Shown here: piece by piece, positions 1 through 64,000 of the stretch
How the letters are laid out: each line of letters starts with the position of its first letter
How positions within the stretch are numbered: the first letter of the stretch is position 1
From: Flavobacterium profundi
GTDB taxonomy: Bacteria; Bacteroidota; Bacteroidia; Flavobacteriales; Flavobacteriaceae
Direction of reading: 5' to 3'
Length of the DNA stretch: 64,000 nt
NCBI RefSeq assembly: GCF_006491645.1
Contig: NZ_VDCZ01000007.1
Location: forward strand, 1 to 64,000
The notes under the pieces: model-generated
Databases searched by the model: none
The model's input: only the letters and a program-made list of their open reading frames with translations
Told to the model about the DNA's origin: nothing
Made by a program: the position numbers and the translations under genes

Positions 1-32
1 AACAACGAAAGAATTAAATCAAATCTAAACAA

Positions 33-61
33 AATGAGCCCGATAAAATATCGAGCTCATT
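33..61 (-). terminator. hairpin, probable leftward terminator
   Basis: An inverted repeat with arms AATGAGC/GCTCATT and inner CGATA/TATCG, one mismatch and a 3-nt loop. Read leftward it is followed by a T-rich run (TTTTGTTT), so it could end the leftward lipoprotein transcript. It lies about 65 bases past that gene's stop codon. Confidence 0.45.
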
Positions 62-125
62 ATTATCAAAATTAAGTTTAAATTTGTCTAACTTTTTGGG
101 TGCAGTCTAAATTGAGCTGCTTTTT

Positions 126-791
126 TTATTCCTTTATGATTTCCTTTATAACCCATTCCTTTTGTTTATTTGAATAAAAACAAAAAACTTTTTTTCGATT
201 AAAATAGTCAAAAACCTCTAAGTAAGCGTTTTCTTGTGGTTTGTCTATTAAAACCCTACTTAAACTAATAACTGCTAAACTAGTATTATTCCTAACTTCT
301 CCTTCAAAAATGGAATCAACAGGAATTGTTTTAATATTTACAGAACAACTCAAAAAATCACTATTATAAACTGCTCTTGTACCTAAAGAATCATATAGAG
401 GGAAGAAATAGTTTTCGGTTCCTTTAATTTCATCTGAAGAAATACCCCGTAATGAGGCAACTATTCCAAAGGTTACTTTTTTATGTTGAGGTATTAGTTT
501 TATAAAATTAGACCTATATTTTTGAATTTCATTGTTTGTCCTTAGCCATTCTTTTGCATTAACAGTATTTATACTATCTAATTCCTTTTTGGAAATGATT
601 TTACTATGTGTTTCATACGGTGGAGGTAGAAATACAGGTTGTTTTTTGTAATAATCTTTAATTATATCAGGCAACACATCGCACAATACTTCTGCTTCCA
701 GTTGTTCGTAGGTTTTATCTATTGTTTTTGTCTTTTCTTTACAATTGATAAAAAACAAGGATAGTATTAAAATAAAAGTACCTTTTCTCAT
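126..791 (-). CDS. hypothetical lipoprotein
   Basis: Encodes 221 residues with a lipoprotein signal: a short hydrophobic stretch from residue 5, then FIN-C with the lipidated Cys at about residue 17. The mature part is hydrophilic and shows no motif I recognise. It is probably attached to a membrane facing the periplasm. It lies 34 bases downstream of ppc on the same strand. Codons 2-6 form one arm of a hairpin that looks like the ppc terminator, so its expression may depend on readthrough or a promoter inside the 3' end of ppc. The product is real as an open frame with a clean lipobox, but its function is unknown. Confidence 0.7.
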   Translation of the reverse strand: MRKGTFILILSLFFINCKEKTKTIDKTYEQLEAEVLCDVLPDIIKDYYKKQPVFLPPPYETHSKIISKKELDSINTVNAKEWLRTNNEIQKYRSNFIKLIPQHKKVTFGIVASLRGISSDEIKGTENYFFPLYDSLGTRAVYNSDFLSCSVNIKTIPVDSIFEGEVRNNTSLAVISLSRVLIDKPQENAYLEVFDYFNRKKVFCFYSNKQKEWVIKEIIKE

Positions 792-819
792 AACACAATA
801 TTAATAAGAAAAGGTACTT
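776..819 (-). terminator. ppc terminator hairpin overlapping the next start codon
   Basis: Perfect 13-bp arms (AAGTACCTTTTCT at 776-788 and its complement at 807-819) with an 18-nt loop. Read leftward it begins 7 bases after the ppc stop and is followed by a T-rich tract, as in an intrinsic terminator. The loop holds the ATG of the downstream lipoprotein gene, and the second arm is its codons 2-6. Confidence 0.6.
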
Positions 820-825
820 CAAAAA

Positions 826-3402
826 TTAAGCCGAATTTCGACTCGCATTGATATTTCCAAACAACGATCGGGTTACGATTTTTTCATAAACTGCAATTTG
901 ATTTTCATCGGGATTGTCGCTCTCTTTTAAGGCTTTAATTTTTAATAAAGCATATTGCTGTATGGTGAGCAAGGGTAACACAATTTTTTCACGCATCGCT
1001 ACCGAAGCCTTTCCATCGGGATAATTTTCCATTAATTCGGTAAAACCAGATATTTTCAATAACAATCGTTTCGTTTCCAAATATTCGTCATGAATAATCG
1101 TCCAGAACGCACCATATTCAGGATCTTTTTGCATATAAGCCGTTAATGGGAAAAACGACTTACTCAAAGCCATCATACTATTTTCTAATAACGTTTTAAA
1201 GAATAAGGAGTTCTTGTATAAATTTTGAACATCTTCCCAATTTCCATTTTCTTCAAAATATTTTAAAGCTGTTCCTACACCAAAAAAACCAGGTACGTTT
1301 TGTTTCAATTGACTCCACGAACCTACAAAAGGAATGGCTCTCAAATCGTCTAAATTGAGTTGGGCCGATTGTTTTCTTTTCGAAGGGCGACTTCCAATAT
1401 TGGTTTTAGCATAATAATTTAAGGTACTCATGTTTTCCAAGTAAGGAACAAATTTTGGGTGCTTTTTGAAATCGATATATTTTTGATAACTAATTTCCGA
1501 AAGTTTCTGCATCACTTCTTTCTCTTTTCCTGTCAAATGATTTTCTTCATGATGAAAAACCTGATTGTTGGCTCCAGCACTTAAAAGATTTTCCAAGTTG
1601 TAACGACAAGAATCTAGGGTGCCGAAATTAGAGCTAATCGTTTGTCCTTGAATGGTCAATTGAATTTGCTTGTTTTCTATTTCTGGGCCTAAAGAAGCAT
1701 AAAACTGATGCGTTTTTCCACCACCACGCGCTGGAGGACCACCACGACCATCAAAAAAGACCACTTTAATGTTGTATTTTCGAGACATGGCTGAAATAGC
1801 CGTTTTGGCTTTATAAATTCCCCAGTTGGCCATTAAATAACCACCATCTTTGGTACCGTCAGAAAAACCAAGCATAATGGTTTGTTGATTTCCTCTTCTT
1901 TCTAGGTGCTCTTTATACGTTGGATTGGTATACAATTGTTCCATAACAACATCTGCCTTTTCCAAATCATCTACACTTTCAAAAAGAGGCACAATATCTA
2001 CTGGAGGATTTTTCCAATTGGTCAAACGAAATAAAGACAAGGCTTCCATCACATTTAAAGCGCTTTCATTATTACTAATAATATAACGATTACAGCCTAA
2101 TTCACCGTTTTTTTCTTGAATGGTTTTAATGGCTCTTATAGAACCCAATGTTGATTTGGTACCTATTTCAGAAAAATCATCTTCATTTAAATTTGCAGTA
2201 ACCGTAGATAAAATTTCAATTTTTGCAGCCTCATCTAATTCATTATAGTTTACTGAAAATAAGGCTGGATTTTTGGAAATAATATCTTGGAAAACCGCCT
2301 GATGAATTTTACTGTTTTGTCTGATGTCTAAAGTAGCAAAATGGTATCCAAACACACTTACTTTATTGAGTAAATCTTCAATCTCATCTAAATACAACGA
2401 TTGGTGTTTGTGAATCAAAAGGTCTTTCACCTTATTTAATTCGGTCAATAATTCTTCTTTGGAAATGAATACGGTTCCTTCCGAATAAAATACGGATCGA
2501 TACAATTTATTTTCGATAACATTGATTACTTCTTCTACTCCTGAAAAGGTCAATTTTCTTTTTAATTTTCGAATATCTAAATAATAACATTTCAAAATAG
2601 CGGTTCGTAATCGGTCAGCAACTTTTAAAGTGATTTCTGTGGTTACAAATGGATTTCCATCACGATCTCCACCAGGCCAAAAACCGAGATTTAAAATATC
2701 ATTTTGCAATACTGATTTTTTCTTAAAAATATTCTTTTGAATGTATTGCATCATTTCTCCAACGGTAGGATAAAAAACATTTTCCAAATACCAAATTAAA
2801 CTTACCGCTTCGTCAAAAGGAGTTGGTTTTTCCTTTTTTATAAAAGGAGTTTTCCCTAATTGGGCCAACAATTCTTTGATGGAATTCAAATCATTAATTT
2901 TAACCGCTTCGGTTAAATCGGTAATAATTCCTAAAACAGAGCCTGGATAAAATTGGGTTGGATGCGCTGTTAAAACAGTTCGTACCTTAAATTCGTTCAA
3001 AAAAGCAATTAATTCTTCTTTTTTAAAACGTTGTTCTGCTCTTTCTTTCATACTACGTAGAGAACCACTTCCTTCTAAATTGTTTACCACATCAAAAGCT
3101 GCGTCTTCAATAGCATCAAATAATACCACTTGTCTTTCTACATATTGAATAAAACGAAACATTAAATCTATCTTCTCTTTTTCAGAAGCGTTTTCGAGGT
3201 ATTTTGAAGTGAAATTTTCAAAAATCTCATCGGGACTATGATTGTTTTTATAGCCTTGCTGACAAACATCTGAAAACAGCGGTAATAAAACGCCTGTATT
3301 GTTAATTTCATCATAAGGAAGCGTGATAAAAATACTGTTGTAAATATTAAACTTGGAAGCTACGTTTTGTTCAAAACGCTCTAGTTTGGGTAAAGAATAC
3401 AT
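826..3402 (-). CDS. ppc: phosphoenolpyruvate carboxylase
   Basis: Carboxylates phosphoenolpyruvate with bicarbonate to oxaloacetate in the cytosol, replenishing the TCA cycle. The 858 residues are close to the usual 880-900. Visible motifs are TAHPTQ with the catalytic His at residue 147, the FWPGGDRDGNPFVT block near 240-255, and the glycine-rich loop GRGGPPARGGGKTH near 550. That loop differs from the better-known GRGGTxGRGGGP form. The bacterial enzyme is usually controlled allosterically by aspartate and acetyl-CoA. It is transcribed leftward alone, with a strong hairpin after the stop. The ATG at 3402 gives the expected N-terminus. Confidence 0.96.
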   Translation of the reverse strand: MYSLPKLERFEQNVASKFNIYNSIFITLPYDEINNTGVLLPLFSDVCQQGYKNNHSPDEIFENFTSKYLENASEKEKIDLMFRFIQYVERQVVLFDAIEDAAFDVVNNLEGSGSLRSMKERAEQRFKKEELIAFLNEFKVRTVLTAHPTQFYPGSVLGIITDLTEAVKINDLNSIKELLAQLGKTPFIKKEKPTPFDEAVSLIWYLENVFYPTVGEMMQYIQKNIFKKKSVLQNDILNLGFWPGGDRDGNPFVTTEITLKVADRLRTAILKCYYLDIRKLKRKLTFSGVEEVINVIENKLYRSVFYSEGTVFISKEELLTELNKVKDLLIHKHQSLYLDEIEDLLNKVSVFGYHFATLDIRQNSKIHQAVFQDIISKNPALFSVNYNELDEAAKIEILSTVTANLNEDDFSEIGTKSTLGSIRAIKTIQEKNGELGCNRYIISNNESALNVMEALSLFRLTNWKNPPVDIVPLFESVDDLEKADVVMEQLYTNPTYKEHLERRGNQQTIMLGFSDGTKDGGYLMANWGIYKAKTAISAMSRKYNIKVVFFDGRGGPPARGGGKTHQFYASLGPEIENKQIQLTIQGQTISSNFGTLDSCRYNLENLLSAGANNQVFHHEENHLTGKEKEVMQKLSEISYQKYIDFKKHPKFVPYLENMSTLNYYAKTNIGSRPSKRKQSAQLNLDDLRAIPFVGSWSQLKQNVPGFFGVGTALKYFEENGNWEDVQNLYKNSLFFKTLLENSMMALSKSFFPLTAYMQKDPEYGAFWTIIHDEYLETKRLLLKISGFTELMENYPDGKASVAMREKIVLPLLTIQQYALLKIKALKESDNPDENQIAVYEKIVTRSLFGNINASRNSA

Positions 3403-3499
3403 TGCGAATAAATTTGTTACTAATTTACGGTAATAATTTTAAAGAATTCCTACAAACACAGTTACAAATTAAACACATTGTTATTTTTTTATGAATTTT

Positions 3500-4612
3500 T
3501 CAAATTAATTCAAATATTTTTCCTGGTAAAGGCCGTATTAGCCCTTTTAATTCCATATTTAATAAAATCGATGAGGTTTTAAAAACGGGAAGCGCACATT
3601 CTAAGGCAATCGTATCAATTGATTCAGAAATATGGGTTTGTAAATAATTGTATATCTTTTGTTCTTCATCCGATAAAGTAACAAATAATTGTTTTTGTAT
3701 GGCTTTTGGATTCGTTTTATGTTTGGCTTTGATTTCCCAATTTAACATATAAAGGATATCGGCAGCACAAGTAAGTGTATGGGCACGTTGCGTTTTAATG
3801 AGATTATTACAACCTTGACTGTATTTATCGGTAGTTCTTCCTGGTACTGCAAAAACATCTCGGTTATAATCATTTGCGATTTGTGCGGTAATTAAAGAAC
3901 CTCCTTTTTCTGCACTTTCAATCACAAGTGTCGCTTCACTCATTCCAGCTACAATGCGATTTCTTTTTACAAAATTTTCTCTATCGGGTTTTGAATTGCT
4001 CCAAAATTCGGTAATAAAGCCACCATTTTCTTCCATTTTAACCATATATTTTTTATGATTTTTGGGATAAATTTGGTTTAAACCATGTGCTAAAACACCA
4101 ATAGTTTGTAGACCCAATTCCATAGCAGCTTGATGTGCAACGATATCTACACCATAAGCAAAGCCACTTACAATTATGGGTTGTAAAGGCATTAATTCTT
4201 CGATTATTTTTTTAGTCATTTCTGAACCATATGTCGTCACTTGTCGCGTACCCACAATGCTAATTATTTTTTGATTCTTGAGCTTGATATTTCCAGAAGT
4301 GAATAATAGAACAGGTGCGTCAAAACATTGGTTGAGTCTTTCAGGATAATGATCATCTAAATAGTACCAAGTTGAAATGTTTTGGTTTTCGATAAAAAGT
4401 AACTCTTTTTCCGTCTTTTGAAAAATGATGGGGTCTTGGAGGTTTTTTAATACGTTTTTACCAATACCTTCAATTTTAGCAAGAGTTGTGGTTTTACTTT
4501 TAAAAACAGCTTCCGCGGAACCGCAATTTTGAATTAGTTTTTTGGCAAGAATATCACCAATTCCTTCCACTTGCAATAATGCAAGCGTGTAGTATAAATC
4601 GTTTTGTAACAT
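3500..4612 (-). CDS. dprA: DNA-processing protein DprA (Smf)
   Basis: Binds incoming single-stranded DNA during natural transformation and loads RecA; widely conserved even where competence is unproven. The 370 residues show an N-terminal helix-hairpin-helix region (VEGIGDILAKKL, IEGIGKNVLKNL, residues 15-60). A Rossmann-like core follows with GTRQVTTYG, SGFAYGVDIVAHQAA, GVLAHGLNQIYP, KRNRIVAGMS and the highly conserved EKGGSLITA segment. The C-terminus is a winged-helix region. It lies about 100 bases upstream of ppc on the same strand, probably as an independent unit. The start at 4612 is preceded by an AT-rich spacer. Confidence 0.95.
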   Translation of the reverse strand: MLQNDLYYTLALLQVEGIGDILAKKLIQNCGSAEAVFKSKTTTLAKIEGIGKNVLKNLQDPIIFQKTEKELLFIENQNISTWYYLDDHYPERLNQCFDAPVLLFTSGNIKLKNQKIISIVGTRQVTTYGSEMTKKIIEELMPLQPIIVSGFAYGVDIVAHQAAMELGLQTIGVLAHGLNQIYPKNHKKYMVKMEENGGFITEFWSNSKPDRENFVKRNRIVAGMSEATLVIESAEKGGSLITAQIANDYNRDVFAVPGRTTDKYSQGCNNLIKTQRAHTLTCAADILYMLNWEIKAKHKTNPKAIQKQLFVTLSDEEQKIYNYLQTHISESIDTIALECALPVFKTSSILLNMELKGLIRPLPGKIFELI

Positions 4613-4685
4613 GGCGTGTAATAAATAAATGGCTTATATAATACACAAAAGTAGGTTTAATTTTGGAATAACCAAATCGAATAAA

Positions 4686-4713
4686 AAAAGGTATCTTAAA
4701 TTAGATACCTTTT
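4686..4713 (-). terminator. intrinsic terminator of the CNNM-type gene
   Basis: 11-bp perfect arms (AAAAGGTATCT and complement) with a 6-nt loop. Read leftward the stem is followed by a T tract. It begins 5 bases past the stop of the CBS-domain gene. Confidence 0.75.
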
Positions 4714-4717
4714 CATT

Positions 4718-5770
4718 TTAATTCTTTTTTAATGCTTCAATTCTTTTTTCAAGATTCTTTTTAGCTAATTTTTGAAGATCTTCCACCGAATCGCTTTCGT
4801 CCATAATTTCTAGACCTAATAGCGTTTCAATTACATCCTCTTGTGTGACCAAACCGCTAAAAGAACCATATTCATCTAAAACTGCAGCCATGTGATTTTT
4901 ATTTTGGATTAATTCTTCAAATAATTGAGGAATCGGTTGGTTTCTTTTGGTTAATACAATAGGTCTTTTTATGGATTCGAGTGTAGCCTCACTATTATTG
5001 TTTATGATAGCATCTAATAAATCCGTTTTAAGAACAAGACCTATAATATTATCTGATGTATTTTGGTAAATAGGAATTCTAGAAAAACGAAGTGTTTTAT
5101 TGTCATTATAAAAGGAAGCAATTGAGGTTGCTCCATTGGCAATTTTTACAACAGTTCTAGGCGTCATAATGTCTTTTGCAAAAACAGATTCTAAGCTTAG
5201 TAAATTTTTTAAAACTTTAGATTCGGATTCTTTAAAAACCCCTTCTTTTTCGGCTAAATCTGCCATAGCAGTAAAGTCATCCCTACTTAAAATAGAAACA
5301 TGCCCAGAACCGCCAATTAATTTTGTAGCTAGTTGCAATAACCAAAGAATACCTGTTATCTTTAAAGGAAACATCAAAAAATATAAGGTACTAGTCGTAA
5401 AAGAAGCTAAAGGTTTCCAAAATTTAGCTCCAATGGTTTTTGGGATAATTTCAGACAGGATTAAGATTAAAAAGGTCATAATGGAAGAAACGATTGCAAC
5501 CGCATTATTTCCATTACCAAATGTTTTCTCTGCTTGAACTCCCACTAAAATAGCGCCAACAGTATGTGCTACTGTATTGAGGGTTAAAATCGTAATTAAA
5601 GGTTTGTCGATATCACTTTTTAGGGCTTCTAAACGCAAGGCAAATGATTTCCCTTCCCGTTTGTTTACGGTAATAAATGTGTGAGTAACACTTAACAAAA
5701 CCGCTTCCAAAATGGAACACAAAAAAGAAAAGAAAATAGAAGTGACTGCGTAAATAATTAATAGTGTCAT
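4718..5770 (-). CDS. CNNM/DUF21 transmembrane protein with CBS pair
   Basis: Member of the CNNM/CorB-like family, linked to Mg2+ or other divalent cation transport across the inner membrane. The 350 residues comprise an N-terminal DUF21 region with several membrane segments (about 1-150, including SEIIPKTIGAKFW). Two CBS domains follow (about 190-320), with MTPRTVV at the first and VLDEYGSFSGLVTQEDVIETLLG closing the second. The C-terminal CorC/HlyC domain found in longer relatives is absent; the protein ends about 30 residues after the CBS pair. This is the short CNNM form, with a terminator directly after the stop. The transported ion cannot be read from sequence. Confidence 0.88.
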   Translation of the reverse strand: MTLLIIYAVTSIFFSFLCSILEAVLLSVTHTFITVNKREGKSFALRLEALKSDIDKPLITILTLNTVAHTVGAILVGVQAEKTFGNGNNAVAIVSSIMTFLILILSEIIPKTIGAKFWKPLASFTTSTLYFLMFPLKITGILWLLQLATKLIGGSGHVSILSRDDFTAMADLAEKEGVFKESESKVLKNLLSLESVFAKDIMTPRTVVKIANGATSIASFYNDNKTLRFSRIPIYQNTSDNIIGLVLKTDLLDAIINNNSEATLESIKRPIVLTKRNQPIPQLFEELIQNKNHMAAVLDEYGSFSGLVTQEDVIETLLGLEIMDESDSVEDLQKLAKKNLEKRIEALKKN

Positions 5771-5852
5771 TAATTGAAATTTTAAAATTCTAAAGTAAGC
5801 AATAAAAAAGAGAAAGCAAACTAAATAATAGATTCCTCTTAGAAAATAATCA

Positions 5853-6842
5853 TTATTTTAATAGCTTCACGATATCTTTTGCAAAATAACTCGCAATGAT
5901 ATCTGCTCCTGCTCTTTTCATCGCGGTGGTTTGCTCCATCATAATGGCATCATGGTCTAGCCAACCTTTTTCAGCCGCAGCTTTTATCATGGAATACTCC
6001 CCCGAAACCTGATATACTGCTACAGGTACTTCTGACATGTTTTTAATTTCTCTAACAATATCCAAATAAGCTATACCGGGCTTTACCATTACAATATCTG
6101 CTCCTTCTTCAATATCCATTCTTGTTTCTTTGATTGCTTCTGTTCGATTATGAAAATCCATTTGATACGTTTTTTTATCTTTAGGAATATCAATTAAATC
6201 CACTGGAGCAGAATCTAAAGCATCTCTAAAAGGGCCATAATGTGCAGAAGCATATTTTGCACTATAACTCATAATTCCAGTATTGATAAAGTTTTCTTCT
6301 TCTAATAATTCTCTTATATCTAAAATGCGTCCGTCCATCATGTCGCTTGGAGCTACAAAATCGGCACCAGCTTGCGCATGAGATAAAGCCATTTCAGCTA
6401 AAAAATTAGAAGTACTATCATTTGCAATTTGACCGTTTTCGATAATCCCATCGTGTCCATAAATGGAATAAGGGTCTAAAGCTACATCGGTCATCACAAT
6501 CATTTCTGGAACAGCATTTTTAATGGTTTTAATAGCACGTTGCATTAAGCCATTTGGGTTTAAGGCTTCAGCACCTTTATTGTCTTTTAAATTTTCAGGA
6601 ACTTTTACGAAAAGTAAAACCGATTTTAGGCCCATCGCCCATAATTCTTTAACCTCTTTTTCAAGTAAGTCTAAGCTATATCTGAAATAATTAGGCATGG
6701 ATGGAATTTCATCTTTTATTCCTTTTCCCTCAACCACAAAAAGAGGTACTAAAAAATCATTGGGTGTAAGTATCGTTTCACGAACCAACGCGCGTAGGTT
6801 TTCACTAGTTCTTAATCTTCTGTTTCTTCGTAATGGGAACAT
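5853..6842 (-). CDS. hemB: porphobilinogen synthase (delta-aminolevulinic acid dehydratase)
   Basis: Condenses two 5-aminolevulinate molecules to porphobilinogen, step 3 of tetrapyrrole synthesis. The 329 residues match family length. Schiff-base lysines sit in YSAKYASAHYGP (K196) and DIVMVKPG (K254). The metal site segment at 119-132 is DVALDPYSIYGHDG: the Zn-binding cysteines of animal and yeast enzymes are replaced, placing this among Zn-independent, Mg2+-using forms. It lies apart from the other hem genes, about 2.7 kb from the hemF end of the main cluster, and is transcribed leftward. A good -7 element lies 56 bases upstream. Confidence 0.97.
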   Translation of the reverse strand: MFPLRRNRRLRTSENLRALVRETILTPNDFLVPLFVVEGKGIKDEIPSMPNYFRYSLDLLEKEVKELWAMGLKSVLLFVKVPENLKDNKGAEALNPNGLMQRAIKTIKNAVPEMIVMTDVALDPYSIYGHDGIIENGQIANDSTSNFLAEMALSHAQAGADFVAPSDMMDGRILDIRELLEEENFINTGIMSYSAKYASAHYGPFRDALDSAPVDLIDIPKDKKTYQMDFHNRTEAIKETRMDIEEGADIVMVKPGIAYLDIVREIKNMSEVPVAVYQVSGEYSMIKAAAEKGWLDHDAIMMEQTTAMKRAGADIIASYFAKDIVKLLK

Positions 6843-6898
6843 ATAATATTGTTTTTTAGAAGTATTATGATTGTATTTCTATATAAGAATTTCGTTCA

Positions 6899-6906
6899 CA
6901 AAGTTA
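6899..6906 (-). promoter_or_regulatory. candidate -7 element for hemB
   Basis: TAACTTTG on the minus strand matches the Bacteroidota consensus TAnnTTTG. I found no convincing TTG at the expected -33 spacing. The implied leader is about 50 bases. Confidence 0.4.
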
Positions 6907-6981
6907 ATGAAATTAGTCTAAAATAAAGGTTTTAACAAGCTTTAATACCAATGAAAACTTAAAAATTTAAATTATTAATAG

Positions 6982-6989
6982 TAAGTTTG
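6982..6989 (+). promoter_or_regulatory. candidate -7 element very close to the lipoprotein ATG
   Basis: TAAGTTTG matches TAnnTTTG, but its last base is only 4 nt before the ATG at 6994. If used, the transcript would be essentially leaderless. No -33 TTG is visible, so chance is possible. Confidence 0.3.
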
Positions 6990-6993
6990 CAAA

Positions 6994-7629
6994 ATGAAAA
7001 AAATGATACTTTTATGTGGGTGTTTCCTTTTAACCAGTTGCTTTGAAATAACGGAAAGAATAAAGCATCATAGTGATGAAAGTGGCGAATATAGTTTAAA
7101 GGTAGATTTTTCAAAATCTTGGATTCGAACGCGATCTGCAATTTGGTTAGAAGAAGTTGATGGAGTAAGTATTCCAAGTGAAGACGATATAAAAAATAAA
7201 TTGGTTGATTTTCGAACAAAAGCTTCAAAAATTGAAGGTGTTTCCAATATTGCAACCACCTATAATTTCAAATCGTATATTTTTACAATTACTTTTCAAT
7301 ATAAGAACTTAATTGCTTTAAATGCGGTTCTAAACAGCATGAATACTGATGATCCCATGACTCATTTTAGTATTTCTAAAGAAAGTTTTTTTCAGCGTTC
7401 TGCTTCGTATCCTATTCCTAAAAATTTGGTAAATAAAGAAGATAAGAAAGAGGATTTAGAAGACGCTCATATTACTACAATTTATACATTCGATAAAGAA
7501 ATTTCTAAAATTTCAAATCCAAGCAGTAAAGTTTCAAAGAACAAACAAACCGTTTTTTTAAAACATAATATTTATAATGTTTTAAAAAACAATACTTTAA
7601 TGAATAATACAATTTATTTTAATCCATAA
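6994..7629 (+). CDS. hypothetical lipoprotein
   Basis: 211 residues with a clear lipoprotein signal (MKKMILLCGCFLLTSC, Cys at about 16). The mature part mixes beta-rich stretches with a charged segment near 150 (NKEDKKEDLEDAH). No catalytic motif is recognised. The next gene starts 2 bases after its stop, so the two form an operon and probably act together at the cell envelope. This frame was chosen over a 98-residue frame on the opposite strand because of the lipobox and the tight spacing to the following gene. Confidence 0.75.
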   Translation: MKKMILLCGCFLLTSCFEITERIKHHSDESGEYSLKVDFSKSWIRTRSAIWLEEVDGVSIPSEDDIKNKLVDFRTKASKIEGVSNIATTYNFKSYIFTITFQYKNLIALNAVLNSMNTDDPMTHFSISKESFFQRSASYPIPKNLVNKEDKKEDLEDAHITTIYTFDKEISKISNPSSKVSKNKQTVFLKHNIYNVLKNNTLMNNTIYFNP

Positions 7630-7631
7630 TT

Positions 7632-9467
7632 ATGAAAAAACAGTTGCGTGTTTTATTACTATTAGCCAGTACTATTGTTTTTGGTCAATCTACTCCTGAT
7701 GAGTTAGATTATTTTATTCAATTTAATGGAAATCAGTTTTCTAAAAAAGTAACCTTAGATGAAATATTAAATCATGATGCTTTAAAAAAGATTACCAATT
7801 CCAAATCTGATTTTAATATTAAAGAATACTTGTCTTTTGTTAATTTGGATAAAAATACTGTTATTCATGGAAATTATACTTCGGACAGTCGTCCTTTTTA
7901 TCAAATTACAATTCCCATTAAAAACAGTCAAGACCTTAAAAATTTTATCATAAATCAAATCAGTAATAAAGGTCAGGATTCAATACCTCCGTCTGTAGTT
8001 GAATATGAAAACTATACTGTTTATACAAATCCGAAGGAGTCAGTATCAATGGCATGGAATAAAGAATATTTGATTTTTATGGAGTTTCTTAAACCTAGGT
8101 TAACTCATGATAATTATTCGAATTTATATGACATTCCCTATCCAGATTATGAAGAGCCAGTTGTAGTGGAAGAAACAGAAGAAATAGAAGAAGAAGTTGT
8201 AGTAGAAGAAGAATCGCCTGCAGAATGGGAAGAAGAGGGTGAAGATCCAGTTGTTTTCATTGAAAATTATGATTATGAAAAGGAAAATGAAGCGTATTTG
8301 AAACAACTAGAAGCAGAAAGACTAGAGCGCATTGTTTTACAACAAGAACATATTGCTTTCTTGTTTGAAAATGGTTTTAACGTACCAACATCCGATAAAA
8401 TTACAACTAAAGCAGATATTTCGGCTTGGATAAATTATCAATCTGTTTTCAATTCTATAAAAGATTTTTCAGGCATTATACAATCGATAGCAAAAGGATC
8501 TAGAGATTTTAGTACAGATGATATTGATAGTTTTATTAAAGGAGTTAATTTTAATATGTATTTTGATAATGACCAAGCGAGAATGGAACAAATAGTAGAA
8601 TATTCCAGTCCGTTAGCTTCTCTTATGAAAAAAGTAGTCAATAGAAAAGTAAACAAGAATATTTTTAAGTATTTTCCAAATGAAGCGCCTTTAGCTTATA
8701 TGAGTTATCATATTAATTCGGAAGAAGCATTAAATGGTTTTCCAGCGATTACGGCACAAATGTATCCAGAGAATAAATTCTTGCAAAGAGAAGATTTAGA
8801 ATTACTAACTGATTTTATAGGAACACTGTTAGATGAAAAAGCAATTGCTTCTTTAATGGATGGTGATTTTACATTTTTCTTGCATGATATTTCACAAACT
8901 GAATATACGTACACTTCCTATGAATATGATGAAAATTATGAAGAGACTGCAATTGAAAAAACAGATACAAGGAATACTCCCATTTTTACATTTGTATGTA
9001 CTTCCACACACAAAACAATGGGTCAAAAGTTGTTGAATTTAGCTGAAAGAAAAGGAGGTCTTATAAAAGAAAACAACTATTATAAGGTTAGAGGTGTAGA
9101 AAATGAGTTAGGAGATTTAAGAATTCTAAAAGATGGAGATGTTATGGTAATAACCAATGGATTTAACTACATCAATCGACCGAATGCTTCACTTAGTTCG
9201 CAATTCAAACAACAAATGAAGTACAATTTTGCCTTTGGTAACTTAAACATGAAAGATTTGATGGCACAATTAGCAGCCAAAGAACATTCTAATAAAGATA
9301 AGGATAAGATGCACAAAGTAAGTGAGCAATTTGAAACGTTACAGTTTCAATCGTCTAAGAAGATTGAAAACAACAAATTACAAATTGAGATGAGTTTGCA
9401 TTCTTCAGCTGCCGATAAAAACATCATTTTACAAACCTTAGATTTAATTTCTATTTTGAATAATTAA
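7632..9467 (+). CDS. hypothetical exported protein, DUF4836-like in appearance
   Basis: 611 residues with a signal peptide (cleavage likely after VFGQ, about residue 19). The body resembles large secreted Bacteroidota proteins of the DUF4836 type, but that assignment is tentative. A very acidic low-complexity segment spans about residues 176-212 (runs of EE, VVVEE, WEEEGEDP), which may bind cations or act as a spacer. The N-terminal half has several beta-strand-like segments; the end (SLHSSAADKNIILQTLDLISIL) is helical. It forms an operon with the lipoprotein 2 bases upstream and ends at a strong bidirectional terminator. Function unknown. Confidence 0.75.
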   Translation: MKKQLRVLLLLASTIVFGQSTPDELDYFIQFNGNQFSKKVTLDEILNHDALKKITNSKSDFNIKEYLSFVNLDKNTVIHGNYTSDSRPFYQITIPIKNSQDLKNFIINQISNKGQDSIPPSVVEYENYTVYTNPKESVSMAWNKEYLIFMEFLKPRLTHDNYSNLYDIPYPDYEEPVVVEETEEIEEEVVVEEESPAEWEEEGEDPVVFIENYDYEKENEAYLKQLEAERLERIVLQQEHIAFLFENGFNVPTSDKITTKADISAWINYQSVFNSIKDFSGIIQSIAKGSRDFSTDDIDSFIKGVNFNMYFDNDQARMEQIVEYSSPLASLMKKVVNRKVNKNIFKYFPNEAPLAYMSYHINSEEALNGFPAITAQMYPENKFLQREDLELLTDFIGTLLDEKAIASLMDGDFTFFLHDISQTEYTYTSYEYDENYEETAIEKTDTRNTPIFTFVCTSTHKTMGQKLLNLAERKGGLIKENNYYKVRGVENELGDLRILKDGDVMVITNGFNYINRPNASLSSQFKQQMKYNFAFGNLNMKDLMAQLAAKEHSNKDKDKMHKVSEQFETLQFQSSKKIENNKLQIEMSLHSSAADKNIILQTLDLISILNN

Positions 9468-9488
9468 AATAGAATGTAGTAAAAGCTA

Positions 9489-9522
9489 AAAACCGTATTT
9501 GTCATTAAACAAATACGGTTTT
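9489..9522. terminator. bidirectional terminator between convergent genes
   Basis: Perfect 13-bp arms (AAAACCGTATTTG and complement) with an 8-nt loop and T-rich tracts on both sides. It lies between the stop codons of the rightward gene ending at 9467 and the leftward gene ending at 9528, and can serve both. Confidence 0.85.
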
Positions 9523-9527
9523 GTTTT

Positions 9528-10556
9528 TTAGAATATTTTCTTTTCAAGTAATTCAAATACTTTTTTTATTTTCTTATTTTCTTTAAAACGATAGCCTACA
9601 AAAAAATCGATATACAATTTGGAGTTAATTAATTCAGCGGTTTTGGAATTGTCGTATTGATAATCTCTAAAATTTACTTTAAACCCACCAAATAAATTCT
9701 TGTTATTATATCCTAATGCTAAATTTAAATCCAAATTAAAATTCATATTAAGAGATTTTATGATGGTTTGTTCATCGGTTGCCTTTTCGTAATAATAACT
9801 TCTTGAATTATTTAATCCGATTCCTGGATGTGCTCCTAAAGTGGCAAACCATTTTCTACTTAATATGAAATTATGCATGTAACCGTATTGAAACAAAGCA
9901 TCAAACGAATACACTTTCAACAATGATTTCTCCTTTTCATCCACTCTTTTCGATTTTAATGTATTGAAATAATAACCAATAGAAGGGATAAAACTTCCTG
10001 CATTTCTAACTTGCCTTTCAGTCATGTTTTCAAACGCCCGATATGAAAAATTATTATTCATTATGTAAAATGTTTTTCCACCAATAGTTCGAATTTCTAG
10101 TTGAGGATAAACATCTAAAGGAGTAGATTGTAGTGGACTTTCTACATAAAACCCACGTGTATTTTTAAAATCGACTTCCTGTCGCAATCGATCGGTATAA
10201 AAAAATTTAAAACTTAAATCCAAGGTTTTGGTTTCGCCATAAACGGATTCATCTTTCGCATAAAAATTGGGCGAATAAGAAATGAAAAGGCCTAGGAATT
10301 TATAATCAAATGAAAAACGCAGTTTTGTTTTTTGGTTGGGAACAAATTTACTTTCGTTTCCAAATGCGCGATTCAAATTAGGAATGGAATAGTTGTCTAC
10401 ATCACTATTCAAATCTATTTTGAAAATCATTTTATCGAAGTAATTTATGCGATATTCTGGATTGTATTTGTGGTTTTTTGCGTGTAAAATTGCCCCTTCA
10501 TCTTGAGCATAAAGACGAAAACAAAGTATTAATATGAAGCCAAAATAGAATTTCAA
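9528..10556 (-). CDS. DUF4421-like outer-membrane protein
   Basis: 342 residues with a signal peptide (ending near LYAQD, residue 18). The sequence is dominated by alternating beta strands rich in Tyr and Phe and ends with a strand pattern (YIDFFVGYRFKENKK), consistent with an outer-membrane barrel of the DUF4421 type. It starts 10 bases downstream of hemF on the same strand, so it is probably the last gene of the haem transcript. The shared operon is the only clue linking it to tetrapyrroles. The family assignment comes from overall pattern and is moderately sure. Confidence 0.7.
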   Translation of the reverse strand: MKFYFGFILILCFRLYAQDEGAILHAKNHKYNPEYRINYFDKMIFKIDLNSDVDNYSIPNLNRAFGNESKFVPNQKTKLRFSFDYKFLGLFISYSPNFYAKDESVYGETKTLDLSFKFFYTDRLRQEVDFKNTRGFYVESPLQSTPLDVYPQLEIRTIGGKTFYIMNNNFSYRAFENMTERQVRNAGSFIPSIGYYFNTLKSKRVDEKEKSLLKVYSFDALFQYGYMHNFILSRKWFATLGAHPGIGLNNSRSYYYEKATDEQTIIKSLNMNFNLDLNLALGYNNKNLFGGFKVNFRDYQYDNSKTAELINSKLYIDFFVGYRFKENKKIKKVFELLEKKIF

Positions 10557-10566
10557 TTGCTTCTTT

Positions 10567-11469
10567 TTATATCCAATCCTTCGGATTTTCTAGTACTTCA
10601 ATTAGTCTTGCTTCGTTGCTTCCCTCTTTCGGATGGTAATTATAAACCCATTGTACATGAGGAGGCAAACTCATTAAAATACTCTCAATTCTACCATTTG
10701 TTTTCAACCCAAACAAAGTACCTTTGTCATGTACTAAATTAAACTCAACATAACGACCTCGACGAATTTCTTGCCAGTTTCTTTGTTCGTGAGTATAACT
10801 TAGATTTTTTCTTTTTTCAACAATAGGTAAATAAGCGCTTAGGAAACTATTTCCAACTTCGGTTACAAACGCATACCAATTTTCCATAGAAAAGGTCTCC
10901 GTTTCTTTGCAATAATCAAAAAATAAACCACCGATTCCTCTAGCTTCATTACGATGCGCATTCCAAAAATACGCATCACATTGTTTTTTAAATTTTGGAT
11001 AGAAAGTTGGATCATGTTTGTCACAAGCGGTTTTACAAGTTTGATGAAAATGAATAGCATCTTCTTCAAAAAGGTAATAAGGGGTTAAGTCTTGACCGCC
11101 ACCAAACCAACTGTTGATAATAGTTCCATGCTCATCATACATTTCAAAATACCTCCAATTTGCATGAACGGTTGGAACCATTGGGTTTTTAGGATGAATG
11201 ACTAAACTTAATCCACAAGCAAAAAAATCAGCTTCACCTACATTGAACAATTTTTGCATTGAATCGGGTAATTTTCCATGAACAGCAGAAATATTAACAC
11301 CTCCTTTTTCAAAAACAGTACCGTTTTCAATCACACGAGTTCTTCCACCACCACCTTCAGGTCTTGTCCATAAATCTTCTTTAAAAAATGCATTTCCATC
11401 GGCTTTTTCTAAACCTTTGCAAATTTGATCTTGTAAATGTTGTATGTATGCGTAAAATTTATTTTTCAT
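10567..11469 (-). CDS. hemF: oxygen-dependent coproporphyrinogen III oxidase
   Basis: Converts coproporphyrinogen III to protoporphyrinogen IX using O2, so haem synthesis here has an aerobic route. About 300 residues. Conserved blocks are RPEGGGGRTRV, VIHPKNPMVPTVHANWRYFE, WFGGGQDLTPYY, GIGGLFFDY and GRYVEFNLVHDKGT. I chose the ATG at 11469 (MKNKFYAY). A longer frame opens at 11490, but that adds only MRLKTEN, encoded in repetitive intergenic DNA beside a hairpin. It follows hemE by 60 bases and precedes the DUF4421 gene by 10. No oxygen-independent hemN is seen in this window. Confidence 0.96.
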   Translation of the reverse strand: MKNKFYAYIQHLQDQICKGLEKADGNAFFKEDLWTRPEGGGGRTRVIENGTVFEKGGVNISAVHGKLPDSMQKLFNVGEADFFACGLSLVIHPKNPMVPTVHANWRYFEMYDEHGTIINSWFGGGQDLTPYYLFEEDAIHFHQTCKTACDKHDPTFYPKFKKQCDAYFWNAHRNEARGIGGLFFDYCKETETFSMENWYAFVTEVGNSFLSAYLPIVEKRKNLSYTHEQRNWQEIRRGRYVEFNLVHDKGTLFGLKTNGRIESILMSLPPHVQWVYNYHPKEGSNEARLIEVLENPKDWI

Positions 11470-11491
11470 GTTCTCAGTTTTCAATCGCAAT

Positions 11492-11525
11492 TTTCAGTCG
11501 CAGTATCTGATTACTGAGACTGAAA
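11492..11525 (-). repeat. imperfect hairpin between hemE and hemF
   Basis: Arms TTTCAGTC/GACTGAAA (8 bp), a G/A mismatch, then CAGTA/TACTG (5 bp) around a 6-nt loop. It begins 4 bases past the hemE stop and has no strong T run after it. Related half-sites (TTTTCAATCGCAATTTTCAG) lie next to it towards hemF. It could be an RNA processing or stability element or a small dispersed repeat. Confidence 0.55.
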
Positions 11526-11529
11526 CTGC

Positions 11530-12555
11530 CTACTGTTTATACTCTTTAACCGCTTCCACAAAGGCTTTTGCATGATCCACTGGAATATTTGGTAAGATAC
11601 CATGGCCTAAGTTTACTACATAATTGTCTTTTCCAAATTCGTCAATCATTTCGTGCACCATTTTCTTAATCACAGGAATTGGAGATAATAATCTCGAAGG
11701 ATCAAAATTTCCTTGTAACGTTTTCTTTCCACCTGTTAAATATCTAGCATTTCTTGGAGAACATGTCCAATCTACTCCAATGGCAGCTGCTTTGGATTTT
11801 GACATATCATTTAAAGCAAACCAGCATCCTTTACCAAATACAATTACTTTAGTTTCATCGGCTAAAGCTTCTACAATTTGGTTAATATAGTACCATGAGA
11901 ATTCGGTATAATCTGCAGGTGAAAGCATTCCACCCCAAGAGTCAAAAACTTGAACCGCATTTACACCATGCTTTACTTTCTCTTTTAAATAAAGAATTGT
12001 AGTATCTGTAATTTTTTGTAGTAATTGATGTGCTGCAACTGGGTTTGAAAAACAAAAACCTTTGGCTTTATCAAAACTTTTGGAACCTTTTCCTTCTACT
12101 GCATAACAGAAAATAGTCCATGGAGAGCCTGCAAAACCGATTAAAGGAACTTCATTGTCTAACTTTTCACGAGTCATGTCTATGGCATCCATAACATAAC
12201 CCAAAGTTTCATTAATATCTGGGATAAAAACGTTATCTACGTCACTCGCTTTACGAATTGGATTTGGTAAAACAGGACCAATATTATCTTGTAATTCCAC
12301 TTGTATTCCCATTGCTTGCGGTACCACTAAAATATCTGAAAACAAGATAGCTGCATCTGGTTTTATAATGCGAATAGGTTGTACTGTAATTTCTGATGCT
12401 AATTCAGGAGTTTTACAACGGGTGAAGAAATCATATTTTTCTTTGATAGCCATAAATTCTGGTAAATATCTACCAGCTTGACGCATCATCCAAACAGGTG
12501 GGCGCTCCACTGTTTCATTATTTAAGGCTTTTAAAAACAAATCGTTTTTTATCAT
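11530..12555 (-). CDS. hemE: uroporphyrinogen III decarboxylase
   Basis: Removes four acetate carboxyls from uroporphyrinogen III to give coproporphyrinogen III in the cytosol. The 341 residues match the family. Signature blocks are [17 protein letters not shown] (residues 18-34, with substrate-contacting Arg), [41 protein letters not shown] and [12 protein letters not shown] near the C-terminus. It is the sixth gene of the leftward hemA unit, 57 bases after hemD. The product feeds HemF directly downstream. Confidence 0.97.
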
Positions 12556-12612
12556 TATTTTTTATTTTTTAAATATCTGATTCTGGTTTTGATTCTAAAG
12601 ATTCTATTAATA

Positions 12613-13284
12613 TTAAGAATTATAATAATGTATTACCTCTTCGATTACACTTTCAACAGAAGGTTCATTGGCAATAATAATTTTATCAGTCGCTATAGAA
12701 GTACTGTTTTTTTCTAAGCTTTGAGCTGTAGTATTTCCAATACAAAAACAAACTTGATTTTGAATGGTGTTTTTTTCCAAAAAACTTTCTACAGCAGATG
12801 GACTAAAAAATAAAATGGCAGCTGTTTCCAAAACAATTCGTTTGGGTTGCAAAATTGTTTTATAGGTGGTAATTTCTTCTAATCGAATTTTTTTATCTAA
12901 AAGTTTTTTGGGTAAAATCTCTTTGCGCAAGTTTCCAGAGAAAAAAGTAAATGTTTTTTGAAAGTACTTTTCACAAATGGTTTCGGCTAGAGTATTGGCA
13001 TCTTTTTCATGACGTATTACATGAAATCCATTTGTTTCCAAAAGTTTTTTTGTTTTTTCACCTACACAAAAACAATCTTTATCTTTTAAGGCTTCAATAT
13101 TTTTACTTTTTAAAACGCTCTTAACAGCATTTTTACTCGTAAAAATAAGGCATTCATTAATTTTATTTCCAACAAATTTCAGCCATTTGATTTTGATAAA
13201 GTCGGCATGAATGAGTGCAAATTTTTTTTGATCAAATAAAGCAAGTTGTTTTTTGTTAAGTTCTTTTGTACTTAAAATAACCAT
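12613..13284 (-). CDS. hemD: uroporphyrinogen III synthase
   Basis: Cyclises hydroxymethylbilane to uroporphyrinogen III with inversion of ring D. The 223 residues fit this short, poorly conserved family; the bilobal pattern is seen in FTSKNAVKSVL (N-lobe), FFSGNLRKEILPKKL and ILFFSPSAVESFL (C-lobe). Position strengthens the call: it sits between hemC and hemE in the same transcript, where the reaction belongs. Its ATG directly follows the trkA stop with no spacer, so translation is probably coupled to trkA. Confidence 0.93.
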   Translation of the reverse strand: MVILSTKELNKKQLALFDQKKFALIHADFIKIKWLKFVGNKINECLIFTSKNAVKSVLKSKNIEALKDKDCFCVGEKTKKLLETNGFHVIRHEKDANTLAETICEKYFQKTFTFFSGNLRKEILPKKLLDKKIRLEEITTYKTILQPKRIVLETAAILFFSPSAVESFLEKNTIQNQVCFCIGNTTAQSLEKNSTSIATDKIIIANEPSVESVIEEVIHYYNS

Positions 13285-14001
13285 TTATATTTTTTTATTT
13301 CTCAAATCATATTCTTCTTGACCCATACAGTAATTTTCGATGTCTTTGTTGTTTCCGTAAACCACTAAAATATCATCTTCTTTCACAATCGTTTCTGGAT
13401 TAGGTCTTCCAATAGATTCCTTCACTATTGTTTTTTTACCAATTAAGTTACGTTTTTCTTTCTTACGAATGATAGTAACTAATGTTAAGCTATACTTGTC
13501 TACAGAGTCTAATTCGCCTAAAGTTTTGCCATAAAATTCTTTTTTAGCACGTACTTCAGAAATTGTAAAATTGTTATCCAATTGGTAATTTTCTAAAGTA
13601 GATTTAAAATTAATTTGTTTGGTTAAACGATCTGCAGAATCTTGTTCGGGATGAATGATACTGTAAATACCCATGGCTTCCAAAACTGTATCGTGTATGG
13701 GAGACAACGCTCTACTGATGATTTTCACATCACTTAATTTTTTAATAATCGCAGTAGTTATAATGGCAGCACCTTCATTCTCACCTATGGCTACTACTAC
13801 TTTATCTGAATCTTTTAGAGGAACAGCATCATAGGCTAATTCATTGGTGGAATCCATACAAATGGCATGTGAAATTTTATCTTTTACTAAATTCACTTTA
13901 TCCATTTGTTTGTCTATTCCAATCACTTCATTACCTGTTTCTGTCAAACTTAAAGCGAGTGACATTCCAAAATTTCCAAGTCCAAAAACAATTATTTTCA
14001 T
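13285..14001 (-). CDS. Trk/Ktr K+ uptake regulatory subunit (RCK protein)
   Basis: Cytosolic nucleotide-binding gating subunit of a Trk/Ktr potassium channel-like transporter. The 238 residues open with a Rossmann motif (FGLGNFGMSLALSL, residues 6-19) ending in the acidic VIGID that binds the ribose. An RCK_C domain follows (about 145-230, with LGELDSVDKYSLTLV and DDILVVYGNN). It is a single-copy RCK protein, thus nearer KtrA than the double TrkA of Escherichia coli. It lies 11 bases after its membrane partner and is flush with hemD downstream, inside the haem operon. Confidence 0.93.
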   Translation of the reverse strand: MKIIVFGLGNFGMSLALSLTETGNEVIGIDKQMDKVNLVKDKISHAICMDSTNELAYDAVPLKDSDKVVVAIGENEGAAIITTAIIKKLSDVKIISRALSPIHDTVLEAMGIYSIIHPEQDSADRLTKQINFKSTLENYQLDNNFTISEVRAKKEFYGKTLGELDSVDKYSLTLVTIIRKKEKRNLIGKKTIVKESIGRPNPETIVKEDDILVVYGNNKDIENYCMGQEEYDLRNKKI

Positions 14002-14012
14002 TTGAAATTTTT

Positions 14013-15755
14013 TTAGTTAATCAAAATATTTTCTTTGGGATACTCATAAAATTGATGGTTCATTTGTCTAAGTAAACCAATCATTAAATTGAGCATTCCT
14101 ATTCGTCCTATAAACATTACCGCAATAATCACATATTTACTAGGTTCCGATAAGGTAGGTGTAAAATTTAAACTTAAACCTACGGTACTGTATGCTGAGA
14201 AACATTCAAAAACAACCGTTAATACAGGAGTGTCTTTGGGTTCAAAAATAAGCAAAGCCATAATTGCCATACCAATTACAATTAATGAAATACATAAAAT
14301 GGCAAAGGCTCTAGATGTAGATTCACTTGTAATTCTTCTGCCAAAAATTTGAATTCTACTTTTTCCTTTTGCAACCGCAAATATATTTAAAGTGGCTAAA
14401 GCAAAAGTACTTGTTTTAACACCACCTCCAGTGGATGCAGGTGACGCTCCAATCCACATTAAAAAAATAATAAATAATAAAGAAGGAACCGTCATACTCG
14501 TATAATCTACTACATTAAAACCAGCAGTTCTTGGGGTTACCGAACTAAAAGCCGCATTAGTAATTTTACCAAAAACCGTTGGATGTTCTAGCAAGGTATT
14601 GTTGTATTCCGAAATAAATAAAAACACCCAACCCCCAAATAAAAGAATGATAGTGGTGTAAATAACAATTTTAGTATTTAAAGTAATTACAGGGACTTGT
14701 TTGTGAATCAATTTTTTATCAAATAATTCTAAAACATACGTTTTTAAATAGCGATAAAAATTAAAAATGATATTATGTCCTAATCCTCCAAAAACAATAA
14801 GTATCATAATTATCCATTGGAAATAATAATAAAAACGAATACTTTCGTCGTATAATCCATTAGAAAAAATGGAAAAACCGGCATTGCAAAATGCTGATAT
14901 CGAGTGAAATAAAGAAAAGAATAATTTGTTTGTTATGGCATAATTATTCGCAATGGAAGAATAAATAAATAAGGCTCCAATAATCTCTACACTAACCGTA
15001 AAAATAACCACATTTAAAGCAGCTCTAAATACATCTTTTAAGCCTTCTTGAGCAATAAAGTCTTTGGTATTTAGCCCTTCTTTAAACGACGAACTACCTC
15101 TAAAGAAAAAAGCAAAGAAAGAAGTAAAAGTTAAAATACCAATTCCACCCAACTGAATCAACACTAAAATAATAGATTGACCAACAGTCGTAAAATCAAC
15201 TCCTGTATCTACTACCGCTAAACCAGTAACACAAACGGCACTGGTTGCTGTAAATAAAGCATTGGTAAAACTTATTCCATTCGTGGTGGCACTGGGTAAC
15301 ATTAATAAAAAAGCGCCTGACAAAGCTAAAATTAAGAAGCTACCTACAAATACAATAGCTGGATTGAAATAAATGTCATAAATGTGACGTACCAAGACTA
15401 GTAATCGTAGAAGGAAATACATAATTAAACCGCCTTCTAAAACTGGTTTGATTTTTTGTAAAATGTAGTGGTAACTAAAATCGGTATTTAAAAGAGCAAT
15501 AATTAAAGATATAGCCAATAAAAGTGAAATGATAATCATGTTCACTAAGGCCACTTTTTTATTACTTTTATACTTATAAATAAAGAACTTAAAAGTATTA
15601 AAGACTAACAATAGAATGGTCAGAATAATTAACCCAATAACATGTGGACTATTGAAATTCTCTGCAAAGTCATAGCCAAAATCAAAGACTATAAAAAGCA
15701 GTACAATAATATCAAAAAACCTATAAATATAATTGAGTAATGATTCTCTTTCCAT
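14013..15755 (-). CDS. TrkH/KtrB-type K+ uptake membrane subunit
   Basis: Inner-membrane K+ (possibly Na+-coupled) translocation subunit. 580 residues. An N-terminal extension of about 130 residues with roughly four membrane segments precedes the pore core. The four pore-loop filters are visible: ATSAVCVTGLAVVD, FHSISAFCNAGFS, GASPASTGGGVKTST and FSAYSTVGLS. The start at 15755 follows hemC by 14 bases and the RCK partner comes 11 bases later, so the pair is part of the hem transcript. It is longer than typical KtrB (about 450) because of the extra N-terminal domain. Confidence 0.93.
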   Translation of the reverse strand: MERESLLNYIYRFFDIIVLLFIVFDFGYDFAENFNSPHVIGLIILTILLLVFNTFKFFIYKYKSNKKVALVNMIIISLLLAISLIIALLNTDFSYHYILQKIKPVLEGGLIMYFLLRLLVLVRHIYDIYFNPAIVFVGSFLILALSGAFLLMLPSATTNGISFTNALFTATSAVCVTGLAVVDTGVDFTTVGQSIILVLIQLGGIGILTFTSFFAFFFRGSSSFKEGLNTKDFIAQEGLKDVFRAALNVVIFTVSVEIIGALFIYSSIANNYAITNKLFFSLFHSISAFCNAGFSIFSNGLYDESIRFYYYFQWIIMILIVFGGLGHNIIFNFYRYLKTYVLELFDKKLIHKQVPVITLNTKIVIYTTIILLFGGWVFLFISEYNNTLLEHPTVFGKITNAAFSSVTPRTAGFNVVDYTSMTVPSLLFIIFLMWIGASPASTGGGVKTSTFALATLNIFAVAKGKSRIQIFGRRITSESTSRAFAILCISLIVIGMAIMALLIFEPKDTPVLTVVFECFSAYSTVGLSLNFTPTLSEPSKYVIIAVMFIGRIGMLNLMIGLLRQMNHQFYEYPKENILIN

Positions 15756-15769
15756 TTTTTAGCAGTGAT

Positions 15770-16690
15770 TTATTTCACTTTCAATTGCGAACGAAGTTGC
15801 TGCATTAAAACGGCTCCTCCTTGTTCTAAAATTATTTGGGCACAATTTTCCCCAAAAGATTTATAATCAACAAAATTACAACTTTTTTTAATGTAATGTT
15901 TTTCTTTTCCGTCTAAAGAAAACAAGACACCTTCAAAAGAAATGGAATCCTTTTCTATAGTTGCTAGAGCACCTATTGGAGCGGTGCAACCACCTTCTAA
16001 AGTTTTCAAAAAGTTCCTTTCAATTGTAGTACAAATTTCAGTTTCTTTATGATTCAACTGCTGTAAAGCTTCTCTTGTATAAGTATCCTCTTCCATGGCT
16101 ACGACAAGCATTGCGCCTTGAGCAGGAGCAGGAATCATCCAATCTAAATTGATAAATGTGTCTGGTTTCAAATTAATTCGTTCTAAACCAGCAGCTGCAA
16201 AAATCGCACCATTCCAAGAATGATCGTGTAGTTTTTGCATTCTTGTATTCACATTTCCTCTTAAATCTTCAACTGTATGGCTAGGATATCGATGAAGCCA
16301 TTGGGCTTTTCTTCGTAAACTTCCTGTAGCAATAACTCCTTCTGTATTTAGAAAATCTACATTTCCTTTATGAACCAAAATATCTAAAGTGTTTGCTCTT
16401 TCTAAAACCGCTGCTTGAACAATTCCCTTGGGTAAACTTGTGGGAACATCTTTCATAGAATGTACCGCTATATCTACTTCGCCCTTTAGCATAGCAACAT
16501 CAAGAGTTTTGGTAAAAATTCCTGTAATTCCTAATTCATATAAAGGTTTGTCCAAGATAAGATCACCAGTAGATTTTACGGCAATAATTTCTGTGGTATA
16601 CCCTAATGCGTTAAGTTGATTTTGAACAGTATGTGCTTGCCAAAGAGCCAATTCACTATCACGGGTACCAATGCGTATTGTTTTTTTCAA
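15770..16690 (-). CDS. hemC: hydroxymethylbilane synthase (porphobilinogen deaminase)
   Basis: Polymerises four porphobilinogens into hydroxymethylbilane. The 306 residues match the family. RIGTRDSELALWQ (6-18) and HSMKDVP (77-83) line the active site. RRKAQ and RGNVNTR carry the conserved Arg residues. LEGGCTAPIGA holds the Cys (C235) that anchors the dipyrromethane cofactor. It starts 10 bases after hemA and is followed by trkH after 14 bases, so it is the second gene of the unit. Confidence 0.97.
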   Translation of the reverse strand: MKKTIRIGTRDSELALWQAHTVQNQLNALGYTTEIIAVKSTGDLILDKPLYELGITGIFTKTLDVAMLKGEVDIAVHSMKDVPTSLPKGIVQAAVLERANTLDILVHKGNVDFLNTEGVIATGSLRRKAQWLHRYPSHTVEDLRGNVNTRMQKLHDHSWNGAIFAAAGLERINLKPDTFINLDWMIPAPAQGAMLVVAMEEDTYTREALQQLNHKETEICTTIERNFLKTLEGGCTAPIGALATIEKDSISFEGVLFSLDGKEKHYIKKSCNFVDYKSFGENCAQIILEQGGAVLMQQLRSQLKVK

Positions 16691-16700
16691 AAGAAGTAAT

Positions 16701-17948
16701 TTATGGGTTTAACCGGAAGACTTTTTCAATCCATTCAATGCTTTCATCCACCATGGTGTTTTCATGTTTCAAATGATTGGCAAAATGAGTAGTGATTTTT
16801 TGAATGATGCGGTTGCTAATAATTTCAGCTTGCTCTTCATTAAAATTATCCATTTTTTTTCTTTGATAATTTAATTCTGAATTCTTAATATCTGCTAATT
16901 TTTCTTTTAAAGAATGGATAGTGGGCGCAAACTTGCGTGCTTTAGACCAATTGATAAACTCTTCTACAATTTCGTTTATAATTTTTTCTGCAGCGGGAAT
17001 ATGAGCTTTCCTTTTTTCAATTGTTTCATCTGTAACCTGAGATAAATAATCCAAGTGAACCAAAGAAACACCCTCTATATCCGTAACATTTTCATTTACA
17101 TTTTTTGGAATCGACAAATCTAAAATAAGCAATGGTTTTTTTAGATTTAAAATTTTAGCATCAATGGTTGGATTTTGGGCACCTGTTGCTACTACTAAAA
17201 CATCAGATTTTTGAATTTCTAATTGTAAATCAGCATAATCTTTTACCAGCAAATTAAATTTACCTGCTATTTTTTCTGCTTTTTCTTTGGTTCTATTGAT
17301 AAGAACGATATGGTCGTTTTTAGTATGTTTTACTAAATTTTCACAAGTATTTCTACCAATTTTACCTGTTCCAAAAAGCAAAATATTTTTCGAACCAATA
17401 TCGGTAATCGTATTCATAATATATTGAACAGAAGCAAAAGAGACAGAAGTAGCACCTGAGCTAATTTGAGTTTCATTCTTTACTCTTTTACTAGCTTGAA
17501 TAACAGCATTTACTAAGCGTTCAATATAACTATTTCCTAAACCAATTTTTTTACTTTCTGTAAAACCAATTTTTATTTGTGAAATAATTTCAAAATCCCC
17601 TAAAATTTGACTATCCAAACCTGTTCCAACTCGAAATAAATGCGTTATAGCTTCTTTATTTTTATATACGTAAGCTATTTTTTGAAAATCTTCAACAGTT
17701 CCTAAACTATTATCACAAAGTAATTTGATAAGTTGGAAAGGGTGTTCTGCAAAGCCATAAATTTCGGTTCGATTACAAGTAGAAATTACAAACAAACTTT
17801 CAATATGTTCTTCTTTGGCTTGCTTTAATAAATCAATTCTAGTTGTTTCATTCAAACTAAATTTACCTCTCATTTCGGCATCTGCTTTTTTATAGCTGAG
17901 ACCAATTGCGTAAAAACTAGTGTGTTTGACTCCTGTAAAGTTCTCCAT
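16701..17948 (-). CDS. hemA: glutamyl-tRNA reductase
   Basis: Reduces glutamyl-tRNA(Glu) to glutamate-1-semialdehyde with NADPH, the committed and usually regulated step of C5-pathway haem synthesis. The 415 residues show the catalytic Cys in FVISTCNRTEIYGF (C58), GLDSQILGDFEIISQIK, a Rossmann motif LLFGTGKIGRNTCENL and a C-terminal helical dimerisation region. It leads the leftward unit hemA-hemC-trkH-trkA-hemD-hemE-hemF. A -7 element lies 26 bases upstream, and an AraC-family gene is divergent across 229 bases. hemL is not in the window. Confidence 0.97.
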   Translation of the reverse strand: MENFTGVKHTSFYAIGLSYKKADAEMRGKFSLNETTRIDLLKQAKEEHIESLFVISTCNRTEIYGFAEHPFQLIKLLCDNSLGTVEDFQKIAYVYKNKEAITHLFRVGTGLDSQILGDFEIISQIKIGFTESKKIGLGNSYIERLVNAVIQASKRVKNETQISSGATSVSFASVQYIMNTITDIGSKNILLFGTGKIGRNTCENLVKHTKNDHIVLINRTKEKAEKIAGKFNLLVKDYADLQLEIQKSDVLVVATGAQNPTIDAKILNLKKPLLILDLSIPKNVNENVTDIEGVSLVHLDYLSQVTDETIEKRKAHIPAAEKIINEIVEEFINWSKARKFAPTIHSLKEKLADIKNSELNYQRKKMDNFNEEQAEIISNRIIQKITTHFANHLKHENTMVDESIEWIEKVFRLNP

Positions 17949-17974
17949 AAAATTCTACTTCCCTTATAGAAAAA

Positions 17975-17982
17975 CAAAATTA
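17975..17982 (-). promoter_or_regulatory. candidate -7 element for the hemA operon
   Basis: TAATTTTG on the minus strand fits TAnnTTTG and lies 26 bases ahead of the hemA ATG. No -33 TTG at normal spacing. It shares the intergenic region with a rightward promoter at 18057-18084. Confidence 0.4.
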
Positions 17983-18056
17983 GTATAGAAGTGTTTTTAA
18001 AAATAACGCTCAAAGGACTTTTTGTGTCGATTGCAGATTTTTTGTAAAATTTATGA

Positions 18057-18084
18057 TTTGTTTTTAGTATTTACGCTATTTTTG
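18057..18084 (+). promoter_or_regulatory. candidate promoter for the AraC-family gene
   Basis: TTTG at 18057-18060, 16 bases, then TATTTTTG at 18077-18084. Both Bacteroidota elements are present, with slightly short spacing. The leader would be about 90 bases, leaving room for regulatory sites shared with hemA. Confidence 0.45.
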
Positions 18085-18177
18085 TAGTAAAATTGGTTCA
18101 CGAGAACTTTTTTATTTATAACCAATCTAAATAAGTTCAAATTTTAAATTGGCTTTAATAACTCAAAAAACAACGCT

Positions 18178-19050
18178 ATGAGTTCATTTGAAGAAATAAA
18201 AATTGAAACAGACTTTACTTTATTGCGTTTTCAAAATGATTCCGATACTATGGAACGTATTGAAAAACAGGTAAAAACAGGTTTGATTCAATTTCACTTT
18301 AATGTAAAAGGAAAAGCAAAATTTATTTTTAATCAAGGCACTTATGCTTTGGATTTGAATGAAGAAAAGTCATTACTACTTTATAATCCTCAAAAAGAAT
18401 TACCACTTCATCTCGAAGTAAGTCCGAAATCGTGGATTATATCGATGCTTATTTCTATTAAAAAATTCCATGCTTTATTTTCTAATGAAGCAGATGTAAT
18501 TCCTTTTTTAAGTAAAGAAAATTTAGATAAGAAATATTACGGAGAAGAAGATATTAGTCCATCTATGGCTATTGTACTCAATCAAATTTTCCACTACAAT
18601 CAAAATTCTTCCATTAAAAATTTGTATCTCAAAGGGAAAGGGTATGAACTAATGAGTTTGTATTTCAATCAAAATGAAGACCCCAATGCAGAGCACTGTC
18701 CTTTTTTAATAGACGAAGAAAATGTCTTAAAAATAAAGAAAGCAAAAGAGGTAGTTATTAATAATATGGCTGAACCACCTGGTTTGCAAGAGTTAGCCGA
18801 CCAAGTTGGGTTAACATTAAAAAAGTTAAAAGTAGGTTTCAAGCAAATTTACGGTGATAGTGTCTACAGTTTTTTATTTGACTATAAAATGGAATATGCT
18901 CGAAAGATGCTCGATTCAGGTTCCTATAATGTCAATGAAGTTGGGTTAAAAGTAGGATACAGTACTTCCAGTCATTTTATAGCCGCATTTAAAAAGAAAT
19001 TTGGGATTACACCTAAAAAATATTTGATGAATTTGAATCTAAATGTGTAA
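18178..19050 (+). CDS. AraC-family transcriptional regulator
   Basis: 290 residues. The N-terminal 180 residues are a ligand-sensing region without close landmarks. The last 100 form the double helix-turn-helix: LQELADQVGLTLKKLKVGFK (first) and VNEVGLKVGYSTSSHFIAAF (second), ending in KKFGITPKKY as in family members. It is divergent from hemA across a 229-base gap and is followed by hemH 122 bases downstream on its own strand, so it sits between the two haem arms. Control of haem synthesis or of iron is a reasonable inference from position only; the ligand is unknown. Confidence 0.92.
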   Translation: MSSFEEIKIETDFTLLRFQNDSDTMERIEKQVKTGLIQFHFNVKGKAKFIFNQGTYALDLNEEKSLLLYNPQKELPLHLEVSPKSWIISMLISIKKFHALFSNEADVIPFLSKENLDKKYYGEEDISPSMAIVLNQIFHYNQNSSIKNLYLKGKGYELMSLYFNQNEDPNAEHCPFLIDEENVLKIKKAKEVVINNMAEPPGLQELADQVGLTLKKLKVGFKQIYGDSVYSFLFDYKMEYARKMLDSGSYNVNEVGLKVGYSTSSHFIAAFKKKFGITPKKYLMNLNLNV

Positions 19051-19172
19051 TCATTTTATCATCGATTTACCCAATATAGAAATAGAAATTAAAACTAATC
19101 TTGAGAGAAATATAAAAATGACTTTATCTATTTTTACTCAAGTTAATAATCATAGAAATCCAATTTATAACC

Positions 19173-20210
19173 ATGAAGAAAGGCGTATTATTAGTGAATT
19201 TAGGTTCCCCTGATAGTCCAACCCCAAAGGATGTAAAACCTTATTTAGATGAATTTTTAATGGATAAATACGTAATAGATGTTCCTTTTTTATTACGTGC
19301 TTTATTAGTAAGAGGAATCATTTTACAAACCCGTCCTAAAAAATCGGCTGCAGCTTATCAAAAAATTTGGTGGGAAGAAGGTTCTCCCTTAATTGTACTT
19401 TCAAAAAGAATGAAAGCTAAAGTGGAGCAAAATGTAAGTATACCTGTTGCTTTAGCGATGCGATATGGAAATCCAAGTATTGAAAGTGGTTTGCAAGAGT
19501 TAAGTGATAAAGGCATTACAGAAGTTTTGTTGTTTCCTTTGTATCCACAACATGCTATGGCTTCAACGGTAACCATTTTGGTTTTGGCAGAAGAAATTCG
19601 TAAAAAGAAATTTCCACACATGAATTTTACGATTGTTCCTGCCTTCTACAATCAAAAAGATTACATCAGAGATTTATCTAATTTGATTAAAAAACATTTA
19701 GAAGGATTTGATTACGATCATTTATTATTCTCGTATCACGGTATTCCTGAGCGTCATATTCGCAAAACAGATATTACAAAAAGTCATTGTAAAATAGATG
19801 GTAGTTGTTGCCATACTCCATCACCAGCTCACGAATTTTGCTACCGTCATCAATGTTTTGAAACTACCAAACAAGTAGTAGAATTTCTAGGTATTGAAGA
19901 AGGAAAATATAGCCAAACTTTTCAGTCTCGATTAGCTGGAGATAAATGGTTAACGCCTTACACGGATGTTGAAATTAATAAAATGCCTGAAAAAGGGATT
20001 AAAAAATTAGCGGTGGTAACTCCAGCCTTTGTTTCGGATTGTTTAGAGACTTTGGAAGAAATTGCTATGGAAGCTAATCATGAATTTAAAGCACATGGTG
20101 GTGAAGAATTTAAGGCAATTCCTTGTTTAAATGATGATAACGATTGGTGTAAGACTTTGAGCCGTTGGATTGATCAATGGGCCTTTCAATCGGAAGAACA
20201 AAATGTATAA
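19173..20210 (+). CDS. hemH: ferrochelatase
   Basis: Inserts Fe2+ into protoporphyrin IX, the last step of protohaem synthesis. 345 residues. Motifs are LVNLGSPDSPTPKDVKPYL (7-25), FPLYPQHAMAST and the active-site LLFSYHGIPERHIRKTD with the catalytic His. A Cys-rich stretch (HCKIDGSCCHTPSP, then CYRHQC) lies in mid-protein; it could bind a metal or cluster, but I cannot say from sequence. The last base of its TAA is the A of the next gene's ATG at 20210, so it leads a coupled unit with MATE, hemJ and a kinase. Confidence 0.97.
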   Translation: MKKGVLLVNLGSPDSPTPKDVKPYLDEFLMDKYVIDVPFLLRALLVRGIILQTRPKKSAAAYQKIWWEEGSPLIVLSKRMKAKVEQNVSIPVALAMRYGNPSIESGLQELSDKGITEVLLFPLYPQHAMASTVTILVLAEEIRKKKFPHMNFTIVPAFYNQKDYIRDLSNLIKKHLEGFDYDHLLFSYHGIPERHIRKTDITKSHCKIDGSCCHTPSPAHEFCYRHQCFETTKQVVEFLGIEEGKYSQTFQSRLAGDKWLTPYTDVEINKMPEKGIKKLAVVTPAFVSDCLETLEEIAMEANHEFKAHGGEEFKAIPCLNDDNDWCKTLSRWIDQWAFQSEEQNV

Positions 20211-21562
20211 TGGCAGTATCATCAACAGAATTAGGCACATTACCTATTAGAGAATTACTGATAAAGCAATCAGTACCTGCTTCTATAGGCATCTTGTTTA
20301 TGTCTGTTAATATACTTATTGATACTATTTTTGTAGGACAATGGATAGGATCGCTTGCAATAGCTGCTGTTTCTGTCGTTTTGCCTATAACTTTTTTAAT
20401 TTCCTCCTTAGGAATGGCTTTAGGAATAGGAGGAAGTTCCATTATTTCTAGAGCCTTAGGAGCAGAAAACAGAGAAAAGGCACTACAAACTTTTGGAAAC
20501 CAAATTGTACTTACTTTAGGGTTGGCTATATTGGCAGTGCTAATTGGTTTATTGTATTCTGAAGAAGTACTTCTTTTATTTGGTGCCAATGGTGAAATTA
20601 TGCAACCCGCCATGGATTTTTTTATTCCGGTTTTATATGGAGTACCTTTTTTAGCTTTATGCATGATGGGAAATACCGTAATTCGAGCTGAAGGGAAACC
20701 AAAATTTGCCATGATTGCTATGATTATTCCTGCTTTTGGGAATATAATCTTAGATGTCATTTTTATAAAATTTTTGAATTTAGGCATGTTTGGTGCAGCA
20801 TTAGCTACTTCATTATCCTATTTCATGTGTTTTGTTTTTATTTTTTGGTTTTTTATCTTCAAAAGTGAATTGCGTTTGCAAATGCATCATTATGTACTTC
20901 AAATAAATATTGTTTCTGAAATAGCTTCACTTGGGTTTGTTACTTTTGCAAGACAAGGCGTTGTGGCTATTTTATCGATTATTTTAAATCATACGTTGTA
21001 CATTCATGGAGGAGAAATTTCAGTTGCCATTTATGGAATTATAAGCCGAATGTTGATGTTTGCTCTTTTCCCAATTTTAGGAGTTACACAAGGATTTTTA
21101 CCTGTTGCTGGATATAATTATGGAGCCAAAAATTACGTAAGAGTGAACGAAACAATCTCAAAATCTATAAAATGGGCGGCCGGTTTAGCCACCATAATTT
21201 TTATTGTAATACTAGTTTTAGCGGAACCCATCGTTGCCATTTTTTCTAAAGATGCCACGATTATCAAAGAAACACCAAGTGCTTTGCGATTGGTTTTTGC
21301 AGCTTCCCCTATTATAGCGATACAATTAATTGGAGCAGCTTACTTTCAAGCGGCTGGAAAAGCAATTCCTGCTTTATTGTTAACTTTAACCAAGCAAGGA
21401 TTTTTTCTCATTCCATTAATTTTAGTTTTACCAAATTATTATGGTATTTTTGGAGTATGGATTGCCTTTCCCATTGCAGATATTTTATCTACTTTAGTCA
21501 CAGGTTTTTTTTTAAAAAGAGAAATGAATAGAAAATTAACGTACGTTCAAGATGGAATATAA
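20210..21562 (+). CDS. MATE-family efflux transporter
   Basis: Inner-membrane multidrug-type exporter driven by H+ or Na+. About 450 residues with the twelve-helix two-repeat layout; landmarks are LLIKQSVPASIG at the start, LGIGGSSIISRALGAENREKA in the first repeat and GVTQGFLPVAGYNYGAKN in the second. I place the start at 20210 (MAVSSTELGT), where ATG overlaps the hemH stop as TAATG. A frame opening at 20177 would add 11 residues inside hemH. Coupling to hemH and hemJ suggests a substrate linked to haem, such as a porphyrin, but this is inference. It overlaps hemJ by 11 bases. Confidence 0.93.
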   Translation: MAVSSTELGTLPIRELLIKQSVPASIGILFMSVNILIDTIFVGQWIGSLAIAAVSVVLPITFLISSLGMALGIGGSSIISRALGAENREKALQTFGNQIVLTLGLAILAVLIGLLYSEEVLLLFGANGEIMQPAMDFFIPVLYGVPFLALCMMGNTVIRAEGKPKFAMIAMIIPAFGNIILDVIFIKFLNLGMFGAALATSLSYFMCFVFIFWFFIFKSELRLQMHHYVLQINIVSEIASLGFVTFARQGVVAILSIILNHTLYIHGGEISVAIYGIISRMLMFALFPILGVTQGFLPVAGYNYGAKNYVRVNETISKSIKWAAGLATIIFIVILVLAEPIVAIFSKDATIIKETPSALRLVFAASPIIAIQLIGAAYFQAAGKAIPALLLTLTKQGFFLIPLILVLPNYYGIFGVWIAFPIADILSTLVTGFFLKREMNRKLTYVQDGI

Positions 21563-22100
21563 TTACATTAAAGCTTTACATCTCATATTTGTGATTACTT
21601 GGTTTGCTGGACTATTTTATATCGTTCGTTTGTTTGTATACCATGCAGAAGCCAAGCAAAAACCACAACCAGAACAAGATATTTTAATTCAACAATACCA
21701 ATTAATGCAATACCGACTTTGGTATATCATTACATGGCCAAGTGCAGTTTTAGCTAGTTTTTTTGCTTTTTGGATGTTGTTTTTCACTGAAGCCGGAAAA
21801 TTTTGGTTAACCCAACCTTGGATGCATGTAAAATTGGCATTTGTTTTGTTACTCTATTTGTATCATGTAAAATGCCATCAAATCTTTAAACAATTGCAAA
21901 AGAATGAAGTAAAAAACACTTCCAATTTTTTTAGAATTTGGAATGAAGGAGCCACCATTATTTTATTTGCTATTGTTTTTTTAGTCATCTTAAAAAGTGC
22001 TATCAATTGGATTTATGGTGTAATCGGAATTTTTATTTTTTCCATTTTAATTATGTTAGGATTTAAATTGTATAAAAGGATACGAGAAAAAAATAAATAA
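21552..22100 (+). CDS. hemJ: protoporphyrinogen IX oxidase HemJ (CopD/UPF0093 family)
   Basis: Membrane enzyme oxidising protoporphyrinogen IX to protoporphyrin IX, the step between HemF and HemH. 182 residues with four to five membrane helices. H10 (ALHLIFVITWFAGLFY) and K94 (WMHVKLAFVLLL) match the conserved His and Lys of the cyanobacterial HemJ family. RLFVYHAEA after helix 1 is also typical. It starts 11 bases inside the MATE gene and its stop overlaps the next ATG as TAATG. No hemG or hemY is seen here, so this fills the pathway gap. Confidence 0.93.
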   Translation: MEYNYIKALHLIFVITWFAGLFYIVRLFVYHAEAKQKPQPEQDILIQQYQLMQYRLWYIITWPSAVLASFFAFWMLFFTEAGKFWLTQPWMHVKLAFVLLLYLYHVKCHQIFKQLQKNEVKNTSNFFRIWNEGATIILFAIVFLVILKSAINWIYGVIGIFIFSILIMLGFKLYKRIREKNK

Positions 22101-23584
22101 TGTACGCACTATTCAATATTAAGCATATTTCGCTACGATTAAGAATTTTTATTTCGATGATATTCTTAACGCTTATTGCTTCTATATTAATTGCTTTTGT
22201 TTCCTATTATCAATTTAAAAAAGAAGCAAAAGAATACCATCAAGATCGATTAGAACGTAAAGAAAATGCGATTATTGAAAACATCAATTATATCTTAAAC
22301 AATACGAGTTTCCCACTTACAACTGAAAATATTCAATATATTTTTAAAGATAAAATTCACGAAATTGCAGATATTCATAGTTTAGAAATTAATTTTTTTG
22401 ACTTACAAGGGAATTTAATTATTTCTTCCAAGCCTGTTTTTAAAATGGATAGTATTCGTCCAGAAATTAACGCTTCCACCCTTAAAATTTTAAAAGGAAC
22501 CATAGACAAACGCTATGTAGAATTCACCAAAATTGACGGTCTACCTTATCGATCTTCTTATTCTTATATTAAAGACAATAAATTTAAGCCTTTGGCCATT
22601 TTGAATTTGCCTTATGAAGAAGACACCGAATTTTATGATAATGAAATCAAGAATTTTTTGATACGTTTTGGGCAAGTGTATTTTGTGATGTTATTGATTT
22701 CAATTTTCTTGTCCTACTTTTTATCCAGTTATATTACAAAATCTTTAAAAATTATATCCGATAAAATTCAAGAAACCAACTTCAATCAGCAAAATCAGAA
22801 GATTGAATTAGACGAAGGTAGTAAAGAGATTAATTTGTTGATTGAATCGTATAATAATATGGTAGACAAATTAGAGGATAGTGCAACCAAATTAGCCCAA
22901 AGTGAAAGAGAGCAAGCGTGGAGAGAAATGGCAAAACAAGTGGCACATGAAATTAAAAACCCACTAACACCCATGCGATTAACGGTGCAAAGTTACCAAA
23001 GACGTTTTGATTTAAATGATCCAAAGGCAAAAGAAAAATTAGATGATTTTGCGAAAATTTTAATTCAGCAAATTGATACGATGAGTTCGGTTGCTAGTGC
23101 CTTTTCTAATTTTGCTTCCATGCCAGCTCAACAAAATGAAACCTTAGATGTGGTAAAGGTGGTTCAATTGGCTTTGGATATTTTTAATGAAGATTTTATC
23201 CGTTTTTCTTATACAGAAGAAGAAATTATAGCCAGTTTGGATCGAACGCAATTGATACGTGTGATTACGAATTTGGTTAAAAATGCCATTCAAGCAATTC
23301 CTGAAAATCAAGAAAATAAAGATATTTTTGTACGTGTCTTTAGGAAAGGCAATCATGCTATTATTACAGTGAAAGACAATGGAAAAGGCGTTTCAGAACA
23401 AAATAAAGCGCGTATTTTTGAACCTAAATTTACCACAAAATCGAGTGGAATGGGACTTGGTTTAGCCATTATAAAAAATATTATTGAAAATTATAATGGA
23501 ACCATTACTTTTGAAAGTGAAGAAGGGAAAGGAACCGAATTTACAGTCTCTTTTCCTATAACTGCGGAACAAGAAATAATTTAA
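22100..23584 (+). CDS. membrane sensor histidine kinase
   Basis: 494 residues. Membrane helix 1 at about 16-37, a periplasmic sensor of about 150 residues, helix 2 at about 187-212, then a HAMP linker. The dimerisation/phosphoacceptor box is AHEIKNPLTPMRL (His near 283). The ATPase boxes are NLVKNAIQAIP, VKDNGKGV and MGLGLAIIKNII, arranged as in NtrY-like kinases. Its ATG shares a base with the hemJ stop, so it is translated with the haem genes. No response regulator is adjacent, and the partner must be elsewhere. A signal connected with haem, porphyrin or envelope stress is possible but unproven. Confidence 0.93.
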   Translation: MYALFNIKHISLRLRIFISMIFLTLIASILIAFVSYYQFKKEAKEYHQDRLERKENAIIENINYILNNTSFPLTTENIQYIFKDKIHEIADIHSLEINFFDLQGNLIISSKPVFKMDSIRPEINASTLKILKGTIDKRYVEFTKIDGLPYRSSYSYIKDNKFKPLAILNLPYEEDTEFYDNEIKNFLIRFGQVYFVMLLISIFLSYFLSSYITKSLKIISDKIQETNFNQQNQKIELDEGSKEINLLIESYNNMVDKLEDSATKLAQSEREQAWREMAKQVAHEIKNPLTPMRLTVQSYQRRFDLNDPKAKEKLDDFAKILIQQIDTMSSVASAFSNFASMPAQQNETLDVVKVVQLALDIFNEDFIRFSYTEEEIIASLDRTQLIRVITNLVKNAIQAIPENQENKDIFVRVFRKGNHAIITVKDNGKGVSEQNKARIFEPKFTTKSSGMGLGLAIIKNIIENYNGTITFESEEGKGTEFTVSFPITAEQEII

Positions 23585-23611
23585 AAACATACATAAAACA
23601 ATCAAACTAAA

Positions 23612-24382
23612 ATGGAAAATATTTTAATTGACAAATTAGACCAACTTGCTATTATTACCATTAACAGACCTGAAAAATTAAACGCTTTAAACAAAGCTAC
23701 AATTTTGGAATTACATGAAGCGTTTCGTTCGTTAAACGAAGATACAACTGTAAAAACAATTATATTAACAGGAAGTGGTGAAAAAGCTTTTGTTGCTGGA
23801 GCAGACATATCTGAATTTGCCAATTTCTCAGTAGAGGATGGAGGAAAATTAGCAGCTAAAGGACAAGAATTATTATTTGATTTTGTACAAAATTTAACAA
23901 CACCTGTTATTGCTGCGGTAAATGGTTTTGCTTTAGGCGGCGGATTAGAATTGGCTATGGCTTGTCATTTTAGAATTGCTTCAACCAATGCAAAAATGGG
24001 TTTACCTGAAGTAACTTTAGGCGTAATTCCTGGTTATGGAGGAACACAAAGGTTGGCACAATTAGTAGGAAAAGGAAGAGCAATGGAAATGATTATGACT
24101 GCTGGAATGATTGATGCTTCTGCAGCCTTACATTACGGATTAGTAAATCATGTAGTGGAACAAGCTGAATTACTCTCTTTTGCCAAAGAAATTGCAGCAA
24201 AAATTACTAAAAACTCTAGTGCTGCAATTGCAAAAGCTATTGAAGCTATTAATGCAAATTTTGAAGACGGTACCAATGGATATCAAGTAGAAATTAAAAA
24301 TTTTGGTGCTTGTTTTGGTACGGAAGATTTTAAAGAAGGAACAACCGCTTTCTTAGAAAAAAGAAAAGCAAATTTTAAATAG
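23612..24382 (+). CDS. enoyl-CoA hydratase/isomerase (crotonase family)
   Basis: Hydrates 2-enoyl-CoA in beta-oxidation or related acyl-CoA chemistry. The 256 residues match the family. AGADISEFA and GFALGGGLELAMACHFRIAS form the CoA and oxyanion-hole regions. LPEVTLGVIPGYGGTQRLAQLVG carries the two catalytic Glu positions of true hydratases (E in GGLELA and LPEVTLG). It lies 27 bases after the kinase and 11 before the next gene, with no terminator seen, so it may be co-transcribed. The exact chain-length preference is not readable. Confidence 0.93.
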   Translation: MENILIDKLDQLAIITINRPEKLNALNKATILELHEAFRSLNEDTTVKTIILTGSGEKAFVAGADISEFANFSVEDGGKLAAKGQELLFDFVQNLTTPVIAAVNGFALGGGLELAMACHFRIASTNAKMGLPEVTLGVIPGYGGTQRLAQLVGKGRAMEMIMTAGMIDASAALHYGLVNHVVEQAELLSFAKEIAAKITKNSSAAIAKAIEAINANFEDGTNGYQVEIKNFGACFGTEDFKEGTTAFLEKRKANFK

Positions 24383-24393
24383 TAAATTTTTAT

Positions 24394-25986
24394 ATGAAGT
24401 TAATTACTAAAACAATAGTAGTATTATTTTTATTAAGTAATGTATTAGTTCAAGCTCAAAGCGAGATTAAAATTCAAAAAAGTCAGATTTTTAAAGATAA
24501 AAATACCTTATCTAATTTAGTTTTTTCTGTTGATGATGGAAAAGGCGGCTTATTCCTTCTTAGAAGACTATCGAGTACATTTGGCAGAAATTCTAGAGGT
24601 TATGTATTAGAGCATTTTGATCACGATTTAAAATTGTTAGTCTCTAAAGAATTTGAAGACCAAAACAATGTTTTCAAAGCGCTTTTTATTAATGATAATA
24701 AAATTAATTTAATTGAAAGCATAAAAAACAGTAAAGAAAAATCATTAAGTTATAATTTATTAAGTGCTTCAATTGAAGATTTAAATTTTTCATCTAAAAC
24801 AATTTTTTCAATTAATAAAGATGATATTAATAATACCTTCTTAGCTGATCTTGGCCTTTTTCTTACGGCAAATTATTTTAAATTAGATAGTGATCTCTTA
24901 GGAGAAGTTCAAATTTCTAAAAACAATAAATATATTGCTTTCAATTTTGATATTAAAAATGATAAAAAAGAGACACATAGGATATTAGTATATGATATCA
25001 ATTTGAATAAAATTTATCAAAAAGAATTTAGTCAAAATATAAAAGATAAATACTTTAAATACAATTCATTTAAAATAAGCGAAGAGGATGGCTCCGTTTT
25101 TTTTCTAGGAAAAGCCTATAAAAATGAGAGTTATAAAGACCTAAAAGATGGGATAATTAATTATAACTTTAAGCTTTACAAATTATCGAACGAAGGCATT
25201 CAATTTGAAACTTTTTCAACAAATGAAACTTTTATTAATAGCTTAGAATTATTAATTAATAAAAATCAAGTTTTTTGCGTTGGTACTTATTCAGATAAAT
25301 CATCTTATAATGACAGAGGAGTTGTATTTTATGAGGTTGATACAAATAATTTAAAGACAAAAAACTTTAAACTAAATCCTTTCACAGAACAATTTTTAAT
25401 TGACAAATACGGAGAGAAAAAAGGGAAGAAAAAATCTCAAGATAAAGCGGAATTATCAAATTTAGTGTATAAAGATTTTTTTATTACAGATCAAAATGAA
25501 ATTTACATCAATGCTGAGGAATACTTTATTTCAAGTTATCCTAGTACTTCATCTAGCGGGAGTACTCATTATGTAACCTCTTACAATTTTAACGATATTT
25601 TTTCATTTAAACTTAATTTTAATGGAGAATTACAATGGATGCGAACAATTAATAAAGGGCAAAGTACAACTGGTATTTTTGATTATTTTTCCTATTCGTC
25701 ATTAGTATACAAAGGGAAAATGTATATTTTTTTAAACGGAGACGAGGATGTAAAAAAAATAAAAGATAATCGTATTTCTTTTAAGCAGACAAAGATTAAA
25801 AAGATGAATTTTTATGCAATTGAAATTGATGAAGAGGGCAACTTTACTTATAAAATTTTAATTACTGATAAGGATTCAAAAATTACGTATAAACCTTTTT
25901 TTGGAATTTATACTGATGAAGAAGGAGTAATTTTATTTGAAGGAAATGATGGGAGAGACAAACAAATTATTAAACTCAAGATATAA
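24394..25986 (+). CDS. hypothetical exported protein
   Basis: 530 residues with a signal peptide (MKLITKTIVVLFLLSNVLVQAQ, cleavage near 22). The mature protein alternates short beta strands with polar loops rich in Lys, Asp and Asn, such as KISEEDGSVFFLGKAY and FTYKILITDKDSK. This resembles a beta-propeller layout, but I cannot assign a family. It follows the crotonase gene by 11 bases and ends at a hairpin shared with the convergent HD-domain gene. Probably periplasmic or surface-exposed; function unknown. Confidence 0.7.
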   Translation: MKLITKTIVVLFLLSNVLVQAQSEIKIQKSQIFKDKNTLSNLVFSVDDGKGGLFLLRRLSSTFGRNSRGYVLEHFDHDLKLLVSKEFEDQNNVFKALFINDNKINLIESIKNSKEKSLSYNLLSASIEDLNFSSKTIFSINKDDINNTFLADLGLFLTANYFKLDSDLLGEVQISKNNKYIAFNFDIKNDKKETHRILVYDINLNKIYQKEFSQNIKDKYFKYNSFKISEEDGSVFFLGKAYKNESYKDLKDGIINYNFKLYKLSNEGIQFETFSTNETFINSLELLINKNQVFCVGTYSDKSSYNDRGVVFYEVDTNNLKTKNFKLNPFTEQFLIDKYGEKKGKKKSQDKAELSNLVYKDFFITDQNEIYINAEEYFISSYPSTSSSGSTHYVTSYNFNDIFSFKLNFNGELQWMRTINKGQSTTGIFDYFSYSSLVYKGKMYIFLNGDEDVKKIKDNRISFKQTKIKKMNFYAIEIDEEGNFTYKILITDKDSKITYKPFFGIYTDEEGVILFEGNDGRDKQIIKLKI

Positions 25987-25991
25987 TTAAA

Positions 25992-26027
25992 AATGGGAAA
26001 GTGAAAACTATTTTTCACCTTCCCATT
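25992..26027. terminator. terminator between convergent genes
   Basis: 16-bp arms with one mismatch (AATGGGAAAGTGAAAA against its near complement at 26012-26027). The right arm encodes the last codons of the leftward HD-domain gene. It starts 6 bases after the stop of the rightward gene and probably ends its transcript. Confidence 0.6.
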
Positions 26028-26652
26028 CGGCATAAAATTGAGCTAAAAACTGTTCCATAAATCGGTGTCTTTCTGCTGCTATTTTTTTCCCCGTTTTGGT
26101 ATTCATTTTATCTTTTAAAAGCAATAGTTTTTCGTAGAAATGATTTATGGTAGGCGCATCACTTTTCTTATATTCTTCTTTGCTCATATTAAGATTGGGT
26201 TGAATTTCTGGATTATAAAGGGCTCTGTTTTTAAAGCCTCCATAATTAAAAGTTCTTGCGATACCAATAGCACCTAAAGCATCCAATCGATCAGCATCTT
26301 GTACGATTTCTAATTCTTTTGAAGTATATGTTTTTTCAAAATTACCTCCTTTAAATGAAATATTTTCAATAATAGCAACTACTGCGTTTATGGTATCATC
26401 TGCAACATTTTGGCTCACCAAAAAATCACGGGCTATTTTAGGTCCGATGGTTTCATCTCCATGATGAAATTTACTATCTGCAATGTCATGCAATAAAGCA
26501 CCTAACTTTACAATTTCTAAGTTGCAGTCTTCTTCTTTTGCTAATAGGAGTGCGTTTTTATACACTCTTTCAATGTGAAACCAATCATGTCCTCCTTCAG
26601 CCTGTTGCAATTGTTTTTTTACAAAAAGAATGGTCGAATCTATTACTGTCAT
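26008..26652 (-). CDS. HD-domain phosphohydrolase
   Basis: 214 residues of the HD superfamily (YedJ/YpgQ-like), metal-dependent hydrolases of nucleotides or other phosphates. The metal ligands are visible in GGHDWFHIERVYKNALLLA (His about 21), GALLHDIADSKFH (the HD pair near 52-53) and QDADRLDALGAIGIAR (Asp near 122). It is a small cytosolic enzyme. The ATG is 10 bases after a strong hairpin closing the plsC-desaturase unit, so it probably has its own promoter or relies on readthrough. Confidence 0.87.
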   Translation of the reverse strand: MTVIDSTILFVKKQLQQAEGGHDWFHIERVYKNALLLAKEEDCNLEIVKLGALLHDIADSKFHHGDETIGPKIARDFLVSQNVADDTINAVVAIIENISFKGGNFEKTYTSKELEIVQDADRLDALGAIGIARTFNYGGFKNRALYNPEIQPNLNMSKEEYKKSDAPTINHFYEKLLLLKDKMNTKTGKKIAAERHRFMEQFLAQFYAEWEGEK

Positions 26653-26662
26653 TTTATATAGA

Positions 26663-26705
26663 AAAATTCCAAATTCTATTCATTACTAATGGAATTTGGA
26701 ATTTT
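26663..26705 (-). terminator. terminator of the plsC-desaturase unit
   Basis: 14-bp perfect arms (AAAATTCCAAATTC and complement) with a 15-nt loop, followed leftward by a short T run. It lies 17 bases past the desaturase stop and just upstream of the HD gene. Confidence 0.75.
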
Positions 26706-26722
26706 ATTTAGAGTTTAAACGA

Positions 26723-27715
26723 TTATTTTACTAAAGCGGGTTGTACCCATTTGAAGACATGGCCAGTTTCAGGGATTACTAATCTTTCAGAAACACGAGC
26801 CATCCTTGCTGGTAATTTCATTAAGAAATCCCTCGCTTTTTCAGCATCATCAGTTAAGTTTGTAATTTTATCAATTTGCCATTTATCAATGAGTTTTTGC
26901 ATGATATCTACATAATCATTTGCAGTGTAAACCCCAATTCGTTGTGCGGCATCTGAAAATTGTTCGAAAGCGGTACTTATTTTTTGTCCGGATTCTCTTA
27001 AAAAATGAGCAGGCATCGTAATTTTATGTTTCATCATGTGTTGGAAAGCCAACATCATTTCACTAGGATCTACTTCAAAGATTTTGTTTACAAAAGTACT
27101 GTAGGCTTGATGGTGACGCATTTCATCACCAGCTATTAAACGGCACATTTTAGACAACTTATTATCACCAAATTTCTTAGCCATTTGTGCTACACGATTG
27201 TGGGAAATATAAGTGGCTAATTCTTGAAAACTCGTGTAGACAAAATTCTTGTAAGGATCGTTACTGGTACCAATGTCAAAGCCATCATTGATTAGATGTT
27301 GCGTTGTCATTTCTACTTCTCTCATGTTTACTCTACCTGATAAATATAAATATTTATTAAGAGTGTCACCATGACGATTTTCTTCACCGGTCCATTGTCT
27401 AATCCATTTACTCCAACCATTTCCACCGTTTTCTTGATCAACACCTTCTACTTGAGTTAACCAAGATTCATAAGTAGGTAGAGCTTCTTCTGTGATAGTA
27501 TCTCCAACTAAAACTACCCAAAAATCATAGGGTAATTCTTTTGCAATCTCTCTTAATTCGGTGACTTCATCAAAAAATTTTTCATTTTGTGAATTGGGTA
27601 ATAAATCAGTAGGTTGCCAAATTTTTTCAACTGGAATTAAAAATTCTTCCACGAAGGAATCAATTTTTTTTTCCAAAAACTGCATTACTTCTAAGCGAAC
27701 ATTTTTTAGGGACAT
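26723..27715 (-). CDS. ferritin-like acyl-ACP desaturase
   Basis: A soluble di-iron fatty-acyl desaturase of the plant stearoyl-ACP type, introducing a double bond into ACP-bound chains with O2. 330 residues. Iron-ligand boxes are EENRHGD (about 130) and DEMRHHQAY (about 215), with further Glu ligands upstream. It is 4 bases downstream of plsC and ends at a strong terminator, so acyl-chain desaturation and phospholipid acylation are made together. The electron donor (ferredoxin or similar) is not in the window. The start at 27715 directly follows the plsC stop. Confidence 0.92.
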   Translation of the reverse strand: MSLKNVRLEVMQFLEKKIDSFVEEFLIPVEKIWQPTDLLPNSQNEKFFDEVTELREIAKELPYDFWVVLVGDTITEEALPTYESWLTQVEGVDQENGGNGWSKWIRQWTGEENRHGDTLNKYLYLSGRVNMREVEMTTQHLINDGFDIGTSNDPYKNFVYTSFQELATYISHNRVAQMAKKFGDNKLSKMCRLIAGDEMRHHQAYSTFVNKIFEVDPSEMMLAFQHMMKHKITMPAHFLRESGQKISTAFEQFSDAAQRIGVYTANDYVDIMQKLIDKWQIDKITNLTDDAEKARDFLMKLPARMARVSERLVIPETGHVFKWVQPALVK

Positions 27716-27719
27716 TTTT

Positions 27720-28454
27720 TTATTTTTTAATATGATCTTTAATTACTTTTTCAGTTTTTTCAAAAATTTCTTCGAAAGTATAATCCGAAATTTTTAGAGG
27801 TTCGTGAACCTGAAATTCCAATCGATTTCCAAGTCCTAGTGGAAAAGTCCCGTAACGGGCTAATTTCCATGAGTTGTTAATAGTAACAGGAACAAAATAA
27901 GCATCCGGTGCAAATTTGTAAAGCATTTTTAAACCATTTACAGAAAAAGGTTTTGGTTCCCCTTTTTTTGCGCGCGTTCCTTCTGGAAATATAACGACAG
28001 AATAGTTGTTTTTATTGATAAATTCTGCACATTTTTTTATTTCTGCCAAGGCTTGTTTTCCATCTTTTCTATCAATTAATGCAGAACCACCATGTTTTAA
28101 GTTATAAGAAACACTGGGAATTCCTTTTCCTAATTCTTTTTTACTAATAAATTTTGGATGCCAAGCTCTCAAAAACCAAATATAAGGCGGAATATCATAC
28201 AAGCTTTGATGATTGGAAACAATAATTAAAGGTTGATTTTTAGGTAATTTTTCTCGGCCTTTAAAGTTATAAGTGGTTCCTAATAAATGGGTGGTTCGTA
28301 CCAAAAATAAATTAAGAATGGCTACACTCCATCGATGTGCATTGTATCCAAATACATTTAGACACACCCATTGGATGATGTGAAAAACACACAACCAAAA
28401 TAAAAATAGTATATAATATACAATAGAAATGGGATAAGAAAGAATCTTTTGCAT
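27720..28454 (-). CDS. plsC: 1-acyl-sn-glycerol-3-phosphate acyltransferase
   Basis: Transfers a second acyl chain to lysophosphatidic acid at the inner membrane. 244 residues with one or two N-terminal membrane segments (about 5-40). The acyltransferase boxes are VSNHQSLYDIPPY (NHx4D, near 92) and FPEGTRAKKGEPKPF (near 160). It leads a two-gene unit with the acyl-ACP desaturase 4 bases downstream. A -7 element TACCTTTG lies about 20 bases upstream of the ATG. A remodelling role is also possible if another PlsC exists in the genome. Confidence 0.92.
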   Translation of the reverse strand: MQKILSYPISIVYYILFLFWLCVFHIIQWVCLNVFGYNAHRWSVAILNLFLVRTTHLLGTTYNFKGREKLPKNQPLIIVSNHQSLYDIPPYIWFLRAWHPKFISKKELGKGIPSVSYNLKHGGSALIDRKDGKQALAEIKKCAEFINKNNYSVVIFPEGTRAKKGEPKPFSVNGLKMLYKFAPDAYFVPVTINNSWKLARYGTFPLGLGNRLEFQVHEPLKISDYTFEEIFEKTEKVIKDHIKK

Positions 28455-28473
28455 AACCGAATAGACTTTTTAA

Positions 28474-28481
28474 CAAAGGTA
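28474..28481 (-). promoter_or_regulatory. candidate -7 element for plsC
   Basis: TACCTTTG on the minus strand fits TAnnTTTG, 19 bases before the ATG and just past the preceding terminator. No -33 element at standard spacing. Confidence 0.45.
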
Positions 28482-28496
28482 CTATATAAAACAAAA

Positions 28497-28519
28497 AAAC
28501 CATCAGTAAAAGATGGTTT
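28497..28519 (-). terminator. bacilliredoxin terminator
   Basis: 8-bp arms (AAACCATC and complement) with a 7-nt loop, followed leftward by a run of seven T. It lies 22 bases after the stop of the bacilliredoxin gene. Confidence 0.75.
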
Positions 28520-28541
28520 CCTGTAATTTTATTTTTTAAAA

Positions 28542-28952
28542 TTAACAATATTCGTTGTAAGCGTCTTTTAAATTTTCTGCAATTAATTCCGCTGGACGAC
28601 CTTCAATGTGATGGCGTTCTAACATGTGCACTAATTCTCCATTTTTAAATAAAGCCATACTTGGTGAAGAAGGAGGAAAAGGAAACATTTCTTCTCTTGC
28701 TGCATCAACAGCTTCTTTATCAACACCAGCAAAAACTGTAATTAAATTAGAAGGTTTTTTAGCACCGTCTAAACTCATTTTTGCACCTGGACGTGCATTT
28801 CTAGCCGCACAACCACAAACAGAATTCACTACTACTAAAGTAGTTCCTTCTTTTTGAATTTCGTTTTTAACGTCTGCAGCTGTATATAATTCTTTAAAAC
28901 CTGCTTCAGAAAGTTCTGCACGCATTGGTTTTACCATTTCTTCTGGATACAT
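28542..28952 (-). CDS. bacilliredoxin BrxA/BrxB (YphP/YqiW family)
   Basis: A thioredoxin-fold protein of about 136 residues that removes bacillithiol from mixed disulfides, or acts as a thiol-disulfide isomerase. The hallmark is the CGC redox motif in VVVNSVCGCAARNARPG, with SPSMALF further on. I start it at 28952 (MYPEEMVKP, the family's usual N-terminus); the frame opening at 29000 adds 16 unlikely residues. A DinB protein of the bacillithiol-transferase type at 54782 suggests that this organism uses bacillithiol. It is monocistronic, with a terminator after it. Confidence 0.92.
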   Translation of the reverse strand: MYPEEMVKPMRAELSEAGFKELYTAADVKNEIQKEGTTLVVVNSVCGCAARNARPGAKMSLDGAKKPSNLITVFAGVDKEAVDAAREEMFPFPPSSPSMALFKNGELVHMLERHHIEGRPAELIAENLKDAYNEYC

Positions 28953-29071
28953 AATTCTTTGTATTTTAATTAATGTTGCAAAGTTACAAAGATTAAACAA
29001 TTGAATATCTAATTAAATCATAAAGATTTGTTATCGCTTACTACAAAAATGATTATACTAAAAGCAACAGT

Positions 29072-31090
29072 TTAATTTTTTTTAACGAAATTTCTTGAGA
29101 ATTTTTCACCAGCTGTTGTTTCTAAGGTTAACATATAAATCCCTTCTTTTAAATCGTTAATTTTAATTTGAGATGATCCATCCGTAATTTTTTTTACTAA
29201 TGCTCCATGCATGGCATAAATCGCAATAGATTTTATTTGTAGTTTTTCCGCATTGGTTATACGTATGAAGTCACTACTTGGGTTGGGATATACTTCAAAG
29301 TTGTCTGTATTAAAAGTAGTAACATCTAATGGTGAAGAACCCTCTAGTATCGTTAATGCTTGGTCTACATTCGGATTGTCGATAACATCGATAATTCCAG
29401 AAGGCCATCTGATAATTACCTGATCCACATTGGTCTCTGAACCAATTCCAAAATGAGCATTCATAGTACTTTGATGGCTAAAACCATGTCCGCTTCTGAT
29501 TTCTCTAATTTGTTTTCCCCAATTACCATAAATTTCTACTCTTGCCCCAATACCATTTTGATTGCTAATTAACCCTTGGAGGTTAATTTTAATCCAATGA
29601 TTGGCATTCGGAACATTATAAAATACATTACTAGCAAATTGAACATCTAGAAAACCATCATTATTTAAATCGCCTATTCCTCCTTCACTAAAAGTCAAAT
29701 CATAACCTGTAAATGTTAAATCGCCGTTATTTAAGTATAATTCTTTTCCGTTTTGCCAAAGAAAATCAATCCAGCCGTCATTATTGAAATCAGCCGCTTG
29801 CACTTCCCATGAACCTACTTGCGGATCAATACCTGTTGACGCATAAATATCGGTAAAAGTTCCATCACCATTATTCAAATAAAATTTATTGGTATCAGAA
29901 ATATTAGATAATAAAAAGTCCATATCTCCATCATTATCAAAATCTTCAATAGCAGTTGACCAAGATTGAGAACCGTCGTTAATTCCTGCAACAGCACCAG
30001 ATTCTGTAAAAGTGCCATCACCATTATTTTTATACAATAAATTGATTCTTTGAGAATCTCCTACAGGTGCACCACCACGACATTTTGCTAAATACATATC
30101 CATGTCGCCATCATTATCATAATCTGTCCACATGGATTGATAATTTCCACCTACAGGTAACGTTTCCATTAAAGAAATATCGAAAACAAGATCTCCTGAA
30201 CCCATATTCCTGTAAGCATGACTTTGAGCAACATCATGGCAAGCCCATAAGTCTAAGTTTCCATCATTATTGATATCTATAAAATTAGTTCTTTGTGTGA
30301 AAATATTTTGTGGATAAGGTACTTCTGTGTAATTAGTACCGGTAGCATCAGCTTTAACTATGGTTAACCTACTTCCACTTCCAAAAACCAAATCATTAAA
30401 ACCATTTTTATCATAATCTCCAGCCGCAATACTCCAAGTAGGTGTAGCAGTTAAACTTGGTAAAGAAATAGTGGAACTAGTAAAACCGCCACCAACATTT
30501 TGTTTTAAAATCGTCATAGCATTGGAACTCACCGTAACAATATCATCCAAATAATCTCCGTTCATATCGACGACACAACAAATCGTAGCGTTAGAAGAGA
30601 TGGGTTGTTGCGTAAAACTCACAGGTGGCGCAACATATGGAACTTCAGATAATTGAAACTCAAAACCAGAAGTACTCCATCGGTTATCAAAAGCAATATA
30701 ATAAGTGGTTCCAGGAGTAGTATTAAAACTTACTATTGACAGGTACGAATTGGTATTTCCATTGTTACATTGGATAATTCCAGAATCATCATCACCCGCT
30801 ACACAAATTAAGTTGGAGCAGTCACCTGAATAAATATGTACGCGAGTATCTTTACAAATATTAATAGCTAAGTCAGTAGTAACTGTAACAGTATAACTGT
30901 CATCAGCAACATATTTGTACCATTCTCCTGCAGTTGCATTATTGTTTATACAACTTTGAGGAATTTGTGTGCCATTTATTTGACCCACTGTGTAGGTGCC
31001 AGTAGTTACTGTTACAGCTGAGGCACAATCATCTTGTGCAAATGAGTAAAAGCACAAGCTTAATAAAAAGAATAAGGTAGTTTTTTTCAT
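29072..31090 (-). CDS. T9SS-secreted FG-GAP/VCBS repeat protein with ASPIC/UnbV domain
   Basis: About 672 residues. A signal peptide (MKKTTLFFLLSLCFYSFAQ) is followed by a beta-sandwich-like region of about 140 residues. Several FG-GAP/VCBS repeats come next, each with a Ca2+-loop motif (DYDKNGFND, DINNDGNLD, DYDNDGDMD, DFDNDGDMD, DFNNDGWID, DLNNDGFLD). An ASPIC/UnbV domain (about GIGARVEIYG to IIRWPSG) follows, then a type A T9SS sorting domain starting VYPNPSSDF. It is probably an extracellular or surface Ca2+-binding protein like CRTAC1. The start at 31090 is chosen for the signal peptide. The diheme lipoprotein gene ends 29 bases upstream, so the two are likely co-transcribed. Confidence 0.9.
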   Translation of the reverse strand: MKKTTLFFLLSLCFYSFAQDDCASAVTVTTGTYTVGQINGTQIPQSCINNNATAGEWYKYVADDSYTVTVTTDLAINICKDTRVHIYSGDCSNLICVAGDDDSGIIQCNNGNTNSYLSIVSFNTTPGTTYYIAFDNRWSTSGFEFQLSEVPYVAPPVSFTQQPISSNATICCVVDMNGDYLDDIVTVSSNAMTILKQNVGGGFTSSTISLPSLTATPTWSIAAGDYDKNGFNDLVFGSGSRLTIVKADATGTNYTEVPYPQNIFTQRTNFIDINNDGNLDLWACHDVAQSHAYRNMGSGDLVFDISLMETLPVGGNYQSMWTDYDNDGDMDMYLAKCRGGAPVGDSQRINLLYKNNGDGTFTESGAVAGINDGSQSWSTAIEDFDNDGDMDFLLSNISDTNKFYLNNGDGTFTDIYASTGIDPQVGSWEVQAADFNNDGWIDFLWQNGKELYLNNGDLTFTGYDLTFSEGGIGDLNNDGFLDVQFASNVFYNVPNANHWIKINLQGLISNQNGIGARVEIYGNWGKQIREIRSGHGFSHQSTMNAHFGIGSETNVDQVIIRWPSGIIDVIDNPNVDQALTILEGSSPLDVTTFNTDNFEVYPNPSSDFIRITNAEKLQIKSIAIYAMHGALVKKITDGSSQIKINDLKEGIYMLTLETTAGEKFSRNFVKKN

Positions 31091-31119
31091 ATTTTTTGGT
31101 TTTTTATTTGGTTTGTTTT

Positions 31120-32232
31120 TTAACGACATTCTGGTAAGGAGTTGATCCATGAGGTAATTAAGGCAACACCTTCCTCATGAACCAAAGTTCTACCAATATA
31201 GGGCATCATAAGGCTTTCTTCTGTAGAACTTATTCTTTGTATCATTTCAGATTGATCAGCATTGCCACCATTTATTACATAAGGTCCGTTTGGGATACTA
31301 AATAATGGAGTCATACACACACCGAAAGTGCTTAAGTTTGTATTGCTATAATTTAACCTTAAATCTACATAATCACAATGACCACCCGTTCTGTGGCAAT
31401 GACCACAATTAATATCAATATACGAGCGCACTCTTTTTTCTAAAGGTTCATTGATATTTGTCCAATTAATAGTTGTATTTGTTGGAGTAGGTGAATTAGG
31501 ATCTAAATAACCTACGCTTTTCCATTTAGCTAATTGGTTGACGGTTTCATTACCATAATCAAAAGCGAGATTTAAGTTTTGTGGCTTTACTCCGATAGGA
31601 ATGGTAATTTCACCATTTTCTTCTTGATTCGGGTTGATTTTATGGCAAGTCACGCATTCTGTTTGAGAAGGAATTTTGTAAGTAGTACTTTTAGGTATTC
31701 CGTTTTCAGACCATTCAACAGGAATAAATACCCCTTGTTCAACAGTATCTAAATTGGCTTCAGTTTGTGCTTCATTCCAAATGTAATCGTACGCTTTCCA
31801 ACCGTCTTCTTTTCGAATTAAAAGTCTTGTTTCAATGATTTTTTGTGTATTATTTGGTAATACATTGTCGTAATAAAAGGTCTTTATCAAAACAGCTCCA
31901 ATAGGAAATTCTAAGGTATTATCATCTCCATTATAAATAGCTTGTTTGTTTTTTGGCATCCAAACGAATCTTTTTTTGTGTGCGTAATCCGAAAACAAAC
32001 TACTAGCAGGTTCATATGGTAACACATCTAAAGAGGGAGACTGATTTTTTAATAATCCATTAAAAAAATGGTAATCAGATAATTTACTGTAAGGTACTTG
32101 AGATAAATTAACGGTTACAGGAGAAATTTCAGGTGTAGGTATTTCTGTGTAATTGGAGTCATCATCACTACAAGAAAACAGTAATACGGAACACACCATC
32201 AGACCTAGAGTCAGATAGTATTTTTTAATCAT
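31120..32232 (-). CDS. diheme c-type cytochrome-like lipoprotein
   Basis: 370 residues with a lipoprotein signal (LMVCSVLLFSC, Cys about 21). Two CxxCH haem-attachment motifs are present: ECVTCHKIN near 194 and NCGHCHRTGG near 280. A nearby Cys (HCDYVDLRL) and C-terminal MMPYIGRTLVHEEG could supply axial Met/His ligands. It resembles the SO2930/HNE_0200-type diheme proteins, a tentative family call. It should be exported and haemylated in the periplasm, perhaps in electron transfer. Its partner by position is the FG-GAP/ASPIC exoprotein directly downstream. Confidence 0.82.
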   Translation of the reverse strand: MIKKYYLTLGLMVCSVLLFSCSDDDSNYTEIPTPEISPVTVNLSQVPYSKLSDYHFFNGLLKNQSPSLDVLPYEPASSLFSDYAHKKRFVWMPKNKQAIYNGDDNTLEFPIGAVLIKTFYYDNVLPNNTQKIIETRLLIRKEDGWKAYDYIWNEAQTEANLDTVEQGVFIPVEWSENGIPKSTTYKIPSQTECVTCHKINPNQEENGEITIPIGVKPQNLNLAFDYGNETVNQLAKWKSVGYLDPNSPTPTNTTINWTNINEPLEKRVRSYIDINCGHCHRTGGHCDYVDLRLNYSNTNLSTFGVCMTPLFSIPNGPYVINGGNADQSEMIQRISSTEESLMMPYIGRTLVHEEGVALITSWINSLPECR

Positions 32233-32263
32233 GTTAGTAAATTTAGTTTTTTTAGTTGTAAAA

Positions 32264-32271
32264 CAAATATA
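32264..32271 (-). promoter_or_regulatory. candidate -7 element for the diheme lipoprotein unit
   Basis: TATATTTG on the minus strand, a perfect TAnnTTTG, 31 bases ahead of the ATG. No -33 TTG at normal spacing. Confidence 0.45.
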
Positions 32272-32316
32272 ACTAAATTAATGCAAATATCTTATAAATA
32301 GATGATTACCTCAATT

Positions 32317-33465
32317 TTATGGGATTAACCGATAAAGAAGCGCTTTTAGAAAAGGGATTTTAGGACAGTTCCAAATGACCTGTAAATCTTCAAGAACAGT
32401 AGTTTCTTCATCTAAAAATTTAAAGATTAATTTTGGGTTGTCTCCCTGAAATAAATCGGAAAATAATTGCGCACCAATTTCATTATTTTGGTACAAAACA
32501 TCTATGAATAATAAATCATAATACCAAAATTTATCTTTTGTTAGTTCTTTTTGATTACTAAAACCAATTTCCTTTTTTTGTAGGAGTTGCACTAAGTTTT
32601 TAGCTTTTTTATAGGCTTTTTTAAAAGTATAACCCGTGCTCGCTTTTGTCCAACCACCGGCAGAACCAATATGAATAATATTATTTGTGTTTTGTTCCCA
32701 AAAAGGGAAGCTAGTCATAGGAATATTACCCTGTTCTTTTTCAATAATTTCATATGCTGTTATTCCTATTTTTTGAATGTAATTTTTAATTTCTTGCTCA
32801 TATTCTTCCTTTTTAAGGAGCTCTGAGGAGAATAAAGTATACTCTAACAAAGCTTCATTTTTTGAAAATGGAAGCAAATACATAAAACGGGTATTATTAT
32901 TTTGTTTTACGGAAAAATCCATGAAAGTAGCCGTCTCTGAATCAAAAACAGGCTCTTTAGATTTGATGAACCAGCCTATAAAATGTTGTTGTAGTAAAGG
33001 ATATTTTTTCTGAGAAGTTACTCTTTCAGGTTTAAATATCGAATTGAATACAATATCTGAAGAAAAAGTGCTGCTTTTTGTAGTTACTTTGCATTGATTG
33101 CCAAGATCTTCAATATGAAGCACTTCCTCTTTAAGAAAAGTAATATTAGGGTTCTGTTGAATTAAATTAAAAATATATTCATATAAATCTATCCCTTTTA
33201 TCATTTTATAGGAATAAGGAGTAATACTCCACTTTTTATTTTCAGAAGAGGTAATGAATGCAATTTTGTCCCATTTTTTAGAAACAATTGCGTCAAAAAG
33301 ATGAGTTTCATCCCAAAAACACCAGGTTCTGTCATTGGTTTTTTTGGATTCTTTATCAATGAGAAGAATCGTCTTTTCTTTAAAATAAGAAGACAAACTC
33401 ATTTCATAAATCGTTAATAGTGCGGCTAAACCTGTACCTGAAAATATATAATTGTAGTGTTTCAC
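32317..33465 (-). CDS. lycopene cyclase family protein
   Basis: A flavin-dependent cyclase of the CrtY type, forming beta-ionone rings on lycopene en route to beta-carotene and zeaxanthin, the usual yellow pigments of flavobacteria. 382 residues. The N-terminal dinucleotide-binding segment is YNYIFSGTGLAALLTIYEM. NDRTWCFWDE near 43-52 is a family signature, and GSAGGWTKASTGYTF lies near the flavin end. The start is GTG at 33465; the FAD-binding strand begins only 4 residues later, so no shorter start is plausible. crtB, crtI and crtZ are not in the window. Confidence 0.88.
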   Translation of the reverse strand: MKHYNYIFSGTGLAALLTIYEMSLSSYFKEKTILLIDKESKKTNDRTWCFWDETHLFDAIVSKKWDKIAFITSSENKKWSITPYSYKMIKGIDLYEYIFNLIQQNPNITFLKEEVLHIEDLGNQCKVTTKSSTFSSDIVFNSIFKPERVTSQKKYPLLQQHFIGWFIKSKEPVFDSETATFMDFSVKQNNNTRFMYLLPFSKNEALLEYTLFSSELLKKEEYEQEIKNYIQKIGITAYEIIEKEQGNIPMTSFPFWEQNTNNIIHIGSAGGWTKASTGYTFKKAYKKAKNLVQLLQKKEIGFSNQKELTKDKFWYYDLLFIDVLYQNNEIGAQLFSDLFQGDNPKLIFKFLDEETTVLEDLQVIWNCPKIPFLKALLYRLIP

Positions 33466-33469
33466 CTTC

Positions 33470-33477
33470 CAAAGATA
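33470..33477 (-). promoter_or_regulatory. candidate -7 element abutting the lycopene cyclase start
   Basis: TATCTTTG on the minus strand, a perfect TAnnTTTG, ends 4 bases before the GTG start. If functional it implies a leaderless or nearly leaderless message. Confidence 0.4.
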
Positions 33478-33553
33478 TTGAATTTAACGTTTTATTTTTG
33501 GTCAAACAAACGTTAAACCAGCTCTTAAATAGCCTTTTAATTCAGAAATGCAT

Positions 33554-33561
33554 TATTTTTG
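33554..33561 (+). promoter_or_regulatory. candidate -7 element for the PAS gene
   Basis: TATTTTTG, a perfect TAnnTTTG, 20 bases before the ATG at 33582. No clear -33 TTG. Confidence 0.4.
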
Positions 33562-33581
33562 AATAGTTAAAGTGATATGTT

Positions 33582-34067
33582 ATGTTTAAAGAATATGATA
33601 AAGCTTGGGCTAAATACCAAGAAAGTTTGTCTCTTTTACCAATTCCTATAACTTCATGGGAATTTTATCAATTACCAAGAGCTGAACAAAAAGAGTTCAA
33701 TGAAATTCAAAAATATTGGTCACAAAAAGTTGATTTCGCAAAAGTTAAAAAAGACAAAAATCTTAGTATTTTAGTAACCGATTGCGAATTTAAAATTGTA
33801 TTTGCATCTAGTAATGTAATGCAGATGAATGGGTATCATTATAAAGAACTTATAGGAAACTCTCCAAAAATGTTTCAAGGAAGCGAAACTTCATTAGAAA
33901 CCACAAGAAAAATAAGTAAAGCAATTGGTAATCGTGAACCCTTTAAAGCGATTGTTTTAAATTACAAGAAAAATGGAGAGACCTATTTTTGTGAAATTGA
34001 AGCGTATCCAAAATTTAATACTGATGGTACTTTTTTAAACTATATTGCTTTTGAAAAAGCAGCTTAG
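33582..34067 (+). CDS. stand-alone PAS-domain protein, LOV-like but lacking the Cys
   Basis: 161 residues: an N-terminal helical stretch of about 60 residues, then one PAS domain (about 62-160). The segment GNSPKMFQGSETS aligns with the LOV flavin-binding motif GxNCRFLQG, but the photoactive Cys is replaced by Pro. A LOV-type flavin adduct is therefore not possible, though another ligand or flavin redox sensing could be. No output domain is fused. Its stop overlaps the stop of the convergent TonB receptor gene by 3 bases. Confidence 0.85.
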   Translation: MFKEYDKAWAKYQESLSLLPIPITSWEFYQLPRAEQKEFNEIQKYWSQKVDFAKVKKDKNLSILVTDCEFKIVFASSNVMQMNGYHYKELIGNSPKMFQGSETSLETTRKISKAIGNREPFKAIVLNYKKNGETYFCEIEAYPKFNTDGTFLNYIAFEKAA

Positions 34068-36313
34068 TTTAAAGAATATCGCATTCCTAAAAACAAACGA
34101 ATTCCTTGATTCGGTGCGTACACATAACTTGGATCAAAAGTTAATGCGTAAGGATTGTTTGCTGTTGCCATAGGATTACCATTTGCATCAAAAACTACTT
34201 CTTTATCAAATGGATCATTAGCTCGTGCAATTAAAAACGGATTTTTTTTATTAGGTGTCCAATTTAATAGGTTTTTAGCTCCTAGATACCATTCGAAATT
34301 CTTTATATTTTTGTAGGTAAATTGAATGTTTTGAATGCTCCAAAAAGAAGAATATTCGCTTCTTGGATCTAAATCTCCTAAAAGAGATAATCGCATCGGG
34401 CCATAAATATTTCCAGTGTAGTCGAGCGTTGCATTCCACTTAGAGAGAGTGTAAGAAATACCCCAAGTAGCACTAAATTTCTCAGTTAAAATAGGAGTTG
34501 ATACTATAGCATCTCTTTTATTTTTAGAATTTAATAAGGTAAACCCTGTCATTGTTTTTAAACCAAATGGGAAAAGAAATTCTACATTTCCAGTGATACC
34601 AAAGGTTTTCGAATATCCCTTTAAATTTTCATAAATAATTTGGTTGGCATTAGTATCATAATCTGGAATGATTTGGTTTTTAAAATGAGTATACCAACTA
34701 GAAAATTCTACTATTGATTGAATGTTTTCTCCAATTTGTCCTTTTTTTAAGTAATTAAAATTGATGTTGTAGGATTTTTCTGGATTCAGATTTTCTTTAA
34801 TAATAACGTCTCTTGAACCAGTTAAAGCGGCATGTTCTTCTGTAAATAAATTAACCACTCTAAAACCAGTTCCTGCATTTATTCTAAAAATATCATTTTT
34901 AGTAGGTTTCCATCGATAGGCTATTCTTGGTGTAAAGATGTAACCATGAATCGAATGATAATCCAATCTGGATCCAAGAAGGATGTGATTGCTTTTGGAT
35001 AGTTTTATTTCGTCTTGAACAAAAACACTACTAATTTTATTTTTCTCTGGTGCTTTAGTTGCTGTGGTGTTATCATTATACAATTGATATCGATAGGCCA
35101 TTCCTATCAAAAAATCATGATTTGTACTTTTTTTATCCCAAGTAAGCTGACCATAAGCGATTTCTTGTTTTGCTTCAAATAGGGTTGTTCCATACACGGA
35201 ATTTTGATGGTGATTCGTATAAGATAAGGAGCTTGTAACGTTTTCTACAATGGGCAGTTCATATTTACCTAGCAATTCATATCGTTTCGTATAAATACTT
35301 TCTCCATACACTTCATCGCCACCTCTGTAACTTTTGTTCCATTGCATTTCGCCACCCCATCGATCTTCATAAAAGAAACGACCCGCAATTGAAAATTCTT
35401 TTTCGCTTTTTCTATCCCAGCTCAATTTGTTAAAAACCGAAATTCGTTCTTGTAGGGTAACATCCGTAAAATTATCCTGATTATTATCTATAGGGTTATT
35501 GTAATTGAAATAATTTAATCCTAATAACGCATGCATTTTTTTGCCTAAGTTGTATTTTGCACCTAAATCAAGATTGTTTTCTAACCAAGTTGTACTAAAA
35601 AAGTCAGCATAGAGTAAAGGAGCAGTAGCGGGACTCTTAGTAATAATATTGATAAGACCACCTACTGCTTCGCTTCCATATAATGAAGAAGCAGGCCCTT
35701 TTACAATTTCGATTCTTTCAATTAAAGAATTAGGAATTCCAGACAAACCATACACCGTTGAAAGACCACTTACTATAGGCATTCCATCAATCGTTACCAT
35801 AGTGTAAGGACCTTCTAATCCGTTGGTATGAATATCACCCGTATTGCAAATGTTGCAGTTCAGTTGAGGTCTTACACCATTTACATTTTGTAAGGCTTCA
35901 AAAATATTAGGTGTTGGATTTTTTTTCAAAAAAGTAGCGGTGTATACTTCTACAGGAACAGGTGTTTCCAATCTTGAAACGGCTTTGAGTGTTCCTGTAA
36001 CAACAACTTCATCTAAGCTTTGGTTTTCTTCGAGGGCAACATCTAAAATAATCGAAATATTATTATCTATAACCACTATTTTCTTTTTTGTTTTATAACC
36101 AATGAACGAAAAATGAATGGTAAAACTGCCATTAGGTATGTTTTCCAAAACATACATTCCATTTTCATTCGCATTTACACCCTTACTAAGTTCCGGTATA
36201 GAAACAGAAGCGAATGCTAAAGGGTCTTTTTTATCGGTTATTTTGCCCTTAATAGTGGTTTGTGCAAAAACAACAGTATTTAAAGTTAAAAAGAAAAGAA
36301 CTATTTTTTTCAA
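34064..36313 (-). CDS. TonB-dependent outer-membrane receptor
   Basis: 749 residues: signal peptide (ending near VFAQT), a carboxypeptidase-regulatory-like beta domain (KGKITDKKDPLAFASVSI onward, about 20-110), the plug domain (about 120-235) and a 22-strand-type barrel to the C-terminus. The plug holds LNCNICNTGDIHTNGLEG with two Cys, then MVTIDGMPIV and IERIEIVKGPASSLYGSEAVGG. It imports a large or scarce ligand using TonB energy. It is divergent from an MntR-like regulator across 89 bases containing a palindrome, so a Mn- or Fe-related ligand is likely but inferred from context. Confidence 0.93.
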   Translation of the reverse strand: MKKIVLFFLTLNTVVFAQTTIKGKITDKKDPLAFASVSIPELSKGVNANENGMYVLENIPNGSFTIHFSFIGYKTKKKIVVIDNNISIILDVALEENQSLDEVVVTGTLKAVSRLETPVPVEVYTATFLKKNPTPNIFEALQNVNGVRPQLNCNICNTGDIHTNGLEGPYTMVTIDGMPIVSGLSTVYGLSGIPNSLIERIEIVKGPASSLYGSEAVGGLINIITKSPATAPLLYADFFSTTWLENNLDLGAKYNLGKKMHALLGLNYFNYNNPIDNNQDNFTDVTLQERISVFNKLSWDRKSEKEFSIAGRFFYEDRWGGEMQWNKSYRGGDEVYGESIYTKRYELLGKYELPIVENVTSSLSYTNHHQNSVYGTTLFEAKQEIAYGQLTWDKKSTNHDFLIGMAYRYQLYNDNTTATKAPEKNKISSVFVQDEIKLSKSNHILLGSRLDYHSIHGYIFTPRIAYRWKPTKNDIFRINAGTGFRVVNLFTEEHAALTGSRDVIIKENLNPEKSYNINFNYLKKGQIGENIQSIVEFSSWYTHFKNQIIPDYDTNANQIIYENLKGYSKTFGITGNVEFLFPFGLKTMTGFTLLNSKNKRDAIVSTPILTEKFSATWGISYTLSKWNATLDYTGNIYGPMRLSLLGDLDPRSEYSSFWSIQNIQFTYKNIKNFEWYLGAKNLLNWTPNKKNPFLIARANDPFDKEVVFDANGNPMATANNPYALTFDPSYVYAPNQGIRLFLGMRYSLN

Positions 36314-36335
36314 AATAATAAAAATTAAATTTAGA

Positions 36336-36343
36336 CAAAACTA
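36336..36343 (-). promoter_or_regulatory. candidate -7 element for the TonB receptor
   Basis: TAGTTTTG on the minus strand fits TAnnTTTG, 22 bases before the ATG. The expected -33 region falls on the palindrome at 36366-36382. Confidence 0.4.
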
Positions 36344-36365
36344 AAAATATTTTTTACAATAACAG

Positions 36366-36382
36366 AATATAATTGTTATATT
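36366..36382. promoter_or_regulatory. 17-bp palindrome, candidate MntR/DtxR-family operator
   Basis: AATATAATTGTTATATT: 7-bp arms with a 3-nt centre. It overlaps the -7 element of the regulator gene (36377-36384) and sits where the -33 region of the divergent receptor promoter should be. A bound repressor could block both. DtxR-family proteins bind AT-rich palindromes of about this size; use here is inferred. Confidence 0.5.
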
Positions 36383-36384
36383 TG
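36377..36384 (+). promoter_or_regulatory. candidate -7 element for the DtxR-family regulator
   Basis: TATATTTG, a perfect TAnnTTTG, 18 bases before the ATG at 36403. It overlaps the palindrome and lies downstream of a possible TTG start at 36373, which rules that start out if the promoter is used. Confidence 0.5.
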
Positions 36385-36402
36385 ATTAAATTTTATTTTA
36401 TA

Positions 36403-37050
36403 ATGACGATTTCTGAAGAAAATTATTTAAAAGTGATTTATCATTTATCATTGGTTTCTCCAAAAGGTGTTAATACAAATGCAATAGCTGGAATGTTAGA
36501 TACTAAGGCTTCTTCCGTAACAGATATGCTCAAGAAATTAGCAGAGAAAGATGTGGTAACCTATAAAAAATACCAAGGTGTATCTTTAACGAATAATGGT
36601 TTGTTACAAGCCAAAAAAATTGTAAGAAGACATCGTTTATGGGAAGTTTTTTTAGTTGAAAAATTACAATTTACTTGGGATGAAGTGCATGAAATTGCGG
36701 AAGAATTAGAACATATAAAATCCGAAAAATTGATTAATAGTTTAGACGCTTATTTAGATTTTCCTGCCTTTGATCCACATGGTGATCCTATACCAAATGA
36801 AAAAGGTGAAATAAAAAAACAAGAAAAACAATTACTTTCAGAAATGCCAACAGGAGTAGTTTGTAAATGTGTAGGTGTCAAAGATTCTTCGGCCGATTTT
36901 TTGCAATATTTAGACAAACAAAAGATTACTTTAGGTTCGGAAATTAAAATTTTAGAAAAAGAAACTTTTGATGAATTAATCAAGGTTGAGGTAGATGCGA
37001 AGGAAGTAATTCTTTCCAATAAAATAGCTGTTAATTTATATGTGCAATAA
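36403..37050 (+). CDS. DtxR/MntR-family metal-dependent transcriptional regulator
   Basis: 215 residues. An N-terminal winged helix (MTISEENYLKVIYHL, then ASSVTDMLKKLAEKDVV) leads into the metal-binding dimerisation domain. Ligand-type residues are in HRLWEVFLVEKL, WDEVHEIAEELEH and FDPHGDPIPN. A C-terminal FeoA-like SH3 region follows (about 150-215). It represses uptake genes when Mn2+ or Fe2+ is plentiful. I start it at ATG 36403; the frame from TTG 36373 would begin inside the promoter. The Nramp gene follows after 10 bases, so it controls its own operon and probably the divergent TonB receptor. Confidence 0.92.
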   Translation: MTISEENYLKVIYHLSLVSPKGVNTNAIAGMLDTKASSVTDMLKKLAEKDVVTYKKYQGVSLTNNGLLQAKKIVRRHRLWEVFLVEKLQFTWDEVHEIAEELEHIKSEKLINSLDAYLDFPAFDPHGDPIPNEKGEIKKQEKQLLSEMPTGVVCKCVGVKDSSADFLQYLDKQKITLGSEIKILEKETFDELIKVEVDAKEVILSNKIAVNLYVQ

Positions 37051-37060
37051 TAAATAAAAT

Positions 37061-38935
37061 ATGGGTAAATCGTTAGAAGAAGTTAATGAATCTGTTGCAA
37101 CACAAGGAAAAGCATCTACTTTTAGGAGAATTCTTGCCTTTTTTGGTCCTGCTTATTTAATTAGTGTGGGTTACATGGATCCTGGTAATTGGGCAACTGA
37201 TTTAGCGGGAGGAAGCCAGTTTGGATATGCCTTAATTTGGGTGTTACTAATGAGTAATGTGATGGCTTTATTATTACAAAGTTTAAGTGCTAGGTTAGGA
37301 ATTGTAACCCAACGTGATTTAGCACAAGCTTCAAGAGAAACCTATTCTCCATTTGTCAACTATATTCTCTATTTTTTAGCTGAAATAGCAATCGCTGCCT
37401 GTGATTTGGCTGAAGTTTTGGGAATGGCCATTGGTTTAAATTTATTATTTAATATTTCGTTACTCGATGGAGTTCTCATTACCGTTTTAGATACTTTCTT
37501 ATTGCTTTTTTTAATTAATAAAGGCATACGAAAAATGGAAGCTTTTATTATTGCTTTAGTAGCAATAGTTGGTTTTTCATTTGTTTTTGAAATGTTTTTT
37601 GCACAACCAGAATTAGGAAAAGTAGTCACAGGATTAATTCCTACCTTACCCAACGAAAATGCGTTATACATTGCAATAGGAATTATTGGTGCAACCGTTA
37701 TGCCTCATAATTTATATTTGCATTCTTCTTTGGTTCAAACCAGAAAATTTGATAGAAGTAAAAAAGGGATTAAGCAAGCTTTAAAGTATAATTTAATTGA
37801 TAGTACGATTGCATTAAATTTGGCCTTTTTTGTCAATGCTGCAATTCTTATTTTAGCGGCAGCTACTTTTTATAAAAATGGATTATTTGAAGTGGCTGAA
37901 ATTCAAGATGCACATCAACTTTTAGAGCCTTTACTAGGAACTAAATGGGCGCCTATATTATTCGCAGTGGCTTTAATTGCGGCTGGACAGAGTTCTACAA
38001 TTACAGGAACGTTGGCCGGTCAAATTATTATGGAAGGATATTTAAGTCTGCGAATTCAGCCTTGGGTAAGAAGAATTATTACTAGATTGTTAGCGATAGT
38101 GCCAGCTGTAGTAACTATTTTATATTTTGGTGAAGATATTACAGGGAAACTATTAATTCTAAGCCAGGTAATTTTGAGTTTACAATTAGGTTTTGCCATC
38201 ATTCCATTAATCCATTTTGTGAGTGATACGTCTAAAATGAAAGGATTTCATATTTCCAAAACCACACAAGTTGCTGCTTGGTTGATTGCTTCGATTATCG
38301 TAACGCTAAACGGAAAATTAGTTTTTGATGAGATTAAAAATTGGTTGCAAATTACCAATCATCCTACCTTAATTTGGACGACAGTTGTTCCTTTGGCAAT
38401 CGGATTTCTATTTTTACTATTGTATATCGTTTTCAAGCCTTTTTTCGTTAAAGCAAAACATAACATTCATAATCATTCGCCCCATAATTTAAAATTAAAA
38501 TTAAGAGCATTAAATACGTATTCTGCAAAAAACATTGCCATAGCAGTTGATTTTTCCAAAGCCGATGAATTAGCCATTAACAGTGCTTTTGAATTAGGAG
38601 GATTAGAGGCAAAATATACCTTAATTCATGTAGTGGAAACGGTTGGTGCCATGATGTATGGTAGAAATACAGATGATCATGAAACCACAATAGACGAAAA
38701 ATTATTGTTAGAATATAAAACTTTATTAGTAGATAAAGGGTATCAAATTGAAACGCAATTAGGTTTTGGAAGGCCTGGAAAAGTATTGCCTAAAATTGTA
38801 AATGAAAATAGTTTTGATATTTTAGTAATGGGCACGCACGGACATTCTGGAATTAAAGACTTGTTGTTTGGTACAACAGTAGATAAATTACGTCATAAAA
38901 TTTCAGTACCTTTATTCATTATAAAAAACAAATAA
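37061..38935 (+). CDS. Nramp divalent-metal transporter fused to a UspA domain
   Basis: 624 residues. Residues about 20-460 form the Nramp proton-coupled Mn2+/Fe2+ importer; metal-binding landmarks are DPGNW (D40, N43) in helix 1 and MPHN (M214) in helix 6, the Met favouring transition metals over Mg2+. From about 480 a universal stress protein domain follows in the cytosol (KNIAIAVDFSKADE at the start, MGTHGHSGIKDLLFGT as the nucleotide-binding loop). The C-terminal domain may gate transport by ATP or stress state. It lies in an operon with the MntR-like regulator 10 bases upstream and a lipoprotein 9 bases downstream. Confidence 0.94.
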   Translation: MGKSLEEVNESVATQGKASTFRRILAFFGPAYLISVGYMDPGNWATDLAGGSQFGYALIWVLLMSNVMALLLQSLSARLGIVTQRDLAQASRETYSPFVNYILYFLAEIAIAACDLAEVLGMAIGLNLLFNISLLDGVLITVLDTFLLLFLINKGIRKMEAFIIALVAIVGFSFVFEMFFAQPELGKVVTGLIPTLPNENALYIAIGIIGATVMPHNLYLHSSLVQTRKFDRSKKGIKQALKYNLIDSTIALNLAFFVNAAILILAAATFYKNGLFEVAEIQDAHQLLEPLLGTKWAPILFAVALIAAGQSSTITGTLAGQIIMEGYLSLRIQPWVRRIITRLLAIVPAVVTILYFGEDITGKLLILSQVILSLQLGFAIIPLIHFVSDTSKMKGFHISKTTQVAAWLIASIIVTLNGKLVFDEIKNWLQITNHPTLIWTTVVPLAIGFLFLLLYIVFKPFFVKAKHNIHNHSPHNLKLKLRALNTYSAKNIAIAVDFSKADELAINSAFELGGLEAKYTLIHVVETVGAMMYGRNTDDHETTIDEKLLLEYKTLLVDKGYQIETQLGFGRPGKVLPKIVNENSFDILVMGTHGHSGIKDLLFGTTVDKLRHKISVPLFIIKNK

Positions 38936-38944
38936 ACAAAACAC

Positions 38945-39340
38945 ATGAAAACTATTTTATTTTTTTTAACGCTTTTAGTAGCACAATGTGCTTCAAAAGA
39001 AAATGAAACTAAGGATACTTCGAGTAATAGGAATGAAGAACGATTGGACCAAAATCAAGAAGAATACCAATTTAAATTGAAAAAGGTTATTGCTGATTCT
39101 CGTTGTCCGGAAGGATTAAATTGTGTATGGGAAGGACAAGTTGAAATGCTGGTTTCTGTATACAAAGAAAATGAATTAGTAGAAGAGAAAGAGCTCATCG
39201 TGAATTCGCAAACTACAGACAAAAATGTAGCTTGGGCAAATCAATACAGTAAAAAGAAAATCACTTTTATTGGAGTTTTACCAAATAGGGTAAAAGATCA
39301 AGAAATAAAAGAAAATGAGTATAAGTTAGTCATTAAATAG
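38945..39340 (+). CDS. small lipoprotein with a DSRCPxGLNCVW motif
   Basis: 131 residues with a lipoprotein signal (LTLLVAQC, Cys about 15). After a polar spacer comes a beta-rich domain holding DSRCPEGLNCVWEGQ, with two Cys spaced to form a disulfide. I recall this motif from other small Bacteroidota lipoproteins of unknown role. It is the third gene of the MntR-Nramp operon, 9 bases after the transporter, so a periplasmic role in metal handling is possible. It converges on the Cys-rich Feo peptide gene with only 2 bases between stops. Confidence 0.8.
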   Translation: MKTILFFLTLLVAQCASKENETKDTSSNRNEERLDQNQEEYQFKLKKVIADSRCPEGLNCVWEGQVEMLVSVYKENELVEEKELIVNSQTTDKNVAWANQYSKKKITFIGVLPNRVKDQEIKENEYKLVIK

Positions 39341-39342
39341 GA

Positions 39343-39474
39343 TTAATGACACGAACAATCATCACCACAAGATTTAGAACTTTTGGGTTTCTTTTTTTTC
39401 CAAACAAATTTTCGAATTAAAAATCCAATGGCAATAGTAAGTGTTATGTAAACTAAAAGTTGTTGAAAATCCAT
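39343..39474 (-). CDS. FeoB-associated Cys-rich membrane peptide
   Basis: A 43-residue gene found by reading the minus strand after feoB. It has one membrane helix (about residues 6-22, LLVYITLTIAIGFLI), a basic stretch (RKFVWKKKKPK) and a Cys-rich tail ending CGDDCSCH. This matches the small Cys-rich proteins often found downstream of feoB, whose tail may hand on or sense Fe2+. The ATG lies 3 bases after the feoB stop, so it is the third gene of the feoA-feoB transcript. Confidence 0.9.
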   Translation of the reverse strand: MDFQQLLVYITLTIAIGFLIRKFVWKKKKPKSSKSCGDDCSCH

Positions 39475-39477
39475 ACC

Positions 39478-41586
39478 TTATTTTAAAATTTGATAAGCCA
39501 CTAAAGCGGTAACATAAGCGAAACCACTCATAAAAATAAATTGTAACAGAGGCCATTTCCAAGAATTGGTCTCTTTTTTTACGATAGCAATGGTCGACAT
39601 GCATTGCATAGCAAAAGCATAAAAAAGCAATAGGGAAATGCCGGAAGCAAAATTAAAAACTTTTTTTCCAGTTTCAGGATGTACTTCAGCTGCCATTCTG
39701 TTTTTTATGGTTACTTCTTCGTCACTATGATTTCCTACATTGTAAATAGTTGCCAAAGTACCAACGAAAACTTCTCTTGCTGCAAAAGAACTTACTACAG
39801 CAATTCCAATTTTCCAATCATAACCTAGAGGCTGAATAACAGGTTCAATGGTTTTGCCTAATATACCAATATAAGAATGTTCTAATTTATAGCTATTGAT
39901 TTTATTTTCAAGAATCTCTGTATCTATAGAAGTATTGTTTTGTTTTAATTCTGTTGCAACAATTGCTTCCGCATTATCAAATTTTTTTGAAGGGCCATGC
40001 GAACCTAGAAACCATAAAATAATTGATAATGCTAAAATGATTTTCCCTGCTCCAGTTACAAAAGCTTTCGTCTTCTCAATTACATTTAAAGCTACATTTT
40101 TGAACATTGGAACTTTGTAAGATGGCATCTCAATAACAAAATAGGATTTGCAATTTAATTTTAAAAAATAATTTAAGATAGTAGCAGAAAGTACAGCCAT
40201 CCCAAATCCAATTAAATAAAGCAACATAAGTGTTAAGCCTTGTAAACTTAAAAAACCAAATACTCTTTCTTCAGGAATAATTAAAGAAATTAAAATAGCA
40301 TATACTGGTAATCGAGCAGAACAAGTTGTAAAAGGAGTCACTAAAATAGTAATGAGTCTTTCTTTCCAATTCTCTATATTTCTTGCTCCCATAATGGCAG
40401 GAATTGCACAAGCTGTTCCAGATATTAAAGGAACAATACTTTTACCCGAAAGCCCAAAACGTCTCATAATTTTATCCATTAAAAAGACAACACGACTCAT
40501 GTAACCACTTTCTTCTAAAACGGAAATAAATAGGAATAAGAAAGCAATTTGTGGAATAAAAATAACAATACCGCTTATTCCAGGAATAATTCCTTCGCTC
40601 AACAAATTAGTAAATTCTCCAGAAGGCAAATGATTTTTAGTATAAGCACTTAAAGAAGTAAAGGTCTCATCTATAAATTCCATTGGAATCGTACTCCAAT
40701 CAAAAATAGATTGAAAAATCAATAACAAAATGCTAAAGAAAATAAGATAACCAAACACTTTATGTGTAAGAATACGATCCAATTTAGCTCTTAAATCAGA
40801 AGCTTTTGTGATGTCTATTTTTTGACCAATTTTTAAGGTGTCGTTTATAAATTGATACCTTTTAATGGTTTCTTTTTGTTGTAATCTTTTTAAATCGGAA
40901 TGTGATTTAGTAAACGAACTTTTAATTTCGTTTCTTTCTAAATTTAGAAAATTAACGTCTTGCGTAATTACTAACCATAATTTATACAAAAGTTGATTGG
41001 GAAAGGCTCTTCTTAAATTGTTAAAGTAGTCAGGATCAATTACAGAGGCATGTAAACAAGGTTCTGTTGATAAAGATTCATAATTTAAAATCAATTCTTT
41101 TAAATCAGAAATACCCGTTTTTTTTCTAGAACTCACTAGAGCAATTTTTGTTTTTAGTTCACGTTCTAAAACCGGAATATCAAATTCAATTCCTTTTAAC
41201 GACATACGATCTGCCATATTAATGACTAAAATCGTAGGAATTTCTAAATCTTTTATTTGGGTAAAAAGAAGTAAATTTCGTTTGATATTTTCCACTTCAC
41301 TTACGACTACCGCAACATCAGGAAAATCTTCATCATTTTTATTTAAAAGTAGTTCAATTACAACATTTTCATCTATTGAACTCGCATTTAAACTATACGT
41401 ACCAGGTAAATCAATTATTTTAGCTTTAACCGATTCCGAAAGCTTACTAATTCCTTGTTTTTTTTCAACAGTAATTCCTGGATAATTTCCTACCTGTTGA
41501 TTTAAGCCCGTTAATTGGTTAAATACAGATGTTTTTCCCACATTAGGATTTCCAATTAAAGCAACTTTTATAGTAGATTTAGACAT
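39478..41586 (-). CDS. feoB: ferrous iron transport protein B
   Basis: Inner-membrane Fe2+ importer with a cytosolic G domain. 702 residues. G motifs are GNPNVGKTS (G1, residues 12-20), VEKKQGISK around the switch region, DLPGTYSL (G3) and NMAD (G4). The membrane part from about 280 carries two Gate regions; SGTACAIPAIMGARN holds the conserved Cys of the first. It lies 3 bases downstream of feoA and 3 upstream of the Cys-rich peptide. The feo genes are often controlled by Fur or DtxR proteins; no operator was identified here. Confidence 0.97.
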   Translation of the reverse strand: MSKSTIKVALIGNPNVGKTSVFNQLTGLNQQVGNYPGITVEKKQGISKLSESVKAKIIDLPGTYSLNASSIDENVVIELLLNKNDEDFPDVAVVVSEVENIKRNLLLFTQIKDLEIPTILVINMADRMSLKGIEFDIPVLERELKTKIALVSSRKKTGISDLKELILNYESLSTEPCLHASVIDPDYFNNLRRAFPNQLLYKLWLVITQDVNFLNLERNEIKSSFTKSHSDLKRLQQKETIKRYQFINDTLKIGQKIDITKASDLRAKLDRILTHKVFGYLIFFSILLLIFQSIFDWSTIPMEFIDETFTSLSAYTKNHLPSGEFTNLLSEGIIPGISGIVIFIPQIAFLFLFISVLEESGYMSRVVFLMDKIMRRFGLSGKSIVPLISGTACAIPAIMGARNIENWKERLITILVTPFTTCSARLPVYAILISLIIPEERVFGFLSLQGLTLMLLYLIGFGMAVLSATILNYFLKLNCKSYFVIEMPSYKVPMFKNVALNVIEKTKAFVTGAGKIILALSIILWFLGSHGPSKKFDNAEAIVATELKQNNTSIDTEILENKINSYKLEHSYIGILGKTIEPVIQPLGYDWKIGIAVVSSFAAREVFVGTLATIYNVGNHSDEEVTIKNRMAAEVHPETGKKVFNFASGISLLLFYAFAMQCMSTIAIVKKETNSWKWPLLQFIFMSGFAYVTALVAYQILK

Positions 41587-41589
41587 GAA

Positions 41590-41826
41590 TTAAATCGTAA
41601 TTTCTAATGTTACAATGATTTGTTTTGCCGTTTCTTTTCGAATGGCAACATGAGAATCATTGATATTAAAATAAAAAGGATCACCCAAAGGTGCAATTTG
41701 AATTAACTCAATAAAATTGCCAGGTAAACAACCCATTTCTAATAACTTTAAAGGAATTTCATCTACATTTATTTCACTAATGTATGCTCTTTCTCCCTTT
41801 TTTAAATCTGACAAATTTTTTTCCAA
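41590..41826 (-). CDS. feoA: ferrous iron transport protein A
   Basis: A 78-residue cytosolic SH3-like protein that supports FeoB. Visible features are LSDLKKGERAYIS at the start and MGCLPGNFIELIQIAPLGDPFYF in the core. There is no in-frame ATG; the candidates are TTG at 41826 or TTG at 41814, with a stop three codons above the first. I use 41826. A -7 element TACCTTTG lies 24 bases upstream, consistent with either TTG. feoB follows after 3 bases. Confidence 0.92.
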   Translation of the reverse strand: MEKNLSDLKKGERAYISEINVDEIPLKLLEMGCLPGNFIELIQIAPLGDPFYFNINDSHVAIRKETAKQIIVTLEITI

Positions 41827-41850
41827 ACTTATTTAGATTGAATTAAAATA

Positions 41851-41858
41851 CAAAGGTA
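41851..41858 (-). promoter_or_regulatory. candidate -7 element for the feo operon
   Basis: TACCTTTG on the minus strand, a perfect TAnnTTTG, 24 bases upstream of the TTG start of feoA. No -33 TTG at normal spacing. Confidence 0.45.
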
Positions 41859-41907
41859 GCTAATAATTAGAAATGGAAAGACAATTTTGTATAAAATTTA
41901 AAGATTA

Positions 41908-42570
41908 TTATTCGCAAAGGAAAAGGATGTCTTCATAGAGTTTTTTAACTTCTTCTAAATTCGTTCCATCATAAAAGCCACGAATCCTTCTTTTTTGATC
42001 TATTAAAACAAAGTTTTCAGTGTGAACCATATCGTATAATTCTTCTGGTCTACCTGTTTTAACCACTAAATATGATTTTCTAGCAATATAATAAATGTCT
42101 TTTTTAGTACCCGTTACTAAATTCCATTTCCCATCAATGACACCTTTTTCTTTAGCATAAGCTTTTAATATTGGTACGCTATCAATATCCGGTGTAACAG
42201 AATGTGAAAGAAGCATTACTTTAGGGTTGTTTTTAATTTTGTCTTGTAACCAAACCATGTTATCTGTCATAATTGGACAAATTGACGGACAAGTAGTAAA
42301 GAAAAAATCGGCTACATAAATTTTATCTTTATAATCATCTTGAGTAATTGTCTTTCCATTTTGATTTGTAAAAGCAAAATCAGGAATTTGATGATTGTAT
42401 CCAATATGCTGAATTGTTGAATCTACTAATTCTGGATTGACATCTCTAGGAGTGAAAATTTTCAGTCTTTTTTGAGGTTTTAAAAGAGTATATATTCCTA
42501 CAAATATAACAATACAAAGAATTGAAAATAGGGTTATAAAGCCAAAATATTTATTTCTACGTATATTCAT
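41908..42570 (-). CDS. SCO1/SenC-family copper chaperone
   Basis: A membrane-anchored thioredoxin-fold protein delivering copper to the CuA site of cytochrome oxidase, or acting as a redox protein. 220 residues with an N-terminal membrane helix (about 9-29). The copper-binding motif CPSIC lies in FFTTCPSICPIMTDNM, and the third ligand His in LLSHSVTPDID. It is transcribed alone, leftward, 80 bases upstream of feoA; the -7 element TAATTTTG is 8 bases ahead of the ATG. Confidence 0.93.
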   Translation of the reverse strand: MNIRRNKYFGFITLFSILCIVIFVGIYTLLKPQKRLKIFTPRDVNPELVDSTIQHIGYNHQIPDFAFTNQNGKTITQDDYKDKIYVADFFFTTCPSICPIMTDNMVWLQDKIKNNPKVMLLSHSVTPDIDSVPILKAYAKEKGVIDGKWNLVTGTKKDIYYIARKSYLVVKTGRPEELYDMVHTENFVLIDQKRRIRGFYDGTNLEEVKKLYEDILFLCE

Positions 42571-42578
42571 AATACATA

Positions 42579-42586
42579 CAAAATTA
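42579..42586 (-). promoter_or_regulatory. candidate -7 element for the SCO1 gene
   Basis: TAATTTTG on the minus strand fits TAnnTTTG. Only 8 bases separate it from the ATG, giving a very short leader. Confidence 0.35.
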
Positions 42587-42661
42587 TATGTTTCAACTGA
42601 AAATTAGGCAAATACAGTTGTTAATATTGAAAAAAAACAAAATTTTTTAAACAAAACTAAT

Positions 42662-42669
42662 TATATTTG
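42662..42669 (+). promoter_or_regulatory. candidate -7 element for the T9SS BNR protein
   Basis: TATATTTG, a perfect TAnnTTTG, 28 bases before the ATG at 42698. It argues against a TTG start at 42677, which would lie at the transcription start. Confidence 0.45.
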
Positions 42670-42697
42670 CGAAATTTTGAATTTAATAGTTAATATT

Positions 42698-45600
42698 ATG
42701 AGAAACAATTACTTGTTTTTATTGTTATTTACCACAATGGGTTTTACTCAATATAGCCCTTCCGCACCATGGAAAGTAGATAATGCTTTAGCCAAAAAAG
42801 AAAAGTTAACTCTAGAAGAAGAAGTTGCATTGTTTAATGAATATTGGACAACTAGAGATAAAAATGTGAAAGGTTCTGGTCACAAACCTTTTAAGAGATG
42901 GGAAAACTATTGGAAGAACCTTGTTAATGAGCAAGGATATATTATTTCTCCAACTCAATTTTATGAAGCTTGGCAGGAAAAAAATAACGCAAAAAAGAAC
43001 AGTACTGTAAATTCAAGATTTTCTTTGCCAGTAAGTAATTGGCAACCCGTAGGCCCTTTAACTCATACTAATACTGGTTCTTGGTCCTCAGGACAAGGGA
43101 GAGTAAATGTTGTTTATCAAGATCCAAATAATGCCAATACACTTTATATTGGGGCTCCAGCTGGTGGTATATGGAAATCTACGGATGCAGGAGTAAATTG
43201 GACGCCATTATCGGATTATTTACCTCAAATTGGTGTTTCAGGAATCGTGGTAGATCATACAAATTCTAACGTAATTTATATTGCCACTGGGGATAATGAT
43301 AATGGTGATTCATATTCAGTAGGTGTTTTAAAATCAACAGACGGCGGTACTACATGGAATACGACTGGTTTAACTTTTACAACTACAAATAGAACTGCGG
43401 GTGATATTATCATGCATCCTACAGACAATTCAATTTTATTTTGTGCAGCAAGTAATGCATTGTATAAAACAACAGACGGAGGAACCACTTGGAATATTGT
43501 AAGACTTGGAAATTTTGCAAAAGGATCTGTACGTTTCAAGCCGAATGATCCAAGTGTAGTGTATGCTGTTACAAATACTTCATTTTATAAGTCTACAAAT
43601 ACAGGAAGTACATTCACTCAAGTTACAAGTGGTTTACCTGCTTCATCTAGTCGTTTAAGACTTGATGTAACTCCTGCAAATCCAAATTATGTTTATATTT
43701 TGAGTCATTCTTTTAATGAACCTGCAAATAATGGTTTTCAAGGCGTATATAGATCTGTGAATAGTGGTGATGCTTTTACTTTAAGAAATAATACTACAAA
43801 TGTATTAGAATCTAACCAAGCCAATTATGATTTAGCTCTAGCAGTATCAGATACGAATGCGGAAGAAGTTTATACGGGTTGTTTAAATATTTGGAAATCT
43901 ACTAATGGAGGAACAAATTTTACTAAATTAAATAATTGGAGTTCCCCTACGGCAGCGGCTTACACTCATGCAGATATTCATTTTTTAAAATTTTATAATG
44001 GCAATTTCTTCTGCGGAAGTGATGGAGGAGTTTATAAATCAACTAATAGTGGAACCAATTTTACAGATTTAACTGCAACCGCACAAATTAGTCAATTTTA
44101 CCGAATTGCGGTTTCAAAACAATCTTCTGCTAATATGGTAGGAGGTCTTCAAGATAATGGAGGACATGCGTACAGTTCAGGTGGATGGAAAAATTATTAT
44201 GGTGCTGATGGGATGGATACTGCTGTAAATTCTAATGATCCTAATGCTTATTACGGCTTCATTCAATATGGAGGAACCTTATATTTATCCAATAATGCAG
44301 GAAATAGCAGAACAGGAAGCGTGAGTGCACCTGCAGCAGAAACTGGAACAAATGATGATGGTGGAAATTGGATTACACCTTTACGAGCAAATAATTCTGG
44401 AGAACTATTTTCTGGTTATGAAAGATTATATCGATTGAATGGAAGTAGTTGGGTGCAACAAAGTGTAGGTACAATTGGATCTGGAAATATTGAAAATATT
44501 GAAGTATCACCTGTAAATGATGATATCATGTATGTATCGAATGGAGCATCTTTATTTTTAAGTACAAATAGAGGAATTAATTTTAATGCTGTATATTCTG
44601 CTTCTTCGTCAATTACATCTATAGAATGTCATAGTAGTAATTCCAATATTGTATACATTACCACTTCAGGCGCATCAGGTGGAGTTTTTGTTTCGACAGA
44701 TACAGGATTAAATTTTAATGATATTACTTCGGGTATTCCAAATATTGGTAAAAATGTAATTGTACATCAAAGTCAAAATACAGATAATCCTTTATATGTA
44801 GGGACTAGTTTAGGGGTTTATTATAAAGATGATACGATGTCTTCTTGGGAACCTTTCGACACCAATTTACCAAATGTATCGGTAACTGATTTAGAAATTA
44901 ATATAAATGATGCTAAATTGATAGCCGCTACCTATGGAAGAGGTATTTGGCAAACAGATATTCCTGTTCAGGTACCTAATGATGATGTTAAATTAGTACA
45001 AATTCAAAACCCAGTTACAGGCATTAATTGTGGTAATAATGTTAATCCAGAAATAGAAATCCAAAATAATGGATTAAATCCTATTACTTCTGTCACCTTT
45101 GATTATACTATAGATAGCACTCCATATACCTATACATGGAATGGTAATTTAGCTTCATCAGCAACTACAGTTGTAGCATTACCATCAGTAACAATAGCAA
45201 GAGGAACACATGTTCTTTCGGTGTCTTCTTCAACAACAAATGATGCTTTTCCGGATAATAACAATGGAGAAAAAAGTTTTATAATAAATGATTCTGGTAC
45301 CATTGGAGTAGTTAACACCTTTACTAATGCTTCGGATGAATTAATATCCTATAATGAAGGAAGTGCAGGTTCACAATGGGTTAGAGTAATTAGATCCGAC
45401 GGTAGTACAATGGATAGTGCTGGAAATTCGGTGTATTCTACAAGTGCTTCTGGAAATTACCCAGATAATACAAAAGCATACTTAGTATCTCAATGTTACG
45501 ACTTAAGTTCTGTTTCAAATCCTGAAATTAGATTTTCTTTAAAATATGATTTAGAAGAAAATTGGGATATTGTTTACGTAGAATATTCAACAGACTTTGG

Positions 45601-46126
45601 AGGCAATTGGAATGTTTTAGGAACTAGTGGACCAAATTGGTACAATAGTAATAGAACGAATGCAACTTCTGGTACTGCAAACGATTGTCAAAATTGCCCT
45701 GGTGCGCAATGGACAGGTTTAAATACAACAAACACGTCTTATTTTTATCCATTAACTGCACTAAATACTGAAACACATGTTATTTTTAGAATTGTTTTTC
45801 ATTCGGATCAATCCGTAAATAATCCAGGAGCAAATGTTGATAATTTTGTTATAAATGGGGTTGTTTTATCTTCTGAAACTTTTGCACTAGAATCTATAGC
45901 TGTATACCCAAATCCATCTAATGGATTATATACTGTCAGCACTAAGAATCAACAAATTGAGGCTATAGAAGTATATGATATCAGTGGTAAGAATATTTTG
46001 AATCAAAACAACTTTAAATCTTCAAACGAAATCATGTTAGATTTAACTCACGCTTCAAATGGTATTTATTTTATGAAGATAAGTACTGATGTAGGTTCCA
46101 TTACGAAAAGAATCATAAAAAAATAA
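42698..46126 (+). CDS. T9SS-secreted BNR/sortilin-like beta-propeller protein
   Basis: About 1142 residues. A signal peptide (RNNYLFLLLFTTMGFTQ) is followed by a large region of BNR/VPS10-type propeller repeats (about 120-750). Each has the Asp-box pattern, such as KSTDAGVNWTPL, KSTDGGTTWNTT, KTTDGGTTWNIV and KSTNSGTNF. Next comes a CARDB-like beta domain with a MAM-like region (about 765-1060) shared with the downstream peptidase. A type A sorting domain starting VYPNPSNGLY closes it. It should be exported and attached or released by T9SS, possibly binding or cleaving polymers. The start is ATG 42698. A perfect 32-bp palindromic terminator follows. Confidence 0.9.
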   Translation: MRNNYLFLLLFTTMGFTQYSPSAPWKVDNALAKKEKLTLEEEVALFNEYWTTRDKNVKGSGHKPFKRWENYWKNLVNEQGYIISPTQFYEAWQEKNNAKKNSTVNSRFSLPVSNWQPVGPLTHTNTGSWSSGQGRVNVVYQDPNNANTLYIGAPAGGIWKSTDAGVNWTPLSDYLPQIGVSGIVVDHTNSNVIYIATGDNDNGDSYSVGVLKSTDGGTTWNTTGLTFTTTNRTAGDIIMHPTDNSILFCAASNALYKTTDGGTTWNIVRLGNFAKGSVRFKPNDPSVVYAVTNTSFYKSTNTGSTFTQVTSGLPASSSRLRLDVTPANPNYVYILSHSFNEPANNGFQGVYRSVNSGDAFTLRNNTTNVLESNQANYDLALAVSDTNAEEVYTGCLNIWKSTNGGTNFTKLNNWSSPTAAAYTHADIHFLKFYNGNFFCGSDGGVYKSTNSGTNFTDLTATAQISQFYRIAVSKQSSANMVGGLQDNGGHAYSSGGWKNYYGADGMDTAVNSNDPNAYYGFIQYGGTLYLSNNAGNSRTGSVSAPAAETGTNDDGGNWITPLRANNSGELFSGYERLYRLNGSSWVQQSVGTIGSGNIENIEVSPVNDDIMYVSNGASLFLSTNRGINFNAVYSASSSITSIECHSSNSNIVYITTSGASGGVFVSTDTGLNFNDITSGIPNIGKNVIVHQSQNTDNPLYVGTSLGVYYKDDTMSSWEPFDTNLPNVSVTDLEININDAKLIAATYGRGIWQTDIPVQVPNDDVKLVQIQNPVTGINCGNNVNPEIEIQNNGLNPITSVTFDYTIDSTPYTYTWNGNLASSATTVVALPSVTIARGTHVLSVSSSTTNDAFPDNNNGEKSFIINDSGTIGVVNTFTNASDELISYNEGSAGSQWVRVIRSDGSTMDSAGNSVYSTSASGNYPDNTKAYLVSQCYDLSSVSNPEIRFSLKYDLEENWDIVYVEYSTDFGGNWNVLGTSGPNWYNSNRTNATSGTANDCQNCPGAQWTGLNTTNTSYFYPLTALNTETHVIFRIVFHSDQSVNNPGANVDNFVINGVVLSSETFALESIAVYPNPSNGLYTVSTKNQQIEAIEVYDISGKNILNQNNFKSSNEIMLDLTHASNGIYFMKISTDVGSITKRIIKK

Positions 46127-46137
46127 AATTCTAAATA

Positions 46138-46169
46138 AAAGAAGTTGGTTTAATTAAACCAACTTCTTT
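46138..46169 (+). terminator. palindromic terminator between the two T9SS genes
   Basis: A perfect 32-bp palindrome (16-bp halves, AAAGAAGTTGGTTTAA and complement) followed by TTTGTTTT. It starts 11 bases after the BNR gene stop and ends 19 bases before the next ATG, leaving no room for a normal promoter after it. Confidence 0.75.
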
Positions 46170-46188
46170 GTTTTAAAGAAACTCAATA

Positions 46189-49035
46189 ATGAAAAATCAA
46201 ATTCTTCTACTGCAACTATTATTTATATCATTTGTTTTTTCCCAAAAAAAAATAGAAAAGCAAACCCCTCACTCTAGTTTATTTTTTGCTTCAAAATCGT
46301 TTTCTGAAAAAGAAGCTTTGAATCAATTTTCTAAAGCATACCATTTAAATGAGGATTATAGCTATCAATCTCTTTATGAAAATACAGATAGAAAAGGACA
46401 AAAGCATCATAAATTTCAACAGTTTTATAAAGGAATCAAAATCGAATTTGGAACGGCTATTACCCATTCAATTGAAGGAAAAGTAACTCATGTGAATGGT
46501 GAATTATATGATGTAAGCGCTATTCCATTAAATCCTAGTATTAATTCTGAAGAAGGATTGAATAAGGCTTTAGCCAATATAAATGCAACTAGTTATTTGT
46601 GGGAAAATGAGGACGAAGCGCATCTCATGAATTATAACAAACCAAAAGGAACACTTGTTTATTTCCCAAATCAGAAGACAAATACGATTCATTTAGCCTA
46701 TAAGTATGATATTTACACTACGCAACCAATATCTCGACAAGAGGTGTATGTAGATGCACACACTGGAAACCTTTTGTTTTCTAATCAAATTATTAAACAT
46801 GTTACTGCTAAAAACACTGATAAAGCCTTTCAGCCAAAAATTGAAATTGAAACCAAACCTAGTTTTGTTTTAGGTACTGCAGCAACACGATATAGTGGTA
46901 CTCGAAGCATTGAAACCACATTTGATGCAGCTAATTCGAATTACATTTTAAGAGATCAAACGAGAGGATTAGGCATTTTCACCTTCAATTGCCAAAATTC
47001 AAACAGTTTCCAAAATATTGATTTTACGGATAATGATAATAATTGGACCGATGCAGAATATAACAATGCAGCAAAAGATAATGGCGCTTTGGATGCACAC
47101 TGGGGTGCTGAAAGAACGTATGACTTCTGGTCAGAGGTTTTTGGTAGAAATAGTTATGATGATAATGGCGGAATAATTAGAAGTTATGTTCACTTTGGTA
47201 CTAACTATAATAATGCAGGATGGAATGGTTTTGCAATGAGTTATGGAGACGGGAGTAGTTTTGATATCTTAACCTCTATCGATGTATGTGGTCATGAAAT
47301 TGGCCATGCGGTTTGTACTTATACAGCAAATTTGGTTTACCAAAATGAATCAGGAGCAATGAATGAAGGATTTTCAGATATTTGGGGAGCCTGTATTGAA
47401 CACTATGGACGAACTGGAAACCTTTCAAACCCTATATCTAATAATGTTTGGCTTATAGGAGAAGACCTTACCAATACAGGTTTAAGATCCATGCAGAATC
47501 CCAATTCAAATGGTGACCCAGATACTTATTTAGGGACGTATTGGTATTCTGGAACTGCTGATAATGGAGGAGTGCATACCAATTCTGGAGTTTTAAATCA
47601 TTGGTTTTATATCTTAACCGTTGGAGAAACAGGAACCAATAATGCTCCATCTCCAGATTCGTATTCCGTTACTGGGATTGGGATGGAAAAGGCATCAGAA
47701 ATAGCCTATTTAGCAGAAAGAGATTATTTAACTCCTAATGCTACTTATGAAGAGGCAAGAACAGCAACTATAGCGTTAGCCAATCATTTATATTGTGCGA
47801 ATAGTCCAGAAGCTATTGCTGTTACCAATGCTTGGTATGCTGTGAATGTAGGAGAAGCTTATGTTGCTGCTGCTGATGATATTGCTCTACAAGCTATTGA
47901 TAACTCGAATACTATTTTATGTACTTCTTCTTCAGTGGTAACTGATTTATTAATTAAAAATCAAGGCTTAAATGTGATCTCTACTGCTACAATTTCTTAC
48001 ACTATTGATGGATCTAATTTAGTTACCGAAACTTGGAATGGTAATTTAGCACCTTGTGAGGAAATTAGTTATCCTATAACTATTAATGGATTAAACAGAG
48101 GAGCTCATTTATTGAATGTAACAACTTCCATTTTAAATGACGGAAGGCCAGAAAATAATACTAAAGAAACATTATTAATGGTTAATGATGAAGGAACAGT
48201 GGGACTTATCAATACCTTTAGTAATAGTTCGGATGAATTAATTGCTTATAACGAAGGTGAAGCTAGCTCCTTGTGGGTTAGAGGTATTCATACCGATAGT
48301 CCTACAAATGCAATGGACAGTAACGGAAATACCGTATATACCACAAATCTTTCAGGTAATTACCCTGACGAAACTAAAGCGTATTTAATTTCTCAGTGTT
48401 ATAACTTATCTTCTATTTCAAATCCAGAAATTAGTTTCAATATGAAATATGATTTAGAGAATAATTGGGATATTGTCTATGTGGAGTATTCTACAAATTT
48501 TGGAGCCAACTGGCAAGTATTAGGATTTAATGATATGGCCAATTGGACCAATTGGTATACGAGTGATCACACACAACTTACAAATGGAAATGATTGTTTT
48601 AATTGTCCAGGAGCTCAATGGACTGGAACCAATACAACCCTAACCAATTATTCATATCCATTAAATGCACTGAACAATGAAACCCATATAATTTTTAGAA
48701 TCGTTTTTCATTCTGATCAAGCCGTGAACGAATTAGGAGTTAATATTGATGATTTTGTGGTTAATGGAACCTTAGCAACGAACAGTTTTAACAGTGATGT
48801 AGTTATGGTTTACCCAAATCCTTCACAAGGAATTTATACCTTATCTTTAAGAAATGTTGAACCCGTTTCAATTACCATTTATGATGTAAGTGGTAAGACA
48901 ATTTCAACAATTCAGGAGATAAAAACAATAGATAACAAAGCAACTTTAGATTTATCTAAAGCTTCAAAAGGGATTTATTTTTTAGTTATTCAAACACAAG
49001 AAGGAATAGTTTCTAAAAGAATTGTTAAAGAATAG
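46189..49035 (+). CDS. T9SS-secreted M4 (thermolysin-family) metallopeptidase
   Basis: 948 residues. Signal peptide (ending near VFSQK, 19), then an FTP/PepSY-type propeptide (about 30-215). The M4 catalytic domain follows (about 230-560) with the zinc motif HEIGH (H369, E370, H373), third ligand Glu in MNEGFSDIWG (E393) and active-site His likely in GGVHTNSGVLNHW. Next is a CARDB-like and MAM-like module nearly the same as that of the preceding gene (about 565-860), and a type A sorting domain from VYPNPSQGIY. A secreted protease activated by removal of the propeptide. Confidence 0.95.
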   Translation: MKNQILLLQLLFISFVFSQKKIEKQTPHSSLFFASKSFSEKEALNQFSKAYHLNEDYSYQSLYENTDRKGQKHHKFQQFYKGIKIEFGTAITHSIEGKVTHVNGELYDVSAIPLNPSINSEEGLNKALANINATSYLWENEDEAHLMNYNKPKGTLVYFPNQKTNTIHLAYKYDIYTTQPISRQEVYVDAHTGNLLFSNQIIKHVTAKNTDKAFQPKIEIETKPSFVLGTAATRYSGTRSIETTFDAANSNYILRDQTRGLGIFTFNCQNSNSFQNIDFTDNDNNWTDAEYNNAAKDNGALDAHWGAERTYDFWSEVFGRNSYDDNGGIIRSYVHFGTNYNNAGWNGFAMSYGDGSSFDILTSIDVCGHEIGHAVCTYTANLVYQNESGAMNEGFSDIWGACIEHYGRTGNLSNPISNNVWLIGEDLTNTGLRSMQNPNSNGDPDTYLGTYWYSGTADNGGVHTNSGVLNHWFYILTVGETGTNNAPSPDSYSVTGIGMEKASEIAYLAERDYLTPNATYEEARTATIALANHLYCANSPEAIAVTNAWYAVNVGEAYVAAADDIALQAIDNSNTILCTSSSVVTDLLIKNQGLNVISTATISYTIDGSNLVTETWNGNLAPCEEISYPITINGLNRGAHLLNVTTSILNDGRPENNTKETLLMVNDEGTVGLINTFSNSSDELIAYNEGEASSLWVRGIHTDSPTNAMDSNGNTVYTTNLSGNYPDETKAYLISQCYNLSSISNPEISFNMKYDLENNWDIVYVEYSTNFGANWQVLGFNDMANWTNWYTSDHTQLTNGNDCFNCPGAQWTGTNTTLTNYSYPLNALNNETHIIFRIVFHSDQAVNELGVNIDDFVVNGTLATNSFNSDVVMVYPNPSQGIYTLSLRNVEPVSITIYDVSGKTISTIQEIKTIDNKATLDLSKASKGIYFLVIQTQEGIVSKRIVKE

Positions 49036-49066
49036 TCACATTTTTTTAAGGCTCTAGCAAATAAGG

Positions 49067-49074
49067 TATATTTG
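49067..49074 (+). promoter_or_regulatory. candidate -7 element for the M13 peptidase
   Basis: TATATTTG, a perfect TAnnTTTG, 32 bases before the ATG at 49107. A poly-T stretch but no clear TTG lies in the -33 region. Confidence 0.45.
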
Positions 49075-49106
49075 TCTGACAACTAGACTTTAAAAACCCA
49101 AGTAAA

Positions 49107-51185
49107 ATGAGAAATTATATTTTTAAAGGAAGTGTAGGCTTCCTTTTTTTGATTTCGATTCTTAATTCCTGTAAATCAGGAGATAGCAGTGCAAAAAGTA
49201 CAAGTAAGAATCAAGCTGTTGGTATTAATACCAATTTAATGGACAAATCAGTTGATCCTGCCGACGATTTTTTCCGATATGTGAATGGAAAATGGCTAGA
49301 TAACACTGAAATTCCAGCCGATAGAACGCGATGGGGTAGTTTTGATGAACTACGTAAAAAAACAGATGAAGATGTAATGTTAATCATAAAAGAAGCTTTG
49401 AATGATAAATCTATCGATTCAAAATCAGATCAAGGAAAAGCATTAAGTCTTTATAAGTCAATTTTAGATACGGTTACTAGAAACAAACAAGGGATTAGTC
49501 CTTTACAGCCGTTTCTTAATAGAATAAATCAAGTAAAGAATGCCGATGAAGTTGTTGCATTGGTAACAGAAATGGAACCACAAGCTGGTATCGGTTTTTT
49601 TGGAAGTTATATCGGTACAGATGCTAAAAATAGTACACGAAATGTAGTGTATATTGGTACCGGTAGTTTAGGTTTGCCGGATCGTGATTATTATGTTTCT
49701 GATGCTCCTGACAATAAAGAAAAAAGAGAAAAATACGAACAACATGTAGCTAAAATGCTTCAATTTATAGGGGATGATGAAGCAACTGCAAAAGCAAATG
49801 CCGCTAAAATTTTAGCGTTGGAAACTAAAATGTCTGAAGCTACTTTTGATCGTGTTGAAAGAAGAGATAGAAGAAAAAGCTATAATCCCATGACTGTAGC
49901 TGATTTAGAAAAGATTACGCCTACAGTACAATGGGAAAACTATTTACAAGGAGTTGGAATTGGTAAAATAGATTCTTTAATCGTTTCTCAACCAAAATAT
50001 ATGGAACGTTTAGAAACTATTTTTAAAGAGAACGATTTGGAAGCTTGGAAAGCCTACATGAAATGGACTTTACTAAGAGGTGCTTCGGATGAGTTAACCA
50101 CAGCAATAGAAGATGCAAATTTTGAATTTTATGGTAAAACCCTAACAGGAGCTGTTAAACAAAGACCAGCTGATGAAAGAGCGCTTCAAGTAGTTAATAG
50201 AAGATTAGGAGAAGCTATCGGAAAATTATATGTGGCTAAAAAATTCCCACCAGAGGCAAAAGCGAAAGCACAAGCCATGATTGCAAATGTTTTTAAAGCT
50301 TTTGAAAACAGAATTGACAATTTACCTTGGATGACCAAAGAAACCAAAGAAAATGCTAAATTGAAATTAAAGAAATCAAGAGTAAAAATTGGTTATCCAG
50401 ATGTATGGGAAGATTATTCTAAACTGACTATCACGGATCCAAAAGATGGAGGTACTTATTTCCAAAATTCAAGACAGTATGCGTTATGGAGACATCAAGA
50501 TAATTTAGATAAATTAGGAAAACCAGTTGATAAAGAAGAATGGGGAATGTCACCACAAACGGTAAATGCGTACTTTAATCCTTCTTACAATGAAATTGTT
50601 TTCCCAGCAGCTATTTTACAGCCTCCTTTTTATGATTATAGAGCAGATGAGGCGGTAAACTATGGAGGAATTGGTGCTGTAATCGGTCATGAAATTTCTC
50701 ATGGATTTGATGATTCAGGATCTAGATATAACGCAGATGGAAATTTAATCAATTGGTGGAGCGATGAAGATTTAACACAATTTACTTCTTTAGGGTCAGC
50801 TTTAGCAGATCAATATTCTGCTTTGCAACCTTTACCAGGTATCTATGTAGATGGTAAATTTACTTTAGGAGAAAACATTGGCGATTTAGGAGGTGTAAAT
50901 GCAGCGTATGATGGTTTACAAATCTATTTAAAAGAAAACGGTAATCCAGGATTAATAGATGGTTTTACACCAGAACAACGTTTCTTTATTTCTTGGGCAA
51001 CCATTTGGAGAAGTAAAATGAGAGATGAAGCCATTAAAAACCAAGTGAAAACAGATCCACATTCTCCAGGAATGTATCGAGCTTACGTGCCGTTACAAAA
51101 TGTAGATGCTTTCTATCAAGCATTTGATGTAGAAGCAGGTGATGGCATGTATGTAGCTCCAGAAAAACGAGTTAAAATCTGGTAA
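49107..51185 (+). CDS. M13-family metallopeptidase lipoprotein (PepO-like)
   Basis: A zinc oligopeptidase of the neprilysin type at the periplasmic or surface face of a membrane. 692 residues with a lipoprotein signal (LISILNSC, Cys about 22). After the signal come the typical LMDKSVDPADDFFRYVNGKWL and the helical PEPD_N domain. The catalytic part has NAYFNPSYNEIVFPAAILQP, the zinc motif HEISH (near 529) within GHEISHGFDDSG, and ENIGDLGG with the third ligand Glu. The C-terminal YVAPEKRVKIW is the usual family end. It has its own promoter and terminator. Confidence 0.96.
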   Translation: MRNYIFKGSVGFLFLISILNSCKSGDSSAKSTSKNQAVGINTNLMDKSVDPADDFFRYVNGKWLDNTEIPADRTRWGSFDELRKKTDEDVMLIIKEALNDKSIDSKSDQGKALSLYKSILDTVTRNKQGISPLQPFLNRINQVKNADEVVALVTEMEPQAGIGFFGSYIGTDAKNSTRNVVYIGTGSLGLPDRDYYVSDAPDNKEKREKYEQHVAKMLQFIGDDEATAKANAAKILALETKMSEATFDRVERRDRRKSYNPMTVADLEKITPTVQWENYLQGVGIGKIDSLIVSQPKYMERLETIFKENDLEAWKAYMKWTLLRGASDELTTAIEDANFEFYGKTLTGAVKQRPADERALQVVNRRLGEAIGKLYVAKKFPPEAKAKAQAMIANVFKAFENRIDNLPWMTKETKENAKLKLKKSRVKIGYPDVWEDYSKLTITDPKDGGTYFQNSRQYALWRHQDNLDKLGKPVDKEEWGMSPQTVNAYFNPSYNEIVFPAAILQPPFYDYRADEAVNYGGIGAVIGHEISHGFDDSGSRYNADGNLINWWSDEDLTQFTSLGSALADQYSALQPLPGIYVDGKFTLGENIGDLGGVNAAYDGLQIYLKENGNPGLIDGFTPEQRFFISWATIWRSKMRDEAIKNQVKTDPHSPGMYRAYVPLQNVDAFYQAFDVEAGDGMYVAPEKRVKIW

Positions 51186-51220
51186 ATAGATTTGGTTTAG
51201 TTACAATTCAAAAATTATAG

Positions 51221-51248
51221 AACACTCAAATACTTTTATTTGAGTGTT
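51221..51248 (+). terminator. M13 peptidase terminator
   Basis: 12-bp perfect arms (AACACTCAAATA and complement) with a 4-nt loop, followed by a T run. It lies 35 bases past the stop and 3 bases from the convergent EamA stop, so it may serve both directions. Confidence 0.85.
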
Positions 51249-51251
51249 TTT

Positions 51252-52175
51252 TTATGGTTTTTTGATTGCTTTATTTACCAAAAATAAACCAGTAAGCGTT
51301 ACCAAGCCTCCAATGGCAATTGAAACGGTTAAAGGTTCGTTGAATAAAATATAGCCAAAAAACAAAGCCACCATAGGATTAATATAGGCATACAAACTAC
51401 TTACTTCTTTAGGTAAGTGTTCTAAAGCATAAATAAAAGCAATAAATGTTAGAACGGATCCAAAGACTACTAAATAAGCAATCGACCACCAAGAAACAGC
51501 AGGTATTTCACTTAAAGGAACCGTTTCTCCTGTCGATTGAATTACTCCAAAAATAGCCACACATGAAATTAGCATTTGTAAGCCTAAACTAAAATAAGGG
51601 TTGAAATTCGTTCTATTTTCTCTAATATAGATGGAAGATAGAGCCCAAGTAAATGTTGCAATAACAGAAAGAATAATTCCAAAACGAAATTCAGGGTTTA
51701 GAAAATCGTTCAGATAATCATAAAATATTACACAAATTCCAAAAAAACAGATAATCAACCCTAAAACAGCTTTCCATGAAACTTTTTCTCCTCTAAAAAA
51801 GCTAATAATTACAATCCATAGCGGAAATATGGAACCAATAATAGCACCCAATCCACTAGAAATATATTTCACACCCCAAGTGCTTAAGCCGTTACTCAAC
51901 ATGAAATTTAATATACTTAATACTAAAATATTACGCCATTGTCTTTGTGTAGGCCAAGGTGCTTTTTTTATAAGAAAATAAGTTAAGTAGATAATGCCAC
52001 CAAAAAATTGACGTAATACAACCAACTGCATGGCGGGCATATGTTTTACCCCTTCTTTAGAAGCAATCCATGTGGTTCCCCAAAAAAAACTAATCCAACA
52101 CAATGCAAGAAAAGGCAACCCAATTGCCTTTTTTTTCTGCTTGATATATTCGTGAAAAACACTAAAATAGGCCAT
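51252..52175 (-). CDS. EamA/DMT-superfamily transporter
   Basis: 307 residues with ten membrane helices in two EamA repeats (about 15-150 and 165-300). Landmarks are FLALCWISFFWGTTWIASKEGV in helix 1, VVLRQFFGGI and the second-repeat end YAYINPMVALFFGYILFNEPL. Members export metabolites such as amino acids or nucleotide sugars across the inner membrane; the substrate is not readable. It starts 4 bases downstream of the NAD(P)-binding protein gene and is likely the last gene of a leftward unit. Confidence 0.9.
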   Translation of the reverse strand: MAYFSVFHEYIKQKKKAIGLPFLALCWISFFWGTTWIASKEGVKHMPAMQLVVLRQFFGGIIYLTYFLIKKAPWPTQRQWRNILVLSILNFMLSNGLSTWGVKYISSGLGAIIGSIFPLWIVIISFFRGEKVSWKAVLGLIICFFGICVIFYDYLNDFLNPEFRFGIILSVIATFTWALSSIYIRENRTNFNPYFSLGLQMLISCVAIFGVIQSTGETVPLSEIPAVSWWSIAYLVVFGSVLTFIAFIYALEHLPKEVSSLYAYINPMVALFFGYILFNEPLTVSIAIGGLVTLTGLFLVNKAIKKP

Positions 52176-52179
52176 TTAT

Positions 52180-53025
52180 TTATACCTCTTTTTTAAAAAT
52201 ATAAGACAATACTGTTTCAATTTTAGCACTACTGATAATTTTACCTTTTGATGCTGTATTTTTGGCAAATATAGGCAAAGGCAAATTCATATTTTTTGCT
52301 TTTTTGTGATAATATTCTTCTCGAGTGGGATGCTGAGGTGCCACAGCGTTAAAAATTATTTTGTCAGTCTTATTGTCACTTCGAGCGGAGTCGAGAAGTT
52401 GTTCCAAAATTTCCAGAATTATACCAATACAATCTTCTTGATGTATAAAATTAATCGGTCCATCAGGGTTTTCTACATTTTCTTTGCCAGCCAAATATTT
52501 AATGGGATGCCTATCTTCTCCAATTAACCCACCAAAACGTAGAACTATAGTTTGAAAATAGGGATTATCCAATAGTAATTGTTCTACTTCAACTAATTGC
52601 TTTCCGCTTTCAGTATCAGGATTTGTAGGTGTTTCTTCCGTCACTTCGAGCGGAGTCGAGAAGATTTCTATATCTCCATAAACAGAAGTCGAACTAACAA
52701 AAAGTACCTTTTTAATTTCAGATTTTTCTATTTGGGTAACCAACGTTTTTATTTTAGCTACAAATGAAATAGAAGTGTCTTTTCTCAAACTAGGCGGAAT
52801 GTCTATAACTAAAACTTCCGAATCCTTTAAAAAACCAGTTATGTCTCCTTCAATGGTATTTTCGTAAAGAGTAATTAAAAAAGGTTGGATGCCCTTCTCC
52901 TGTAATAATTCTAGTTTATGCGCTGAAGTAGTAGAGCCTTTCACAGAAAAGCCATTTTTTAATAAATCATTGGCCAAAGGCAAACCCAACCAACCACAGC
53001 CTAATAGGGAAATTTGTTTAGTCAT
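52180..53025 (-). CDS. NAD(P)-binding epimerase-like protein with two repeat insertions
   Basis: 281 residues of the extended SDR type. The Rossmann start is SLLGCGWLGLPLANDLL, and SSTSVYGD near 110-117 carries the usual Ser and Tyr. It may act on a sugar nucleotide or similar; the substrate is unknown. The oddity is two copies of an identical 24-bp dispersed repeat inside the gene, both kept in frame. One encodes LLDSARSD near residue 213, the other FSTPLEVT near 124, in different reading frames. Both fall at likely surface loops. The gene overlaps the upstream membrane protein gene by 8 bases and is followed 4 bases later by the EamA gene. Confidence 0.85.
   Translation of the reverse strand: MTKQISLLGCGWLGLPLANDLLKNGFSVKGSTTSAHKLELLQEKGIQPFLITLYENTIEGDITGFLKDSEVLVIDIPPSLRKDTSISFVAKIKTLVTQIEKSEIKKVLFVSSTSVYGDIEIFSTPLEVTEETPTNPDTESGKQLVEVEQLLLDNPYFQTIVLRFGGLIGEDRHPIKYLAGKENVENPDGPINFIHQEDCIGIILEILEQLLDSARSDNKTDKIIFNAVAPQHPTREEYYHKKAKNMNLPLPIFAKNTASKGKIISSAKIETVLSYIFKKEV
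52375..52398. repeat. 24-bp dispersed repeat, copy 1 (in coding sequence)
   Basis: Begins GTCACTTCGAGCGGAGTCGA and ends GAAG. Identical to the copy at 52640-52663. Read in the gene's frame on the minus strand it gives LLDSARSD. Related arms form a hairpin at 55874-55935. Confidence 0.85.
52640..52663. repeat. 24-bp dispersed repeat, copy 2 (in coding sequence)
   Basis: Identical over 24 bases to the copy at 52375, in the same orientation 265 bases away. Because 265 is not a multiple of 3 it is translated in another frame, giving FSTPLEVT. Confidence 0.85.
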
Positions 53026-54415
53026 CTTCTGGACGTTTAGGAGGTAATTTTAATAAATTATCAGTTTCAAACGCGTAGTTATATATAATATTAAAAGGCA
53101 AAATTGATTCTGGATTATTATATAAAGTATAATCACCTACATTTTTTTCTCTAGCAACTATTTTGCAAGCCTTTAAATAACCGGCTCGAGTATAAGATAA
53201 AACGTTTATATAATCTGAAAAAACGGCATCTTCTTTAAGCCTTACTACTAATGTATAATGCTTATCTTTTAAAATATGTAATGCTATATTTTTTGCTATT
53301 TCATTACAATTAACAGCACTATTATTTATTAAAATTTCATTTTCTTTGGTTAATTGAACTATAATTTCATTTTCAAAAGACGAAACTTTTTTCCCTTCAA
53401 AAATGCCTTCAGAATTGTCTTGATAGTATCTTTTGGGAAATTTTGGATTTTCAGGATACGCGTTATAAACAATCTTAAAATCGGAGTAAGTCGTAATAAA
53501 TTTTTTTAATTTATATAACTGTTTTAAAGAAGTATTCTTATCAATATTGAGTTGTACAAAGTAATTGAGATTTTCAAAATAAAATCCTTCATTATTAAGC
53601 GCTACTACTATTTCTTTTAGTTGACTGAAATTTCTTTTTTTTCCATAAAAGTATAGTTCTCCTTTTTTTGAAACATATAGTTGTAATGTTTTATTTCGTG
53701 AATAAATAGCTTCGGTAAAAGGAATATTAGGCAACTCGATATTTCCTTTAATATAAGGGTTTTCGGCATGTTGTTTCTTGAAATAGCTTTCAAAATCCAC
53801 AAGATTAATTTGAGAAAAAACTATCGCAACAATAGAAATGAAAATAAAAGAACCAATCATGTATTTTAAGTAAATATGAAGAATTACTCTTAAACTTTGC
53901 CAGGATTGTAAAAACAAGACCAATATGATCAATAAGAATAGATAAGGATATTCTTCAAAAAAATTAAGATGCTCATTAATTGAAAAGGTATAATCTCTCC
54001 AATAAAGACTATTCATATTCATAACTCCGTAGAAAACAGCTAATTTTATAAAACAAAATAGAAAGAACCAAATCCATATATTTTGGTTGTGAACTATTTT
54101 TTTACGGCTAAATTGAATTCTTTTTTCCCACAATTTTTTATTGGTATCAAAAATTATTTTTAGAAAAAAAGTTTGTGCAATAATTAAGGCTAAAAAAGCA
54201 TAAAATAAATTATAAAAAAGGAGTTCGTTTTCCGTAAATTCTAAATAGTTAAAATTAGTGGTAAACGTATACGAGCGAAAGATATCTCTACCTAAAATAA
54301 AAAATTGGTATAAAAAAAAGCTTAGAAAAATACTTATAACTAAACCTGCCCAAAACCTCAATTTTGAAATAGGAATGGATTCTTTAAAAGAAATCTTTTC
54401 TCTTTTCTCTTTCAT
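53018..54415 (-). CDS. membrane protein with possible tandem ExbD-like domains
   Basis: 465 residues, not assigned to a known family with certainty. The N-terminal 200 residues hold about five membrane helices (near 20-45, 70-95, 110-130, 150-170, 180-203). The rest appears to be two similar soluble alpha/beta domains. The first runs from IELPNIPFTEA with LQLYVSKKGELYFYGKK and VQLNIDKNTSL; the second from IIVQLTKENEILINN with LVVRLKEDAVFSDYINVLS. This spacing recalls the ExbD/TolR periplasmic fold (LP box, strand, KxGxxxxN turn, D-K segment). The resemblance is by eye only. It overlaps the SDR gene by 8 bases and starts 13 bases after the zinc-ribbon gene. Confidence 0.65.
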   Translation of the reverse strand: MKEKREKISFKESIPISKLRFWAGLVISIFLSFFLYQFFILGRDIFRSYTFTTNFNYLEFTENELLFYNLFYAFLALIIAQTFFLKIIFDTNKKLWEKRIQFSRKKIVHNQNIWIWFFLFCFIKLAVFYGVMNMNSLYWRDYTFSINEHLNFFEEYPYLFLLIILVLFLQSWQSLRVILHIYLKYMIGSFIFISIVAIVFSQINLVDFESYFKKQHAENPYIKGNIELPNIPFTEAIYSRNKTLQLYVSKKGELYFYGKKRNFSQLKEIVVALNNEGFYFENLNYFVQLNIDKNTSLKQLYKLKKFITTYSDFKIVYNAYPENPKFPKRYYQDNSEGIFEGKKVSSFENEIIVQLTKENEILINNSAVNCNEIAKNIALHILKDKHYTLVVRLKEDAVFSDYINVLSYTRAGYLKACKIVAREKNVGDYTLYNNPESILPFNIIYNYAFETDNLLKLPPKRPEDD

Positions 54416-54428
54416 CTTTTCTCTAAAT

Positions 54429-54779
54429 CTAACTGTCTTTTTTTACTAATACGAAACCATCATTTTCAATTGCCATATACCCTTGGTCGTATAAAAAGTA
54501 ATAGGTATTACCTGTTTTAGTTTGGTAAATAGAGGTGAAAAATTCAAAATCAAAACCCTTACTTAGAAGTTTATTTCTCGTCGTTTTGGTTTTATCTTCT
54601 GGATTTAATTCGCACAGAATTCGATAATTTTTACGCAATTTGTTGTTCACATTACGCATCAAATTATTCTGATCTTTGTTCATTTTATTGTTGTAGGCAT
54701 TTCTACAACTATCGGAACAAAACTTTTTATCTTCTCGACCTACAATTTTATCGTTGCATTCTAAACAAACTTTGGCCAT
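54429..54779 (-). CDS. small zinc-ribbon protein (DUF2116-like)
   Basis: 116 residues. The N-terminus has a four-Cys zinc ribbon: CLEC near residue 5, then FCSDSCRNAYNNK, an FCSxxCR knuckle seen in several zinc-binding families. The remainder is basic and helical, then beta-rich. It may bind nucleic acid or protein; the function is not known. It is 2 bases downstream of the DinB gene and 13 bases upstream of the membrane-protein gene, so all are probably one transcript. Confidence 0.8.
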   Translation of the reverse strand: MAKVCLECNDKIVGREDKKFCSDSCRNAYNNKMNKDQNNLMRNVNNKLRKNYRILCELNPEDKTKTTRNKLLSKGFDFEFFTSIYQTKTGNTYYFLYDQGYMAIENDGFVLVKKDS

Positions 54780-54781
54780 TC

Positions 54782-55318
54782 TTAAAAATTATTTTTATGC
54801 AATAAAGCTTGTTTAATATGTGCCAAATGGTGGTTGCAATGCCAAGCATATAATCCAGCAACACTTTTTAAAGTGAACGATTTGTTGCTTTCTGGATGGA
54901 AGTACGTTTTTTCCCAATCTTTTTCATCCATATTTACCATCAACAAATGCCACTTATGATGCAAGCCTTTTAAGATTAATAAAGAATAGGAAATATCATC
55001 ATCTGTGCCATCAATTAATTCCGCCCAAACATCTTCCGCATAGGGTTTAATAGTTGGGTTATTTTCAGTAAGTGCCAATTTAAATCGGATCAAAGCATTA
55101 CTATGGCTGTCTGCACAATGATGCACTACTTGTTTGATGTTCCAACCATACGGACGGTATTTCCAATGCAATTCTTCCTTTGAAAGACCATCCGTCACAG
55201 CCACAATTTGTTCTGGAAAATGTTGTATTTCTGAAATCCAATTATTAAGGATATCTTCAGTAATAATTTCTGGACAATTAAATTGTCCTATAGGATATTT
55301 AAGTTGATCTAGTTCCAT
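54782..55318 (-). CDS. DinB-family bacillithiol transferase-like protein (YfiT type)
   Basis: A four-helix-bundle metalloenzyme of 178 residues. The DinB metal triad is visible: HHCADSHSNALIRFK (His near 67) and YAWHCNHHLAHIKQALL (two His near 160-164). WKYRPYGWNIKQVVHHCADS is the YfiT-type signature, and this family includes bacillithiol S-transferases. With the bacilliredoxin at 28542 it supports bacillithiol chemistry in this organism. It directly follows the next gene upstream with no spacer and is 2 bases from the zinc-ribbon gene. Confidence 0.87.
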   Translation of the reverse strand: MELDQLKYPIGQFNCPEIITEDILNNWISEIQHFPEQIVAVTDGLSKEELHWKYRPYGWNIKQVVHHCADSHSNALIRFKLALTENNPTIKPYAEDVWAELIDGTDDDISYSLLILKGLHHKWHLLMVNMDEKDWEKTYFHPESNKSFTLKSVAGLYAWHCNHHLAHIKQALLHKNNF

Positions 55319-55798
55319 TTATTTCTTAAAATTAAAAACGACTTCTTTTTTAGAATCTTCAAAATAGGCGTAAAGGTTGATTTCATTTTCAGATACTTTT
55401 TCAAAAGTAAAATTATCAAAATACATTCTGTTTTTTTCTTTTTTGATAAACCTAAAATCTTCGGATTTGTCTTTGTCTTCCCAACCTTTTAAATTAGCAT
55501 CAAAGTGTTTGATTTGGTACAAAAGTGTTTTGTCTTTTTCCACGATATGACCTACTTCATAAAAAACAACTTTACCTTCTACCACTAATTTAAAATCAAA
55601 TAGCATGGAACCGCCTAAAGGTTGGCTCCAGTTTTCTTGAAAAAAACCACCAAAAGCTTCTCCAGTCCAATTTCCAGCAAGCCATTCTATATCTTTTAAG
55701 GTTGCTTTTTCCGAACCTTTTTCATCATTGTAATGGAGTGTATTTTGTGCAAAACTAAAGGATGAAATTATTAGGAATAGAAAGATTTTCTTTTTCAT
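55319..55798 (-). CDS. DUF6265-like exported protein
   Basis: About 159 residues with a signal peptide (MKKKIFLFLIISSFSFAQ). The body has WLAGNWTGEAFGGFFQENWS near 40-58 and a run of antiparallel strands, typical of small lipocalin-like DUF6265 proteins. The ligand is unknown. I start at 55798 for the signal peptide; the frame extends up to 55855, but that adds 19 residues without a signal. It abuts the DinB gene and heads a leftward group. The hairpin of dispersed repeats at 55874-55935 lies upstream. Confidence 0.75.
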   Translation of the reverse strand: MKKKIFLFLIISSFSFAQNTLHYNDEKGSEKATLKDIEWLAGNWTGEAFGGFFQENWSQPLGGSMLFDFKLVVEGKVVFYEVGHIVEKDKTLLYQIKHFDANLKGWEDKDKSEDFRFIKKEKNRMYFDNFTFEKVSENEINLYAYFEDSKKEVVFNFKK

Positions 55799-55873
55799 AG
55801 ACTTAGATGATATTTTAATGGTTTGGAGAAAACTTTTTACTAATATTGAATTCATGTTTGTATTTATTTAGTT

Positions 55874-55935
55874 GTCAGTTCGAGCGGAGTCGAGAACAAT
55901 TTTAATTGAGTCATCTCGACTCCGCTCGATGTGAC
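55874..55935. repeat. inverted pair of the dispersed repeat, large hairpin
   Basis: 22-bp arms at 55874-55895 and 55914-55935 with two mismatches and an 18-nt loop. The arms carry the same CGAGCGGAGTCGAGA core as the repeats inside the SDR gene. The hairpin starts 1 base after the stop of the leftward GNAT-nitrilase gene and could end or protect its transcript, although there is no T run. Confidence 0.85.
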
Positions 55936-55936
55936 A

Positions 55937-57463
55937 TTATCTCAATTTCTTTAAACTATATAAATCCAGTCTTCGGTCTTTCATGGTGTTTACACTTCCG
56001 TGTTCATGCAATTCTTTTAACAAGTCAAGATCCACATCTACTATTAACGTCATTTCAGTATTTGGAGTAGCTTCTGCTTTAATTCCATTACTTGGAAAAG
56101 CAAAATCGGAAGGTGTAAAAACAGCTGCTTGCGCATATTGAATATCCATGTTATTTACTTTGGGCAAATTGCCAACACAACCAGCAACGGCTACATAACA
56201 TTCATTTTCAATGGCACGCGCTTGAGCACAGTTTTTAACGCGAGTATATCCATTTTGAGTATCGGTTAAAAAAGGAACAAATAAAATATTCATACCTTCA
56301 TCAGCCATTAGACGTGATAATTCTGGGAATTCCACATCATAACAAATAATAATTCCGATTTTTCCACAGTCGGTATCAAAAGTTTGAATTACATTTCCAC
56401 CAGTCATTCCCCAGTGAAATACTTCATTTGGTGTAATATGAATTTTGCGATACATTTCATAGGTTCCGTCTCTTCTACAGAGAAAACCTACATTGTACAC
56501 ATGGCCTCCTTCTTGAAAAGGCATACTGCCACTAACAATATTGATATTGTAGGAAATGGCATATTCTTGAAATTTTTTACGAATGGCATCCGTATATTTC
56601 GCTAATTCTTTGATGGCTTCAGCTTCCGATAAGTGATTGTAATCGGCCATTAAAGGCGCTGTAAATAATTCTGGAAATAGAGCAAAATCACTACCATAAC
56701 CTGAAACAGCATCAATGAAAAATTCAGCTTGTTCAAATAAGGCTTCTAAATTGTTTAAAGGACGCATTTGCCATTGGATTAAACCCAAACGAACAATACT
56801 CTTGTCTACGTTAATTAATTTTTTAGCATCTTCGTAATAAATATTATTCCATTCCAATAAAACAGCATATTCTTGAGATTCCTTATCCCCTTCTAAATAA
56901 TTTTTTAAAACTCGCACTTCATGAAAATCATTACTTAACTGAAAAGACAATACAGGGTCATAAATCTCTTTCTTTTTTACCTTTTCCAAATATTTTTTAG
57001 GCGTAATTTCTTTAGCATATTTGCCATAATTTGGTATTCTTCCAGCAAAAACAATAGAACGTAAATTCAATTGTTCGCATAATTCTTTTCGAGCATCGTA
57101 CAAACGCCTTCCTAATCGCAACCCTCTGTAATTGGGATTGATAAATACATCTATTCCATATAAAACATCCCCATCTTCATCGTGCGTTTTAAACGTATAA
57201 TTTCCAGTAATATCTTTATAGGTTTTAGTGTTAAAAGCAAAGTCTTCCGTAACTAAAATCGACAAAGCAGAACCTACAACTACATCATCTGCAACAATAA
57301 CAAGTTGTCCTTCAGGAAAAATTTTCAAAAGTTTTTTTATATGATTTTCATTCCAATACGAGTCTACCATTTCAGGATAAGCTTCAATCATGGATTTTTT
57401 AAGCTCTTTATAATCTTTTATCTGTAAATTTCGCAGTTCAACTTTACTAATGGTATTTGGCAT
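55937..57463 (-). CDS. GNAT-acetyltransferase/carbon-nitrogen hydrolase fusion
   Basis: 508 residues. The N-terminal GNAT domain (about 1-200) shows the acetyl-CoA loop NYRGLRLGRRLYDARKELC. The nitrilase-superfamily domain (about 220-505) carries the full catalytic triad: Glu in ALFPELFTAP, Lys in MYRKIHITPNE and Cys in IGIIICYDVEFPELSR. Such fusions hydrolyse an amide or nitrile of unknown identity and perhaps acetylate it. The start at 57463 follows a perfect -7 element by 17 bases. The stop is followed directly by the dispersed-repeat hairpin. Confidence 0.93.
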   Translation of the reverse strand: MPNTISKVELRNLQIKDYKELKKSMIEAYPEMVDSYWNENHIKKLLKIFPEGQLVIVADDVVVGSALSILVTEDFAFNTKTYKDITGNYTFKTHDEDGDVLYGIDVFINPNYRGLRLGRRLYDARKELCEQLNLRSIVFAGRIPNYGKYAKEITPKKYLEKVKKKEIYDPVLSFQLSNDFHEVRVLKNYLEGDKESQEYAVLLEWNNIYYEDAKKLINVDKSIVRLGLIQWQMRPLNNLEALFEQAEFFIDAVSGYGSDFALFPELFTAPLMADYNHLSEAEAIKELAKYTDAIRKKFQEYAISYNINIVSGSMPFQEGGHVYNVGFLCRRDGTYEMYRKIHITPNEVFHWGMTGGNVIQTFDTDCGKIGIIICYDVEFPELSRLMADEGMNILFVPFLTDTQNGYTRVKNCAQARAIENECYVAVAGCVGNLPKVNNMDIQYAQAAVFTPSDFAFPSNGIKAEATPNTEMTLIVDVDLDLLKELHEHGSVNTMKDRRLDLYSLKKLR

Positions 57464-57480
57464 AAATTAAGGTTTTTTAC

Positions 57481-57488
57481 CAAAGATA
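57481..57488 (-). promoter_or_regulatory. candidate -7 element for the GNAT-nitrilase gene
   Basis: TATCTTTG on the minus strand, a perfect TAnnTTTG, 17 bases before the ATG, in the 146-base divergent gap with the SLC13 gene. Confidence 0.45.
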
Positions 57489-57609
57489 CTAATTTTAGTT
57501 TCCCTTTACAACGCTTTCTAATTACTCTTATAATCTTGTAAAAGTATTTGAAAATGATGTAAATTTTTATCTTGTTGTAATTGTATTTTTATATCTAAAT
57601 TAGAACTAT

Positions 57610-59397
57610 ATGACCTTTGAAATTGGAATCGTTTTAAGTGTTTTAGCCATTGCCTTTCTGCTTTTTGTAAGTGAGCAATTCACGGTGGATAAAACCGCTT
57701 TTTTTATACTTATAAGTTTACTGGTATTTGGTATTGTGTCACCAGAAGAATCGGTTTCAGGATTTTCAGATAATTCGGTACTCACCATTTTGTGTTTGAT
57801 GATTATTGCTATTGGTTTGGAGAAGAATGGTGTCGTCGCTTTAATGGCGCAACGTATTGTTCCTATTATGCATTGGCCCATATGGATTTTCTTACCTCTT
57901 TTAATGATTGCCGTAGGAATTTTATCCTCGTTTATTGCAACTACTGCTGTGGTTATTATTTTTATAAAATTGGTCAACGAATTAGATAAAATGGGTAAAA
58001 TAGACAAAACGAAAGTCCTATTGCCCATTTCCTTTGCAGGAATTTTAGGAGGAAGTTGTACCTTAATGGGTACAAGTACGAATTTAATAGTTTCAGGAAT
58101 TTCTAGAAAAAGTGGTATTGGTAATTTTTCTTTTTTCGAATTTTCAGCTGCTGGAGTCATTTTTTTAGCCATAGCAATCCCTGTTGTTTTTGTTTTAGCT
58201 AGAATTTTTTTACCCAAGATTACTAAGGAAGAAGAAGACAATTTAGCTGATAAATTTGCCTACATCACATCTGTTAAAATAAGAGAAGGTTCAAAATTAA
58301 TAGGTAAAAAGCCTTATGAAACCGAAATTTGGGATGAAAACGACATCCGTTTGATTAAAATCCAAAGAGGGAAACGCTATCTTAGAACCGATTTAAAATC
58401 TGAAACTTTACAAGAAAATGATATTTTGTGGCTCGACTTAACTATTGAAGATTTAACGTCTAAATCGGAAAGTTTAGGTTTAAATATTCTTGGTGTGGAT
58501 CAGGATTTATTAGAAGAACAATACACCAATGAATATCATGAAGTCATTATATTGCCTAATTCGAGATACGTAAATATGTCGGTGAAAGAATTTAACGAGC
58601 AATTGCCTGAAAATATATCGGTAAAAGCCGTAAATAGTGAAAAAGATTATGAACGAAACCCCAATATGATTTATAAGTTTTTTTCAAAGAAATTTATAAA
58701 TCCTGGAAATCGCGTTTTGTTAACAGGGAATTTAAGTGAAATTCAAAAGATTGCGCATTCTAATAACTTACTTTTTACCAATTCGGTTTTAACCTTACCG
58801 AATATTCCTAATTATAAAAAAATAATATCCTTTGTTGCAATCCTCTTGGTTATTGTTTTATCGGCAACGAACACTTTTTCTATTTTAAAAAGTGCCCTTA
58901 TGGGTGTTGCTTTATGCTTGTTTACCGGTTGTATTCAATTAAAAGACGCCTATTCTGGAATAAATTGGCAAGTAATTTTTCTTTTAGCGGGTATGATTCC
59001 ATTAGGTATTGCTATGAAAAATACGGGTACGGATGATTTTATTGGAAGTCATTTGTATACGATATTAAAATCGGTGCCTACTTCAGCAGTCATTGCTTTA
59101 GTGTTTGCATTTACCTTACTCATGAGTGGTTTTATTTCTAATAATGCTACGGCTATCATTTTAGCTCCTATAGTCATTGTAGTGGCTCAAAAAATGAATT
59201 TAAATCCAAAACCGTTATTATATGCCGTAATGTTTGGTGCCAATTTTAGTTTTTATACGCCAATGGGTTATCAAACCAATGCAATTATTTATGGGATGGG
59301 AATTTATAAATTCAAGCATTTTTTGATTATAGGTGGTATTTTATCCTTGGTTTTACTAGTGGTAGCGTCATTTATTTTACCACTTTTATATACTTAG
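57610..59397 (+). CDS. SLC13/DASS-family permease with TrkA-C domains
   Basis: 595 residues. Membrane helices run from the start to about 205 and again from about 400 to the end. Between them are two TrkA-C/RCK_C regulatory domains (SVKIREGSKLIGKKPYETE and EVIILPNSRYVNMSVKEFN). The SNT-type motifs are GGSCTLMGTSTNLIVSG (about 151) and SNNATAIILAPI. Members move sulfate, di- or tricarboxylates with Na+; this exact form is typical of putative sulfate/cation symporters. Divergent from the GNAT-nitrilase gene; a set of phased repeats follows its stop. Confidence 0.92.
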   Translation: MTFEIGIVLSVLAIAFLLFVSEQFTVDKTAFFILISLLVFGIVSPEESVSGFSDNSVLTILCLMIIAIGLEKNGVVALMAQRIVPIMHWPIWIFLPLLMIAVGILSSFIATTAVVIIFIKLVNELDKMGKIDKTKVLLPISFAGILGGSCTLMGTSTNLIVSGISRKSGIGNFSFFEFSAAGVIFLAIAIPVVFVLARIFLPKITKEEEDNLADKFAYITSVKIREGSKLIGKKPYETEIWDENDIRLIKIQRGKRYLRTDLKSETLQENDILWLDLTIEDLTSKSESLGLNILGVDQDLLEEQYTNEYHEVIILPNSRYVNMSVKEFNEQLPENISVKAVNSEKDYERNPNMIYKFFSKKFINPGNRVLLTGNLSEIQKIAHSNNLLFTNSVLTLPNIPNYKKIISFVAILLVIVLSATNTFSILKSALMGVALCLFTGCIQLKDAYSGINWQVIFLLAGMIPLGIAMKNTGTDDFIGSHLYTILKSVPTSAVIALVFAFTLLMSGFISNNATAIILAPIVIVVAQKMNLNPKPLLYAVMFGANFSFYTPMGYQTNAIIYGMGIYKFKHFLIIGGILSLVLLVVASFILPLLYT

Positions 59398-59416
59398 TTG
59401 TATCAATTATTAAGAA

Positions 59417-59446
59417 ACAAACGTTTACAAACACTTACAAACGAAA
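59417..59446 (+). repeat. three 10-bp phased repeats upstream of ssb
   Basis: Units ACAAACGTTT, ACAAACACTT and ACAAACGAAA follow without gaps, one per helical turn. They lie 20 bases after the SLC13 stop and 40-70 bases before the ssb -7 element, a position suited to an activator or repressor. Confidence 0.5.
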
Positions 59447-59485
59447 TTAAATAACTATCAACCGAATAATCTTTAAAAGTTGCTG

Positions 59486-59493
59486 TATCTTTG
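59486..59493 (+). promoter_or_regulatory. candidate -7 element for ssb
   Basis: TATCTTTG, a perfect TAnnTTTG, with a leader of about 105 bases to the ATG at 59604. No -33 TTG at normal spacing. Confidence 0.4.
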
Positions 59494-59603
59494 CCTTATC
59501 GAAATAGAACGAATACAATTAAATATGTATAACAATATTAATTTCAAAGTTTTACAAGATACAGTATCAATTTATATAAACCATTTAAAATTTTACACGC
59601 CTT

Positions 59604-59927
59604 ATGAAAAACAGAGTACAATTAATCGGACATGTAGGTCAAGAACCAGAAATCAAAAATCTAGAAGCTGGAAAGAAAGTAGCGAGCTTATCGATTGCAA
59701 CTAATGAAATGTATTATAAAGACAACGGAGACAAAGTTGAAAAAACAGAATGGCATCGCGTAACAGCTTGGGGTAAAACAGCAGAAATTATTGAAAAATA
59801 TGTCACCAAAGGTAAAGAAGTGGGTATAGAAGGGAAATTAACGAACAGAACTTATGACGATAAAGATGGGGTAAAAAGATATGTTACGGAAATAATAGCC
59901 AATGAAATACTTTTATTAGGAAAATAA
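59604..59927 (+). CDS. ssb: single-stranded DNA-binding protein, short form
   Basis: 107 residues comprising only the OB fold: NRVQLIGHVGQEPEIKNLE at the start, SLSIATNEMYYKD, EWHRVTAWGKTAEIIEKYV and GKEVGIEGKLTNRTYDDKDG. It ends at EILLLGK, without the flexible linker and acidic DDDIPF-like tip through which main SSBs recruit repair proteins. It may therefore be a secondary SSB or one relying on other contacts. An overlapping 74-residue frame at 59480 is not credible. A good terminator follows 10 bases after the stop. Confidence 0.93.
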   Translation: MKNRVQLIGHVGQEPEIKNLEAGKKVASLSIATNEMYYKDNGDKVEKTEWHRVTAWGKTAEIIEKYVTKGKEVGIEGKLTNRTYDDKDGVKRYVTEIIANEILLLGK

Positions 59928-59936
59928 TAAAAACTG

Positions 59937-59970
59937 AAATGAACCTTTTCAATTTTGAAGAGGTTCATTT
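59937..59970 (+). terminator. ssb terminator
   Basis: 10-bp perfect arms (AAATGAACCT and complement), extended by a wobble pair and a short inner stem, followed by a T run. It also reaches almost to the stop of the convergent HDAC-like gene. Confidence 0.85.
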
Positions 59971-59972
59971 TT

Positions 59973-60872
59973 TTAAAAAATAGCTTTAGCTATTCTATAC
60001 GTATTAGCATGTGCTTCAATAATCGTTTTTATTTCGGGTGAATAACCACCACCCATTGAAACTTGTACAGGAATTTCATATTGATGACACAATTGAAAGA
60101 CAATTTCATCTCTTTTTTTGCAACCGTCTAAAGTACAAGATAACTTTCCTAATTTATCCGTTTTTAAAATATCAACACCCGCTAAATAAAAGATAAAATC
60201 GGGTTTTTGTTCTTCAATTAATTTTGGAATAATAGAGGCGATAGTATTTAGAAACTGTTCGTCAGTAGTGCCATCTAGAAATTCAATATCTAAATCAGAT
60301 TGTTCTTTTTTAAAAGGATAATTAGTCTTGCCATGAGTAGAAAAAGTGAATATATTGGGGTTGTTCTTAAAAATTTCAGCGGTTCCATTTCCTTGATGTA
60401 CATCTAAGTCTATTATTAAGACTTTTTTAGCTAATTTATGATTGACTAAATATTGTGCTGCAATGGCTTGGTCGTTCAATAAGCAAAATGCTTCTCCTCT
60501 ATCGGAATACGCATGATGAGTTCCACCAGCAATATTAAAAGAAACTTTATATTCAAAAGATTTTTGACAACCTAAAATTGTGCCTTGGGCAATTCGCAGT
60601 TCTCGTTCAACTAAAGCTTTTGAAAGTGGAAATCCAATTTTCCTAATAGCTTTTGGTTCTAAGGTGAGATGTAATAAGGCAGTTAGATATTCCTGAGTAT
60701 GAACCGCTAAAATATCTTTGAAGTCTGCAATTTCAGGTTCAAAAAAATCTTGAGTTGAAGCGGTTCCTTCATGCAATAATTGTTGTGGCAACAATTCATA
60801 TTTTAGCATAGGAAATCGATGCCCTTCCGGTAATGGATGTTTGTAAATAGGATGAAAAGCTATGGGAAACAT
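59973..60872 (-). CDS. histone deacetylase-family (acetylpolyamine amidohydrolase-like) protein
   Basis: 299 residues of the class II HDAC/AcuC/ApH superfamily, zinc hydrolases removing acetyl groups from lysine or polyamines. Motifs are HTQEYLTALLH, GGTHHAYSDRGEAFCLLND (general-base His pair near 117-118), LIIDLDVHQGNGTAEIF (zinc-binding Asp and His near 155-157), FYLAGVDIL and SMGGGYSP. The natural substrate is unknown. It lies 3 bases downstream of a hypothetical exported protein gene, on the same strand. Confidence 0.93.
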   Translation of the reverse strand: MFPIAFHPIYKHPLPEGHRFPMLKYELLPQQLLHEGTASTQDFFEPEIADFKDILAVHTQEYLTALLHLTLEPKAIRKIGFPLSKALVERELRIAQGTILGCQKSFEYKVSFNIAGGTHHAYSDRGEAFCLLNDQAIAAQYLVNHKLAKKVLIIDLDVHQGNGTAEIFKNNPNIFTFSTHGKTNYPFKKEQSDLDIEFLDGTTDEQFLNTIASIIPKLIEEQKPDFIFYLAGVDILKTDKLGKLSCTLDGCKKRDEIVFQLCHQYEIPVQVSMGGGYSPEIKTIIEAHANTYRIAKAIF

Positions 60873-60875
60873 ACT

Positions 60876-62258
60876 CTAATAATCGTAACCATTTGTGAAT
60901 TTTGTAAGTACAATTTCATCTTTTTTAGAGTCGTAATAGCTCATGATAAAAAAATCTTTGTAAGGTAATATGGTTTCGTATTTCACATTATTTTGAGCTG
61001 TAAATTGAGCAATTTTATCAATGTAAAGAGGCTCAAAAGAGGTTTCTACAGGGGTAAAATTTGGGTCTAATTGTACGTCAAAAAAAATATTTTGATTTAC
61101 ATAACTTCCAGCTAAGTCTCCACCACCAGCTCCTGCTATTTGAAGGCCAATATCTAAGAGCATAGCACTACTTCTTATATGTTCATTGTAACCACCAAAC
61201 GTAGCAATATAATTTCCATTACTACAATATAAAGAAGCTCCTAGGCCACAGTTTTGAAGTTTTTTTATAAATTTTTTACTGTTTTTAAGTGTTGTGGGAC
61301 TACTATTACTTGTTTGTATTAAGAATTCAGATGAAAAAGGAGAAGGTGTTTCAGCTTTGATTGTATATTGTTTTATTTTTTCTTTTGTAGAGTAGTCAAA
61401 GAATTCAATTTCTAATTTTTCCGAATTTAACATCAGTTGCACCAATCTATTTTGGTACAAAAGAGAATTAGAAGCGCTACTATTAGGTAAATCACTTTTG
61501 TTAAAAATAATTTCTTTAACTTGAAAATTAGATAAATCAATTTCAAAAATTTGTGTTTTAGACAAGTTTTGATCTAAACTAATTACTAATGTAGTATTTC
61601 TTAGATAATATTTGATTGACTGAGTTGCATTGAGATACGAATTAAATAATTTATCTTCCATTTTTGTCAAACCAAATTCGTGGAGTAATGTATTTAAACT
61701 AGTGTTATTATTTTTAGAATTCGTTATCTGAAATTCCGAAAAATCTAATGTGTTGGAACTTATTTCATGACCTTTAAGACCAATTAACTGTATCGATTTT
61801 GTTTCTTTTTCTTCTGTTAAAAAATATAAAGTATGATTGATATAAAATTGTGTAAAAAGGGTTTGTTTTGAAAGATCAAGAGGATACAAAACGTTTTTTG
61901 TAGTATGCGTTTCATAATCAAACTCAATGCCTATAAAGCGTTGTAAATCTTCAGAAGCCCAATACGCTATTGGTTTGTTCTCTGAAGTAAATCCACAACC
62001 CATTAGAAAGCGAAAATTAAATGGTCTTTTTAAAGAGATACTATCAGAAAAGAAAATTGCACTATTAAATTTAATCCCAGTAAATTTTTCTTTATCTGCT
62101 ACAAAGGAAAAAATTTCCTTTGTATTTTGGTTATCTTGGGTAATTAATTGATGAAAATCACTGTTTTTTTTAAGCTCAAGAGATACGTCTGAAAGTCTAA
62201 TTTGTCCAAAAAATAAATGAGTTAAAGATAAAAAACAGAAAACAAAACTCTTTTTCAT
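60876..62258 (-). CDS. hypothetical exported protein
   Basis: 460 residues with a signal peptide (MKKSFVFCFLSLTHLFFGQ, cleavage near 19). The mature part alternates beta strands and polar loops in a propeller-like manner. I recognise no catalytic motif or family. Near the end, GLQIAGAGGGDLAGSYVNQN is a glycine-rich stretch that may be a loop or weakly membrane-associated. It is 3 bases upstream of the HDAC-like gene and has a perfect -7 element 17 bases ahead of the ATG. Function unknown. Confidence 0.72.
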   Translation of the reverse strand: MKKSFVFCFLSLTHLFFGQIRLSDVSLELKKNSDFHQLITQDNQNTKEIFSFVADKEKFTGIKFNSAIFFSDSISLKRPFNFRFLMGCGFTSENKPIAYWASEDLQRFIGIEFDYETHTTKNVLYPLDLSKQTLFTQFYINHTLYFLTEEKETKSIQLIGLKGHEISSNTLDFSEFQITNSKNNNTSLNTLLHEFGLTKMEDKLFNSYLNATQSIKYYLRNTTLVISLDQNLSKTQIFEIDLSNFQVKEIIFNKSDLPNSSASNSLLYQNRLVQLMLNSEKLEIEFFDYSTKEKIKQYTIKAETPSPFSSEFLIQTSNSSPTTLKNSKKFIKKLQNCGLGASLYCSNGNYIATFGGYNEHIRSSAMLLDIGLQIAGAGGGDLAGSYVNQNIFFDVQLDPNFTPVETSFEPLYIDKIAQFTAQNNVKYETILPYKDFFIMSYYDSKKDEIVLTKFTNGYDY

Positions 62259-62275
62259 ATAGCGTGATTTTGAAT

Positions 62276-62283
62276 CAAATATA
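62276..62283 (-). promoter_or_regulatory. candidate -7 element for the hypothetical exported protein
   Basis: TATATTTG on the minus strand, a perfect TAnnTTTG, 17 bases ahead of the ATG at 62258. No -33 element seen. Confidence 0.45.
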
Positions 62284-62340
62284 GAATAATTGCAATAAAC
62301 CTTCCGTTAAAACTTTGTAAAAGTTACAAAAGCGAAATAT

Positions 62341-62964
62341 TTAAGAATCAAGTAAATGTTGTAATTTTTCGATTACTAATCCCATATGATACCCATCCAC
62401 TAAACCATGGTGTGCGGCAAGGGATAATGACATTGTTTTTTGTGATTCTTTTTGAACCAATTTTCCAAATGAAATTTTGGGGCAACTGTCTGGATAAGAA
62501 AAATTTCTAGCATGTGTTAATCCTGTAAAGTTAATCCAAGGTATGGCTGAAAAATGAATGATATTTTCAGGATAGCTTGTTGTAAGAAGTCCAGGAGTAT
62601 TTTGTATCCGATTGATTTCAAGTTGTGCCATTTGGTTAAATTCCAAAAGGTTTTCATGATAATGCATCATGGAGAAACCAAAGGTTTTATCGTCTCTCAT
62701 AATGGTTGCAGAAACATGAATGTTATCATACAAAAAAACTTTTTTATCTTCAATTCGATACTTAAAATTTTCAATTGAATTTATTGCAGTTAAGCTTTTA
62801 TGTAGATAATAAATAAAAAAAGGAATCTTTAGTTTTTTTGCTTGTTCATAGGCTACTGTCATATTGATATCACAAGTAATACTAAAAAAAGGTTCGTCAA
62901 ATTGAGAAAAAAACTCAAAATGTTCTTTCCGATTCCAAGTGTGGATGTTAATCTCTTGTTTCAT
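62341..62964 (-). CDS. chloramphenicol acetyltransferase-like protein (CatA family)
   Basis: 207 residues of the CATRA/CAT trimeric acetyltransferase fold. It has the C-terminal active-site motif AAHHGLVDGYHMG, where the second His is the catalytic base of HHxxxDG enzymes, and IPWINFTGLTHARNFSYPDSCPKISFGK as in CAT. Whether it acetylates chloramphenicol or another hydroxyl acceptor cannot be told. Chromosomal CAT-like proteins of flavobacteria often have no resistance role. It is 3 bases downstream of the HAD gene, same strand. Confidence 0.88.
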   Translation of the reverse strand: MKQEINIHTWNRKEHFEFFSQFDEPFFSITCDINMTVAYEQAKKLKIPFFIYYLHKSLTAINSIENFKYRIEDKKVFLYDNIHVSATIMRDDKTFGFSMMHYHENLLEFNQMAQLEINRIQNTPGLLTTSYPENIIHFSAIPWINFTGLTHARNFSYPDSCPKISFGKLVQKESQKTMSLSLAAHHGLVDGYHMGLVIEKLQHLLDS

Positions 62965-62967
62965 TTT

Positions 62968-63663
62968 TTAGTGACCTAATAAAGGAATGATTTCATTTAT
63001 AGTAGTAATAGCTGAAAAGTTCTCATGTTGAATTTCAAAATCAATTTTTTCATATTCCCAAGTAGTATGATAAGGAACATGAACCCCATAACCTCCTATT
63101 TTTAGGATAGGCAAAACATCTGATTTTAAAGAATTACCAACCATTAAGAAATCAGCGGCTTGGATATCTAATCGACCGAGCATTTTAGTGTAATCCACTT
63201 CTGTTTTATCGCTCAATACTTCAATATGATGAAAGTAGTGACCCAATCCAGAATCATGTAATTTTCGATGTTGATCTTTTAAGTCACCTTTAGTAGCTAC
63301 AATTAATTTATAATTACCTTTAAGTTCTTGTAATACTTCTTCTACATGAGGTAATAATTCTACAGGTTTTTGTAGTAAATCTTTACCAATAGCGATTATC
63401 TTTTCAATTCCTTTACCTGAGATGGAGTGATTGGTAATTTGTAAAGCTGTCTCAATCATGGAAAGCGTAAAAGCTTTAATACCAAACCCATAAAGAGGTA
63501 AGTTTTTGACTTGATGATTTAAAATTTGTCCTAAAATTTCTTGGCTTGAAGCATAATCTTGAAATAATTCACAAAAACGGGCTTGTGCTTCATCAAAATA
63601 AGGTTCGTTGTGCCATAGTGTATCATCAGCGTCAAAGGCTATCGTTTTAGGTTTCATAATCAT
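62968..63663 (-). CDS. HAD-superfamily hydrolase
   Basis: 231 residues, a phosphatase of the haloacid dehalogenase superfamily. Motif I is FDADDTLWHNE (nucleophile Asp near 10; Asp+2 also present). Motif II is IVATKGD, motif III the Lys in DKTEVDYTKM, and motif IV MVGNSLKSDVLP. A helical cap lies between 20 and 95. The substrate is unknown. ATG at 63663 (MIMKPK) or the third codon are both usable. The CAT-like gene follows by 3 bases. Confidence 0.9.
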   Translation of the reverse strand: MIMKPKTIAFDADDTLWHNEPYFDEAQARFCELFQDYASSQEILGQILNHQVKNLPLYGFGIKAFTLSMIETALQITNHSISGKGIEKIIAIGKDLLQKPVELLPHVEEVLQELKGNYKLIVATKGDLKDQHRKLHDSGLGHYFHHIEVLSDKTEVDYTKMLGRLDIQAADFLMVGNSLKSDVLPILKIGGYGVHVPYHTTWEYEKIDFEIQHENFSAITTINEIIPLLGH

Positions 63664-63809
63664 ATCAAAGGAATAAAAATAATTTATAAGAAATAAAAGG
63701 TTAAAATTACGTCTTTTTTAAGATACTTAAAAATAAACTGCCTCTTTTAAAGAGCTGAACAATTCATAAAACTACCTTTTTGGTTAAAGCTATTTTTAAG
63801 AATAAGGAT

Positions 63810-63817
63810 TATTTTTG
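63810..63817 (+). promoter_or_regulatory. candidate -7 element for the ThiF-like gene
   Basis: TATTTTTG, a perfect TAnnTTTG, 16 bases before the ATG at 63834. Confidence 0.4.
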
Positions 63818-63833
63818 TATCAAACTTAAAGCA

Positions 63834-64000
63834 ATGGATAACAGATATAGTAGAAACAGAATATACATTACTCCCGAGGAGCAAAGTATTATTAAAGAGT
63901 ACCCAATACTTCTTGGAGGGAGTGGAATAGGAAGTGTTATTGCAGAATGTGCTTTGCGTTTCGGTTTTGAAAACATTACTATTATTGATGGAGACCAAGT
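63834..64000 (+). CDS. ThiF/E1-like adenylyltransferase, 5' part (cut by window edge)
   Basis: The first 55 codons of a rightward gene running off the window. The start is MDNRYSRNRIYITPEEQ; then comes LLGGSGIGSVIAECALRFG with the Rossmann GxGxxG of ThiF/HesA/MoeB/E1 enzymes, and ITIIDGDQV, the acidic strand that binds ATP. The family activates the C-terminus of a ubiquitin-like or sulfur-carrier protein by adenylation. The partner genes lie outside the window, so whether it serves cofactor synthesis or another conjugation system is unknown. An 83-residue frame on the other strand is a shadow. Confidence 0.88.
   Translation, partial: MDNRYSRNRIYITPEEQSIIKEYPILLGGSGIGSVIAECALRFGFENITIIDGDQ

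Follow-up and report, generated by a model that had tools for sequence, protein, structure and literature searches.

The 24-mer GTCACTTCGAGCGGAGTCGAGAAG, present in two exact copies within one SDR-type gene of Flavobacterium profundi, belongs to a dispersed family of palindromic repeats that insert into genes, housekeeping genes among them, and are specifically associated with genes for small GIY-YIG proteins. It is a TGTC-tagged REP-like mobile element, the two copies in the SDR gene being two insertions, and the family probably spreads through a stand-alone GIY-YIG nuclease, a candidate that would act on the repeat and cause its movement. The window referred to below is the whole stretch of DNA analysed (64,000 nucleotides), and G000 denotes the genome to which it belongs.

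Two copies of the element are read in different frames of one gene

The two exact copies lie within an open minus-strand ORF. Since they are 265 bases apart, they are read in two frames and translate as LLDSARSD and FSTPLEVT. These coordinates and translations, and an ORF that stays open at both copies, were confirmed as given in an earlier note on this DNA. The note had also described an inverted intergenic pair of the same core, which is present as near-copies between ORFs 55319-55855 and 55937-57463. The features of the window are as follows:

52180..53025, minus strand: host gene, 281-aa SDR/NAD-dependent epimerase-like protein with two repeat-encoded segments (from the ORF, domain matches and predicted fold)
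52375..52398, plus strand: REP-like element copy 1 (protein site 2), exact 24-mer; minus-strand reading LLDSARSD, residues about 210-217
52640..52663, plus strand: REP-like element copy 2 (protein site 1), exact 24-mer; minus-strand reading FSTPLEV, in the other frame, residues about 121-128
55874..55897, plus strand: intergenic element, left member of the inverted pair; arm type GTTC/GAAC, tag outward, 2 mismatches to the 24-mer
55912..55935, minus strand: intergenic element, right member of the inverted pair; arm type CATC/GATG, tag outward, 2 mismatches to the 24-mer

One hundred dinucleotide-shuffled versions of the window produced no match to the 24-mer. Within the window, Rfam gave no match and the other repeat families, CTGAACTTGTTTCAG and CTGAGCTTGTCGAAG, were not found.

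The host protein gave weak matches to Pfam PF01370 and NCBIfam galE over residues 94-172, and its predicted fold resembles PDB epimerases, 3ius being the best. In the model (mean pLDDT 83), site 1 belongs to a loop and site 2 sits where a helix ends and a strand follows, both segments being of lower confidence; the earlier note had expected loops. That note spoke of a tolerated surface peptide; the host resembles a soluble enzyme, and the description therefore holds for the surface of the protein.

Anatomy of the element

The element consists of an unpaired tag, (T)GTCA, followed by a 4-bp arm, the core GAGCGNAGTCGA and the complementary 4-bp arm. Our survey of fetched Flavobacterium loci yielded 182 copy contexts (179 at first count), in which the tag was TGTCA in 155 and CGTCA in 3. 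Arms were complementary in 145/182 copies, comprising 11 complementary arm types, versus a shuffled mean of 24 and maximum of 38, a comparison that gives no probability because related copies were scored as separate. CGTC-tagged REPs end in a brief unpaired stretch behind the second arm, usually CCA; here the flanking sequence varies, with a C often next to the arm. As a single strand the 24-mer folded weakly (-1.5 kcal/mol, z 0.7), which does not support a stable hairpin, and recognition of the element as a duplex is just as likely.

Orthologues differ at both insertion sites

At site 1, the element was found in the window genome and, with one mismatch, in Flavobacterium sp. 9AF (L032), and a variant allele was found in L036. 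Three orthologues without it (L031, L034 and L035) have VFPIEE-type residues at this position (VFPIEEIT), more distant orthologues have a shorter loop, and Flavobacterium sp. J27 has a diverged segment of equal length. The window genome, L031 and L032 share the element at site 2, where L035 and L036 have different repeat words (GLRQAQSD and ILKQVQHE types) and distant orthologues a short SWNE loop. Orthologues that lack the element at one or both sites, or have other repeats there, bear out the proposal of the earlier note that a dispersed repeat was inserted into the gene and tolerated in frame. The note had asked whether insert-free orthologues carry the same residues; those found have other residues.

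An origin of the in-gene copies as ancestral coding sequence that resembles the intergenic repeat by chance is extremely improbable. The same-length segment of J27 would agree with it, but exact 24-mers occur in two frames, near-copies lie elsewhere, and other species have different repeat families at the same loops or no insert. As far as it was tested by orthologue comparison, this explanation was ruled out.

Furthermore, identity between the window and L031 is 100% over the 3' part of the SDR gene and 82-89% around site 1, and identity with L033 is 100% at the 5' end. This mosaic along the gene indicates that interspecies recombination has moved the segments.

The repeat is dispersed in the genome and uses all open frames

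The earlier note had described similar repeats as widely scattered in flavobacterial genomes, and a genome-wide search agreed that the repeat is dispersed: it returned 35 exact cores, TCGAGCGNAGTCGAG, versus 0 for the reversed-pattern control. A looser pattern with one mismatch allowed gave 43 genome matches versus 2 in the control. Eight internal copies lie in six long ORFs of this genome, namely the SDR gene (2), LeuS (2, in two frames), UvrA, a D-isomer 2-hydroxyacid dehydrogenase, a radical SAM protein and PurL.

Across the genus survey, 25 copies are internal to genes; they use the five open frames 9, 4, 2, 3 and 7 times and the TGA frame 0 times. Two frames within one gene, which the earlier note had singled out as unusual, are not exceptional, since LeuS of the same genome is a second case and copies within genes occur in each of the five open frames. 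Repeats occupy one and the same loop in several species in PurL, the radical SAM gene, a HisA-like gene (in two frames), LeuS and others (the HisA and VirE-like gene identities were assigned by eye). At site 2, LeuS exceeds 19/19 aligned relatives by 8 residues. Net insert lengths differ: LeuS has +12 bp at site 1 and +24 bp at site 2, and the SDR gene has about +27 and +9 to +15 bp. No target-site duplication was identified at the inserts. At one gene site a compensated arm change occurred in place (CTTC/GAAG versus GTTC/GAAC), and LeuS is the sole site of a CGTC-type repeat found in G012 and G017.

Three further arrangements were observed. About 15 exact copies of the A type, the family of the 24-mer, cluster around a contig break, some at a period of 45-46 bp (G000:C12:148392-151174 and G000:C16:1-1020; L112, L105). 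The loop of LeuS site 1 is filled in other Flavobacterium (L131-L144) with other repeat-like words, AGAAGTCAGAAGTC, CAAGAGCCAAGAGT and TTTCAAGTTTCAAG. A VirE/primase-like gene (by eye; L163, L164, L199) has two repeat families at one loop in three genomes.

Repeat families accompany clades of GIY-YIG genes in Flavobacterium

A small GIY-YIG gene outside the window (G000:C19:25279-25688) lies between inverted A-type elements, and its product of about 114 aa matched PDB 1ywl and 1zg2 in sequence. This flanking pair has the same outward-tag geometry as the intergenic pair of the window, which has no ORF between its members. In the genus, GAGC-core repeats were found within the fetched locus at 14/30 GIY-YIG loci, these being the top-scoring matches in a sampling that favoured the highest scores, versus 0/30 Y1_Tnp loci. 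A RAYT/Y1 transposase was rejected as the mover: no PF01797 match was found in G000, and the relation of Y1_Tnp to copy number was weak (rho 0.25, p 0.057). G029, with its 49 copies, likewise yielded no Y1 transposase.

On a tree of 72 GIY-YIG proteins, 11 flank classes, called by patterns written after inspecting the loci, required 10 changes, which is the minimum; shuffled labels required a mean of 31, with 0/200 shuffles as low as 10. Separate genomic positions within clades numbered 3 in 5 genomes for A and 7 in 8 for T, some positions within one clade being orthologous. The five genomes with an A-type nuclease had more A copies (p=7.5e-5, nuclease-locus copies removed). No A-type nuclease match was obtained in 26/31 sampled genomes with exact A cores, in which the enzyme may have been lost, been transferred or not be needed. 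Behind one conserved gene, G000 has the whole unit, G060 a bare inverted A pair and G051 an inverted pair of another repeat; neither unit nor repeat was found there in the other genomes shown (unreadable L364 excluded).

The repeats could be the target and home of the nuclease and not its cargo, the enzyme recognising pre-existing repeats into which its gene homes and the repeats spreading otherwise. GIY-YIG enzymes are known as homing nucleases that recognise uninterrupted target sites (PMC1564403), and such homing would suit the many genomes with repeats but without a cognate nuclease, the bare inverted pairs at the same site in other species, and a related GIY-YIG clade whose genes follow tRNA 3' ends and have a second copy of the tRNA tail downstream. 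However, copies are more numerous where the cognate nuclease is present, even with nuclease-locus copies excluded, and the repeat family changes with the nuclease clade at different genomic positions. We regard homing into pre-existing repeats as unlikely.

Template switching during replication, ectopic gene conversion and recombination between species might also spread the repeats with no enzyme of their own, and the GIY-YIG link would then be a by-product of shared intergenic accumulation. Template switching in quasi-palindromes could yield compensating arm changes like the one seen in place, and the mosaic SDR gene, the lack of a detected Y1 transposase in G000 and G029, and the solitary CGTC-type copies found in LeuS of G012 and G017 agree with such a process. 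It leaves unexplained, however, the clade-specific pairing, the two-sided placement and the absence of repeats from the 30 Y1_Tnp loci, and appears quite improbable.

According to the reading that we prefer, with a stand-alone GIY-YIG nuclease as the agent, the element inserts at many genomic places and, within genes, survives in loops because five of its six frames lack a stop. The SDR-gene copies are two insertions, later reshuffled among related species by homologous recombination. Copies would spread through the nuclease, encoded between inverted elements of the same family, and single and paired repeats without a nuclease gene would be non-autonomous derivatives.

Other GIY-YIG arrangements were also seen in the genus. 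In the separate clade found at tRNA 3' ends, where the tail of the tRNA recurs after the GIY-YIG gene, some genes are in tandem (L253, L262, L290, L238, L260, L279, L280). In L246 (G056:C14), the reading frame of the GIY-YIG domain runs through repeat-encoded stretches into a long ORF, part of which looks methyltransferase-like by eye.

Tagged palindromes flank GIY-YIG genes beyond Flavobacterium

Among 13 non-Flavobacterium GIY-YIG loci taken from a plasmid collection, tagged palindromes lay on both sides of the gene in 7 (Azospirillum, Shinella, N. gonorrhoeae, A. caviae, Novosphingobium, Sphingobium and Rhizobium CIAT894) and only downstream in Photobacterium; none was found at 5/13 fetched loci. 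Controls from six of the seven two-sided records (all but Sphingobium) gave 0/1937 overlapping windows each, and the GIY-YIG locus was two-sided in 6/6. In Azospirillum, Shinella, Rhizobium, sphingomonads, Aeromonas and Neisseria, the repeats flanking the GIY-YIG genes are published CGTC-type repeats. This consistent flanking in several bacterial groups makes the GIY-YIG enzyme a testable candidate for the spreader. Whether stand-alone GIY-YIG proteins are dedicated mobility enzymes of CGTC/TGTC REPs across several phyla and classes, parallel to RAYT and GTAG repeats and with in-gene insertions as their products, stands in our view at about even chances.

The 2013 survey of CGTC repeats discussed below left their mover open, and the clade-by-clade pairing names a small, testable enzyme. 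Furthermore, the Flavobacterium set provides many replicates of one short DNA word in five frames of conserved enzymes, often in the same loop across species, and so a useful resource for studying how proteins come to tolerate additional peptide segments.

Comparison with known systems

REPs within genes are already known; the link between GIY-YIG genes and repeat families is an association for which no precedent was found in the searchable literature, and the mechanism proposed above is inferred from it. CGTC-tagged REPs are short palindromes with an unpaired tag, for which TGTC is listed beside CGTC (Di Nocera, De Gregorio and Rocco 2013, PMC3733652). According to that survey, they occur in Bacteroidetes, no dedicated transposase was found, and intragenic REPs, including those in uvrA and tRNA synthetase genes, are reported for REPs in general. 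Our element has in common with them the one-end unpaired tag, the inverted dimers, arms varying between copies, intragenic copies and no known transposase. It belongs to the CGTC-tagged REP superfamily, whose tag may be CGTC, TGTC or CCTC: it has a TGTC or, rarely, CGTC tag at one end of a palindrome, and its many dispersed copies include inverted dimers and units inside genes. It differs in its 4-bp arms, 3'-side unpaired bases and another loop, whereas CGTC families 1 to 4 have 8-9 bp stems, with complementary A and T at the first two positions, and a loop of 4-5; given the 4-bp arms around its core, it was not filed in these families. The searched text of PMC3733652 mentions no association with GIY-YIG genes such as that seen here.

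Tagged palindromes, inverted pairs and an enzyme gene flanked by its own family are also features of REP/RAYT systems and REPINs (PMC2817692, PMC3116915). Unlike in REP/RAYT, the tag is GTCA and not GTAG and the associated enzyme is a GIY-YIG protein and not a Y1 tyrosine transposase; the results above for PF01797 and the Y1_Tnp loci likewise set the element apart from GTAG REP/RAYT. The sequence match of the G000 protein is to small stand-alone GIY-YIG proteins of the UPF0213-like kind.

The earlier note had likened the element to the palindromic elements of Rickettsia (RPE), likewise palindromic repeats inserted in frame within genes; they belong to another phylum, and the comparison is one of behaviour alone. 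In this respect the likeness stands, as the element works like an RPE, being a palindromic repeat that enters genes and keeps their frame open. Its closest kind, however, is the CGTC/TGTC-tagged REP group, which, according to PMC3733652, itself includes the Rickettsia elements RPE-4 and RPE-6 (Ogata et al. 2002).
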